From the NCBI GenBank assembly GCA_943327105.2, contig CALPVV020000011.1, positions 1 through 39,734 on the forward strand: a DNA stretch of 39,734 nt, read 5' to 3'. The stretch comes from Nitrosovibrio sp. Nv4. GTDB taxonomy: Bacteria; Bdellovibrionota; UBA1018; CAIMNF01. Below are positions 1 through 39,734 of this stretch, piece by piece; positions within the stretch are counted from its first letter, which is position 1; each line of letters begins with the position of its first letter. Position numbers and translations under genes: made by a program. The notes beneath the pieces were generated by a model, which made no database searches, was not told the DNA's origin, and was given only the letters and a program-made list of their open reading frames with translations.

Positions 1-23
1 ATCAGGCATGCAAGAATGAATGC

Positions 24-602
24 ATGCTGACCGTACTTGCAATCTTCTTGAGTTTACAATTTTCAACGACTGAAGCGCGAACATCAAACCCGCTCAAAAA
101 AATGGCTAAATCATTAGCACAACAAGCGTCAGATCACATCGAAGACGCCAATACGATTGCCCCCAAAGACAATGAAACTTGCTTTTCTCCTGATGAAAAC
201 TGCGATGAAAAGTTGCGAAAATTTATCTTGAGCGCCAAAGAATCGATTGATATCGCCATATTCGACATCAACCTACACAACATCATCGATGCAATCATCG
301 AACAGGCCCCCAAGGTCAAAGTTCGTCTTGTGGTAAACCGAAAGCTCGCTAAAGACAGCGTGCCCGCAATTGAAAAATTCAAGGCAAATAAGATGTTTGT
401 TCGGGTTGGGAAACAAAAGGGCATCATGCACAACAAATTCACCATCGTAGACGGTAAACGACTCGAAACCGGTTCATTCAATTATACCAATGGCGCAGCC
501 AATAAGAATCAAGAGAACCAACTCTATATTTCAACACCCTCAATCGTAGAGAGATACAAGGAACGATTTCAAAAAATGTGGGAGAGCGGACTCACCCGAT
601 GA
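24..602 (+). CDS. secreted PLD-family (HKD) nuclease-like protein, possibly 5'-incomplete
   Basis: This is a small phospholipase D superfamily protein with one HKD motif: H136-x-K138-x4-D143 in MHNKFTIVDG, followed by GSFNYT. The core opens with CFSPDENC and a stretch ending DIAIFDIN, the usual first strand of Nuc-type endonucleases. Single-HKD proteins act as dimers on phosphodiesters, usually DNA or phospholipid; which one applies here is not visible. The N-terminus MLTVLAIFLSLQFSTTEA is a hydrophobic export signal lacking a positive n-region. The frame is open upstream to the window edge and encodes a Lys before the Met, so the true start may lie outside the window. The stop overlaps the ATG of the next gene (ATGATG), suggesting translational coupling to the membrane-protein genes. 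The family call is firm; substrate and start are not. Confidence 0.8.
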   Translation: MLTVLAIFLSLQFSTTEARTSNPLKKMAKSLAQQASDHIEDANTIAPKDNETCFSPDENCDEKLRKFILSAKESIDIAIFDINLHNIIDAIIEQAPKVKVRLVVNRKLAKDSVPAIEKFKANKMFVRVGKQKGIMHNKFTIVDGKRLETGSFNYTNGAANKNQENQLYISTPSIVERYKERFQKMWESGLTR

Positions 603-2833
603 TGCAGTCCTATTTCAAAAAAATTCATTCATTTCTTCATCGAACCGGATGGATTGAACTCATCAACCTTTCGACCTTATACCTGGTCATGGTCGGCATC
701 TGGGTATTTTTACTCTCTTGGGATGGCTCAAAACTGATTATTGGCCAAGATGGTGTTTCACACCACTTACCGACTGTTACTCATATTTTCTCTCATGACC
801 CGTTACTGCCTTTTCATTTCGGCGTCGGCGGTGGCATTGCGCTTTATCCAGTAACAGGAATCGTCTCATTCGAATACCTGCTCTATCTACTTGGGCTAGA
901 CATCACTCAAACAATCAATTTTTCACTGATTTTGATTCAGACGCTGACCGTATATTTTCTTTTGAAATTCATCAAAGTCTGGCGCCAATTGCGTTTTACC
1001 GATTATTTGTTTTCTACCGTGTTAATCGGCTTTGCACCGGTTCTGATCATGCGATTCAATGCAGGGCATGTGAACTTCATTTTATCGTCGATGCTGGTTC
1101 CAATGAGCCTCTACCTTGTCAGTGCGGTCAGAAAAAACATTCGATTTGGTTTCATCGAGTTATTGATCATTGTTTTTTCAATGAGCCAAATATTCGGCTA
1201 CCTCGCGCATCAGGGAATTTATTATACCGTTCTTTGCCTCTTTCCCATATTGCTATTCATCATTTGCTATCGCAAAAAAAAATCTGAAATCGTCCGAAGC
1301 TTTATTGTACTCTTACTGATCAAACTGAGCGCCATTGCATTTGCTTTCATGGAATTAAAAAGTCAGCTCACCTTTTTCCGTGCCGATGAATTATCAAGAA
1401 ACATCAAAGACAAAATGGCCGCCTTTTCTTTTCTTGCACCCACTCTTGAACGATGGCGGGCCAGTTTGTTTTATAGCCTCGATACCATTTCAACTGAACA
1501 TCAACCGTGGCAAATCCATGAACTCAGCTATCCGTTTTTTGCACTGGTCTTTACTTTCATTGTCATCAATTTCCGATCTAAATTCCGATTGAAAATTTTT
1601 GCGATGACCATGATCCCTGCTGTCATCTTGTTCCTGATTTCGATGAAAACCCCGTTCATCACCGATTTCATCCTCAACACCCTACCCGGATTCGCCTCAT
1701 TCAGGGTTATTCAACGTTTCATGATACCCTTTTTGCTCTTGGTGACGAGCCTGTTGATTTTATTCATTCGTACCCAGAAAAGAACTTCACCAAAAGTCAT
1801 CATCGTCATCATTGGTCTGATTGCAGCAGGGGCATTGGCACACCACCTGAGCAGCGGTTTTTCAATTTTGATAGAAATTGCGATTTGTACCGTATTTTTG
1901 ATTTCTCTAAAATATCCACAATTCAAATTAGCAGCACTGGCCTTGCTTTCAGGCATTTCCTTGAATGCTTCGATTGAACGTGTTCCGGCATACACAAACC
2001 TGCACGCCGGTCAAAGTGCATTTAAAAACATCAAAGGACTCACCCATACCCCATTGGAACGAACCGAGTTTAAAAATGGTATCCGTATTCCGAATAATGT
2101 GGGCTTACATTTTGACATCCCAACCCTCTCGTTCTACTCGAATCCGAGCAGGAACTTCTCTGAGCTAGTCGGTCTTTTCACCAAAAAAGACGAAACCTAT
2201 ACCATGACCTTCAACTTCAGAAGCGAGAACACGCCGGCCTTCCTCAAGGCTCTCTACAATGCCAATACACAGATCGAATATGAATTGGGTGGCCTTACCA
2301 CCCAAAAGCAATTTGAATCTAAAATGATCCGATTCCCAAAGAAAATCATCAATACTACTGCGCTTGAGATCGTCACCCTGGCTGATGATGAAAGATCAAC
2401 AAACGATTTTATCAATGATGCTTTAGACGCAGATGTCACAGCCACAACCATTCCTGAACATTGCCATGATCTGATAGCACACCCCCTTCGAACTGATCTT
2501 GAAGAATTAAGCTTTGAATTGAAGGGCAAAACCAACGGCTGCTATGCAGTGCTACCACTGAATCACTCTTCACTTTACACCGTAACTGAGCGAACCCCGG
2601 ATTCATCGATCGAAATGCCGCTAGACCATTTTGTTTCTCACAAAACATTGCTCGGCATCAAATTGAACACCAACACTAGTCGAATCTTCATTCGCCCTAA
2701 AAATTTACTTGATGCAAAAACATTCGCACTTGAAAAAATCATTGGCTTGATCTTTGTTTTTTTGCTGTACCTGTACTTCAGAATGAGTAAACCTAAAGTA
2801 CGAGCATTGGATGAAAGATCAGGAAAAATTTAG
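599..2833 (+). CDS. polytopic membrane protein, GT-C/YfhO-like glycosyltransferase candidate
   Basis: This integral membrane protein of about 744 residues has roughly a dozen hydrophobic helices over its first two thirds, one more near the C-terminus, and a soluble, probably periplasmic, region at about residues 470-710. The first loop after helix 1 carries an acidic site in IIGQDGVSHHLP. That placement resembles the catalytic Asp/Glu of GT-C glycosyltransferases, and the overall plan resembles YfhO-type membrane proteins that sugar-modify cell-envelope polymers. No motif proves the activity. I chose the ATG at 599, which overlaps the preceding stop; an in-frame upstream ATG at 578 would add seven residues inside the previous gene. 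The 3' end overlaps the next membrane-protein gene by 23 bases, so the three genes probably form one operon for envelope glycan or lipid modification (inference). Confidence 0.6.
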   Translation: MMQSYFKKIHSFLHRTGWIELINLSTLYLVMVGIWVFLLSWDGSKLIIGQDGVSHHLPTVTHIFSHDPLLPFHFGVGGGIALYPVTGIVSFEYLLYLLGLDITQTINFSLILIQTLTVYFLLKFIKVWRQLRFTDYLFSTVLIGFAPVLIMRFNAGHVNFILSSMLVPMSLYLVSAVRKNIRFGFIELLIIVFSMSQIFGYLAHQGIYYTVLCLFPILLFIICYRKKKSEIVRSFIVLLLIKLSAIAFAFMELKSQLTFFRADELSRNIKDKMAAFSFLAPTLERWRASLFYSLDTISTEHQPWQIHELSYPFFALVFTFIVINFRSKFRLKIFAMTMIPAVILFLISMKTPFITDFILNTLPGFASFRVIQRFMIPFLLLVTSLLILFIRTQKRTSPKVIIVIIGLIAAGALAHHLSSGFSILIEIAICTVFLISLKYPQFKLAALALLSGISLNASIERVPAYTNLHAGQSAFKNIKGLTHTPLERTEFKNGIRIPNNVGLHFDIPTLSFYSNPSRNFSELVGLFTKKDETYTMTFNFRSENTPAFLKALYNANTQIEYELGGLTTQKQFESKMIRFPKKIINTTALEIVTLADDERSTNDFINDALDADVTATTIPEHCHDLIAHPLRTDLEELSFELKGKTNGCYAVLPLNHSSLYTVTERTPDSSIEMPLDHFVSHKTLLGIKLNTNTSRIFIRPKNLLDAKTFALEKIIGLIFVFLLYLYFRMSKPKVRALDERSGKI

Positions 2834-4427
2834 AAATATTTTATTCTATACCATTTTAACCATTGGTCTTACTTTTATTTACGGGCACTTACTGTCAAAT
2901 GATCCGTTTCTGGTTTACGACGACATCATGGTGGTCGGGAACGTTGAGAAAATCAATAGTTTTGCCAGTTATCTACAAGCCCTTCAAAAGGGGCACATTC
3001 CAGACATTCAACCGGTTCGAGATTTTTTTACCTTTCTCAATTATTTCTTACTTCGTCACACCGGCTATGGCTTTTTTCATGCGTTGAACATGCTTACTTT
3101 TGTTGGAATGATTATGGGTCTACGCAAAGGCATTAATTTGATTTTTAAATTTGAAAAGCTCGCCATCGATGGTCTTCTCCTGCTGATTGCATTTTCACCA
3201 CTTTATATCAGTTCGGTTGCCTGGCTCTCTTCTCGTAAGCATCTTCTTTCGGCTACTTTCATTGTCTGGGCTTCAGTACACCTGATTCGATTCATTCAGG
3301 GTTCACTCAAAAGCTGGATTTGGTTCACCCTTTTCTTTGCTCTTTCCATATTGTCACAACCCATCAACATACTTTGGCCATGCTTTGCTTCACTCGCCTT
3401 GTTGTTTTACGGAAAAAGAAAAGACCTACTCATACTGTTACCGAGTTTCGGTGTGGCTGCAGTTGTCGGTATTTTGAATTTGAAATATTACTCATCAACC
3501 TACCTCTGGATCAGCGGGGGGTATTCAAAATATGCAAATGTTTTGGACTCTGGAATTGGAGCATCTTATCTTGTCTATGGTCGTTATTTTTTGCAGGTTT
3601 TAGTCCCCTATTGGACATCGATCGGCGAATATGGCTATCAATCGTGGCAAAACATTCTCGGACTCAGCCTCATCGCTCCCTATTATTATATTTTTTACAA
3701 ATTAACCGATTTACGAAAACCAATTCTGGTTTTTACGGCATTCACACTTGGCATTTTTCCCGTCATTTGGAAAATTACCCACCGCTTCGGTACTGACACT
3801 TACCTGGTTTCAGCTTCGATACCGCTTTTGATCGGACTTTTTTTGATCGTCCGCGCATCAGGAATAAAAAGAAAAATCATTGCACCGTTATTGGCACTCT
3901 TGATTTGTGGTGAAGTGGCGATCTCAAAAGAAAAAGCAAAAGTCTGGGATGATACGTTTTCGGTTTTCAAGCAGGCCTACGAAACCGAGAAAAGTTTCAT
4001 GAACCAATATCTTTACTTGAGCTGGATGATGACTCAAAGTGGCTTTCAAGATGTGTTCAATGTTGCCGCCGATCTTTATGAGAAATACCCGGACCGGATT
4101 GGAGCCCAGAATCTATTGGCCAGAATCATTGCGGTTGCCGAAATATCCGTTGATGAAAAAATAAAACTGTTTTCCCGCTTTAATTTTTCATCAAGAACAG
4201 CAGGAATCATGATGGCCAGTTTCGAACAAGAACGTGGCAATTACAACAACGCCTATTCAATTCTCGATGGGATCATGAGTAGCCACTCTTCACTGAATGG
4301 CGTTGGCTTTGGTTGCAATATGATCAGCGAATTATGGACCACCAGTTGTCAAAAGTCAGGCAGAAGCAATTGCGACCGATTGAAAGACATTGTTACTAAA
4401 AAATGTGATGACTCGATCAATTTGTGA
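2811..4427 (+). CDS. GT-C fold membrane protein, TMTC/O-mannosyltransferase-like
   Basis: This 538-residue polytopic protein begins with one helix followed by a loop carrying the Asp pair D37-D38 in FLVYDDIMVV, the position of the metal/lipid-phosphate-sugar site in GT-C enzymes. Further on, SSVAWLSSRKHLLSATF resembles the VAWISGRKDLLSA-type loop of TMTC and related bacterial TPR-linked GT-C proteins. After about ten membrane segments, the last 150 residues are soluble and helical (from KVWDDTFSVF), where relatives carry TPR repeats; here the repeats are degenerate. Four Cys lie in the last 45 residues. The start overlaps the upstream membrane-protein gene by 23 bases. Likely role: transfer of a lipid-linked sugar to a protein or glycan on the outer side of the inner membrane. 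The fold is fairly convincing; donor and acceptor are unknown. Confidence 0.6.
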   Translation: MKDQEKFRNILFYTILTIGLTFIYGHLLSNDPFLVYDDIMVVGNVEKINSFASYLQALQKGHIPDIQPVRDFFTFLNYFLLRHTGYGFFHALNMLTFVGMIMGLRKGINLIFKFEKLAIDGLLLLIAFSPLYISSVAWLSSRKHLLSATFIVWASVHLIRFIQGSLKSWIWFTLFFALSILSQPINILWPCFASLALLFYGKRKDLLILLPSFGVAAVVGILNLKYYSSTYLWISGGYSKYANVLDSGIGASYLVYGRYFLQVLVPYWTSIGEYGYQSWQNILGLSLIAPYYYIFYKLTDLRKPILVFTAFTLGIFPVIWKITHRFGTDTYLVSASIPLLIGLFLIVRASGIKRKIIAPLLALLICGEVAISKEKAKVWDDTFSVFKQAYETEKSFMNQYLYLSWMMTQSGFQDVFNVAADLYEKYPDRIGAQNLLARIIAVAEISVDEKIKLFSRFNFSSRTAGIMMASFEQERGNYNNAYSILDGIMSSHSSLNGVGFGCNMISELWTTSCQKSGRSNCDRLKDIVTKKCDDSINL

Positions 4428-6219
4428 TCTTCTGAAGCCGCTCTTCAGATTCACGAAGCATTGCCAATGTTCGCTTTTTCAAAGTGATTTTTCCTTCAGC
4501 AAGCAATTGTTCCACTTTATTATGGAAGTTACGGAGCTGCATGCGTCTTTGCACATCCCAAGAGTAGTAACTCCAGTCATCTTGTGATTCCATGATTGTT
4601 TTTCTCACAACCGAATCAGGCGTCATCAGGCTTGGCTTTGAACCAAAATATCCATCTTTCAAATGATCTTCCATCGATGTGCCGATCAGAAGCACCGCTC
4701 CCCAGGAAATCGGATCAACCGCATTATAGACAAAACTTTCACCATAAGCCTCTTGTGAAGCATCGATAGTCGAAGAACCGCGCAGTCTTTTTTCAAGCAT
4801 GTTTGCAAGGTAGTAGTGAACAGCCCATGAACTTTTTTCCTGGCCCAGAGAATTTTCGCCTTCAACAAACTCAGACGGTTTGTCATAACAGCCGATTGAA
4901 AGCAAAAGCTCAGGCTTCACATTCTTCATTGCAACCGCTTTTTTCATGAACTTCTCGGCAATTGCTGCTCCACCAGAATGCTGTAAAGAGACCACATCAA
5001 GGTATTGGATATTGGCAGGGATGTTTTGAATGCAAGCGTCGATTGAAGTTTCTTCAGCGCCGCTGCGAACACAGTAATAATCAGAAATGCTCTTCAACTT
5101 GCTACGAATGATTTCTTCACCATAGGTATCAATGATGTTTGTCGAAATATCGTTATTCAACGCCGAATCGATCAAGACAATCACCGCTCTTTTACCCCGA
5201 AGAGCGACTCGCTGACTTTTTTTGCCGCCTGCCGCACGATAAATGGGGTATGCAACCGTAGAAATCCCTGCTTTCACGATTCCAGCAGCCGAATTTCCAA
5301 GCTTAAGCGAAGCATCAAGCAACTCGAGTGTGCCGTCTAATGCTCGAGCAGTCTTCGGGTCACGAATACCAAGAGCCATGTCCTTGAAAGCGTTTTTTCC
5401 AAGCTTCAAAGCACCACGAAACTCATCCCATGCACCTAAAAGATTATGCAAAGGAGAACGAGTGACTGATTCGGTCGCTAAACTGGTAGCCATCGCTGGA
5501 ATCTCGTAAAGAATTTTTTGAATCGGCCAAGACACCAGTTTAACCGGTGTGTATTCCCAAGGTGAACGATCAAAATCAAGATCCTGCGCCCATTTCTCTC
5601 TTACCTCTAGAAAAGTTTCAGTAGGTATAATTTTAGTCGGGTCGCTTTTAGTCTGCTTGAGTGCGGCCTGTGCATCGAGAAACGGATTGTCTTGAAACCC
5701 TCTTGAGTGACGAACCAGAGAGTTCAAAGAGCGTTCCCAATCAGCAAGTGATTCTTCCGTTACACCTTCGATTGATAAGTTGTTTTTTTCGTCTCTCACC
5801 TTCACGAAAATCGCATTGTGTTTGATGATCGCCGATTGCAACTCATTTGAAGCAATTTTCACATCGATTGAAATCATTGGTGCATGATAAGAAAGGGTAT
5901 GTGAACTTGGAACATAACTGATTTTTCGAAGTCGATTGAATGAAAATTCAAATGACTTTTCATTCAGTGCTGCCTGAGAAATCATTGGTGCCCGATACAA
6001 TAAAGCCTCAATGACACTGGCCTCACGGTACCAAAGTTTGCCATTGTCACGTTCACGCTCAGACGCCAATAACTGAGCGAGCTGTAGAACAGCCACCCTA
6101 ACGGAAAGAGCTTGTGTCGGAACAATCGATTGATCTACAGCCATTGCCGAAGAAGAATTAAAGAAGGTGACCAACACCATGAAGGTTGCAATAAAACTAT
6201 TCATACTGCAGCGAATCAT
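4417..6219 (-). CDS. secreted protein of unknown function with possible caspase-like His/Cys pair
   Basis: The 600-residue product has a signal peptide (NSFIATFMVLVTFF, then a cut after SSSAMA). I do not recognise the family. Residues 30-200 are mixed alpha/beta; 250-330 is helical and Gly/Ala-rich. A Rossmann-like core follows: strand AVIVLID (345-351), strand DVVSLQHSGG with H414-S-G-G, strand ELLLSIGC with C444. A hydrophobic strand ending in His followed shortly by small residues, then a second hydrophobic strand ending in Cys, is the pattern of clan CD peptidases (caspase, CHAT, gingipain), so a peptidase-like fold is possible. A charged helical tail ends the protein. Met6 (6204) is an alternative start; neither has a clear ribosome-binding site. 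The 3' end overlaps the convergent membrane-protein gene by 11 bases. Function remains open. Confidence 0.75.
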   Translation of the reverse strand: MIRCSMNSFIATFMVLVTFFNSSSAMAVDQSIVPTQALSVRVAVLQLAQLLASERERDNGKLWYREASVIEALLYRAPMISQAALNEKSFEFSFNRLRKISYVPSSHTLSYHAPMISIDVKIASNELQSAIIKHNAIFVKVRDEKNNLSIEGVTEESLADWERSLNSLVRHSRGFQDNPFLDAQAALKQTKSDPTKIIPTETFLEVREKWAQDLDFDRSPWEYTPVKLVSWPIQKILYEIPAMATSLATESVTRSPLHNLLGAWDEFRGALKLGKNAFKDMALGIRDPKTARALDGTLELLDASLKLGNSAAGIVKAGISTVAYPIYRAAGGKKSQRVALRGKRAVIVLIDSALNNDISTNIIDTYGEEIIRSKLKSISDYYCVRSGAEETSIDACIQNIPANIQYLDVVSLQHSGGAAIAEKFMKKAVAMKNVKPELLLSIGCYDKPSEFVEGENSLGQEKSSWAVHYYLANMLEKRLRGSSTIDASQEAYGESFVYNAVDPISWGAVLLIGTSMEDHLKDGYFGSKPSLMTPDSVVRKTIMESQDDWSYYSWDVQRRMQLRNFHNKVEQLLAEGKITLKKRTLAMLRESEERLQKITN

Positions 6220-6275
6220 AGATCAACGAGTTTAATTTATCAACAAATTTTATTTAAAAATGTCAATCATTTTAG

Positions 6276-6305
6276 TTTAGAAAATGCCACGAACTGCGTT
6301 ATATT
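6276..6305 (+). promoter_or_regulatory. candidate promoter for the lactate-permease gene, possibly leaderless
   Basis: TATATT at 6300-6305 is a reasonable -10 element, with a weak -35 candidate TTTAGA at 6276-6281 (18-base spacer). The expected transcription start would be at or next to the GTG at 6312, and no Shine-Dalgarno sequence is visible before that codon. The transcript may therefore be leaderless. The -35 is poor, so confidence is low. Confidence 0.3.
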
Positions 6306-6311
6306 CGATTT

Positions 6312-7655
6312 GTGCACTTCATCGCCCTGATTCCGTTCTGTATCTTGTTCGCGTCTTTTGTTTTTTTTCGAATCGCCTTGGTCCATTCGGCATTCATTGC
6401 GCTGCTCGCTTGCGTGGCTGTAGCCGGCGCCAGTGTTGAAGCCCTACAAAACACACTGATCTTTCTTTTCGAAATCGGGTTTATCGTTTTGGGCGCGTTT
6501 TTCTTCATTGAAGTTGCCGAACAAAAAGGGGTGATCCAATCACTTGCCGACCTGGTTAAAGAAGTCAGCCAAAACCGGGTGGTGCAAGCGCTATTGGTCG
6601 GGTTTCCACTTTGCCTGATCGTAGAAGGTTCCAGTGGATTCGGTACCCCACTCCTCATCATTGCTCCGATACTTCGTGCACTAGGGTTGCCCATTTTACT
6701 TTGTGCGCTCTTGCCATTGATCAACATGATTGACGGGATTCCGTATGGCGCCTTGGGCACTCCGATACGACTTGGATTTGGAGGCATTTCCGAAAACATC
6801 ACGACCATCAGCGAGATGACGGTTCGATCACTTTATCCGTTTTTCTTTCTCACTCCTGCACTTTCTTTTTTTCTTATCCGTCGTAAAATCAAGGCAACGA
6901 AAACAGAATCAAGCCCGATCTGGATACTTTGGACCTTGCTTCTCAGCACAGTTTATTCAATCTGCACCCTAAAAGTTTCAAAACAAAGTGTCGAATTTCC
7001 CGTTTTAGCAGGGGCGCTTGTTACTTTTGTGATCGGCATCTTTTCAGCCCACTTGATCGAGAAAAAGAAAATCCTCAAAATCAAACATCGAAAAGGCTTG
7101 TTCATCTACACGCTTCTTCTCACCACCCTTTGGCTAGGTAAACAATATTGGATGGATGAAAAATTCCCAGGAACCCCGATTCGAATTTTCAATCCGGGTT
7201 GGGTGTTTTTAATTTTTGGTATTGCCATTTCAAAATCGGGTGACCTATTAAAGCCCGCACTGAATCGCTCCCGAAGAACACTTGCGGTTCTATTCTGTAT
7301 CACGTTTACCGTTCAACAACTCAAACTCAGCGGGGCCATGAAAACCCTACTGATGAACCTTCCTCAGTCATTACTCGATGATGGTATTCCGTTTCTTGGC
7401 TGGTTGAGTTCAGCCATGATTGGAACCGGTACTATTGCCAATCTCTTCATTTCACCGTTGGTTATTCCTGAAAATCATGGAGCAGTCGCTGCCGCTACCG
7501 CGCTCGGTGTGCCACTGGCGTTTCAATCAATTATTGGAGTTAAGAGCATTTTGAAAGATCAGGTTTCGGAGAAAGAAATTCTCAAGTATTTCCTCCCGAT
7601 CAGCGTGACTTTTATGACGTTTTCGATGATTTTTCGCCATTTTACCCACTCTTGA
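6312..7655 (+). CDS. L-lactate permease family (LctP/LldP) transporter
   Basis: This 447-residue membrane protein has about 12 hydrophobic helices. The stretch EGSSGFGTPLLIIAP (residues 105-119) matches the E-G-[AS]-[AS]-G-F-G-T-P signature of the lactate permease family (TC 2.A.14), which imports L-lactate, D-lactate or glycolate with protons. GTIANLFISPLVIP near the C-terminus resembles the second family motif. It is shorter than the usual 530-560 residues, with the loss spread over loops rather than one domain, so it is a divergent member and the substrate is uncertain. The start is a GTG without visible ribosome-binding site; the next upstream ATG is out of frame. Its stop TGA lies inside the promoter of the next gene, and it is divergent from the secreted protein ending at 6219. 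No lactate dehydrogenase gene is nearby. Confidence 0.8.
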   Translation: MHFIALIPFCILFASFVFFRIALVHSAFIALLACVAVAGASVEALQNTLIFLFEIGFIVLGAFFFIEVAEQKGVIQSLADLVKEVSQNRVVQALLVGFPLCLIVEGSSGFGTPLLIIAPILRALGLPILLCALLPLINMIDGIPYGALGTPIRLGFGGISENITTISEMTVRSLYPFFFLTPALSFFLIRRKIKATKTESSPIWILWTLLLSTVYSICTLKVSKQSVEFPVLAGALVTFVIGIFSAHLIEKKKILKIKHRKGLFIYTLLLTTLWLGKQYWMDEKFPGTPIRIFNPGWVFLIFGIAISKSGDLLKPALNRSRRTLAVLFCITFTVQQLKLSGAMKTLLMNLPQSLLDDGIPFLGWLSSAMIGTGTIANLFISPLVIPENHGAVAAATALGVPLAFQSIIGVKSILKDQVSEKEILKYFLPISVTFMTFSMIFRHFTHS

Positions 7656-7688
7656 TCTTTTTTAAATATAATTTATATAATAAGATCA
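7652..7688 (+). promoter_or_regulatory. sigma70-type promoter inside an inverted repeat
   Basis: TTGATC (7652-7657), an 18-base spacer and a consensus TATAAT (7676-7681) form a good promoter for the Trp-rich protein gene. The element is framed by a perfect inverted repeat, TGATCTT at 7653-7659 and AAGATCA at 7682-7688, covering the -35 and the start-site region. This could be an operator. The alternative, an AT-rich weak terminator of the lactate-permease gene whose stop codon is at 7653, cannot be excluded. Confidence 0.5.
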
Positions 7689-7740
7689 GTTCACAACAGA
7701 ACATTAAACGTTAATGTCTCACTTTCTACAGGAGTTTGAA

Positions 7741-8019
7741 ATGGCAGCAAATCAATGGCAAGCATGGGTAAATATCAAATGGAAACCGGGTACACCTGAA
7801 ACCGCATGGCAAGGCTGGAAAAAAAGCAAATGGGTAAAAGGCGTATGGTCTACAACAGGCCAATGGGATTGCACCGTTTGGCTTGACGTTCACTCACACG
7901 ATGATCTTGAAAAGTTCGTATGGAAAGAAGTACGTGGCAACAAATGGGTTGAGAACACTGACACCGTTTGGGCTAAAAACTGGTGGAGCAATTGGGATTC
8001 CAAAGGCAAAGCCGCTTAA
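7741..8019 (+). CDS. Trp-rich stand-alone Lrp/AsnC-type ligand-binding domain protein
   Basis: The 92-residue protein starts at the ATG at 7741 behind a good ribosome-binding site (CAGGAG, 7-base spacing). It contains 15 Trp (16 percent), an extraordinary fraction. The order of elements, VNIKWKPGTPETAWQGWKK, then WVKGVWSTTGQWDCTVWLDV, then a helix EKFVWKEVRG and a final strand TVWAKNWW, follows the beta-alpha-beta-beta-alpha-beta plan of the Lrp/AsnC effector (RAM) domain, including the counterpart of V-x-x-V-x-x-x-T-G-x-[WY]-D. There is no helix-turn-helix, so it is not a DNA-binding regulator by itself. It probably forms dimers or rings and binds a small or aromatic ligand (inference). It is monocistronic, with its own promoter and a strong terminator, which suggests high expression. 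Confidence 0.75.
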   Translation: MAANQWQAWVNIKWKPGTPETAWQGWKKSKWVKGVWSTTGQWDCTVWLDVHSHDDLEKFVWKEVRGNKWVENTDTVWAKNWWSNWDSKGKAA

Positions 8020-8032
8020 TTTTTAAATTTTA

Positions 8033-8082
8033 AAAACAAAAAACCCCCGAATCACGCAAGTAGTTCGGGGGTTTTTTGTTTT
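8033..8082. terminator. strong bidirectional intrinsic terminator
   Basis: A perfect inverted repeat (arms 8033-8051 and 8064-8082) has a CCCCCGAA/TTCGGGGG core flanked by A-tracts on one side and T-tracts on the other, around a 12-base loop. It is a GC stem followed by a U-run in both directions, so it can end the Trp-rich gene on plus and the secreted-protein gene (stop at 8096) on minus. It is the longest clean stem I saw in the window. Confidence 0.93.
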
Positions 8083-8095
8083 GATGAATCAATCC

Positions 8096-8518
8096 CTACT
8101 GATAGCAACGGCCATCGTTTTGAGAAACCTGAAAAGCCTCATTATAAAATGGGGTGGTATAAAGAATGCGCCCCACTCGATCAATCACGCGATAAAAGAA
8201 GTTTCCATATGCATCACGCCCTTGCATGATCTGGCAATAAGAGCGTGGAGCCGGATAAGGCTGATTGGGGAAGTTCGTGCGGATGCCATGACAGTATCCC
8301 ATTCGATCGTAATTCTGAGCGGTGAGAAACGCTTGGTTATAGTCAGTGTAAGAAGCGATGAAAGTACCTCGACCATCAAAAACATTAAATACCGAGTAGC
8401 CACCATTCTGTTGTTGTTGAATCAAACATGGCCCAACTGGATGATGGTGCGGAATCACTTGAGCAAGTGCAGATGATGACGTCATGGCAAGTAATAGAAT
8501 CAAAATGGTTCGGATCAT
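8096..8518 (-). CDS. small secreted protein made of two Cys-flanked ~45-residue modules
   Basis: This 140-residue exported protein has a classic signal peptide (MIRTILILLLAMTSSSALA, cleaved before Q20). The ribosome-binding site AGAGGA lies upstream of the ATG at 8518. The mature part is two copies of one module: the first begins CLIQQQQNGGYSVFNVFDGRG and ends with Cys in YDRMGYC; the second begins CQIMQGRDAYGNFFYRVIDR and ends NDGRCYQ. Each starts and ends with Cys, has a D-x-x-G-R/T turn and an A-F-x-x-[AS]-Q helix, so a disulfide closing each module is likely. The same two modules form the C-terminus of the divergent gene at 8834. I recognise no named domain. It is probably periplasmic or secreted; function unknown. 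Confidence 0.8.
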   Translation of the reverse strand: MIRTILILLLAMTSSSALAQVIPHHHPVGPCLIQQQQNGGYSVFNVFDGRGTFIASYTDYNQAFLTAQNYDRMGYCHGIRTNFPNQPYPAPRSYCQIMQGRDAYGNFFYRVIDRVGRILYTTPFYNEAFQVSQNDGRCYQ

Positions 8519-8833
8519 GGGTGGTGTCCTCTGGGTTGAATGGTTTAAATCGCTTTACTGTTTTTGATCAGCAGGATGCGTGCCAAAACAGGGTTTAATT
8601 GTTTCAAGCACTTGATGCGCAGCATCTGCAGTGGTCTCAAATCGGCACCAAAAAAATGGTGTCATTTTGAACTCCTTCTTCACACAAGCTTTGTTGAACC
8701 AAAAAAAACGTCAAGAAACAAACACTTCAAGCGCCTGTAATCACTTAACTATTTTTATTTAACTTCGACCAAAAAAACTCCTGCTCGTTTTGGCACAAAC
8801 ACTGCTCTTAGCCAAAACAGAGGAGAAACAAAA
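8519..8833. promoter_or_regulatory. 315-base divergent intergenic region with several dyads
   Basis: This stretch separates two divergent paralogous secreted-protein genes and must hold both promoters, but I see no clear -35/-10 pair. It contains GATGC-gca-GCATC near 8614-8626, GGCACC...GGTGTC near 8644-8664 (one G-U pair), and two copies of GCCAAAAC (8582-8589 and 8811-8818). The second copy pairs with GTTTTGGC at 8787-8794. No convincing small ORF is present. Confidence 0.5.
8787..8818 (+). promoter_or_regulatory. 5'-leader hairpin abutting the ribosome-binding site
   Basis: GTTTTGGC (8787-8794) and GCCAAAAC (8811-8818) form an 8-base-pair stem with a 16-base loop. It ends two bases before the Shine-Dalgarno AGGAG (8821-8825) of the gene starting at 8834. 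A stem so close to the ribosome-binding site could tune initiation or protect the mRNA 5' end. No other evidence supports it. Confidence 0.4.
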
Positions 8834-10096
8834 ATGAAAACCAACCGTTCTTCAAGCAACAAAGCAAACTCAATCATGAAGTGGATCACTAATGCGATGG
8901 CAACATCAGCTGGTTCTTGGCTCACAGGTGCGATCTCTAATTTTTCAGAAACAGTATTCAATGAAACTTTTCACAAACCTGCATACGGCATAGCGAGAGG
9001 ATTGCTTGCAACTTCCACTCTGAGCGCATTGGCAATCTCAGCACTCTCATCATCAACTGCTTATGCACAATTGCCGGTGAATCAGATTCAGCTCGGAACT
9101 CCAAGCTACAACGGTACTGGGTGCCCCCTCGGCACTGTTTCTGCAACTCTCAGTCCTGATGCTCAAGCACTCAGCATTTTATTCGGCGCCTTCCAGGTCG
9201 ATGCCGGTGGATCATCGGGAAGAACCATTGATCGCAAAGCCTGTCAAATTGCAATACCAGTACACGTTCCGTCGGGGTATTCGGTTTCGATCATCAAAAT
9301 CGATTATCGCGGGTACAAGAGGTTGCCCTACAACGCGAGTGCGACTTTTGATGTGGAGTACTTCTTTGCAGGCCAAAACGGGCCCTCCTACCACAAAAAT
9401 TTTGTTGGAGCAGAAGATGGAAACTTCACTCTCAATAATCAACTCGTAGCGACTGCAAATGTTTGGTCTGCCTGCGGTGCCGATGTCAATCTCAGAACCA
9501 ACACCAGCATTGCAGCACAAACCAATCAGTATAATGAACAAACCATGCTGACTCTCGACAGTGCTGACGTTTCATCTGGGATGATCTATCAGTTATCATG
9601 GAGAACTTGTGGATCAAACGGCGGCGGCTATCCTCCTACTCCAAACCCATTCCCTGGCAATGGCAATGGCGGCGGTTATCCTGGAGTGGGCCCTTGTGTA
9701 ATCAACTCTTACTATGATTCACGCGGTTACCAACTGTTCATGATTAAAGATGGAATGGGAAGAGTCGTAGGAAATACCGTTCAATATGCGGAAGCGCTTC
9801 GACTTGCACAACAATCACAATCCATGGGATTTTGCAGTGGAATCGTGAACAATAGCTCTCAAACCAATCCTCAACAACCTCCCTATCCAGGAAACAACGG
9901 GGGTTACGGAAATGGTGGTTACGGCAACGGCGGTTACCCACCACGACAAACCAGTTGCCAAGTCATGCCTGGCAGGGATGCTTACGGAAATACATTCTTC
10001 AGAGTGATGGACCGAGCAGGACGCATCATCTTGAACACCCCTAACCAATCTCTTGCTTACCAGGCAGCTCAGTCTGACCCAAGGTGTTTTCAATAA
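8834..10096 (+). CDS. exported DUF4360-like protein with C-terminal paired Cys-modules and unusually long signal region
   Basis: The 420-residue product starts at the ATG at 8834 with a strong AGGAG site. About 50 polar residues precede a hydrophobic core (LLATSTLSALAISAL) and a cleavage site AYA-QLP near residue 78, a markedly extended signal peptide. Residues 95-270 resemble DUF4360: GTGCPLGTVSATLSPD, RKACQIAIPVHVPSGYSVS, a Y-R-G-Y-x-R-L strand, VWSACGADVN and final LSWRTCG; this family is secreted and of unknown function. A Gly/Pro/Asn linker follows, then two Cys-flanked modules of the type in the divergent gene at 8096-8518, separated by a second linker rich in GGYGNGGYGN. The CQVMPGRDAYGN start of the last module is nearly identical between the two proteins. 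Surface or matrix location is inferred. Confidence 0.8.
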   Translation: MKTNRSSSNKANSIMKWITNAMATSAGSWLTGAISNFSETVFNETFHKPAYGIARGLLATSTLSALAISALSSSTAYAQLPVNQIQLGTPSYNGTGCPLGTVSATLSPDAQALSILFGAFQVDAGGSSGRTIDRKACQIAIPVHVPSGYSVSIIKIDYRGYKRLPYNASATFDVEYFFAGQNGPSYHKNFVGAEDGNFTLNNQLVATANVWSACGADVNLRTNTSIAAQTNQYNEQTMLTLDSADVSSGMIYQLSWRTCGSNGGGYPPTPNPFPGNGNGGGYPGVGPCVINSYYDSRGYQLFMIKDGMGRVVGNTVQYAEALRLAQQSQSMGFCSGIVNNSSQTNPQQPPYPGNNGGYGNGGYGNGGYPPRQTSCQVMPGRDAYGNTFFRVMDRAGRIILNTPNQSLAYQAAQSDPRCFQ

Positions 10097-10124
10097 CCAT
10101 TAAAAGAAAGGATCAATAAAATCG

Positions 10125-10158
10125 ACCTCCGGTGTGAAAAGCACCGGAGGTTTTTTTT
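10125..10158 (+). terminator. intrinsic terminator
   Basis: ACCTCCGGTG, a short A-rich loop, and CACCGGAGG followed by eight T form a textbook Rho-independent terminator 28 bases after the DUF4360-like gene. It insulates that gene from the large repeat lipoprotein downstream. Confidence 0.95.
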
Positions 10159-10185
10159 GCTCTGAAATTTCCAAATGAAAACAAA

Positions 10186-10233
10186 GTGCGTCTTAAACGA
10201 CACATTGAAGCCAATCGCGTCTTGATCGATAAT
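10186..10233 (+). promoter_or_regulatory. sigma70-type promoter with dyad immediately upstream of -35
   Basis: TTGAAG (10205-10210), a 17-base spacer and GATAAT (10228-10233) form a good promoter about 50 bases before the ATG. Directly upstream, 10186-10203 is an imperfect inverted repeat (GTGCGT...ACGACAC). The paralogous gene downstream has the same arrangement (14401-14447). ATCGATAAT (10225-10233) and ATTATCGAT (10255-10263) form another inverted repeat spanning the -10 and the start region. Confidence 0.6.
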
Positions 10234-10282
10234 TTCATAAAGAGAAAGTCCTTTATTATCGATAAGTAACTGCGAGGGCTTG

Positions 10283-13200
10283 ATGGTCTGGAAGACTATA
10301 AAACAGAAAACTTCTGAAGCGTTGTTGTCGCTGGCAATGGTAATGCTAGCGATCGGCTGTACTCAATTAGATACAAAAACTGAAAAACCAGCTCCCCTCT
10401 CCACCACGACATCTCTTAACAACTTCAATAATAGCAGCACACCATTGAGTGATATCACCATCACCGCACCCATAACCAATCCTTACACGGCGAACTCAAC
10501 TTCAATCACCATTAGTGGGACTTGCACCGAAAATGCAACGGTATACCTATCTGGCGGAAAACACTTAAATCGCTTTTGCCTTAACCAACAATTTTCATTT
10601 TCTGTCACCCCAAGCAGTAGCGGTACCATCGATTTTTTCATCAAACAAACTTCAAACACGGGACGATCTTCAAACTCAATCAAATTTACGTGGATCAGGG
10701 ATTCAAGCATTCCAACCACTCCGGTCATCACCTCACCAACTGAACCTTACCATTCAAATTTAACCTCAATCACGATCGAGGGTACCTGCACCAGTGGCAA
10801 CATCGTCACCATGAGTGGCGCGCAGTCAAGCTCGACATCTTGTTCGAATGACAACAAGTTTTCTTTTGACAGCACTCAAAGTACTGACAGCGCCCATCTC
10901 TATTCTTTTGTTCAAAAAAATGCGAATAATACGCCATCTGCTTCAGTCGACTTTACCTGGAATCGCGACACAGTAGCGCCACTAGCGCCAACCATCGTAC
11001 AACCCACTACCAACCCTTACTCATCAATTGAAACCACGGTAGCGATCAGTGGCGGTTGTGAAAACATGGCGACTGTAAAACTGAGTGGTGCTGAAAACTC
11101 ATCCGTAACTTGCACTGACAACAGCTACAGTTTCACCGTCAGTAAATCGGTTGATGGAACTTATATTTACAGTCTTGATCAAACAGACTTAGCGGGAAAC
11201 ACCTCTGTTGCAACTTCATTTACGTGGAATCGGGACAATACTCCTCCGTCTCAGTTGACGATCACAAACCACACCTCTCCGTTCATCAGCAACACTTCAA
11301 CGCTATTGTTGATTGGAACCTGCGAAAATGGATCGACAGTCAATATCGGCGGAGATGTAACAACATCAACTCTTTGCATCAGCGATCAATTTTCAGTTAC
11401 CATTCCAAAGTCTACTGACGGAACCTATCAGTTTACACTGAATCAAACAGACCCTGCCGGCACAACATCAACCAGCATCAATTTTGTGTGGACCCGTGAT
11501 ACCACCGCTCCTATCGCAATCGTGATCACCAATCCAGCAACATCACCCTTTACTTCTTCAGATGGATCCCTTTCCGTTTCTGGAACCTGCGAAACCGATG
11601 CGGTGGTGAATCTGGCCGGCGATTCAACCGATACAAAAACCTGTGTCGGCGAGACATTCAGCTTTTCCATCAACAAGTCAACTGATGGAACCTATAACTT
11701 CAGCTTTAATCAAAGTGATGCCGCTCTAAATACGTCATCACCAACCACACTTACTTGGATTAAAACATCAGCCTCACCACCTACCCCCGTGATTATTTCA
11801 CCAACTCCAAACCCTTATCATTCTAGTGAATCAAATTTGACGATCACAGGAAGTTGTATCGATGGAAATACGGTAGAAATGTCCGGTGATGACTCAGGCA
11901 CACAGACTTGCATGTCGGGCGGCTTCAGTTTCACGGTATCGAAATCAAATGATGCTACTTACAGTTTTAATTTTCGCCAAACCAATTCCACAAACGACTC
12001 TTCTGGTGCCGCAACTTTTACATGGATCAGAGACACGACTGCACCAAGTTCTCCGACGATCACCATTCCGAGCACAAGTCCCTATCATACCAATAGCGAC
12101 TCAATTGTGATTTCGGGTTCCTGTGAAGCTGGCAGTGCCGTCAATCTTTCCGGTGATGTGGATTTGGATAGCACCACTTGCAGCAATGCAAACAGTTATT
12201 CATTCACCATCAACAAGATCACCGATGGAAGTTACCAATTCATCATTGATCAGAAGGATCTTTCCGGAAACACCTCACCAAATACGAGCAAAATCTGGAT
12301 CAGGGACACTGTTGCTCCGATTGCAGTTACCATTACCAACCCTGCTAACAATTCATATCTCTCTTCTGATTCAACACTAATGGTCTCAGGCACCTGTGAA
12401 GCTTTATCAGGAAACATCAGCCTTAGCGGAGATGCAACCGGTACCACTCCCTGCAATTCTTTTGGAAACTTTACATTCAGCATCAATAAGAACGTAGATG
12501 GAACATACAATTTTTCTTTCATTCAAACTGATCTTGCTGGAAATCACTCGAATGCTACCATGTTGACCTGGACAAGAAGCACTACAATGCCGATTACTCC
12601 CGTCATTACCTCACCGAATCCAAATCCGTTGGTTTCAAACTCTTCACAAATCACGATTACGGCATCGTGTGATACCACTCAATCTCCATTACCTTCGCTT
12701 GTCGCACTGGATGGTGACATCAGTGCTTCAGAAGTTGTGACTCCTTCGGGAGCACTCACGCAAGACTGTAGTTCAAGTCCGGTCAGCTTCGTCATTCAAA
12801 AAAACACCGACTCGACCTTTCATTTCAGTATTAATCAAACGAACCAAAACAATTCATTATCATCTGCTGATGCCATGATTACTTGGACCCGAGACACGGT
12901 TGCACCTGCGGCCCCGACTATCACCAGCCCATCAGCTTCACCTTTTACGGCTCCTGGAAACCTCATCATCGAAGGCGGCTGCGAAGCAAATTCAACCGTC
13001 ACGCTCTCAGGTGATGATGCCGCAACAACGACTTGCTCTACAGGAAACACTTATTCATTTACCGTAGCCAAGTCAGATGATGGCTCCTATTCATTCGGAA
13101 TCACTCAAACTGACGCGGCATCAAACACTTCACCCTCAATCAGCCTTACCTGGAACAGACTATCGGGATCAATTGCAGCACCACTGATCACCAGTCCCTC

Positions 13201-14380
13201 ATTATCGACCACTACTAACAATGCTTCAACATTGATCATCACCGGAACCTGTAATAATGGCTACACGGTAACTCTTACAGGTGATGCGGCATCGACTACA
13301 ACTTGTTCAAACGATGCTTTTCAATTCACAATAAACAAAAGCATTGATGCAACTTACAATTTCAATGTCAAACAATCGATTTATGGAAATGACTCACCAG
13401 ACTCAACCAGAACTTGGGTGAGAGACACATTAGCACCGACCACAACCATTACCTCAACACCGTTGACTACCAATTACTTTTTAACGGCAACTTTTGAGTT
13501 TTCTTCAAATGAAGCCGGTTCAAGCTTTCTTTGCAAACTCGATACAGACTCGACTTTTTCGAGTTGTACTTCTGCTAAAACATTTTCAGTAGTAACCAAT
13601 GGCAGCAGGACATTCACAGTCAAGGCAACCGACCCTGCGGGAAATGTCGGAGCAGAAAAAACACACATTTGGACACAAAACGGCTATAAAACAATCGCTC
13701 TATACCACTTCAATAATGGAACCCTAAGCGCCGACAGTGGGCCTTACGGCAACACGTTGAGCTTATTAACCAATACTCCATCAGTAGACTCGGCGTGCGT
13801 GCTTCCCGCTGCTTCACCGACTTGTGCTAAGTTTTCTTCCAGCAGATCTTTCCAGGCTACCAGCAATACTTCTCTGAATCTAGGTAAGGATCAAATGACC
13901 ATTGAGGGAAGAATTAAATTAACTTCCTTACTTACCAACGTTGGTGATTACTTTACCTTGCTATCAAAAAGTGGTGCTTCAGGAAGTTATGGCTGGGAAC
14001 TCAGACTTAAAAAAGTCAGCGCGCCTTCGGCAGGAACCGTACTCGAATTTGTGGCAAGTCTAAACGGTACTGATATTAATACCGTCACTTCAAGTGTAAT
14101 GACCCTCAATACGACAGCCTTCTATTATTTTGCTTCTACTTGGAATTCGGGTACCGTAAAACTTTATTTTGGCAGCAGTCCTATTGAAGTAGGAAGCGGA
14201 AATATCGGTACCGCCGGGTCGGCAACAATTGCAACCAGTACGGCTAATCTCAAAATTGGTGCAAACCAAACATCAGGCTCATCTCCTTCTTACAGGTTAA
14301 TGGCATCTCTTGATGAAGTCAGAATCTCGCAAACGGTGAGAACTATTACCACCAACACAACTGAATTCAATTCAGATTGA
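10283..14380 (+). CDS. giant surface lipoprotein: 11 Ig-like repeats plus LamG-like domain (copy A)
   Basis: The product of about 1365 residues starts with a lipoprotein signal ending MLAIGC, so it is probably acylated at that Cys. A Ser/Thr/Asn linker follows, then 11 Ig-like repeats of about 90 residues. Each opens with a P-x-I-T-S-P-type strand, has I-x-G-x-C near position 25, a second Cys about 20 residues later, F-x-x-x-K-S-x-D-G-x-Y-x-F-x-x-x-Q-T-D, and ends W-x-R-D-T-x-A-P. The paired Cys suggest one disulfide per repeat. A twelfth, different module carries F-x-C-x-L-D and A-T-D-P-A-G-N-V. The last 230 residues resemble a LamG/concanavalin-type lectin domain (ALYHFNN, MTIEGRIKL, GWELRLKK, DEVRIS). 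Likely a stalk-and-tip adhesin. ATG 10283 follows GAGGG; a TTG at 10280 is possible. Confidence 0.85.
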   Translation: MVWKTIKQKTSEALLSLAMVMLAIGCTQLDTKTEKPAPLSTTTSLNNFNNSSTPLSDITITAPITNPYTANSTSITISGTCTENATVYLSGGKHLNRFCLNQQFSFSVTPSSSGTIDFFIKQTSNTGRSSNSIKFTWIRDSSIPTTPVITSPTEPYHSNLTSITIEGTCTSGNIVTMSGAQSSSTSCSNDNKFSFDSTQSTDSAHLYSFVQKNANNTPSASVDFTWNRDTVAPLAPTIVQPTTNPYSSIETTVAISGGCENMATVKLSGAENSSVTCTDNSYSFTVSKSVDGTYIYSLDQTDLAGNTSVATSFTWNRDNTPPSQLTITNHTSPFISNTSTLLLIGTCENGSTVNIGGDVTTSTLCISDQFSVTIPKSTDGTYQFTLNQTDPAGTTSTSINFVWTRDTTAPIAIVITNPATSPFTSSDGSLSVSGTCETDAVVNLAGDSTDTKTCVGETFSFSINKSTDGTYNFSFNQSDAALNTSSPTTLTWIKTSASPPTPVIISPTPNPYHSSESNLTITGSCIDGNTVEMSGDDSGTQTCMSGGFSFTVSKSNDATYSFNFRQTNSTNDSSGAATFTWIRDTTAPSSPTITIPSTSPYHTNSDSIVISGSCEAGSAVNLSGDVDLDSTTCSNANSYSFTINKITDGSYQFIIDQKDLSGNTSPNTSKIWIRDTVAPIAVTITNPANNSYLSSDSTLMVSGTCEALSGNISLSGDATGTTPCNSFGNFTFSINKNVDGTYNFSFIQTDLAGNHSNATMLTWTRSTTMPITPVITSPNPNPLVSNSSQITITASCDTTQSPLPSLVALDGDISASEVVTPSGALTQDCSSSPVSFVIQKNTDSTFHFSINQTNQNNSLSSADAMITWTRDTVAPAAPTITSPSASPFTAPGNLIIEGGCEANSTVTLSGDDAATTTCSTGNTYSFTVAKSDDGSYSFGITQTDAASNTSPSISLTWNRLSGSIAAPLITSPSLSTTTNNASTLIITGTCNNGYTVTLTGDAASTTTCSNDAFQFTINKSIDATYNFNVKQSIYGNDSPDSTRTWVRDTLAPTTTITSTPLTTNYFLTATFEFSSNEAGSSFLCKLDTDSTFSSCTSAKTFSVVTNGSRTFTVKATDPAGNVGAEKTHIWTQNGYKTIALYHFNNGTLSADSGPYGNTLSLLTNTPSVDSACVLPAASPTCAKFSSSRSFQATSNTSLNLGKDQMTIEGRIKLTSLLTNVGDYFTLLSKSGASGSYGWELRLKKVSAPSAGTVLEFVASLNGTDINTVTSSVMTLNTTAFYYFASTWNSGTVKLYFGSSPIEVGSGNIGTAGSATIATSTANLKIGANQTSGSSPSYRLMASLDEVRISQTVRTITTNTTEFNSD
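10454..13438 (+). repeat. 11 tandem Ig-like coding repeats (about 90 residues each), copy A
   Basis: This is the repeat block within the lipoprotein gene at 10283. Units are diverged at the DNA level, so they are old protein repeats rather than a fresh tandem amplification. The ninth unit carries an extra segment, DISASEVVTPSGALTQDC. Confidence 0.85.
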
Positions 14381-14382
14381 CC

Positions 14383-14399
14383 CTTTTGATGGTCAAAAG
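14383..14399. other. inverted repeat just after the copy A stop codon
   Basis: CTTTTGA-tgg-TCAAAAG is a perfect 7-base-pair stem three bases after the stop at 14380. It lacks a T-tract, so it is a weak terminator at best. It may protect the mRNA 3' end or be part of the promoter region downstream. Confidence 0.4.
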
Positions 14400-14400
14400 A

Positions 14401-14447
14401 GTGTCGCAACAGACACATTTGAGAAACGTCATCAATTCACCGATAAT
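14401..14447 (+). promoter_or_regulatory. sigma70-type promoter with dyad immediately upstream of -35
   Basis: TTGAGA (14419-14424), a 17-base spacer and GATAAT (14442-14447) form the promoter of copy B. Two bases upstream of the -35 lies the inverted repeat GTGTC-N6-GACAC (14401-14416). The layout repeats that of copy A: dyad, GACACAT, TTGA-type -35, 17 bases, GATAAT. The two genes are probably co-regulated but separately transcribed. Confidence 0.6.
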
Positions 14448-14486
14448 AACTATAGGCGATCTAAAGATTGTCTATATGGAAGCGGG

Positions 14487-17400
14487 GTGATCAATAAGGT
14501 GTTTTTCAAAAAAATATTCCAAAATAGCGAAGCATCATGGATGAGATTGCTTCTCATCTCATCTCTTATTTTCTTTTCTGGTTGCTCCAAGAAAGGAAGT
14601 TCTAGCAAATCAAGCGCAGGAAACAATTCAACCGTAACTTCCTTAAGTAAACTTGCACCGGTTTCACTTTCAGTGAATAGTCCGTACACTTCTAATGCTT
14701 CTTCATTTACCCTTAGCGGAACCTGTGCTGACACCGCAACAGTCTATATCAGTGGCTCTGAAACAAACTCAAATCTTTGTGCACAGAATGCTTTTGCTTT
14801 CAATTTAACTCCTCAAGGTAGCGGCACCAATACTTATTATCTGGTACAAAAGGCAAATGGTGCTCTTGATTCATCAACCGTTCGATTTGACTGGGTAATC
14901 AATACTAACCTACCAGATAACGTTGAAATCACTTCACCCACTGTCCCTGTAACTTTTTCAAATCAAAATTCCATACAGATTGATGGTACTTGCACCACCG
15001 GCTACACCGTAACAGTAGGTGGTGACATCAGCGCGAATGATGTTTACTCCCCTACCAATTCACTGACCCAAACCTGCAATAACTCGACATTCAGTTACAC
15101 TATTAATAAATCAAGTGACCAACTTTACCAATTTTCGTTCACTCAAACCGATCCAACCACAATGAATACTTCTGGTGCGGTTACGGTCGGATGGGAAAGA
15201 GACACAATTGCTCCAACCAGCCTCACTGTAGACACTCCTTCTAGTGGATTCATAAGGACAAAAAACAACAATCAAAGCATTTCTGGCCTTTGCGAAAATC
15301 AATCGACGGTGAAACTCACTGGGACACAAACATTTTCAACTTCTTGCACAAACGGTGCATATTCTTTCAATGTAGAAGAAACCAGTGATGGAAATTATCA
15401 TTATGATGTGATTCAAACCGATCGTGCGGGCAATGACTCTTCACCACCACTCGGCATCGATTGGGTACGAGACACAATCCTTTCCCAGTCACTGAGCATC
15501 ACCAACCACAATACATCAAATTGCAATTCCACATCCTGTATCAATAATACATCCAATTTAACCTTAATCGGTGGTTGCGAGGCTGGGGCAACAGTTAATA
15601 TCAGTGGTCCAAACAGCTATTCTGACCATACCATTTGCGGTAATTCAAATTCCTATACTCTAAACATATCTAAAACGGGTGATGGTACCTACAATTACAC
15701 CCTCTATCAAACTGATACTGCACTCAACACATCCAGCAATCTTAGTTACACATGGACGATCGATACCACGGTACTTGCACCAGAAGTCTTGAACTATTCG
15801 GGAAACTCTGTCACCTCTTCCGACGCTGACATTACTTTGTCTGTGAGCTGCGAAACGAATGCTACGGTCAACATGTCGGTGAACGGCAATACCGAACAAA
15901 AAAACTGCACCGCATCTCCTGTATCGTTCAACTATACCCCAAGTTCTGGTGGTAGCGCCATTTATGCATTTACATTGAGTCAGACCGACCTAGCGGGTAA
16001 TACTTCTAGCGATACTTCTTTCAGTTGGAACAAAACGGTAGGAATACCATCAACACCAGTTCTCACCTCTGCCAATCCGTTTTTTACAAATGCCGGCACC
16101 CCCGACAAAAACAACATCACCATTACCGGAAGCTGTACAAACGGCAATTCTGTTATCATCAGCAGAAATGGAACCCCAGTCACTTCGTCAACCTGTTCTG
16201 GAATTAGTTTTAGCAGCATTGTTTCTCAATCTACCGATGGTATTTATCACTATTCAGTAAAACAGCAAAATGCCAGCTTGGTTGATTCGGCTTCGGTGAG
16301 TGTCACTTGGAATCGGAAAACAACAATCCCGGCTGCTCCAACCATTACCTCCATCAATCATCCACATCACTATTCAAATTCAAATACCATTTCAATCGGT
16401 GGTGCTTGTGAGAATGACTCAACCGTTTCAATCAGTGGAGATACCGATACCGATTCAACAACTTGTGCTAATACCTCTTACTCATTCACGGTCACCAAGA
16501 CCGATGATGCGAACTACACTTTTTACATCGAGCAAACCGACGCTGCAGGAAATAATTCGTTAAAAACAGAACAAATTTGGACGAGAGATACGATTACCCC
16601 TGCTGAGGTCACTCTTTACAACCCAATCACTAATCCTTACCGTTCATACAGTAGCAATGTTGACGTCACCGCAACTTGTACGCCAAATGAAACGAATGTA
16701 TTCATTACAGGCAACGGCGCTGACAGCAATCTCCCTTGTCCGGCTACAGGGAAAGTGATTTTCACTGTCACTAAGTCAGCTGACGGAACATACAATTATA
16801 CCATTTATCAAAAAGACTTTGCTGGAAATACCACCTCTGGAATTTTGTTTACATGGCAACGCGATAGCAGTCTGACTCCAACTCCGATGTTTCAACCGAC
16901 TGTTTCTACCCCGACAAACAATAATCCGTATTTATCAAATACCTCATCAATGGATTTATATGTTACATGCGATGCAACCATTTCGCCGACCAAAGCTATT
17001 GTAAACATCAGCGGTGACATTACTTCAAGCGAAGTTACCAGCCCTGCAAACTCACTTTCGCAGTCATGCACCAGTAGCCCTGTAAGATTCACCATTCAAA
17101 AAAGTTCTGATGGGCTCTTTAAATTCGACTTGAATCAATTCAATCCAAATAACAATGTTTATTCAGCGAATACACGCGTGGAATGGGATCGAAAAACAAC
17201 TTTACCTGCTGCTCCAGCAATCACCACTCCTGTTCTCAATACCAGCACTTCTCCAAGCTCATTCATTTCTTCTGGTAATTTGACCATCATTGGAACATGC
17301 GAAGCCGATTCAACAGTGACGATCAGCAATGCTCATACGGATTCAATGGTATGTGATTCGAATAATTCTTTTCAATTCGAAGTCATCAAGTCTGTTGATG

Positions 17401-18785
17401 CCGACTATTTGTTTGACATCAAGCAAACTGATCTTCACTCGAATGTTTCTCCGATCGCTTCATTCAAGTGGACTCGTTTTATTGGTACCGTCAACACTCC
17501 AGTAGTATTGAGTCCCAACCCGACCTCAATCACTAACGGAGCAAACAGCTTGACCATTTTCGGTAGCTGTACATCCAATCAAACCATTTCAATTGGCGGT
17601 GATATCAGTGCATCTGATGTAAGCAACCCTTCAAACAGCCTGTCACAAACTTGTACCAACAATCAGTTTCTATACATGATTTCAAAAACAGTAGACGGTG
17701 TTTACAATTTCAACCTTACCCAGAGCTATCTTGGTGTAACCTCAACAGCCACTACGGTAACCTGGACAAGAAATACAAGGCCAGTTACTCAAATATTAAG
17801 TGGCCCCACTTCACCGAACATCGGCTCAACTGCGAGCTTCGTATTCAATTCAACCACGAGCGGGGTTACCTTTCAATGCAGGCTTGATACAACTGCAACC
17901 TGGAGCGCTTGCACGTCGGGAACTGCAATTCAAAGTTCAACCATTTCGAATGGAGCAAGAACTTATTATGTAAGAGCGATCGATGCGTCTTCAAATGCTG
18001 GTGACCCAGTCAGTTACTCATGGACACAAGCTTTTTATAACACCATGGCGCTTTATCATCTGAATACATCAGCAACCAATACCAGCTTGCACTTAACTGA
18101 TAGCAGTAACTATGCAAGCCTGTTCAGCAACACTTTAGTTCCGGGAACAGCAACTCTTGCAACTAACGACACAACCGGTGTTCAACTCACAATTCCGCCT
18201 GGTACCACCACTTCAAAATCAAGTCGATTGTTTGGAACCAGCAAATATTACACAGTCGCAAACAACAACGTTCTGAACCTCGGCCTAGACAAACTTACGC
18301 TTGAGTTAAGAGTAAAATGGAGCACTTACCCGGCCACCGGAAACTACTGGGTTCTACTTTCAAAAACTAATGGTTCAAGTGGATGGGAACTCAGACTACG
18401 TCGTTTAAATACGGCCGCATATTACTTTGATTTTGTTGTTTACAGAAGCGGGACAACACCAACCATTGTGAGTTCAAGCAGCTTGGGAGATATCACTGCG
18501 GCAGGAAAGATCAATACTTGGCACTATCTAGCGGTTACCTATAACCTTGGTACAGTAAACTTCTCATATGCCGAAACTACAACAATGGGTAGCTTCGGAA
18601 GCGGGATCATCGGAACCGCGGGCTCAACCACCATTCCAGCTGGAACCGGGCCATTCCGAATCGGTGCTAACAGCACACCAGGAGTCGGAAATTCCTTATG
18701 GTTCCCAGGATCAATCGATGAAGTTAGAATTTCAAGAATCATTCGAACTCCGGCTTACACTACTTCAGAATACACAGCCGACTGA
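14487..18785 (+). CDS. giant surface lipoprotein: 11 Ig-like repeats plus LamG-like domain (copy B)
   Basis: This 1432-residue paralogue of the preceding gene has the same plan: lipobox LIFFSGC, low-complexity linker (KKGSSSKSS), 11 Cys-paired Ig-like repeats of about 95 residues, one different module (F-x-C-R-L-D, then RTYYVRAIDASSNAG), and a C-terminal LamG-like domain (MALYHLN, LTLELRVKW, GWELRLRR, SIDEVRISR). Identity is modest, so the duplication is old and the two may bind different ligands. The GTG at 14487 follows GGAAG; an internal ATG at 14541 would also give a perfect lipoprotein signal (MRLLLISSLIFFSGC). It is convergent with clpA, two bases apart. Likely an outer-membrane-anchored adhesin or carbohydrate-binding surface fibre; direct ligand evidence is absent. 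Confidence 0.85.
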   Translation: MINKVFFKKIFQNSEASWMRLLLISSLIFFSGCSKKGSSSKSSAGNNSTVTSLSKLAPVSLSVNSPYTSNASSFTLSGTCADTATVYISGSETNSNLCAQNAFAFNLTPQGSGTNTYYLVQKANGALDSSTVRFDWVINTNLPDNVEITSPTVPVTFSNQNSIQIDGTCTTGYTVTVGGDISANDVYSPTNSLTQTCNNSTFSYTINKSSDQLYQFSFTQTDPTTMNTSGAVTVGWERDTIAPTSLTVDTPSSGFIRTKNNNQSISGLCENQSTVKLTGTQTFSTSCTNGAYSFNVEETSDGNYHYDVIQTDRAGNDSSPPLGIDWVRDTILSQSLSITNHNTSNCNSTSCINNTSNLTLIGGCEAGATVNISGPNSYSDHTICGNSNSYTLNISKTGDGTYNYTLYQTDTALNTSSNLSYTWTIDTTVLAPEVLNYSGNSVTSSDADITLSVSCETNATVNMSVNGNTEQKNCTASPVSFNYTPSSGGSAIYAFTLSQTDLAGNTSSDTSFSWNKTVGIPSTPVLTSANPFFTNAGTPDKNNITITGSCTNGNSVIISRNGTPVTSSTCSGISFSSIVSQSTDGIYHYSVKQQNASLVDSASVSVTWNRKTTIPAAPTITSINHPHHYSNSNTISIGGACENDSTVSISGDTDTDSTTCANTSYSFTVTKTDDANYTFYIEQTDAAGNNSLKTEQIWTRDTITPAEVTLYNPITNPYRSYSSNVDVTATCTPNETNVFITGNGADSNLPCPATGKVIFTVTKSADGTYNYTIYQKDFAGNTTSGILFTWQRDSSLTPTPMFQPTVSTPTNNNPYLSNTSSMDLYVTCDATISPTKAIVNISGDITSSEVTSPANSLSQSCTSSPVRFTIQKSSDGLFKFDLNQFNPNNNVYSANTRVEWDRKTTLPAAPAITTPVLNTSTSPSSFISSGNLTIIGTCEADSTVTISNAHTDSMVCDSNNSFQFEVIKSVDADYLFDIKQTDLHSNVSPIASFKWTRFIGTVNTPVVLSPNPTSITNGANSLTIFGSCTSNQTISIGGDISASDVSNPSNSLSQTCTNNQFLYMISKTVDGVYNFNLTQSYLGVTSTATTVTWTRNTRPVTQILSGPTSPNIGSTASFVFNSTTSGVTFQCRLDTTATWSACTSGTAIQSSTISNGARTYYVRAIDASSNAGDPVSYSWTQAFYNTMALYHLNTSATNTSLHLTDSSNYASLFSNTLVPGTATLATNDTTGVQLTIPPGTTTSKSSRLFGTSKYYTVANNNVLNLGLDKLTLELRVKWSTYPATGNYWVLLSKTNGSSGWELRLRRLNTAAYYFDFVVYRSGTTPTIVSSSSLGDITAAGKINTWHYLAVTYNLGTVNFSYAETTTMGSFGSGIIGTAGSTTIPAGTGPFRIGANSTPGVGNSLWFPGSIDEVRISRIIRTPAYTTSEYTAD
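14652..17783 (+). repeat. 11 tandem Ig-like coding repeats (about 95 residues each), copy B
   Basis: This is the repeat block within the lipoprotein gene at 14487. Units 2, 9 and 11 carry the same extra segment of about 12 residues before the second Cys (pattern G-D-I-[ST]-x-[SN]-[DE]-V-x-x-P-x-N-S-L-[ST]-Q-[ST]-C) that is seen in unit 9 of copy A. Confidence 0.85.
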
Positions 18786-18787
18786 TG

Positions 18788-21085
18788 CTAGCTCTCTTGC
18801 TTAACCGGATTCGGCAATGACGGTATCTTCGTCTCAACCACAAAGTGCGGCTTATCATCTTTCAAGCACACTCGAACTGCACCACCATTTTCAAGTTTAC
18901 CGAAAAGAATCTCTTCCGAGAGCGGACGCTTGATTTCATCTTGAATCACACGCCCAAGCGGACGCGCTCCCATTTTCGGGTCATAGCCTTTATTCGTCAA
19001 CCAGGTGCGAACATCTGCATCGAATTCGATCTCGATGTTTTTCGCCAGCAACAAGTGTTCAAGCTCAACCAGTTGCTTACTGACCACTTGTTCCATCATC
19101 GGCATGCTGAGTGGGTTGAAGAACACCACCGCATCAAGACGGTTTCTGAATTCAGGCGAGAACGTACGCTCAAGCTCTTTTTGAGCCGCATTACTGCCAC
19201 CCATTTCACTTGAAAACCCAACCGTACGGCGCTCTGAATCACGTGAACCCACGTTAGAAGTCATGATGAAGATCACGTTTCTGAAGTCAGCCTTCTTACC
19301 ATTGTTATCGGTGAGGAACCCGTGGTCCATCACCTGAAGCAGGATATTCCAAACGCTCGGATGCGCTTTTTCAATCTCATCGAGCAAGACAACAGAGTGT
19401 GGATTCTTATTCACTGCATCGGTCAATAAGCCAGCCTGATCAAAACCAACATAACCCGGAGGCGCGCCGATGAGACGGGATACCGTGTGCTGTTCCATGT
19501 ATTCACTCATGTCAAAACGAAGGAATGATACCCCCATTTGAGCTGCAATTTGCTTTGAAAGTTCGGTCTTACCAACACCGGTAGGACCACAGAACAAGAA
19601 CGAACCGATTGGTTTATCACCGGAACGAAGTCCTGAACGAGACAATCGAATGCTCGATACGATTCGCTCGATAGCGTGATCTTGACCAAAAATAGTGATT
19701 TTCAAATTCTTATCGAGTGACTGAAGACGATCTTTTTGAGAAGAGCTCACCGATTTGGCAGGAATACGGGCCATCTGAGCTACCATCTCCTCAACATCAA
19801 CCTGGGTCACTTCTTTCTTTTTAGCGATACGGAGCTTCGCACCCACTTCGTCGATTACGTCGATCGCCTTGTCAGGAAGAAAACGATCAGTCAAATGCTT
19901 CACCGAAAGCTCAACCGCCGACTTGATCGCATCATTGGTATAGGTCAAACCGTGATGTGATTCGAATTGGGGCTTAAGCCCGTGAAGAATTTGAATGGTT
20001 TCATCTTGAGTCGGCTCAACCACATCGATTTTTTGAAAGCGGCGGGACAGCGCCTGATCTTTAGCAAAAACGGTACGGTATTCTTGAAAGGTTGTGGAAC
20101 CAAAAACTCGAATTTCGCCGCGAGCAAGCAGAGGCTTCAACAAGTTTGCCGCATCAACAGTGCCACCGTTCACGGAGCCTGCACCAATAATGGTGTGAAT
20201 TTCATCAATGAACAATACCGGAAATGAACCGCGCTCATGCTTGACTTCAAGAGCCTGAATCACACGCTTCATGCGTTGTTCGAAATCGCCACGGAACTTG
20301 GTACCGGCAAGTAAACCGCCCAAATCAAGAGAATAAATAACCGCACTTTTCAGGTGATCAGGCACTTCACCTTTTACAATTCGTTCTGCAAGTCCTTCAG
20401 CGATTGCGGTTTTACCGACGCCGGCTTCACCCACCAGCAGGGGATTGTTTTTACGACGACGACATAAGGTTTGAATCACCCGATCAAGCTCATGCTTACG
20501 GCCGACCATCGGGTCAAGCTTTCCGTTTTTTGCACGCTCATTCAGGTTGACCGTGAATTGGGTAAGCGCATCGTTCATCGCTGCACGAGATGAGTCACCT
20601 TCGCCATTTTCCTGGTTTGTCAGATTGGAATCGTTTTGAGGTTCATCGGAAGCAATTCCATGACTGACGAAACTGATCACATCGAGGCGATCAATGCCTT
20701 GTTGAGTGAGGAGATAAAGTGTCCAGGAATCTTTGGCTTGAAAAATAGCCACCAACAAATCAACTGGCGCGATTTCACTCTTGCCTGACGATTGAACTTG
20801 AAACATCGCTCTTTGAACCAAGCGTTGAACGCCAAGAGTGGCAATTGGATTCTCGTTTTCGCCTTTTTCATTTTCAGGTGCAATCGGAACTTCTCTTTGA
20901 AGATAAGCAGAAATGCTTTCTTTCATTTTTTCGATATCGCCCTTGCAATGCTGAATGGTCTGCTTCACTTCATTTTCATCAAGAAGTGAAAGCATGACGT
21001 GTTCAAGAGTGAGGAACTCATGTTTTCGTTCAACCGCATAAGTCAGGGCCCGATTCAATACTGCTTCTGCTTTTTTTCCGATCAT
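18788..21085 (-). CDS. clpA: ATP-dependent Clp protease ATP-binding subunit ClpA
   Basis: This 765-residue AAA+ unfoldase feeds substrates to ClpP in the cytoplasm. It has an N-terminal Clp_N repeat domain (1-145) and two ATPase modules: Walker A GEAGVGKT (219-226) with Walker B VLFIDE (290-295), and GPTGVGKT (500-507) with VVLLDE (565-570), the latter followed by [19 protein letters not shown]. The tripeptide V622-G-F, in the position of the IGL/IGF loop, is the ClpP-docking element. There is no long middle coiled coil and no UVR motif, so it is ClpA rather than ClpB or ClpC. Its ATG overlaps the stop of clpS by four bases (ATGA), so adaptor and unfoldase are translationally coupled. No clpP lies in the window. 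Confidence 0.97.
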
Positions 21086-21426
21086 GATTCCCTCTTTTCG
21101 ATGGTCAACTTCAATGGAAAACCCGCCTTACGCGCTTTCTCAGTCACTTTGACCACTTTGGTTTCGGCAATGTCATGAGAATAAATTCCCGCGACTGCCT
21201 TGCCTTCCTCATGCACTTTCAACATCAGTGCCATTGCTTCTTCAGATGGTTTTGAAAAATCGATTGTCAACACCTCGACCACGAATTCCATCGTGGTATA
21301 GTCGTCATTATGCAATAAAACCGCATATTTCGGTGGCTCGGCAACCTTAGGCACCGCTTCTTGAACGACTGCGCCAACCCCTGCACCTGACTGATTTCCA
21401 TTCGTCAACCCATTGTCATCATTCAT
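21082..21426 (-). CDS. clpS: ClpS N-degron adaptor
   Basis: The 114-residue adaptor binds proteins with bulky hydrophobic N-terminal residues and delivers them to ClpA. After a disordered Gly/Val-rich N-terminus come the family hallmarks: YAVLLHNDDYTTMEFVVEVL (N-D-D-x-T/Y and the M-E-F-V helix) and a conserved helix with MLKVHEEGKAVAG ending in the strand IYSHDIAETKV. The His and Asp/Asn residues of the N-degron pocket appear intact. It is the first gene of the clpS-clpA pair, divergent from the CpaF-like gene with 63 bases between them. A Shine-Dalgarno-like AGGAAAG lies about 11 bases upstream of the ATG. Confidence 0.96.
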   Translation of the reverse strand: MNDDNGLTNGNQSGAGVGAVVQEAVPKVAEPPKYAVLLHNDDYTTMEFVVEVLTIDFSKPSEEAMALMLKVHEEGKAVAGIYSHDIAETKVVKVTEKARKAGFPLKLTIEKRES

Positions 21427-21489
21427 TGTTTTCGATTCTTTCCTGATTTCAGCCTAGCATATTTTAAATAAAGTAGAGATAATAAAAGC

Positions 21490-22638
21490 ATGGGCATTCG
21501 TTCTAAATTTGATAAAGAAGAAAACACCGATCCGAACGCGGTTCGATCTCCCTTTGTCACGACACAACCCAATGCTCCCACTGTCGCGAATGGCGCACCG
21601 ATGCCGGATTTAGGACTCTTAAACCCGCTCATTCAAGATTCTGAAGTGACCGAGATCATGATCAACGATCTTAGAAATATTGCGATCGAAAAGCGCGGGC
21701 AAATCGTAGTTACTCCGGTGCGATACAAATCAATTGATGAATTGAATCGGTTAGTCAGAATTTTATTGGATCCTTCAGGAAAAACCATCAGCCCTGAATC
21801 TCCACTCGCCATGACCACTCTGCCCGATGGCTCACGAGTTCATATTGTTGTACCACCAATTGTCGAAACAGGACCTTGCATTACGATTCGACGCTTTCCG
21901 AAGCGTTATCAAATTGACAATTTCATCGCCAATGGAACCATGGACCGACGCATTGCCCACTTCCTCGAAGCATGCATCGTTGGCAAACAAAACATTTTAA
22001 TCAGCGGCGGTACCGGAACGGGAAAAACAACGCTTCTCAACGCTTTGATCGGTGTGATTCCACCACATGAACGCGTCATCACTATTGAAGATTCAGCTGA
22101 AATTCCGCTCATCCTTCCTAACCAGGTAAAAATGATGACTCACTCCGGCAGTTTCGGTTCTGACTCGATCACCGCAAAAACATTGGTTCACAATGCACTT
22201 CGCATGCGTCCAGATCGCATCATCGTCGGCGAATGTCGTGGCCCAGAGGCGTTGGACATGATTCAAGCCATGAATACCGGTCACCAAGGATCAATGACCA
22301 CCATTCATGCAAATACACCTCGCGATGCGCTCTTCAGACTTGAAACACTGATGATGAATGCAGGTCATGAGATACCTCTTTCTGCGATGAGAAGACAAAT
22401 CGCGAATGCGATACAACTCATCATTCAGATCAAACGATTTTACGGTGGTTCGCGAAAAGTCGTATCCATTCAGGAAATCACCGGCATCGAACAAGAGAAC
22501 ATTCTTCTTCAGGAAGTTTTTGCATTTGAAGTCACTAATTCATCTGAACTTCAGTCAGATGAAGGCTCATTCCGTTTTCATCTCTCTACAAAAATATTTG
22601 AGAGCCTGCGCGGGCAAGGAATCAAGCCCATTCCATGA
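21490..22638 (+). CDS. cpaF: CpaF/TadA-family secretion and pilus ATPase
   Basis: This 382-residue hexameric ATPase of the type II/IV secretion superfamily has Walker A GGTGTGKTT (173-181), the acidic pair E200-D201, the Walker B-like RPDRIIVGECRGPEAL (240-255) and the His box HQGSMTTIHAN (265-275). VGECRGPEA with TTIHAN is typical of CpaF (Tad pilus assembly) and close relatives. The N-terminus is short and polar, with no FHA domain. The usual partners (CpaE, TadB, TadC) are not beside it; instead an M20 peptidase and a beta-barrel-like protein follow, each with a 4-base overlap. It may energise a Tad-like machine encoded elsewhere, possibly related to the TadG-like gene at 39252. The family is certain; the CpaF subfamily is likely. 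Confidence 0.88.
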   Translation: MGIRSKFDKEENTDPNAVRSPFVTTQPNAPTVANGAPMPDLGLLNPLIQDSEVTEIMINDLRNIAIEKRGQIVVTPVRYKSIDELNRLVRILLDPSGKTISPESPLAMTTLPDGSRVHIVVPPIVETGPCITIRRFPKRYQIDNFIANGTMDRRIAHFLEACIVGKQNILISGGTGTGKTTLLNALIGVIPPHERVITIEDSAEIPLILPNQVKMMTHSGSFGSDSITAKTLVHNALRMRPDRIIVGECRGPEALDMIQAMNTGHQGSMTTIHANTPRDALFRLETLMMNAGHEIPLSAMRRQIANAIQLIIQIKRFYGGSRKVVSIQEITGIEQENILLQEVFAFEVTNSSELQSDEGSFRFHLSTKIFESLRGQGIKPIP

Positions 22639-23762
22639 ATGCTCAAAATCTATTAGAGATCCTCGTCAATCAGAACTCACATCATGACCACATTACTGGA
22701 ATCATGACCGTTCTTGAAACCATCGCCAATGAAGCACAAGGACTAGGTTTATTGATCGACTGGCATCGCGCCGTATACGGAAAGCCTTCAGCACTTTGTG
22801 CGACTCTGCCTGCAGTTGAACACAATAAAGCCATTTCCCCCATTCGTACCATCTTGCTAGTTACTCACGCTGATACGGTTTTTCCGGTTGATTCTAACTT
22901 TCAAAAAATCAGCTGGAACGATGACCGTTCTCGTGCCGTTGGCCCGGGAGTCATAGACGACAAAGGCGGAATCATCGTCACCTTGCTGTTACTCGAAAAG
23001 CTGGCTACTCTTTCTTCTCGTGATTATGAAGTAAAACTTTTATGCATGCCTTCTGAAGAAATCGGATCACCCGGTTTTTCAAAATGGCTAGAAGCTCAAA
23101 GTGCTACCGCTTCAATCATTCTCGGCTTTGAACCATCCCTTCCAGACGGTTCAATCATTCATTCCCGTCGAGGAAACCGCTGGTATGAATTCACCCTGCA
23201 AGGACCTGGTGGCCATGCGGGAAGAGACGCTGGAAAAGTCATGAATCCAGGAAGCGCACTCGCATCACTGATTTCTGAAATCGAGAAAATAGGAAAACCG
23301 GAACAGGGCTCCAGTACCACCCTTGGCTCATTTCATAGCAATACAAATGGGTTCAATGTCATTCCTTCAGAGGCGATCGCAAAACTCGATGTTCGCTATG
23401 AAAGCAATCAACTTCGAGATCAGGTTCATGAAGACATTCTCAGAGTCATCGAAAAATCAGCTTATTCAGATCAGGTAAAATGGAAGTTACATGAAGATTG
23501 CCCCGCAATGAGACTGAATGTCGAATCAATCGGACTGGGAAAAAGTCTTGCCGAAGAAATTGAAAAAATCGAAGGCAGGAAAATATCAGTGGTAGCCGCA
23601 GCAGGATCTTCTGATTCAAATTATTTATATCAGCCAGGTATTCCGATGATCGATGGTCTGGGCGCGGTCGGCACCGGACTTCACACTGAAAATGAAACAC
23701 TCGAAACAGCAAGTCTTGAAACCAGAGCTGAAGCCATCTTTAAAGTGATAGCAAAATTATGA
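22635..23762 (+). CDS. M20-family zinc metallopeptidase (carboxypeptidase G2/ArgE-like)
   Basis: This 375-residue hydrolase shows the M20 metal and catalytic motifs: H78-A-D80 in THADTVFP, GPGVIDDKGG with metal-bridging D108, P-S-E141-E142-I-G-S for the catalytic base and metal ligand, a FEPS segment for the next acidic ligand, and a C-terminal GLHTENE with the last His. The sequence GGHAGRDAG marks the lid/dimer domain. Members remove C-terminal amino acids or acyl groups from small peptides or amides; carboxypeptidase-G2-like proteins are closest by motif. No signal peptide is visible, so it should act in the cytoplasm. Start and stop overlap both neighbours by four bases. Why it sits between a pilus ATPase and an outer-membrane protein is unclear. 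Confidence 0.88.
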   Translation: MNAQNLLEILVNQNSHHDHITGIMTVLETIANEAQGLGLLIDWHRAVYGKPSALCATLPAVEHNKAISPIRTILLVTHADTVFPVDSNFQKISWNDDRSRAVGPGVIDDKGGIIVTLLLLEKLATLSSRDYEVKLLCMPSEEIGSPGFSKWLEAQSATASIILGFEPSLPDGSIIHSRRGNRWYEFTLQGPGGHAGRDAGKVMNPGSALASLISEIEKIGKPEQGSSTTLGSFHSNTNGFNVIPSEAIAKLDVRYESNQLRDQVHEDILRVIEKSAYSDQVKWKLHEDCPAMRLNVESIGLGKSLAEEIEKIEGRKISVVAAAGSSDSNYLYQPGIPMIDGLGAVGTGLHTENETLETASLETRAEAIFKVIAKL

Positions 23763-24634
23763 AAAAATCGATCATCCTTATTTTGGTACTTTTATCGAGT
23801 GTCGTTCATGCCCACACTTTGAAAAACAGCAACTCTTTTGGTGAAAGCAGCTATCGTGACGTTAACTTGAGCGGTACCTGGAGCTTGAGTGAAAAGGATT
23901 ACCTCGTCACCACTTTTCAAAACACACTTTCTTCAGGCAGCACCACCAACGAATACAAGGCTGGAGTCGGCTCACAAATCAACGATGATCTTTCTTACTA
24001 TATCAGCGGCTATTATCGTTCAGAGCCCAACAATATTCGCGCAATGGGAATTGATCCAAGCATCACTCATGGCTTTGATGACCTTTTAATTGAAGATCAA
24101 ACCACCAGTTTTACGGCGAGTTTGATGCTATCAAAATATGCTTCTGATCTGAGCCTCACCGGAACAAAAAAAACCGCTGAAGAAAGCTTTTACTCCGCCG
24201 GAATCAGTGCACAAGCAAATCAGGATCTTACCGATGAAATATCTTTTGCACTTGGAGGGTCAGTCTATCAGTACACCGACCCATCAATAAACATTCCCGC
24301 ACTGAAAGGCCCATTGGCGAACAACCAAAACGGGGGACGAAATCCGAATCGGAATCGTCGACAAAATCTGGTAAACACTTCGGACAGTGTGTTGAGCACA
24401 AGCGGATACCCGAAATACAGCTACTACTTAAGCTCAAGCTGGAGCTTTCTTGACAACTGGTCGAGTTCTTACAGTTTTTCTTCTTCAACATCAAATTTTG
24501 AAAATACAACCAGTTACTTTTCAAGTGTGAGCATTGATCACACTTTCCTGAAAAGCTGGAATGCGGAACTGGAATACAGCTGGAGCAATTCAGGCTTCAC
24601 CACTTCAGGTGTCGGGTTCAGCTATAAGTGGTGA
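23759..24634 (+). CDS. outer-membrane beta-barrel-like protein
   Basis: The 291-residue protein has a clear signal peptide (MKKSIILILVLLSSVVHA). The mature chain is rich in Ser, Tyr and Asn, with alternating polar/aromatic strands such as YYISGYYRS, YKAGVGSQIND and YYLSSSWSF, and ends GVGFSYKW with a terminal aromatic residue, as expected for an outer-membrane barrel of about 10-12 strands. One disordered loop contains an Asn/Arg-rich segment (NGGRNPNRNRRQN). I do not recognise a named family. It overlaps the M20 gene by four bases and ends the three-gene unit that starts with the CpaF-like ATPase. Its stop directly abuts the stop of the convergent gene (TGATCA at 24632-24637), with no intergenic base. 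Confidence 0.75.
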   Translation: MKKSIILILVLLSSVVHAHTLKNSNSFGESSYRDVNLSGTWSLSEKDYLVTTFQNTLSSGSTTNEYKAGVGSQINDDLSYYISGYYRSEPNNIRAMGIDPSITHGFDDLLIEDQTTSFTASLMLSKYASDLSLTGTKKTAEESFYSAGISAQANQDLTDEISFALGGSVYQYTDPSINIPALKGPLANNQNGGRNPNRNRRQNLVNTSDSVLSTSGYPKYSYYLSSSWSFLDNWSSSYSFSSSTSNFENTTSYFSSVSIDHTFLKSWNAELEYSWSNSGFTTSGVGFSYKW

Positions 24635-26467
24635 TCAAGGACCAAAATTATTTTTTAATTTTTGGTATTCATCCTTAACGCTTGAGTCAAAAGCATCGTA
24701 ATGAGAACCACCATTGGCAGAAATTAGTGGCACACGCAACAAACGATTATTATTGTATCCTACACTACCAAAATAATCACAATTACCACTAACCGGATCA
24801 AAACCTGCGTCTGCGTTACAATCTTTCAGAAGAACAGCCCCCGAATAATTACAAGTCGTAGTCTGTCTAGTGACATCATAAAGACGGCTTTGGAAACTTC
24901 TACCTAAAAACAAAGGTGGACATTCGGTTCTTAATAAAGAAAGCAATACAGCACCATCAGAATCAGGGGCATTTTGTTCACACCTTAAATCAAAAACTTT
25001 GAAATCATTTTTTAGTAAATTACCGAATTTAAGCTGCTTATCAATTGAACGCCCACCGGCTGAATTACAGGAATTACTGTCAACACTTCCAGCGTAATCA
25101 CAAACCAATTTTTTGATAACATGATCATAATCAAACCCTCTCAAAGTAAAACCGAAGTAATTACTAGGACAAGAACCATATAGATATTTATCGGGAGATT
25201 TATCAATGTAATCAAGAAGCTCTGGAATTGGATCAATAACATAACCCATAGTGCAAACAGGATCTGAGACATCGTTCAAACACCAATGAAAACTAATTCC
25301 ACCCCGAGTTTTAAATCTAGCAATCAAAATATCATGATTAAAGTTATAACCACCAAAACTGAAAATATTAGCCACGCCCTTGGCAATAACGATAGTTGCA
25401 TCCACAGTGTAACCAAGAAACTTTGTCTTAAATCCTACCCATGCTTGAGCGTAAGCATCAAGCGATCCTGAAAGGATTTCTGTCGAACCTTGAAGCAAAA
25501 CATCAAAATATTGGGAAACATTTGTACCTGATATCGCAGCAGCGACTTTTGCTTTTAAGAAGTTTAATTTCGCAGCAACCCCAACTTCTACACCAGCAAC
25601 AGCAACGCTCAGTTGAGCTGAAGCCTTCGCAAAAACCCCGGAACTAACTTCGGGGCCGAAAGCAACGGTCAAACGAATTTTATCATTTACATAACCATCT
25701 AAAACCCTACCAACCGAAGACCATGTTTTATTTTGAACAACCGTACTTGCAGATGATGTTGTATATTTAACAACTGCTGCTTTAGAGTCCTTAATTATTT
25801 TACTGCTAAAATCAGACATTGACGTGCTTATTAAATCAGTTGAACCAGAAAAATAGTTAATTTTTTCTGATTTCAATTCAGCATCAAGAGATAATGACTT
25901 GCTAAAATAAAGCCCGCCAATCAAATTCAGCGATAATGGGCCCGTGATTGGAATGTTTTTATTGAATAGAACCTTTGAGATATCTCCAACCTTGATCTTT
26001 GCACCTGCATTATGAATAACTTCATCTTTAATTTTAGTGCCAAATAATCTGACTGTCGTATTCCACTTGATATTAAAAATTTTTGCATCACTTGGAATTG
26101 GTTCCGTACCAATTCTTTTCCAATTGCCCATAGCAAAACCAACATCAAATACCTCCACACTACTTCCAAACATTTTAGCGCGCATTTTTACTGATGAAAT
26201 AGAATTAATCGATGTTTTAGAATACTGGTCAGGTGTAACCTTGATGTTAAAATTTGTATCTGCATTAAAACTTGCACCAAACTTAAACAAGCCGCTGCCA
26301 GCATCTTTTTCAAGTGAAAGAAACCGAAAATTTTTATCTAAAACATACTCTTTTGAAAAGGGCTCTCTTATCTTACTGAATAACGCATTGTTTTCTTGCG
26401 ACAGTGCATTTTCATGCAAAAAAAAGCTCGTCATAAAAAAAGCCAAAAAAACTTTTAAACTTTTCAT
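24635..26467 (-). CDS. large secreted beta-rich protein with duplicated Cys-rich tail, partner of the vitellogenin-like gene
   Basis: This exported protein of about 610 residues has the signal peptide MKSLKVFLAFFMTSFFLHENALS. The ATG at 26467 is preceded by GGGGTGGAG; an in-frame GTG at 26479 touches the upstream stop. Residues 40-420 are long amphipathic strands (SLNLIGGLYFSKSLSLDAEL, VKMRAKMFGSSVEVFDVGF) and apolar segments (AKLNFLKAKVAAAISG), fitting a large beta-sheet or lipid-binding structure. The C-terminal 190 residues hold two aligned 40-residue Cys units, each CP-x(5)-G...YDV...C-[DN]-Y-[AS]-G-[SA]-V...CN...G, plus a partial third (NCDYFGSV). I recognise no named family. It is the second gene of a two-gene unit, and a role with the upstream protein in binding or moving lipid outside the inner membrane is inference. 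Confidence 0.7.
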   Translation of the reverse strand: MKSLKVFLAFFMTSFFLHENALSQENNALFSKIREPFSKEYVLDKNFRFLSLEKDAGSGLFKFGASFNADTNFNIKVTPDQYSKTSINSISSVKMRAKMFGSSVEVFDVGFAMGNWKRIGTEPIPSDAKIFNIKWNTTVRLFGTKIKDEVIHNAGAKIKVGDISKVLFNKNIPITGPLSLNLIGGLYFSKSLSLDAELKSEKINYFSGSTDLISTSMSDFSSKIIKDSKAAVVKYTTSSASTVVQNKTWSSVGRVLDGYVNDKIRLTVAFGPEVSSGVFAKASAQLSVAVAGVEVGVAAKLNFLKAKVAAAISGTNVSQYFDVLLQGSTEILSGSLDAYAQAWVGFKTKFLGYTVDATIVIAKGVANIFSFGGYNFNHDILIARFKTRGGISFHWCLNDVSDPVCTMGYVIDPIPELLDYIDKSPDKYLYGSCPSNYFGFTLRGFDYDHVIKKLVCDYAGSVDSNSCNSAGGRSIDKQLKFGNLLKNDFKVFDLRCEQNAPDSDGAVLLSLLRTECPPLFLGRSFQSRLYDVTRQTTTCNYSGAVLLKDCNADAGFDPVSGNCDYFGSVGYNNNRLLRVPLISANGGSHYDAFDSSVKDEYQKLKNNFGP

Positions 26468-26479
26468 ACTCCACCCCAC

Positions 26480-28372
26480 TCAATACACCTTCAAGAACTC
26501 AATCAGTCTTGCTCGAATTGATAAGTCTTGTTCGCTCAAAAGTTGTTCATCAATCACTTGACGAGCTCCTTTAACGTCAGCATTAGCAAGTAAAATATCG
26601 TAACATTCATTTTTCACGGCACTGCTGGTCTCACTTTTAAAACAGTTTTTTAAAACACTGAAAACACCATCATTGAAATTATCATTCAAAAGACTATGAT
26701 ACGCAGCCGCACGCACAGACTCATCAGGATCTTTATTGCCAATCGACATCACTAATTTTTTTATGTTTTGATCCTTTGAATTTCTAGTTGCATCAATTGC
26801 TGCAACCTTTAAATCATTAGATGAAGAATCTATAGCAGTCTTAATCTCTGAAACAAAAGATTCCGGGTGTGCATTACCGATAATACCAAGCACATGAATT
26901 TTATCATCATTAGTTTTGGCGTTTTTCCATTTATCATGGATTTCAGCTTCTAACTGATCATCAGATGAGAGAAAAAGCGTATGACCAAGTGAATAAGCAG
27001 CCATTTTGCTCAAAACAACGTCTTCTGAATTTTCCGATAATGATTTTAAAAACTTTTTAGAATCATTAGTAATTTGATTACTCGAAATTGAAAAAGCGGT
27101 AACAATACTTTCCTTTTCAATGTTATTTGTTTTAGATTGCTTGAATATTTCAATTAATCCTTTTTGAGCCTCTGAATTACCCAGTGCTCCTAATGCACCA
27201 ATCAGCATCGAACGCTGCCTTACGCCTGATTGTAGCCGCTGAGCCTCGGCAATATATTCAGTACTCAGAAAATGGTTGCTAAGAAGAAGCTCAACCAATT
27301 GTCCGAAAATTTGATTTGAAGAATCACTATGACCCTCATCTGACTTCACTTGTCCTAAAAGGCTTTTGGCCTCAGACCAATGGCTTTCTTTTTTACCCAA
27401 TAAATCAGCATTTTTTGATTGTTCTCTGATTTTTTTGGTATCAATTGTTCTATTGAAACCGGCGAGAACAGACGCATCAAACTTACTCGTGCCACCATTT
27501 GACCATTTAGACTCAGCTAAAACCTCTATTTCGGCGATCTTTTTTTGATCATGCTCTATACTTACCAATCCGCGTGAATAATGATTTACCGGAAGACTCC
27601 TTTCAAGACTCCATGTCATATTATGGTCTGAAACTTTTTCCACCCCAAGAAGTGTGTTATCAATCGTTTTATCAAACAGTCCTTTTGCCTCGATTTGAAT
27701 TTGATTCTTTATTTTTCCTGTTTTAAAAAAAAATTCAGTCGATAACTGATTTCCTTCCTCATCTTCAACAACTTCAACAATATTATTCCTTGCTGTTTGC
27801 GGAATTACTAAAAATACAGATCTCAATATATCAGCATAATTTATCGATACTTCATCTGAAGGTTTTTTATTCATTGCCGAAATCCGATTGACTTTACCGT
27901 TAAATTGAATCTCAACAAGCAGTGAGTTTTCTAAATCATCTGAGTTCGCTACATTTTTTCTTTTCATCTTCTTCAAAGAATTCTCACTGATCAACTCTGA
28001 CTTGATGTTCGCCAAGGTGAATTTTGATAAAAAAATCCATGATTGATCTGTTTTTTTCAACGGGTGCATCTCAATCTTACCCACCAGGAGATGCTGGGGA
28101 ATGGATTTCCCCATCTGACTTCCTTTAATCTCACGTCGAAAGTCTATGACCTCAATTTGTTTTTCGATGAATTTAAAAAACAAATGCTGATTAGCGATTT
28201 GATTTTTACTCTCATCATCTTCGATTCTTAATGAAGCAAGTGAACGGTTTTGATTTTTTAATTCAGATTCAGCTTCGTTTGTTAATGAACTCTCGGGAGT
28301 TATCAATAAAAACACCCCGACAGAAAAAGTGATTATACCCATCAAAATGAGAAAATTCTTTTTGCCTAACAT
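26480..28372 (-). CDS. membrane-anchored HEAT-like protein resembling vitellogenin/MTP N-terminal lipid-transfer domain
   Basis: The 630-residue protein has an N-terminal membrane anchor (FLILMGIITFSVGVFLLI), no lipobox and a large periplasmic part. Residues 60-290 are beta-rich and include LLVEIQFNGKVNRI (151-164), then DILRSVFLVIPQTA, in the order of the vitellogenin N-sheet (f-x-x-x-d-G-k-V, then N-x-K-x-x-I-L-x-x-L-Q). Residues 350-630 are paired helices: SMLIGALGALGNSEAQKGLI, AAYSLGHT, KIHVLGIIGNAHPESF. The L-G-x-x-G-N-x-x-P pattern is characteristic of the helical superhelix of vitellogenin and microsomal triglyceride transfer protein. A generic HEAT-repeat protein is the alternative. 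Its stop is immediately followed by the GTG of the beta-rich partner gene. The ribosome-binding site is G-rich (GTGGGGG). The repeat fold is secure; the lipid-transfer homology is a moderately supported inference. Confidence 0.7.
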   Translation of the reverse strand: MLGKKNFLILMGIITFSVGVFLLITPESSLTNEAESELKNQNRSLASLRIEDDESKNQIANQHLFFKFIEKQIEVIDFRREIKGSQMGKSIPQHLLVGKIEMHPLKKTDQSWIFLSKFTLANIKSELISENSLKKMKRKNVANSDDLENSLLVEIQFNGKVNRISAMNKKPSDEVSINYADILRSVFLVIPQTARNNIVEVVEDEEGNQLSTEFFFKTGKIKNQIQIEAKGLFDKTIDNTLLGVEKVSDHNMTWSLERSLPVNHYSRGLVSIEHDQKKIAEIEVLAESKWSNGGTSKFDASVLAGFNRTIDTKKIREQSKNADLLGKKESHWSEAKSLLGQVKSDEGHSDSSNQIFGQLVELLLSNHFLSTEYIAEAQRLQSGVRQRSMLIGALGALGNSEAQKGLIEIFKQSKTNNIEKESIVTAFSISSNQITNDSKKFLKSLSENSEDVVLSKMAAYSLGHTLFLSSDDQLEAEIHDKWKNAKTNDDKIHVLGIIGNAHPESFVSEIKTAIDSSSNDLKVAAIDATRNSKDQNIKKLVMSIGNKDPDESVRAAAYHSLLNDNFNDGVFSVLKNCFKSETSSAVKNECYDILLANADVKGARQVIDEQLLSEQDLSIRARLIEFLKVY

Positions 28373-28502
28373 TTATGCCCCCACAAATATTATGCAATTT
28401 TAATACGAGCAAATAGTTGATTCATTTCAGATGTGTCATCTCTGATGTGCTGATCAACCTTTATTCACTGCTTAACTTTTAATCACACCCAACAATATTA
28501 AT
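28373..28502. promoter_or_regulatory. promoter region of the vitellogenin-like unit
   Basis: This 130-base AT-rich gap lies between the tandem minus-strand CoA-transferase gene (upstream) and the vitellogenin-like gene. On the minus strand CATAAT and TATTAA are possible -10 elements, without a good -35. A dyad GATG-ACA-CATC with adjacent TCAGA/TCTGA arms lies near 28428-28446. No U-run terminator for the CoA-transferase gene is obvious. Confidence 0.35.
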
Positions 28503-29780
28503 TTACTTAACAGTGAAACAAACAGACTCTTTTTCAAGCTTCGCTCGATCGTCCGGGTGGGCGATTCGAATCAATTCCCGCGTACGTTCGGCGATCGTTT
28601 TTCCGTATAAATCGGCAATTCCGAACTCAGTGATCACATGGTGAACATGTGCTCTGGTCGTTACCACACCTGCCCCGGCCTTCAATTGAGCCGTAATTCT
28701 CGATTCACCCCGGTGCGTACGTGACGGTAGAGCAATGATCGCCTTACCACCTACACTCATTCCAGCGCCTGTAATGAAGTCAACCTGACCACCTACACCC
28801 GAAATGATCCTTCCACCAATCGAGTCAGCGCAGATCTGACCGGTGAGATCGATCTCCACTGCAGAATTGATCGCAACCACTTTCGGATTACGGGCAATCA
28901 CTGAAGGGTGATTCACGTAACTGGCATCTAACTGAACAATACTCGGATTATCATGAATGAAGTCGTAAACTTTTTTGGTGCCCATCAAGAATGTGCTTAC
29001 CGTTTTTCCGGGATGAACCTTCTTTTTTGAATTATTGACTGCGCCGGAAAGAATCAGCTCCAGCGCACCGTCGGTCCACATCTCGGTGTGGATACCCAGG
29101 TTTTTGTGATTTTTCAGCGACAACATCACCGCATCAGGAATGGCACCAATTCCCATTTGCAGGGTGGAACCATCTTCAATCATTGATGCCGCAAGCTCAC
29201 CGATCTTCTTTTCCACTTCAGATAGTACCGCCGGCGATGTTTCAAAAATGGGTTCATTGATCGTCACTGCATGATGAATCTGACTGATATGCACGATGCC
29301 GTCACCGTGAGTTCGCGGCATTTGATCATTGATTTGCGCAATCACCAGTGAAGCCGTTTCAACGGCCGCCTTGGTGGCATCGACACTAGTACCAAGCGAA
29401 CAATAACCGTGCTGATCAGGCGGCGACACTTGAATCAATGCAACATCAACTGGCCTGCGCTTGCTACGAATCAACACCGGTATTTCTGACAAAAAACATG
29501 GCAAGTAATCAACATTTCGATGATTCAACTTGGGTCTCATGTTCGCACCAAGAAAGAAATTCGTTACTTTAAAAACACCTTCAAACTCAGCATCGGCATA
29601 TCGGGCCGGACCGATCGTATGTAGATGAAGAAGTTCAATCTCTTTTAATTTTGATGAGGTTGCATGGGCGATCAGAGCATCAATCAAATGCAGCGGTGTA
29701 GCCGCCTGCCCATGAACATAAATATGGGCGCCCGATTGAATTTCTTTTATGGCTTCAAGTGCGGTCGGATGAATTCTCAT
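28503..29780 (-). CDS. acetyl-CoA hydrolase/4-hydroxybutyrate CoA-transferase family enzyme
   Basis: This class I CoA-transferase of about 425 residues moves CoA between acetyl-CoA and a carboxylic acid such as 4-hydroxybutyrate, butyrate or succinate. The catalytic Glu is in IHTEMWTDG (E233 from this start), preceded by the oxyanion/CoA loop LQMGIGAIPDAV. VSPPDQHGYCSLGTSVD and the C-terminal GIADLYGKTIAERTRELI are typical of the AbfT/Cat1 branch. The long GVGGQVDFITGAGMSVGGKA segment is the conserved CoA-binding region. I start at 29780, behind AGTGGGGG; an in-frame ATG at 29798 would add six residues. It is divergent from the dikinase gene. The family is certain, the acyl acceptor unknown; use of the product in short-chain fatty acid or polyhydroxyalkanoate metabolism is possible. 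Confidence 0.92.
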   Translation of the reverse strand: MRIHPTALEAIKEIQSGAHIYVHGQAATPLHLIDALIAHATSSKLKEIELLHLHTIGPARYADAEFEGVFKVTNFFLGANMRPKLNHRNVDYLPCFLSEIPVLIRSKRRPVDVALIQVSPPDQHGYCSLGTSVDATKAAVETASLVIAQINDQMPRTHGDGIVHISQIHHAVTINEPIFETSPAVLSEVEKKIGELAASMIEDGSTLQMGIGAIPDAVMLSLKNHKNLGIHTEMWTDGALELILSGAVNNSKKKVHPGKTVSTFLMGTKKVYDFIHDNPSIVQLDASYVNHPSVIARNPKVVAINSAVEIDLTGQICADSIGGRIISGVGGQVDFITGAGMSVGGKAIIALPSRTHRGESRITAQLKAGAGVVTTRAHVHHVITEFGIADLYGKTIAERTRELIRIAHPDDRAKLEKESVCFTVK

Positions 29781-29865
29781 GCCCCCACTGTAACACATTG
29801 AAATTGCATGAAACTATGACCCAGATCAGTTTTTCAGGTTAATTTTTTTCAATAAAAACGGTGCG

Positions 29866-29894
29866 TTGACTATTTCCAAGACCTTCACTAGTGT
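29866..29894 (+). promoter_or_regulatory. candidate promoter, possibly for a leaderless transcript
   Basis: TTGACT (29866-29871), a 17-base spacer and TAGTGT (29889-29894) keep the key -35 and -10 positions. The predicted start of transcription is at or next to the ATG at 29902, which has no visible Shine-Dalgarno sequence. A longer reading frame starting at the TTG of this same -35 is possible but would put the start codon in the promoter. Confidence 0.4.
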
Positions 29895-29901
29895 GTGCCC
29901 C

Positions 29902-31908
29902 ATGAGCTTGTACACGGAATCGGTTACCAGAAGTGAAACGCCAAAAAACACTGAAATCAAAGCGATCGTCAACGATACCCTGAGCAAGATTCTTTTTGAT
30001 CGCCTTTCAGGAGTTCTCGGAAGCGTACCATTCGTGAAGTTCGTGATCGACCGACACAACCATAACGAAATTCATTTTCTCAATGATCGCTTCTACCATC
30101 TTCATGCCTATTATGTTTGCGACAACATCTTAAAAGAACAACAATCGGTTTTCTTCAAAAACATCGACCTGTTCAATGACGAAACTTACCACTCACCCAC
30201 TCGTCGTTTTTACTTCGGGACGATTGGCAGGATTCAACATGAGAACAGCTCGGTTTACACTCTTGAGACCCAAGAGATCGATTCCATGAAGCAACCAATG
30301 ATCGAAGAGCTTTACACGATCATCAAGAACAACATCGACAAAAGCTTTGAACTCTATTTCAAACCTGCAAATCACATTCAGGAAAAAGCAATCGAAGATG
30401 TACCGGTGACCAAATTGCCGCGTATTTATACTTCTGAAATTTATGCGAACTCAACTTACATTTCACTGAACCCGGGCGCATCAGAAGGACGCATTCGTGT
30501 ATTCCATTCTGAAACTGAATTTCAAGCTGCCCACGCCTCAATCGAGTGGTATGACATCATTGTCATGCATCGGGTGCCTGACGATGTACCCCGTGTATCG
30601 GGCATGATCAATGCTGATTTCACCACTCCGCTTTCACACACCAACGTACTGGCTGCTGGCTGGAAAATCCCGAACTGCATTCAGCGCGATATTTTTGAAA
30701 CCATTTACAAAGAACACCTTGATCGCAAATGGGTGCGCCTTGAAGTCGCAGCCAATGGAATGAAGGCTGACCTCAAACTGATCACCGAACCCAAAGAGCT
30801 TAAAAAACCGAACTGGGTCATGCAGAAAATCAACATTGAAGCGCCTGATGCTCAAGACCCTAAGATCAGATCACTTCAAGACCTTCGAATGTCTGATCGC
30901 TATAAATACGGAACAAAAGCGGCAAACATTGGCGAAATGAAGCATGTATTGAAGCACGGCTCGAATCGTATACTCGGTTTTTATCAGGTTAAACGCCCGC
31001 CCCGTGACCATCTGTTGCCCCACCTGGCAAATTTTCTGAATTCACCTGAAAATGAAGACCTGATCAACTCGGCTTCACACTTCCTTTCGAACTTCATCAA
31101 GGTTCCTCGCGGAATCGCACTTCCCTTCTCGATGCAGCGTCGTTTTCTAGAGACCTCGCCGCAGATCCAGCAAGGGATCGGAAAACTTAAGATGGCGCTT
31201 GAACTCGATGCGCATGAAATTGACTCACTTTGCGTATCCCTGCAAAAACTGATTTTAAGAACGCGCATGCCTGATTCAATTCGTGACGAAATTGACCGCA
31301 TGATCATTCAGGAACTTTCCGGCGTTTCAACATTTGTACTAAGAAGCTCATCAAATGCCGAAGACCTTGAAAACTTCTCTGCTGCAGGAATTTATGAATC
31401 GGTGAATCACATCACTTCTGCCGAAAAGATTTTTGAAGGAATCAAGCAAGTCTGGGCTTCGCTCGTTTCCGCTCGCAGCGTGCGTCTTCGCCAGCAGTCG
31501 GGAATTTCACTCGATGACTCTTACATGGGAGTCATCATTCAAGAGGAAGTTGAGTCGGGAATGGGTGGCGTCATGGTCACCAAAAACCCGATGGATAAAA
31601 ACGATTTCCGCAACGTTTATATCAACGTCAGCTTGAAGTCAGTGATCGACATCGTTCAAGGTGTAGAACTGCCATTGCAATATCTTTACAATTCAGTCGA
31701 AGGTGGCGGAACCACACTCAGCCTTGGTGGCGCAAAAGAAGATCTTTCTTCAGATAATCTCACTATTTTGCGGAAAATGGCGTTTGCCGGCCGTCTCATG
31801 CAATCACACTTTTCACCCGACTACACGTTCAGCCATCCTTCAGACATTGAATGGTTGGCCAACAAAGATGGGGTTTACTTTCTTCAATTGAGACCTTACG
31901 CAAAATGA
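29902..31908 (+). CDS. PEP-synthase/dikinase-like enzyme with His domain before ATP-grasp domain (GWD-like order)
   Basis: This protein of about 668 residues has a PPDK-type ATP-grasp domain at its C-terminal half: KYGTKAANIGEM (near 335), STFVLRSSSNAEDLENFSAA (near 480), MGVIIQEEV, and the closing FLQLRP. The swivelling phosphohistidine domain lies in front of it: PLSHTNVLAAGWKIP with H246, which aligns with the T-S-H-[AV]-x-[IV]-x-A-R motif. PEP synthase and pyruvate phosphate dikinase carry these domains in the opposite order; glucan water dikinases use this one. The N-terminal 200 residues are unlike either and may bind the acceptor. Expected chemistry is ATP to AMP plus phosphate, with phosphoryl transfer via His to an unknown acceptor. 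The stop overlaps the MFS gene (ATGA). A TTG at 29866 is an alternative start. Confidence 0.75.
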   Translation: MSLYTESVTRSETPKNTEIKAIVNDTLSKILFDRLSGVLGSVPFVKFVIDRHNHNEIHFLNDRFYHLHAYYVCDNILKEQQSVFFKNIDLFNDETYHSPTRRFYFGTIGRIQHENSSVYTLETQEIDSMKQPMIEELYTIIKNNIDKSFELYFKPANHIQEKAIEDVPVTKLPRIYTSEIYANSTYISLNPGASEGRIRVFHSETEFQAAHASIEWYDIIVMHRVPDDVPRVSGMINADFTTPLSHTNVLAAGWKIPNCIQRDIFETIYKEHLDRKWVRLEVAANGMKADLKLITEPKELKKPNWVMQKINIEAPDAQDPKIRSLQDLRMSDRYKYGTKAANIGEMKHVLKHGSNRILGFYQVKRPPRDHLLPHLANFLNSPENEDLINSASHFLSNFIKVPRGIALPFSMQRRFLETSPQIQQGIGKLKMALELDAHEIDSLCVSLQKLILRTRMPDSIRDEIDRMIIQELSGVSTFVLRSSSNAEDLENFSAAGIYESVNHITSAEKIFEGIKQVWASLVSARSVRLRQQSGISLDDSYMGVIIQEEVESGMGGVMVTKNPMDKNDFRNVYINVSLKSVIDIVQGVELPLQYLYNSVEGGGTTLSLGGAKEDLSSDNLTILRKMAFAGRLMQSHFSPDYTFSHPSDIEWLANKDGVYFLQLRPYAK

Positions 31909-33092
31909 AGCTGAAACGGCTGTTCTTCCTTTTCAATTCGTTTCAGTTCTTTTTTTCGCTCTTACTTTGGGTACCGATTTTTTACGAATACCAAAAACGC
32001 ATCGGTTTGAATGACGGTGAGATTTTTCGCATTCAGAGTCTCTACTATCTGATTTTCTGTTTACTCGAAATTCCGACCGGATATCTGGCTGATTGGCTGG
32101 GCTACCGTTTATGCCTCATTCTTGGTAGCGCCACACTGATCGCAGCCAATTTGTGGGTGCCGTTTAACCCAAGTTACTCAGGCTTTTTAATTCACTTCAT
32201 TTTGATCGCGCTGGCCCGTTCATTCGTTTCAGGAGCATCAAGCGCCTATCTCTATGAAACCCTTCACCAGGAGTCAGCTCTCGATCAATATAAAGAAGCC
32301 GAAGGTAAAGCGCGCGCCTACTCACTGATTGGAAAGGTCATTTGCTGGGCAATGATCGGCCCCATCATGCAATGGCATCTCACGCTTCCCTATTGGTTGA
32401 CTGCCATCAACGCTGGAATCGGTTTGTATTTTGCATTCGCACTTCCCGAACCCAAGCAAACAACCTCACGCAGCAGAGTCTCTGTTTTTGAAATTTTCAA
32501 TGTCCTGATCAAAAGCCCTTATCTGGTCTTGATCATGCTTCAAGGGGTTGCACTCTTCGTTTTGGCCCGTATCTGTCAGGTTAATCTTTTTCAACCCATC
32601 CTTGAAAATAAGGGGTTTTCGGTTGTTTCATACGGCATGGTCATGGCACTGATGACTGTTTTCGAAGCAATCGGTGCTTTTCGCTCAGCATGGCTTCGCA
32701 AATACCTCAATGACCTGAATGCCGTTTTTGTTTTCACTTTCGTGATCGGGATCAGCTTCTTTCTCATGTCTTTCAGCAACTTTTACGGCTTTGACTTGAA
32801 AATGCTGACGATCATCGCCCTTTGTCTGTTCAGTTATGTGATCGGTATCTCGTTTCCGATCCAACGCCAATTGATCAATCAAGCCATACCGGAACCTCGC
32901 CTTCGTGCATCCCTTCTTTCGTCGGAATCGATCATTGATCGCGGCGTAAACAGTCTGGTTGCGTCAAGTCTTGGCCTTGCCCTTCAGTCAGGGCAATTGC
33001 TCATTTTTTTAAGGAAATCAGCCACAGTTTCCGTATCATCTGTTTTGGTGATCGCCATTTTGATTCGATTCACCAGGAGGAACTCCGCATGA
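31905..33092 (+). CDS. MFS transporter
   Basis: This 395-residue, 12-helix major facilitator has the motif A region EIPTGYLADWLGYRLCLILG between helices 2 and 3. A second motif-like loop is weak. The start is the ATG at 31905 that overlaps the preceding stop (ATGA); a longer in-frame version from 31851 lies inside the previous gene and is unlikely. The EIPTGxxAD form is common in uncharacterised bacterial MFS proteins related to drug and small-molecule exporters. The substrate cannot be read from the sequence. It is coupled on both sides by 4-base overlaps, to the dikinase-like gene and to the PAP2 phosphatase, so the three probably share a pathway. Confidence 0.88.
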   Translation: MKLKRLFFLFNSFQFFFSLLLWVPIFYEYQKRIGLNDGEIFRIQSLYYLIFCLLEIPTGYLADWLGYRLCLILGSATLIAANLWVPFNPSYSGFLIHFILIALARSFVSGASSAYLYETLHQESALDQYKEAEGKARAYSLIGKVICWAMIGPIMQWHLTLPYWLTAINAGIGLYFAFALPEPKQTTSRSRVSVFEIFNVLIKSPYLVLIMLQGVALFVLARICQVNLFQPILENKGFSVVSYGMVMALMTVFEAIGAFRSAWLRKYLNDLNAVFVFTFVIGISFFLMSFSNFYGFDLKMLTIIALCLFSYVIGISFPIQRQLINQAIPEPRLRASLLSSESIIDRGVNSLVASSLGLALQSGQLLIFLRKSATVSVSSVLVIAILIRFTRRNSA

Positions 33093-33820
33093 AAGCCCGC
33101 TACCCACAATTATATCGTTTGCTTCCAAACACTGCTGCCAACTGGGTTGACCGCTGGAAGGATTTTTCTCCTCATACGATTGCGATCATGTTGAAAAGTT
33201 CCGCTGCTCTTCTTTGTATCGGTTTGGTGATTCGCCTTACTTTTTCAATTACTCCGGATGGCTTCATTCAGAATTTTGATGAGAGCATTTTAAAATGGGC
33301 CGGTGATCTTCGCACTCCATTCCTGAACATGATGATGGTTGATGTCACCGCACTTGGCGGACTCGCCCTCACCATCGTACTTGGCTTGCTTTCAGTGATT
33401 CTATTTTTGCTGGCACGTGACCCAGCGGCAGCCATTCACCTTGCACTCACTGCAACGGGCGGATTTTTCATTTCAATTTACACCAAGGGGCTGATTGCAA
33501 GACCTCGCCCGACCGTGATTCCTCAATTGGTTCATGCATCGGGCTTTTCATACCCAAGCGGACATTCGATCACTTCGTCAGCGATTTATCTGACGATGGC
33601 AATTCTTGCGTGCAGGCATTTTCAGTCGATGAGTTCAAGAATCGTCTTGCTTGCACTTGCTGGCCTGATGATCGCCTTGATTTCCTTTTCGCGCATTTAT
33701 CTTGGCGTTCACTATCCGAGCGACACCATGAGCGGTGCCTTGATGGGACTTGCATGGGCACTTTTCATGGCTGCTCTATTTGCCAAAACCCACTTCGCAC
33801 CGAAAAAACCTAAGTTTTAA
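33089..33820 (+). CDS. PAP2-family membrane phosphatase
   Basis: This 243-residue integral membrane protein has the three catalytic motifs of type 2 phosphatidic acid phosphatases: K133-x6-R140-P141 in KGLIARPRP, PSGH (156-159), and S201-R202-x5-H208-x3-D212 in SRIYLGVHYPSD. About six membrane helices surround them. Substrates in this family are lipid phosphates (phosphatidate, undecaprenyl diphosphate, lipid A phosphate), hydrolysed on the periplasmic side. The start overlaps the MFS stop by four bases. The stop overlaps the stop of the convergent lipoprotein gene (TTAA at 33817-33820). Confidence 0.93.
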   Translation: MKARYPQLYRLLPNTAANWVDRWKDFSPHTIAIMLKSSAALLCIGLVIRLTFSITPDGFIQNFDESILKWAGDLRTPFLNMMMVDVTALGGLALTIVLGLLSVILFLLARDPAAAIHLALTATGGFFISIYTKGLIARPRPTVIPQLVHASGFSYPSGHSITSSAIYLTMAILACRHFQSMSSRIVLLALAGLMIALISFSRIYLGVHYPSDTMSGALMGLAWALFMAALFAKTHFAPKKPKF

Positions 33821-34659
33821 TTCATCGAATTCAAGATGCGATGATATCGGTTCAAGATTTCCCACTTCACCCGATCAAGCGACATGGTCTTGGCAAAACG
33901 GAAGTGAAAGTCATAATCGATCGCATTTCTCTGTGGTAGTCCGAAATCGACTTTTGAATCGGCAAGATGCACCACCAATGATGAATACCACTGGGCGATA
34001 TCGCCTGAGCCGTCTTTCATTTCATCGGTTTTCTTGAGTACTTCTTCGGCAAGCACCCGTTTCAAAGTATAGGGAGTGGCTCCGATGAAATTCTCTAAAA
34101 CAGTTTCAGCCAGATCGTGTTTGGTCTTGGGCTTTTCTGCAGGCACTTCGGCATCTTTTGTGAAATCAATCGTATCGGCCGGCCCTTCCGGAAAGTCGAT
34201 ATTCGGATACTCTTTGGCGCTTTCTTTCGTGAAATGCGTCGGGTTTTTCATCTCCATCTGGATGTCTGCCATTTCCAATGCAAAAAACTTGATCGCATTG
34301 GGCGAAGCCGCTTTCGCTTTCGATTCCATCAACCGATAACGAGACCCCATCACGAGTCCGCGGTAAATACCTTCAAGCGAAGCGCCTTGATTCATCGATG
34401 AAAGAAGCGCTTCAAATTGTGGCTGATCTTCGAGTTCTTCTTGATTGAAAGTCACCACCATCATTTCTTTCAGCAATTCGGCATTGGCCTTTAATGGCAT
34501 CGGCGTACTGGATGGCATCGGGGTTGGTTCAACCTTAGAACCAATTTGAAATGCCATACCCACGGTTCGCTTCGCCGCTTCGACCGCTTTTTCAACCGGT
34601 TCAGGCATCTTGCACGAACTCATCAAAAAACAGATCAGAAGAAGAGAAAGTAGTCTCAT
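33817..34659 (-). CDS. lipoprotein of unknown function, last gene of the nucleoside ABC operon
   Basis: The 280-residue protein has a lipoprotein signal MRLLSLLLICFLMSSC. I chose the ATG at 34659, which overlaps the stop of the upstream permease gene (ATGA); a longer frame reaching 34749 would run inside that gene and place the signal internally. After a helix rich in Lys, Glu and Ala comes a Pro-rich linker (PTPMPSSTPMPLK). The rest is mostly helical and charged, ending in an amphipathic KTMSLDRVKWEILNRYHR. I recognise no family. Translational coupling to an importer suggests a role in uptake or envelope retention of its substrate, but nothing in the sequence shows one. Confidence 0.75.
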   Translation of the reverse strand: MRLLSLLLICFLMSSCKMPEPVEKAVEAAKRTVGMAFQIGSKVEPTPMPSSTPMPLKANAELLKEMMVVTFNQEELEDQPQFEALLSSMNQGASLEGIYRGLVMGSRYRLMESKAKAASPNAIKFFALEMADIQMEMKNPTHFTKESAKEYPNIDFPEGPADTIDFTKDAEVPAEKPKTKHDLAETVLENFIGATPYTLKRVLAEEVLKKTDEMKDGSGDIAQWYSSLVVHLADSKVDFGLPQRNAIDYDFHFRFAKTMSLDRVKWEILNRYHRILNSMN

Positions 34660-35516
34660 GAATTTCCCAAAGCTTTCGGTGATTCTGAACGCCCCACTGC
34701 GCCAGCAAGAACAATGATGGTGATCAAGTAAGGCAGAATCTGAATCCACTGTACCGGTACTGGTTCAGCGCCCCAAAGCACTACTCCCTGAAGCCTGATC
34801 TGCGCAATTTCAGTGACACCAAAAAGCAAGCATGCAAGAACGGTCGGAATCGGTTTCCATTTACCGAGAATCACCGCAGCCAAAGCAATGAAGCCACGTC
34901 CAGCCGACATGTTGCGAATGAAAGATGAAGACAGATAAGTCGATAAGGTTCCGCCAGCAAGGCCTGCAAGAAACCCGCTGATCAGAATTCCCTGCCAGCG
35001 TTTCCAAGAAATCGAAACTCCAGCACTTTGAAGCGCATCGGGGTGTTCACCGGCAAAACGCAGACGCAAACCGAACCGTGATGAATGATAGGCCCACGCA
35101 CTGAGTGCAACTAGAGCCAGGGTGATCCAAAGCGGTGCGATCTGAAACTGAGCCGCGGTTGGAATCGGCGGCGTTGAACCGGTCGAGTCGAACCAGATTT
35201 TTGAAAAAAACGGTGGAATACCCATCGCAAAAAGATTGATCGCCGTACCGGAAACAATCTGGTTTGCGCGATAGCGAAGCACCACCATGCCATAAAGGCT
35301 TGAAAGCACCATACCTGCAACTCCAGCCATCAATAGACCGATGTAGGGGTTTGAAGTATTGAGCGCATAAACTGCACCGAAGAATGAGCCAACGAGCATG
35401 AAGCCTTCGAGCCCGATCTGAATCACGCCGCTTCGCTCGCACCACATTCCGCCAAGGGCTGCAAGAATCAATGGTGCTGAAACACGACAAACGGGAAGGA
35501 TGAATGAATCAAGCAT
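34656..35516 (-). CDS. ABC transporter permease, nucleoside/simple-sugar type (NupQ/YufQ-like)
   Basis: This inner-membrane permease of about 286 residues has about nine helices. LILAALGGMWCERSGVIQIGLEGFMLVGSF at the N-terminus and FIALAAVILGKWKP, the coupling-loop region near the C-terminus, are typical of the second permease in BMP-dependent nucleoside importers. I start at 35516 (MLDSFILPVC), which overlaps the upstream permease stop by eight bases; the longer frame from 35558 lies inside that gene. It should form the channel with the permease encoded at 35509-36549. Confidence 0.9.
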   Translation of the reverse strand: MLDSFILPVCRVSAPLILAALGGMWCERSGVIQIGLEGFMLVGSFFGAVYALNTSNPYIGLLMAGVAGMVLSSLYGMVVLRYRANQIVSGTAINLFAMGIPPFFSKIWFDSTGSTPPIPTAAQFQIAPLWITLALVALSAWAYHSSRFGLRLRFAGEHPDALQSAGVSISWKRWQGILISGFLAGLAGGTLSTYLSSSFIRNMSAGRGFIALAAVILGKWKPIPTVLACLLFGVTEIAQIRLQGVVLWGAEPVPVQWIQILPYLITIIVLAGAVGRSESPKALGNS

Positions 35517-36549
35517 TTTTGGCCTTCTTTCTCCACTCGAATAAACCTTCGGCAACAACGCCGAGAATGATCAAGCCTTGAATGATGTAGGAAAGATCAC
35601 GAGTGACCTTATCGGTTTCAAGATCAAGACTTGCCGAACCTTTTTGTAAAATACCGAATAAAAGCGCCGAAGGAATGATGCCGAGAATATTGCCGCGAGC
35701 AAGAAGCGCAACAGCGATGCCGACAAAGCCGTAATCGGCCGAGAAACCGAGCTTGAAACGATGGGCATTGCCCAAGACTTCAACTACACCAACCAAGCCT
35801 GCCATTCCACCGGCCATGAACATTGCAAACATCCAAGCGCTTTGCTTGGAAATTCCGTAAGTTTCGGCAGCTTTTTCATTCTCGCCTACTGCTTTTAACT
35901 CGTAACCTCGCACACTGTTCCACATCCAGTAATGAATCACGAACACAAGCGCGATCAACACAAAGATCAACCAACCCATCGGTGCGCCCGCGAACTTTTC
36001 AAATGGTTTCAAATGAAAGGCTTCCGGAAGCAGCATGGTCTCAGCCTGGGAACTTTCGGGGTCTTTGATGAGATAAAGAGTCACGTAAGACGAAAGCCCT
36101 GCTGCAATGAAGTTCATCATGATCGTGGTGATCACTTCATGTGAGCCACGCTTTGCTTTCAAGATTCCAGGAATCAATCCCCAGATCCCGCCAGCAACAA
36201 AGGCAAATGCGGTGGCAAACAAAACAGCGGCAACGGGTGAAGCGATATTTTTTCCGACCACTCCCGCGTAAGCAGCGGCCAAAGCACCAATCAACAATTG
36301 GCCTTCACCACCGACATTGAACAAGCCAGCGCGAATCGGGATTGAAACTGCAAGACCGGTCAAAAACAATGGTGCCGCATAAAACAGAGTCATGCCGAAA
36401 TCGTAGCCGCTTCCGAAACTGCTTTGAAAAAGCACTTTGAGCACCTTCCAAGGTGACTCACCGGCAAAATGACAGACGATCAATGCAAGGGTCAACCCGA
36501 GCAACACACCAGCAATAGACTTCAACGAAGCCTTCATCATGCGATTCAT
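35509..36549 (-). CDS. ABC transporter permease, nucleoside/simple-sugar type (NupP/YufP-like)
   Basis: This permease of about 346 residues begins MNRMMKASLKSIAGVLLGL at an ATG overlapping the ATPase stop by four bases. Conserved family stretches include GLAVSIPIRAGLFNVGGEGQ and, later, GFVGIAVALLARGNILGII, the coupling-helix region contacting the ATPase. An N-terminal extension before the conserved core is normal for the first permease of these systems. It probably heterodimerises with the product of the next gene. Confidence 0.92.
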   Translation of the reverse strand: MNRMMKASLKSIAGVLLGLTLALIVCHFAGESPWKVLKVLFQSSFGSGYDFGMTLFYAAPLFLTGLAVSIPIRAGLFNVGGEGQLLIGALAAAYAGVVGKNIASPVAAVLFATAFAFVAGGIWGLIPGILKAKRGSHEVITTIMMNFIAAGLSSYVTLYLIKDPESSQAETMLLPEAFHLKPFEKFAGAPMGWLIFVLIALVFVIHYWMWNSVRGYELKAVGENEKAAETYGISKQSAWMFAMFMAGGMAGLVGVVEVLGNAHRFKLGFSADYGFVGIAVALLARGNILGIIPSALLFGILQKGSASLDLETDKVTRDLSYIIQGLIILGVVAEGLFEWRKKAKNA

Positions 36550-38075
36550 GCGCCACCCATCACTTTCCCGATTGCCCACGGATCAAATTCCTTCCGTGCG
36601 AACTCGCCGTGCACACGACCATCAAAAAAGACAACCATACGGTCGCAGAGATCGATCAGTTCATCTAATTCAGAAGAAAAGAGAATGACCGATTTACCGA
36701 GGTTCCGCTCCATCATGATTGCTTCATGAATTTTCTCGATTGCTCCGACATCTACTCCACGGGTCGGATGCGCAACGAGCAAGATCGACGGTTGAGGGTC
36801 AAGCAATCTGGCCATTACCAATTTCTGCTGGTTTCCACCGCTCATGCGGCCTGTCCACACCGTTGAAAACGGCGGGCGGATATCGAATGCCTGAATGTTT
36901 TTTTCAACGGCAGCTTTCACCTTGTTTCGGTTGATCATGCGACCAAAAAGACCGAGTCCGGTATAACGGGGATCTTCGTGCTGCCCGAGAAGAAAATTCT
37001 CGGTCATGTCTTGTTGTTTGAGAAGGGCCTCTGACAATCGGTCTTCTGGCACCAACCCCACACCCATGTTACGCAGTTGTAGTGGAGTCGCATCACCGAT
37101 TTCGCGACCATTGACTAGATAGTCGTATTTGCCTTTGAAATATTTCTCACCGTAAACAGACGGATTCGAAAGGGCTTTGAGAAACTCGGTCTGCCCGTTG
37201 CCTTGCACCCCTGCCACACCGAGAATTTCTCCCGGTCTCAATTCAACACTCACGCGTTCAGAAATGAATTTCAAAACCGATTTAGGTTGAACCGCCTGTG
37301 ACGAAAGAATTCGACGCGGGCCTTGATACGTGAAAGAAACCTTCCGCCCCACCATCATCTCAGCCAATTCGTCTTCATTTGTTTCTGAAGTTGTTTTCGT
37401 ACCGACAACCTCACCCCGTCTCATGACGGTGACTGAATCGGTGAATTCGAGAACCTCTTTCAACTTGTGTGAAATCAGGACGATTGTTTTGCCTTCTTGC
37501 TTGAGCTTTCGAAGATTCTCAAACAGCTCCTTCACTTCTTGCGGCGTCAGCACCGCAGTCGGTTCATCAAGAATCAGAACCTCTGACTTTTGATAAAGTA
37601 GCTTGATGATTTCAACCCGTTGTTGCTCACCCACGGAAAGATCGCGGATGCGGGATTCCCATTTTGTAAATTTCAGGCCGTAATTTTTACAGATCTTTTC
37701 AAGTTCTTCACGAGCCTTGCCACGCTTGAGCAAACCGAAAAAAGTGGAAGGCTCATGCCCAAGCATGATGTTGTCGAGCACGGTCTCGGAATCGGCGAGC
37801 ATGAAGTGCTGGTGAACCATTCCGATACCCAACTTCATGGCATGAACCGGATTACGAATCTTGACGGCCTTGCCGTTCACCAGAATTTCACCTTCGTCGG
37901 CAGGCTGCACGCCGAACAGGACTTTCATTGCGGTCGATTTGCCGGCCCCATTTTCACCAATCAGCCCGTGAATCGAACCTTTTCGAATGGAAAAATCGAG
38001 CTTACGGTTGGCGTAGAAGTTGCCAAATGTTTTTGAAACGCCTTTGAATTCAATCGCGGTTTCGGTTTGATTCAT
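36546..38075 (-). CDS. ABC transporter double ATPase, nucleoside/sugar importer (NupO/YufO-like)
   Basis: The 509-residue protein contains two fused nucleotide-binding domains, as in RbsA/MglA and YufO. Domain 1 has Walker A GENGAGKS (40-47), signature LSVGEQQRVEI and Walker B VLILDEPTAVLTP. Domain 2 has the degenerate Walker A GVQGNGQTE, signature MSGGNQQKLVMARLL, and VAHPTRGVDVGA where the catalytic Glu is replaced, as usual in this family. Only the first ATP site is expected to hydrolyse. It starts two bases after the binding-protein stop and overlaps the first permease by four. The BMP partner and permease type indicate purine nucleosides or related compounds rather than ribose. Confidence 0.95.
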   Translation of the reverse strand: MNQTETAIEFKGVSKTFGNFYANRKLDFSIRKGSIHGLIGENGAGKSTAMKVLFGVQPADEGEILVNGKAVKIRNPVHAMKLGIGMVHQHFMLADSETVLDNIMLGHEPSTFFGLLKRGKAREELEKICKNYGLKFTKWESRIRDLSVGEQQRVEIIKLLYQKSEVLILDEPTAVLTPQEVKELFENLRKLKQEGKTIVLISHKLKEVLEFTDSVTVMRRGEVVGTKTTSETNEDELAEMMVGRKVSFTYQGPRRILSSQAVQPKSVLKFISERVSVELRPGEILGVAGVQGNGQTEFLKALSNPSVYGEKYFKGKYDYLVNGREIGDATPLQLRNMGVGLVPEDRLSEALLKQQDMTENFLLGQHEDPRYTGLGLFGRMINRNKVKAAVEKNIQAFDIRPPFSTVWTGRMSGGNQQKLVMARLLDPQPSILLVAHPTRGVDVGAIEKIHEAIMMERNLGKSVILFSSELDELIDLCDRMVVFFDGRVHGEFARKEFDPWAIGKVMGGA

Positions 38076-38077
38076 GA

Positions 38078-39082
38078 TTATTTCTTTTTCATCGAAATAT
38101 AGTAATCAGGCACTTTGATCTTGCCGCTGATGATGTCAGCGCGAATCGCTTCCAGCTTCTTGCGATCATCGGCGGTCACGAGCTTATCGTTATGCTGATC
38201 AAGAGCGTAATCTACGCCTTTTGATTTAAGCCCGACTCTGACCAACCCCGGCGTGAACTTGCCGTCTTTCATCATCTTCACGGTTTCAAATACGGAATCA
38301 TCCACTCGCTTCATCATGCTGCTCAATACGTATCCGGGCTTGATCCAGTTTTGATTCGAATCAACACCGATGGCGAGTTTCTTTTTTGCTTCTGCCGCAT
38401 CGAAGACACCCATTCCCGAATTTCCCGCAGCAACATAAATCACATCGGCACCACGTTGAAATTGATCAAGCGCCTGTTCTTTCGCTTTTGGCGGATTATT
38501 CCAGGCTTCACCCGTCACCCCGAGGTAGTTCACGATCAATTGCGCTTTTGGATTCACTTTTTTCACGCCTGCTTCATAACCCATCTGAAAACGGCGAATG
38601 AGTGGTACATCCATCCCACCGATGAAGCCCACTTTGCCCGATGGAGCGTGCATCGCCGCCAGCGCCCCCACCAAGTAACTGCCTTCATGTTCTTCAAACA
38701 TCACCGAGCGGACATTTGGTTTTTTTGCATCTTCATCGACCAAGAGAAATTTCTGATCAGGAAAGCGTTCCGCATTCTTCTTCACCGCTTCAAGCTGGTG
38801 AAAGCCGATGGCTACAATCAGGTCGAATTTCTTTTCGGCGAATGCACGCTGAAGAGATTCATAGGCGCTGTTGTCAGGGGCCTCGACGGTCTTGGTCATC
38901 ACACCCAGTTCTTTTTCAGCGCGCTTCAAACCTTGGTAAGCAGATGCATTGAACGACTTGTCGTCTTTGCCAGATTTTTCCAACACGAGACCGACCTTGA
39001 GCTCTGCTCGGGCATCCGTCAAAAGCATGCCTAAAAAAACAGACGAAACCATGACCAACGGGCGGTACTTAAAGATATTCAT
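38078..39082 (-). CDS. BMP-family periplasmic substrate-binding protein (PnrA/Med-like)
   Basis: The 334-residue binding protein opens its mature part with ELKVGLVLEKSGKDDKSFNA, the family hallmark (G-x-x-x-D-x-S-F-N), then AYQGLKRAEKELGV, later GFIGGMDVPLIRRFQMGYEAG and VIYVAAGNSGMGVFDAA. Relatives such as TmpC/PnrA of Treponema and Med-like proteins bind purine nucleosides. The N-terminus MNIFKYRPLVMVSSVFLGMLLTDARA is a cleavable signal without lipobox, whereas many relatives are lipoproteins; it would be free in the periplasm. It is the first gene of the five-gene operon. Neither the ATG at 39082 nor the GTG at 39100 has a good ribosome-binding site. Confidence 0.93.
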   Translation of the reverse strand: MNIFKYRPLVMVSSVFLGMLLTDARAELKVGLVLEKSGKDDKSFNASAYQGLKRAEKELGVMTKTVEAPDNSAYESLQRAFAEKKFDLIVAIGFHQLEAVKKNAERFPDQKFLLVDEDAKKPNVRSVMFEEHEGSYLVGALAAMHAPSGKVGFIGGMDVPLIRRFQMGYEAGVKKVNPKAQLIVNYLGVTGEAWNNPPKAKEQALDQFQRGADVIYVAAGNSGMGVFDAAEAKKKLAIGVDSNQNWIKPGYVLSSMMKRVDDSVFETVKMMKDGKFTPGLVRVGLKSKGVDYALDQHNDKLVTADDRKKLEAIRADIISGKIKVPDYYISMKKK

Positions 39083-39139
39083 ATGCTTTATTTTTACCAC
39101 CGGCCACGTTATCCTAGAAACATGAAAATGCGCTGGTCG

Positions 39140-39170
39140 AAAACGTTTTTCAAAACGGATGAATCCGTTT
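39140..39170. promoter_or_regulatory. two adjacent palindromes in the divergent BMP/TadG intergenic region
   Basis: AAAACGTTTT (39140-39149) is followed at once by AAACGGAT-ga-ATCCGTTT (39153-39170), a perfect 8-base inverted repeat. Both lie about 60-110 bases from the divergent starts at 39082 and 39252 and look like regulator sites. The second could also fold as an RNA hairpin, but it lacks a T-tract. Confidence 0.45.
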
Positions 39171-39251
39171 CCGACTTAGACAGAAAAGTGACGCCTTTAA
39201 GCCCTCACTTTTCAACTATTTTCATAGAAAAAACCAGGATGGGTACTTCGT

Positions 39252-39734
39252 TTGCGAATCAATAAGCGGCTTCAATCAGAAAGCGGTCAGTCAGTCATCC
39301 TCATCTCGATGGTGATTCTCAGCTTTTTGCTGTTCTTCAGTTTTGCAATCAATACCGGCGTACTGATCACGGCAAAGATCAGTGTACAGTCTGCGGCAGA
39401 TGCAGCAGCCTACGCTGGCGCGGCGACCCAAGCTCGACAGCTCAATGCGATCTCGTTTCTCAATTACGACATGCGCAGGCAATACAAGAAGTTCACCTAT
39501 CGCAACAATTTTCTAGGTAACATCGGGGCTGCAAATTTTCCGAATGAAGGCGGGCCTGGGCAATACCCCTACCCGAAGCGATACTATCCGAACGCATCAT
39601 CTGGTAGTCAGAAAACGGCCAACTTAGGAATTCCGATCACCTGCATTCCACTGACCGGATCCAGCAGCAAAAGCGAAAACTGCCTTCAACTCAACCTTCC
39701 GAATTCAAGCTATCAAGCCAATCAGTTTTTTCCA
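39252..39734 (+). CDS. TadG-like pilus-associated protein, 5' part (truncated by window end)
   Basis: The frame is open to the last base of the window with no stop. From a TTG at 39252 it reads LRINKRLQSESGQSVILISM, then a single membrane helix (VILSFLLFFSFAINTGVL) and TAKISVQSAADAAAYAGA. This is the N-terminal signature of TadE/TadG and Flp-pilus-associated proteins: G-Q/A near the membrane, helix, [IL]-x-x-K-x-x-[LV]-Q-x-A-A-D-A-A-A-x-A-G-A. These are bitopic inner-membrane proteins linked to Tad pilus or related secretion systems. A following Pro/Tyr/Asn-rich region and two Cys suggest a periplasmic domain that continues beyond the window. AGGATGGG upstream may serve as ribosome-binding site. 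The family is likely; the exact start is uncertain. Confidence 0.75.
   Translation, partial: MRINKRLQSESGQSVILISMVILSFLLFFSFAINTGVLITAKISVQSAADAAAYAGAATQARQLNAISFLNYDMRRQYKKFTYRNNFLGNIGAANFPNEGGPGQYPYPKRYYPNASSGSQKTANLGIPITCIPLTGSSSKSENCLQLNLPNSSYQANQFFP

What the first reader, a model, noticed from the sequence alone, without database searches (positions are those of the whole stretch)
26480..28372. Bacterial protein resembling the vitellogenin/MTP lipid-transfer domain
The membrane-anchored protein combines an N-terminal beta-rich region containing LLVEIQFNGKVNRI with a C-terminal helical superhelix containing GALGALGN, AAYSLGHT and KIHVLGIIGNAHPESF. The order and the L-G-x-x-G-N-x-x-P pattern are those of the large lipid transfer protein superfamily (vitellogenin, apoB, microsomal triglyceride transfer protein), which is known mainly from animals. 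If correct, this is a bacterial periplasmic relative and could carry lipid between the membranes. The plain alternative is an unrelated HEAT-repeat protein.
Basis: partly seen in the sequence, partly recalled or inferred. Interest (0 to 1): 0.75.

Follow-up and report, generated by a model that had tools for sequence, protein, structure and literature searches.

The report
Bacterial relative of vitellogenin's front half
A membrane-anchored bacterial protein is predicted to share the two-part fold of the front half of the animal proteins that load and carry fat (vitellogenin, MTP, apoB), and in the loci examined it is nearly always encoded close to a probably secreted partner protein, which makes a bacterial counterpart of that animal machinery plausible and testable.

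Summary
The 630-aa ORF at 26480-28372(-) has a transmembrane helix, an 11-stranded beta domain with a helix among the strands, and an 18-helix domain (AF2 pLDDT 82.6, pTM 0.50). Foldseek ranks 1-10 are large lipid transfer proteins (LLTPs): MTP E 1.3e-17, lipovitellin 3.2e-14, apoB, honeybee vitellogenin; the best other protein is 3.5e-5. A 32-member bacterial profile matches lipovitellin colinearly over both domains (E 1e-11). The helical half exceeds Pfam's Vitellogenin_N cut-off (37.9 vs 24 bits). It is not a complete LLTP: the C-terminal lipid-holding sheets are missing and its beta domain has no cysteine. New here: 32 of 35 examined family genes have, within 1.3 kb, a gene of one superfamily of beta-rich, probably secreted proteins (14 of 17 where that neighbour had not been used to build the profiles). 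In the window this is 24635-26467(-). My reading is a membrane-tethered assembly factor for that partner, comparable to MTP acting on apoB; lipid handling is untested. Eight library searches listed no bacterial LLTP report (three listings were partial). New variant of a known kind.

The parts
26480..28372 (-). LLTP-N-module-like gene: 630-aa membrane-anchored protein (beta domain + helical domain)
   Evidence: ORF; AF2 model; Foldseek; family alignment
28301..28363 (-). N-terminal transmembrane helix, residues 4-24; lysines just before it suggest that the rest faces the periplasm (inference)
   Evidence: Hydropathy 2.57 over residues 7-25; helix 4-24 in model, low pLDDT there
27488..28159 (-). 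Beta domain, residues 72-295: 11 strands of 6 or more residues with helices between, counterpart of the LLTP N-terminal beta-barrel
   Evidence: AF2 model, blocks mostly pLDDT 80-95, weaker loops 55-73; LLTPs are the best Foldseek matches of the whole model (aligned ranges not printed)
27815..27856 (-). Helix among the strands of the beta domain, residues 173-186
   Evidence: AF2 model; the corresponding stretch of relatives aligns with lipovitellin 91-164 (not significant by itself)
27752..27763 (-). DxxG signature after that helix (D204, G207); G207 invariant in 32 of 32 family members
   Evidence: Alignment A3
26486..27475 (-). Helical (HEAT-like) domain, residues 300-629: 18 helices from residue 312 on
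   Evidence: AF2 model; Vitellogenin_N 37.9 bits over profile 297-583
26855..26902 (-).
   Evidence: Alignments A1 and A3
24635..26467 (-). Partner gene: 610 aa from ATG (614 aa from GTG 26479, directly behind the stop of the first gene), N-terminal signal-like segment (by eye), 10 Cys between residues 396 and 563
   Evidence: ORF; profile A7; adjacency table; Cys positions
25274..25723 (-). Conserved core of the partner, residues 249-398, shared with much larger partners elsewhere (open frames 2,137-3,406 aa)
   Evidence: blastp to L043 and L039; frames; A7 vs A8 hhalign E 4.9e-5; AF2 model too poor to give a fold

Best explanation
The protein is a bacterial, inner-membrane-anchored homologue of the first two domains of the large lipid transfer proteins (N-terminal beta-barrel plus helical domain). 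It works as a pair with the probably secreted beta-rich protein encoded directly behind it. Proposed mechanism: the N-terminal helix tethers it to the inner membrane. As the partner leaves the Sec channel into the periplasm, the beta domain and the helical domain bind the partner's glycine/alanine-rich beta core and hold or assemble it, as the corresponding MTP domains bind apoB. The partner then folds (large relatives have many cysteines) and may take up lipid or move to the outer surface. Shown by computation: ORF, membrane helix, fold match, family-level sequence match, gene pairing. Inferred: periplasmic location, secretion of the partner, physical binding, chaperone role. Not shown: any lipid. 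My probabilities are 0.88 for homology with the LLTP N-module, 0.85 for functional pairing with the partner, and 0.4 for this mechanism.
For: Foldseek ranks 1-10 are all LLTPs (MTP E 1.3e-17, TMq 0.54, 621 columns; best non-LLTP 3.5e-5). The A3 profile of 32 bacterial members matches lipovitellin 1lsh_A in one stretch, 90-506 vs 28-507, E 1e-11; the seven-member divergent-branch profile gives E 1.4e-15, chain 91-585. The window's helical half passes Vitellogenin_N's cut-off. Relatives match it over both domains: L054 65.6 bits, profile 75-579; L056 45.4 bits, 89-527; L077 60.3 bits, 54-521. L077's beta domain alone reaches 24.0 bits, the cut-off itself. The Vitellogenin_N search rings in 0 of 14 control genomes. 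Pairing: 32 of 35 distinct family genes have a partner within 1.3 kb, 27 of them on the same strand within 160 bp or overlapping; 14 of 17 where the neighbour had not been used to build the profiles. In the reverse direction, the short-partner profile A9 hits 18 of 280 genomes and in 16 a hit lies beside a family gene; 8 of the 18 genomes had supplied that profile, and of the other 10, 8 are adjacent. MTP's beta-barrel binds the N-terminus of apoB and its helical domain binds PDI and apoB (PMC3337244, passages read).
Against: Full-length hmmscan of the window protein reports only HEAT_2. Its beta domain alone gives no Pfam hit, and a 32-row beta-domain profile finds nothing in the PDB. In the sequence-profile searches 15 alphaRep or HEAT rows and 9 score better than lipovitellin, their best stretches lying in the last repeats, and no MTP or apoB chain is listed. 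The smaller A1 profile reaches lipovitellin only at E 0.0055 and only in the helical part. Cutting the profile off at window residue 470 loses lipovitellin. Other HEAT-type proteins also exceed the Vitellogenin_N cut-off (L025 32.2 bits, L027 24.9; L037 34.5 summed), so helical-half scores alone are not specific. pTM is 0.50, LLTP rmsd is 8-20 A, and Foldseek printed no aligned ranges. The partner's fold is unknown (pLDDT 36). For the window's own partner type, only one of the four A7-type ORFs outside the profile lies beside a family gene (two of the other three run into contig ends, one was not examined). Nothing demonstrates binding or lipid.
Confidence: 0.6

Rival explanations
1. Split LLTP: the partner supplies the missing lipid-binding beta-sheets, and the two chains together form a lipid cavity that moves or stores lipid in the periplasm or outside.
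For: MTP has the order barrel, helical domain, lipid-binding C-terminal beta-sheet (PMC3337244 passages). The bacterial protein ends after the second domain and lies beside a beta-rich protein. Some segments of the partner core have a stronger strand-type than helix-type hydrophobic moment (the strands come from the low-confidence model).
Against: No significant match of the partners scanned to an LLTP sheet domain, and no PDB match for the short form. The partner model is too poor to compare. Some partners have open frames of 2,137-3,406 aa, one with RCC1 repeats, which looks more like a surface protein than a lipid carrier.
Confidence: 0.2
2. Generic HEAT-repeat protein with an unrelated beta domain; the likeness to vitellogenin is convergent.
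For: HEAT_2 is the only full-length Pfam hit. HEAT cross-talk with Vitellogenin_N exists (L025, L027, L037). Designed HEAT-like alphaReps outscore lipovitellin in the sequence-profile searches. The beta domain of the window protein alone has no hit.
Against: Ten LLTP structures rank above every other structure, the weakest of them with an E-value about 400 times lower than the best non-LLTP. Colinear profile matches include part of the beta domain. Among 32 beta domains scanned alone, Vitellogenin_N is the only Pfam family matched by more than one (3 of 32, best 1.7e-5).
Confidence: 0.1
3. Stand-alone lipid shuttle between inner and outer membrane.
For: Fold kinship with lipid transfer proteins; membrane anchor.
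Against: The domain that holds lipid in MTP is absent. An anchored protein with a partner in 32 of 35 loci is more likely one half of a pair.
Confidence: 0.08

Closest known systems
Microsomal triglyceride transfer protein large subunit (MTP; PDB 6i7s, 8eoj)
   Same: Best structural match (E 1.3e-17, TMq 0.54, 621 columns); beta domain then helical domain of similar sizes; MTP also works on a separate secreted protein, apoB (PMC3337244, passages).
   Different: The bacterial protein has no C-terminal lipid-binding beta-sheet (MTP 604-894, PMC3337244) and has a membrane anchor. MTP pairs with PDI; whether a PDI-like subunit exists here was not searched. No MTP chain is found by sequence profile.
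Lipovitellin / vitellogenin (PDB 1lsh, 9enr), Pfam PF01347 Vitellogenin_N
   Same: Colinear family-profile match over both domains; helix followed by a conserved G-containing motif.
   Different: No DUF1943 or vWD domain found and no cysteines in the beta domain (Cys only at 577 and 590); membrane-anchored, not a yolk protein.
ApoB-100 N-terminal region (PDB 9bd1, 9e9r)
   Same: Structural match E 2.4e-12 and 8.3e-12.
   Different: ApoB's N-terminal region is rich in disulfides (PMC1940002, passages) and is fused to a giant lipid-binding chain (recalled); here the module stands alone and a beta-rich, in some loci giant and Cys-rich, chain is a separate gene.
Generic HEAT-repeat proteins (PF13646)
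   Same: Helical domain carries HEAT_2 above cut-off (30 vs 27.7 bits).
   Different: Weaker structural match (best 3.5e-5); the beta domain is no part of that family.

Membership tests
LLTP superfamily | Sequence match to Vitellogenin_N (PF01347) above the curated cut-off of 24 bits | tested here: met
   Helical half 37.9 bits, E 1.1e-9; genome search 37.4 bits. Full-length hmmscan did not report it, and three other HEAT-type proteins also pass the cut-off.
LLTP superfamily | N-terminal beta-barrel around a central helix | tested here: met
   By prediction only: 11 strands of 6+ residues and helix 173-186, LLTPs as best Foldseek matches of the whole model. By sequence only in relatives: L077 beta domain 24.0 bits, L054 and L056 E 0.006 and 0.003; window beta domain alone no hit.
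LLTP superfamily | Helical domain directly after the barrel, colinear | tested here: met
   18 helices, residues 312-629; profile 90-506 vs lipovitellin 28-507, one stretch, E 1e-11.
LLTP superfamily | Two-layer horseshoe packing of the helical domain | not tested
   No coordinates of the model were available for inspection; implied only by the Foldseek match.
LLTP superfamily | C-terminal lipid-binding beta-sheets in the same chain (MTP 604-894; vitellogenin DUF1943) | tested here: not met
   The chain ends at residue 630 after a helix; no such Pfam domain found.
LLTP superfamily | Cysteines for the one disulfide pair shared by the apoB N-terminal region and lipovitellin (PMC1940002, passages) | tested here: not met
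   No cysteine in the beta domain; only C577 and C590 in the whole protein. The position of the shared pair was not mapped.
LLTP superfamily | Lipid binding or transfer | not testable with these tools
   Needs protein.
HEAT-repeat proteins (PF13646) | HEAT_2 above cut-off | tested here: met
   30 bits vs 27.7; this describes the repeat, not the whole architecture.

The most novel reading that the evidence does not exclude
Bacteria related to the Oligoflexia have a split lipoprotein-assembly system. A membrane-anchored LLTP N-module lipidates or assembles a co-encoded secreted beta-sheet protein, in some loci a giant Cys-rich chain with a VKOR-like oxidase gene nearby. This would be a bacterial counterpart, and possibly the ancestral form, of the animal MTP-apoB/vitellogenin machinery.
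Probability: 0.2. Interest if true: 0.92.

Novelty: new variant of a known kind. Interest (0 to 1): 0.72.

Why it matters
LLTPs (vitellogenin, apoB, MTP) are known mainly from animals, and their origin is open (recalled). A diverse bacterial family with the same two-domain module, in a minimal form paired with a separate probably secreted protein, makes the question testable: which came first, partner binding or lipid binding? It also names a conserved two-gene envelope system with no assigned function, whose partner (short form) has no significant match in Pfam or the PDB.

Tried and rejected
Generic-HEAT reading: rejected as the main explanation because LLTPs hold Foldseek ranks 1-10 and colinear matches include part of the beta domain. 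PHROGs and NCBIfam gave nothing useful. Single-sequence phmmer against the PDB was uninformative (alanine racemase rows; calmodulin and alphaRep rows). A beta-domain-only profile against the PDB found nothing; the truncated A6 profile lost the lipovitellin match. The truncated A12 profile gave lipovitellin E 0.04, level with chance rows; it is cited only for the place of the match. Partner structure: AF2 failed (pLDDT 36), so no fold search was made with it. The first genome-contig scan found no relative; the second gave five loci, four from MAGs titled Oligoflexia bacterium and one titled Proteobacteria bacterium. The window's own organism stayed unnamed.

Counts to read with care: one search lists 64 of 368 genomes with a match to A1, but many of those rows are short HEAT-only matches and I do not count them as family members. 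The adjacency table covers loci that I had fetched and put into the script, not a random sample. Its 36 rows hold one gene twice (L013 = L071), hence 35; L081 and the gene fragments of G004 were not in it. It used stop-to-stop ORFs, family genes above 100 bits and partners at E <= 1e-4 and above 15 bits.

Full report
Observation. It contains all quoted motifs. The only strong transmembrane candidate is residues 7-25. Matches at 22-29% identity exist in 15 of 58 close genomes, the own one included, and the own genome holds a second copy (L016).

Sequence evidence. A genome search with the Vitellogenin_N profile nevertheless reported the window protein at 37.4 bits, and hmmscan of its helical half alone gives 37.9 bits, E 1.1e-9, cut-off 24. 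HMMER's filters are the likely reason for the difference (inference). Three other HEAT-type proteins also pass that cut-off (L025 32.2 bits, L027 24.9 bits; L037 34.5 bits with its neighbours in the frame), so this alone is not specific. The same search rings in 0 of 14 control genomes. More specific are relatives that match the profile over both halves: L054 75-579, 65.6 bits, and L056 89-527, 45.4 bits, and L077 54-521, 60.3 bits. L053 and L055 match only its helical half. Of 32 family members scanned, 9 match Vitellogenin_N at E <= 0.01. With the beta domain alone, 3 of 32 match it (best 1.7e-5), and it is the only family matched by more than one member. The window's own beta domain has no match. 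A profile of all 32 members matches lipovitellin in one colinear stretch, 90-506 vs 28-507, E 1e-11; a profile of seven divergent members gives E 1.4e-15, chain 91-585. Against this: 15 alphaRep or HEAT rows and 9 score better than lipovitellin, with best stretches in the last repeats; no MTP or apoB chain is listed; and the earlier 19-member profile reached lipovitellin only at E 0.0055 in the helical part.

Signature. In all 32 members a glycine (window G207) follows the helix of the beta domain, in many as DxxGxY. The printed lipovitellin alignment, 91-164, places its helix and E-x-x-x-x-G-x-x-x-x-Y on the same spot. That match is not significant by itself (E 0.04), and chance rows score the same.

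Structure. AF2 with a 19-sequence alignment gives pLDDT 82.6 and pTM 0.50: TM helix 4-24; 11 strands of six or more residues between 72 and 295 with helix 173-186 among them; then 18 helices from 312 to 629. Foldseek against the PDB puts LLTPs at ranks 1-10: MTP 1.3e-17, lipovitellin 3.2e-14, apoB 2.4e-12 and on, honeybee vitellogenin 1.5e-9. The best other protein, deoxyhypusine hydroxylase, is at 3.5e-5. The alignments with MTP and lipovitellin have 613-646 columns, gaps included; aligned ranges are not printed. Rmsd is large (8-20 A) and pTM modest, so the relative placement of the domains is not settled. No coordinates were at hand, so barrel closure and helix layering were not inspected.

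What is missing. [quoted passage not shown] The bacterial chain stops after the second domain. The beta domain has no cysteine. I therefore call it a homologue of the LLTP N-module, not an LLTP.

The partner. Directly behind the stop codon lies a 610-614-aa protein (24635-26479), probably secreted (signal-like start, by eye). Its core recurs in much larger proteins near relatives of the family gene (open frames 2,137-3,406 aa). Two other sets of neighbours, about 280 aa (A9) and 380-670 aa (A8), are related to each other (hhalign E 2.2e-9, prob 96). The window type is related to A8 (E 4.9e-5, prob 68) and only weakly to A9 (E 0.003, prob 10), though one 1,736-aa protein matches both A7 and A9 and several match both A8 and A9. 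Of 35 distinct family genes in the loci examined, 32 have a partner within 1.3 kb, 27 of these on the same strand within 160 bp or overlapping (three have another gene between). Among the 17 genes whose neighbours were not used to build the partner profiles, 14 have one. Without one are L016 and L104, both on contigs under 6 kb, and L044, whose 636-aa neighbour no partner profile hits.

Reverse test. The A8 profile finds nine places in 7 of 290 genomes, eight beside a family or HEAT gene; five of the nine had supplied the profile, and of the other four, three are adjacent. The two places in G039 lie beside HEAT-only proteins. A9 hits 18 of 280 genomes, 16 with an adjacent family gene; of the 10 genomes that had not supplied the profile, 8. 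A7 finds ten distinct ORFs in 7 of 280 genomes, seven adjacent; six of these had supplied the profile, and of the other four only G211 is adjacent. L106 and L107 run into contig ends and G008:C34 was not examined. L097 is a partner-type ORF without a family gene in 14 kb.

Subfamilies. A tree of 32 members gives the window group (8 rows, 100/100), a short group of 15 (93/95) and a divergent group of 9 (92/88). Partner type and gene order follow these groups: large partner mostly downstream; about 280 aa, upstream in every case; A8 type mostly upstream. In five loci (L040-L044) a VKOR-like gene lies within 4 kb (Pfam VKOR was tested for L041 only, E 3e-11).

Mechanism. Pairing, a membrane anchor, and kinship with domains that in MTP bind apoB (PMC3337244, passages) suggest a tethered assembly factor for the partner. 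Whether lipid is involved is open. The partner's fold could not be predicted, and its short form has no significant match. One large partner carries RCC1 repeats near its C-terminal end, which points to surface display in that case.

Literature. Eight searches of the held library listed no paper on a bacterial LLTP or Vitellogenin_N protein. In some searches only 20 of 125, 15 of 37 and 12 of 716 matching papers were listed. I saw listings and abstract starts, and passages of PMC3337244, PMC8727950 and PMC1940002. The library lacks most subscription journals, so this is not proof of novelty. Bacterial entries may exist unremarked in Pfam or InterPro (not checked).

Verdict. The homology claim is well supported, the gene pair is a solid new observation, and the lipid function is an attractive but open hypothesis.

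Noticed in passing
L016:1399-3366(-), G000 contig 125: A second copy of the gene in the same genome (655 aa, grouped with a relative from another family of the order), on a 4.4-kb contig with no recognised partner.
   Followed up: partly
L040-L044 (VKOR-like ORFs, e.g. L041:6508-7701): A VKOR-like gene lies within 4 kb of the family gene in five loci; in four of them (L040-L043) the partner has 53-84 cysteines in the part held.
   Followed up: partly
L042:9738-19000(+): This partner (3,087 aa in the part held) carries RCC1 repeats near its C-terminal end (Pfam RCC1-like E 9e-101), suggesting a surface-exposed propeller.
   Followed up: no
L030:1291-2481(+) and L083:1291-2502(-), genome G039: Two HEAT proteins of about 400 aa without the beta domain, one with a lipobox-like start (by eye), next to A8-type partners: perhaps a reduced form of the system.
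   Followed up: no
window 10280-14380 and 14487-18785 (+): Two tandem very large lipoprotein-like ORFs (1,366 and 1,432 aa) that look by eye like Ig-type repeats with a similar C-terminal domain.
   Followed up: no
window 26480-28372, versus 17 and 88: Default hmmscan of the full protein does not list a Vitellogenin_N match that its own fragment passes well above cut-off; such relatives may be under-annotated in databases.
   Followed up: yes
L097 (G155), L106 (G014), L107 (G003): Partner-type ORFs (476, 1,736 and 2,140 aa, two of them cut by contig ends) without a family gene in the stretch held; the last has a sub-cut-off Peptidase_M26_N match.
   Followed up: partly
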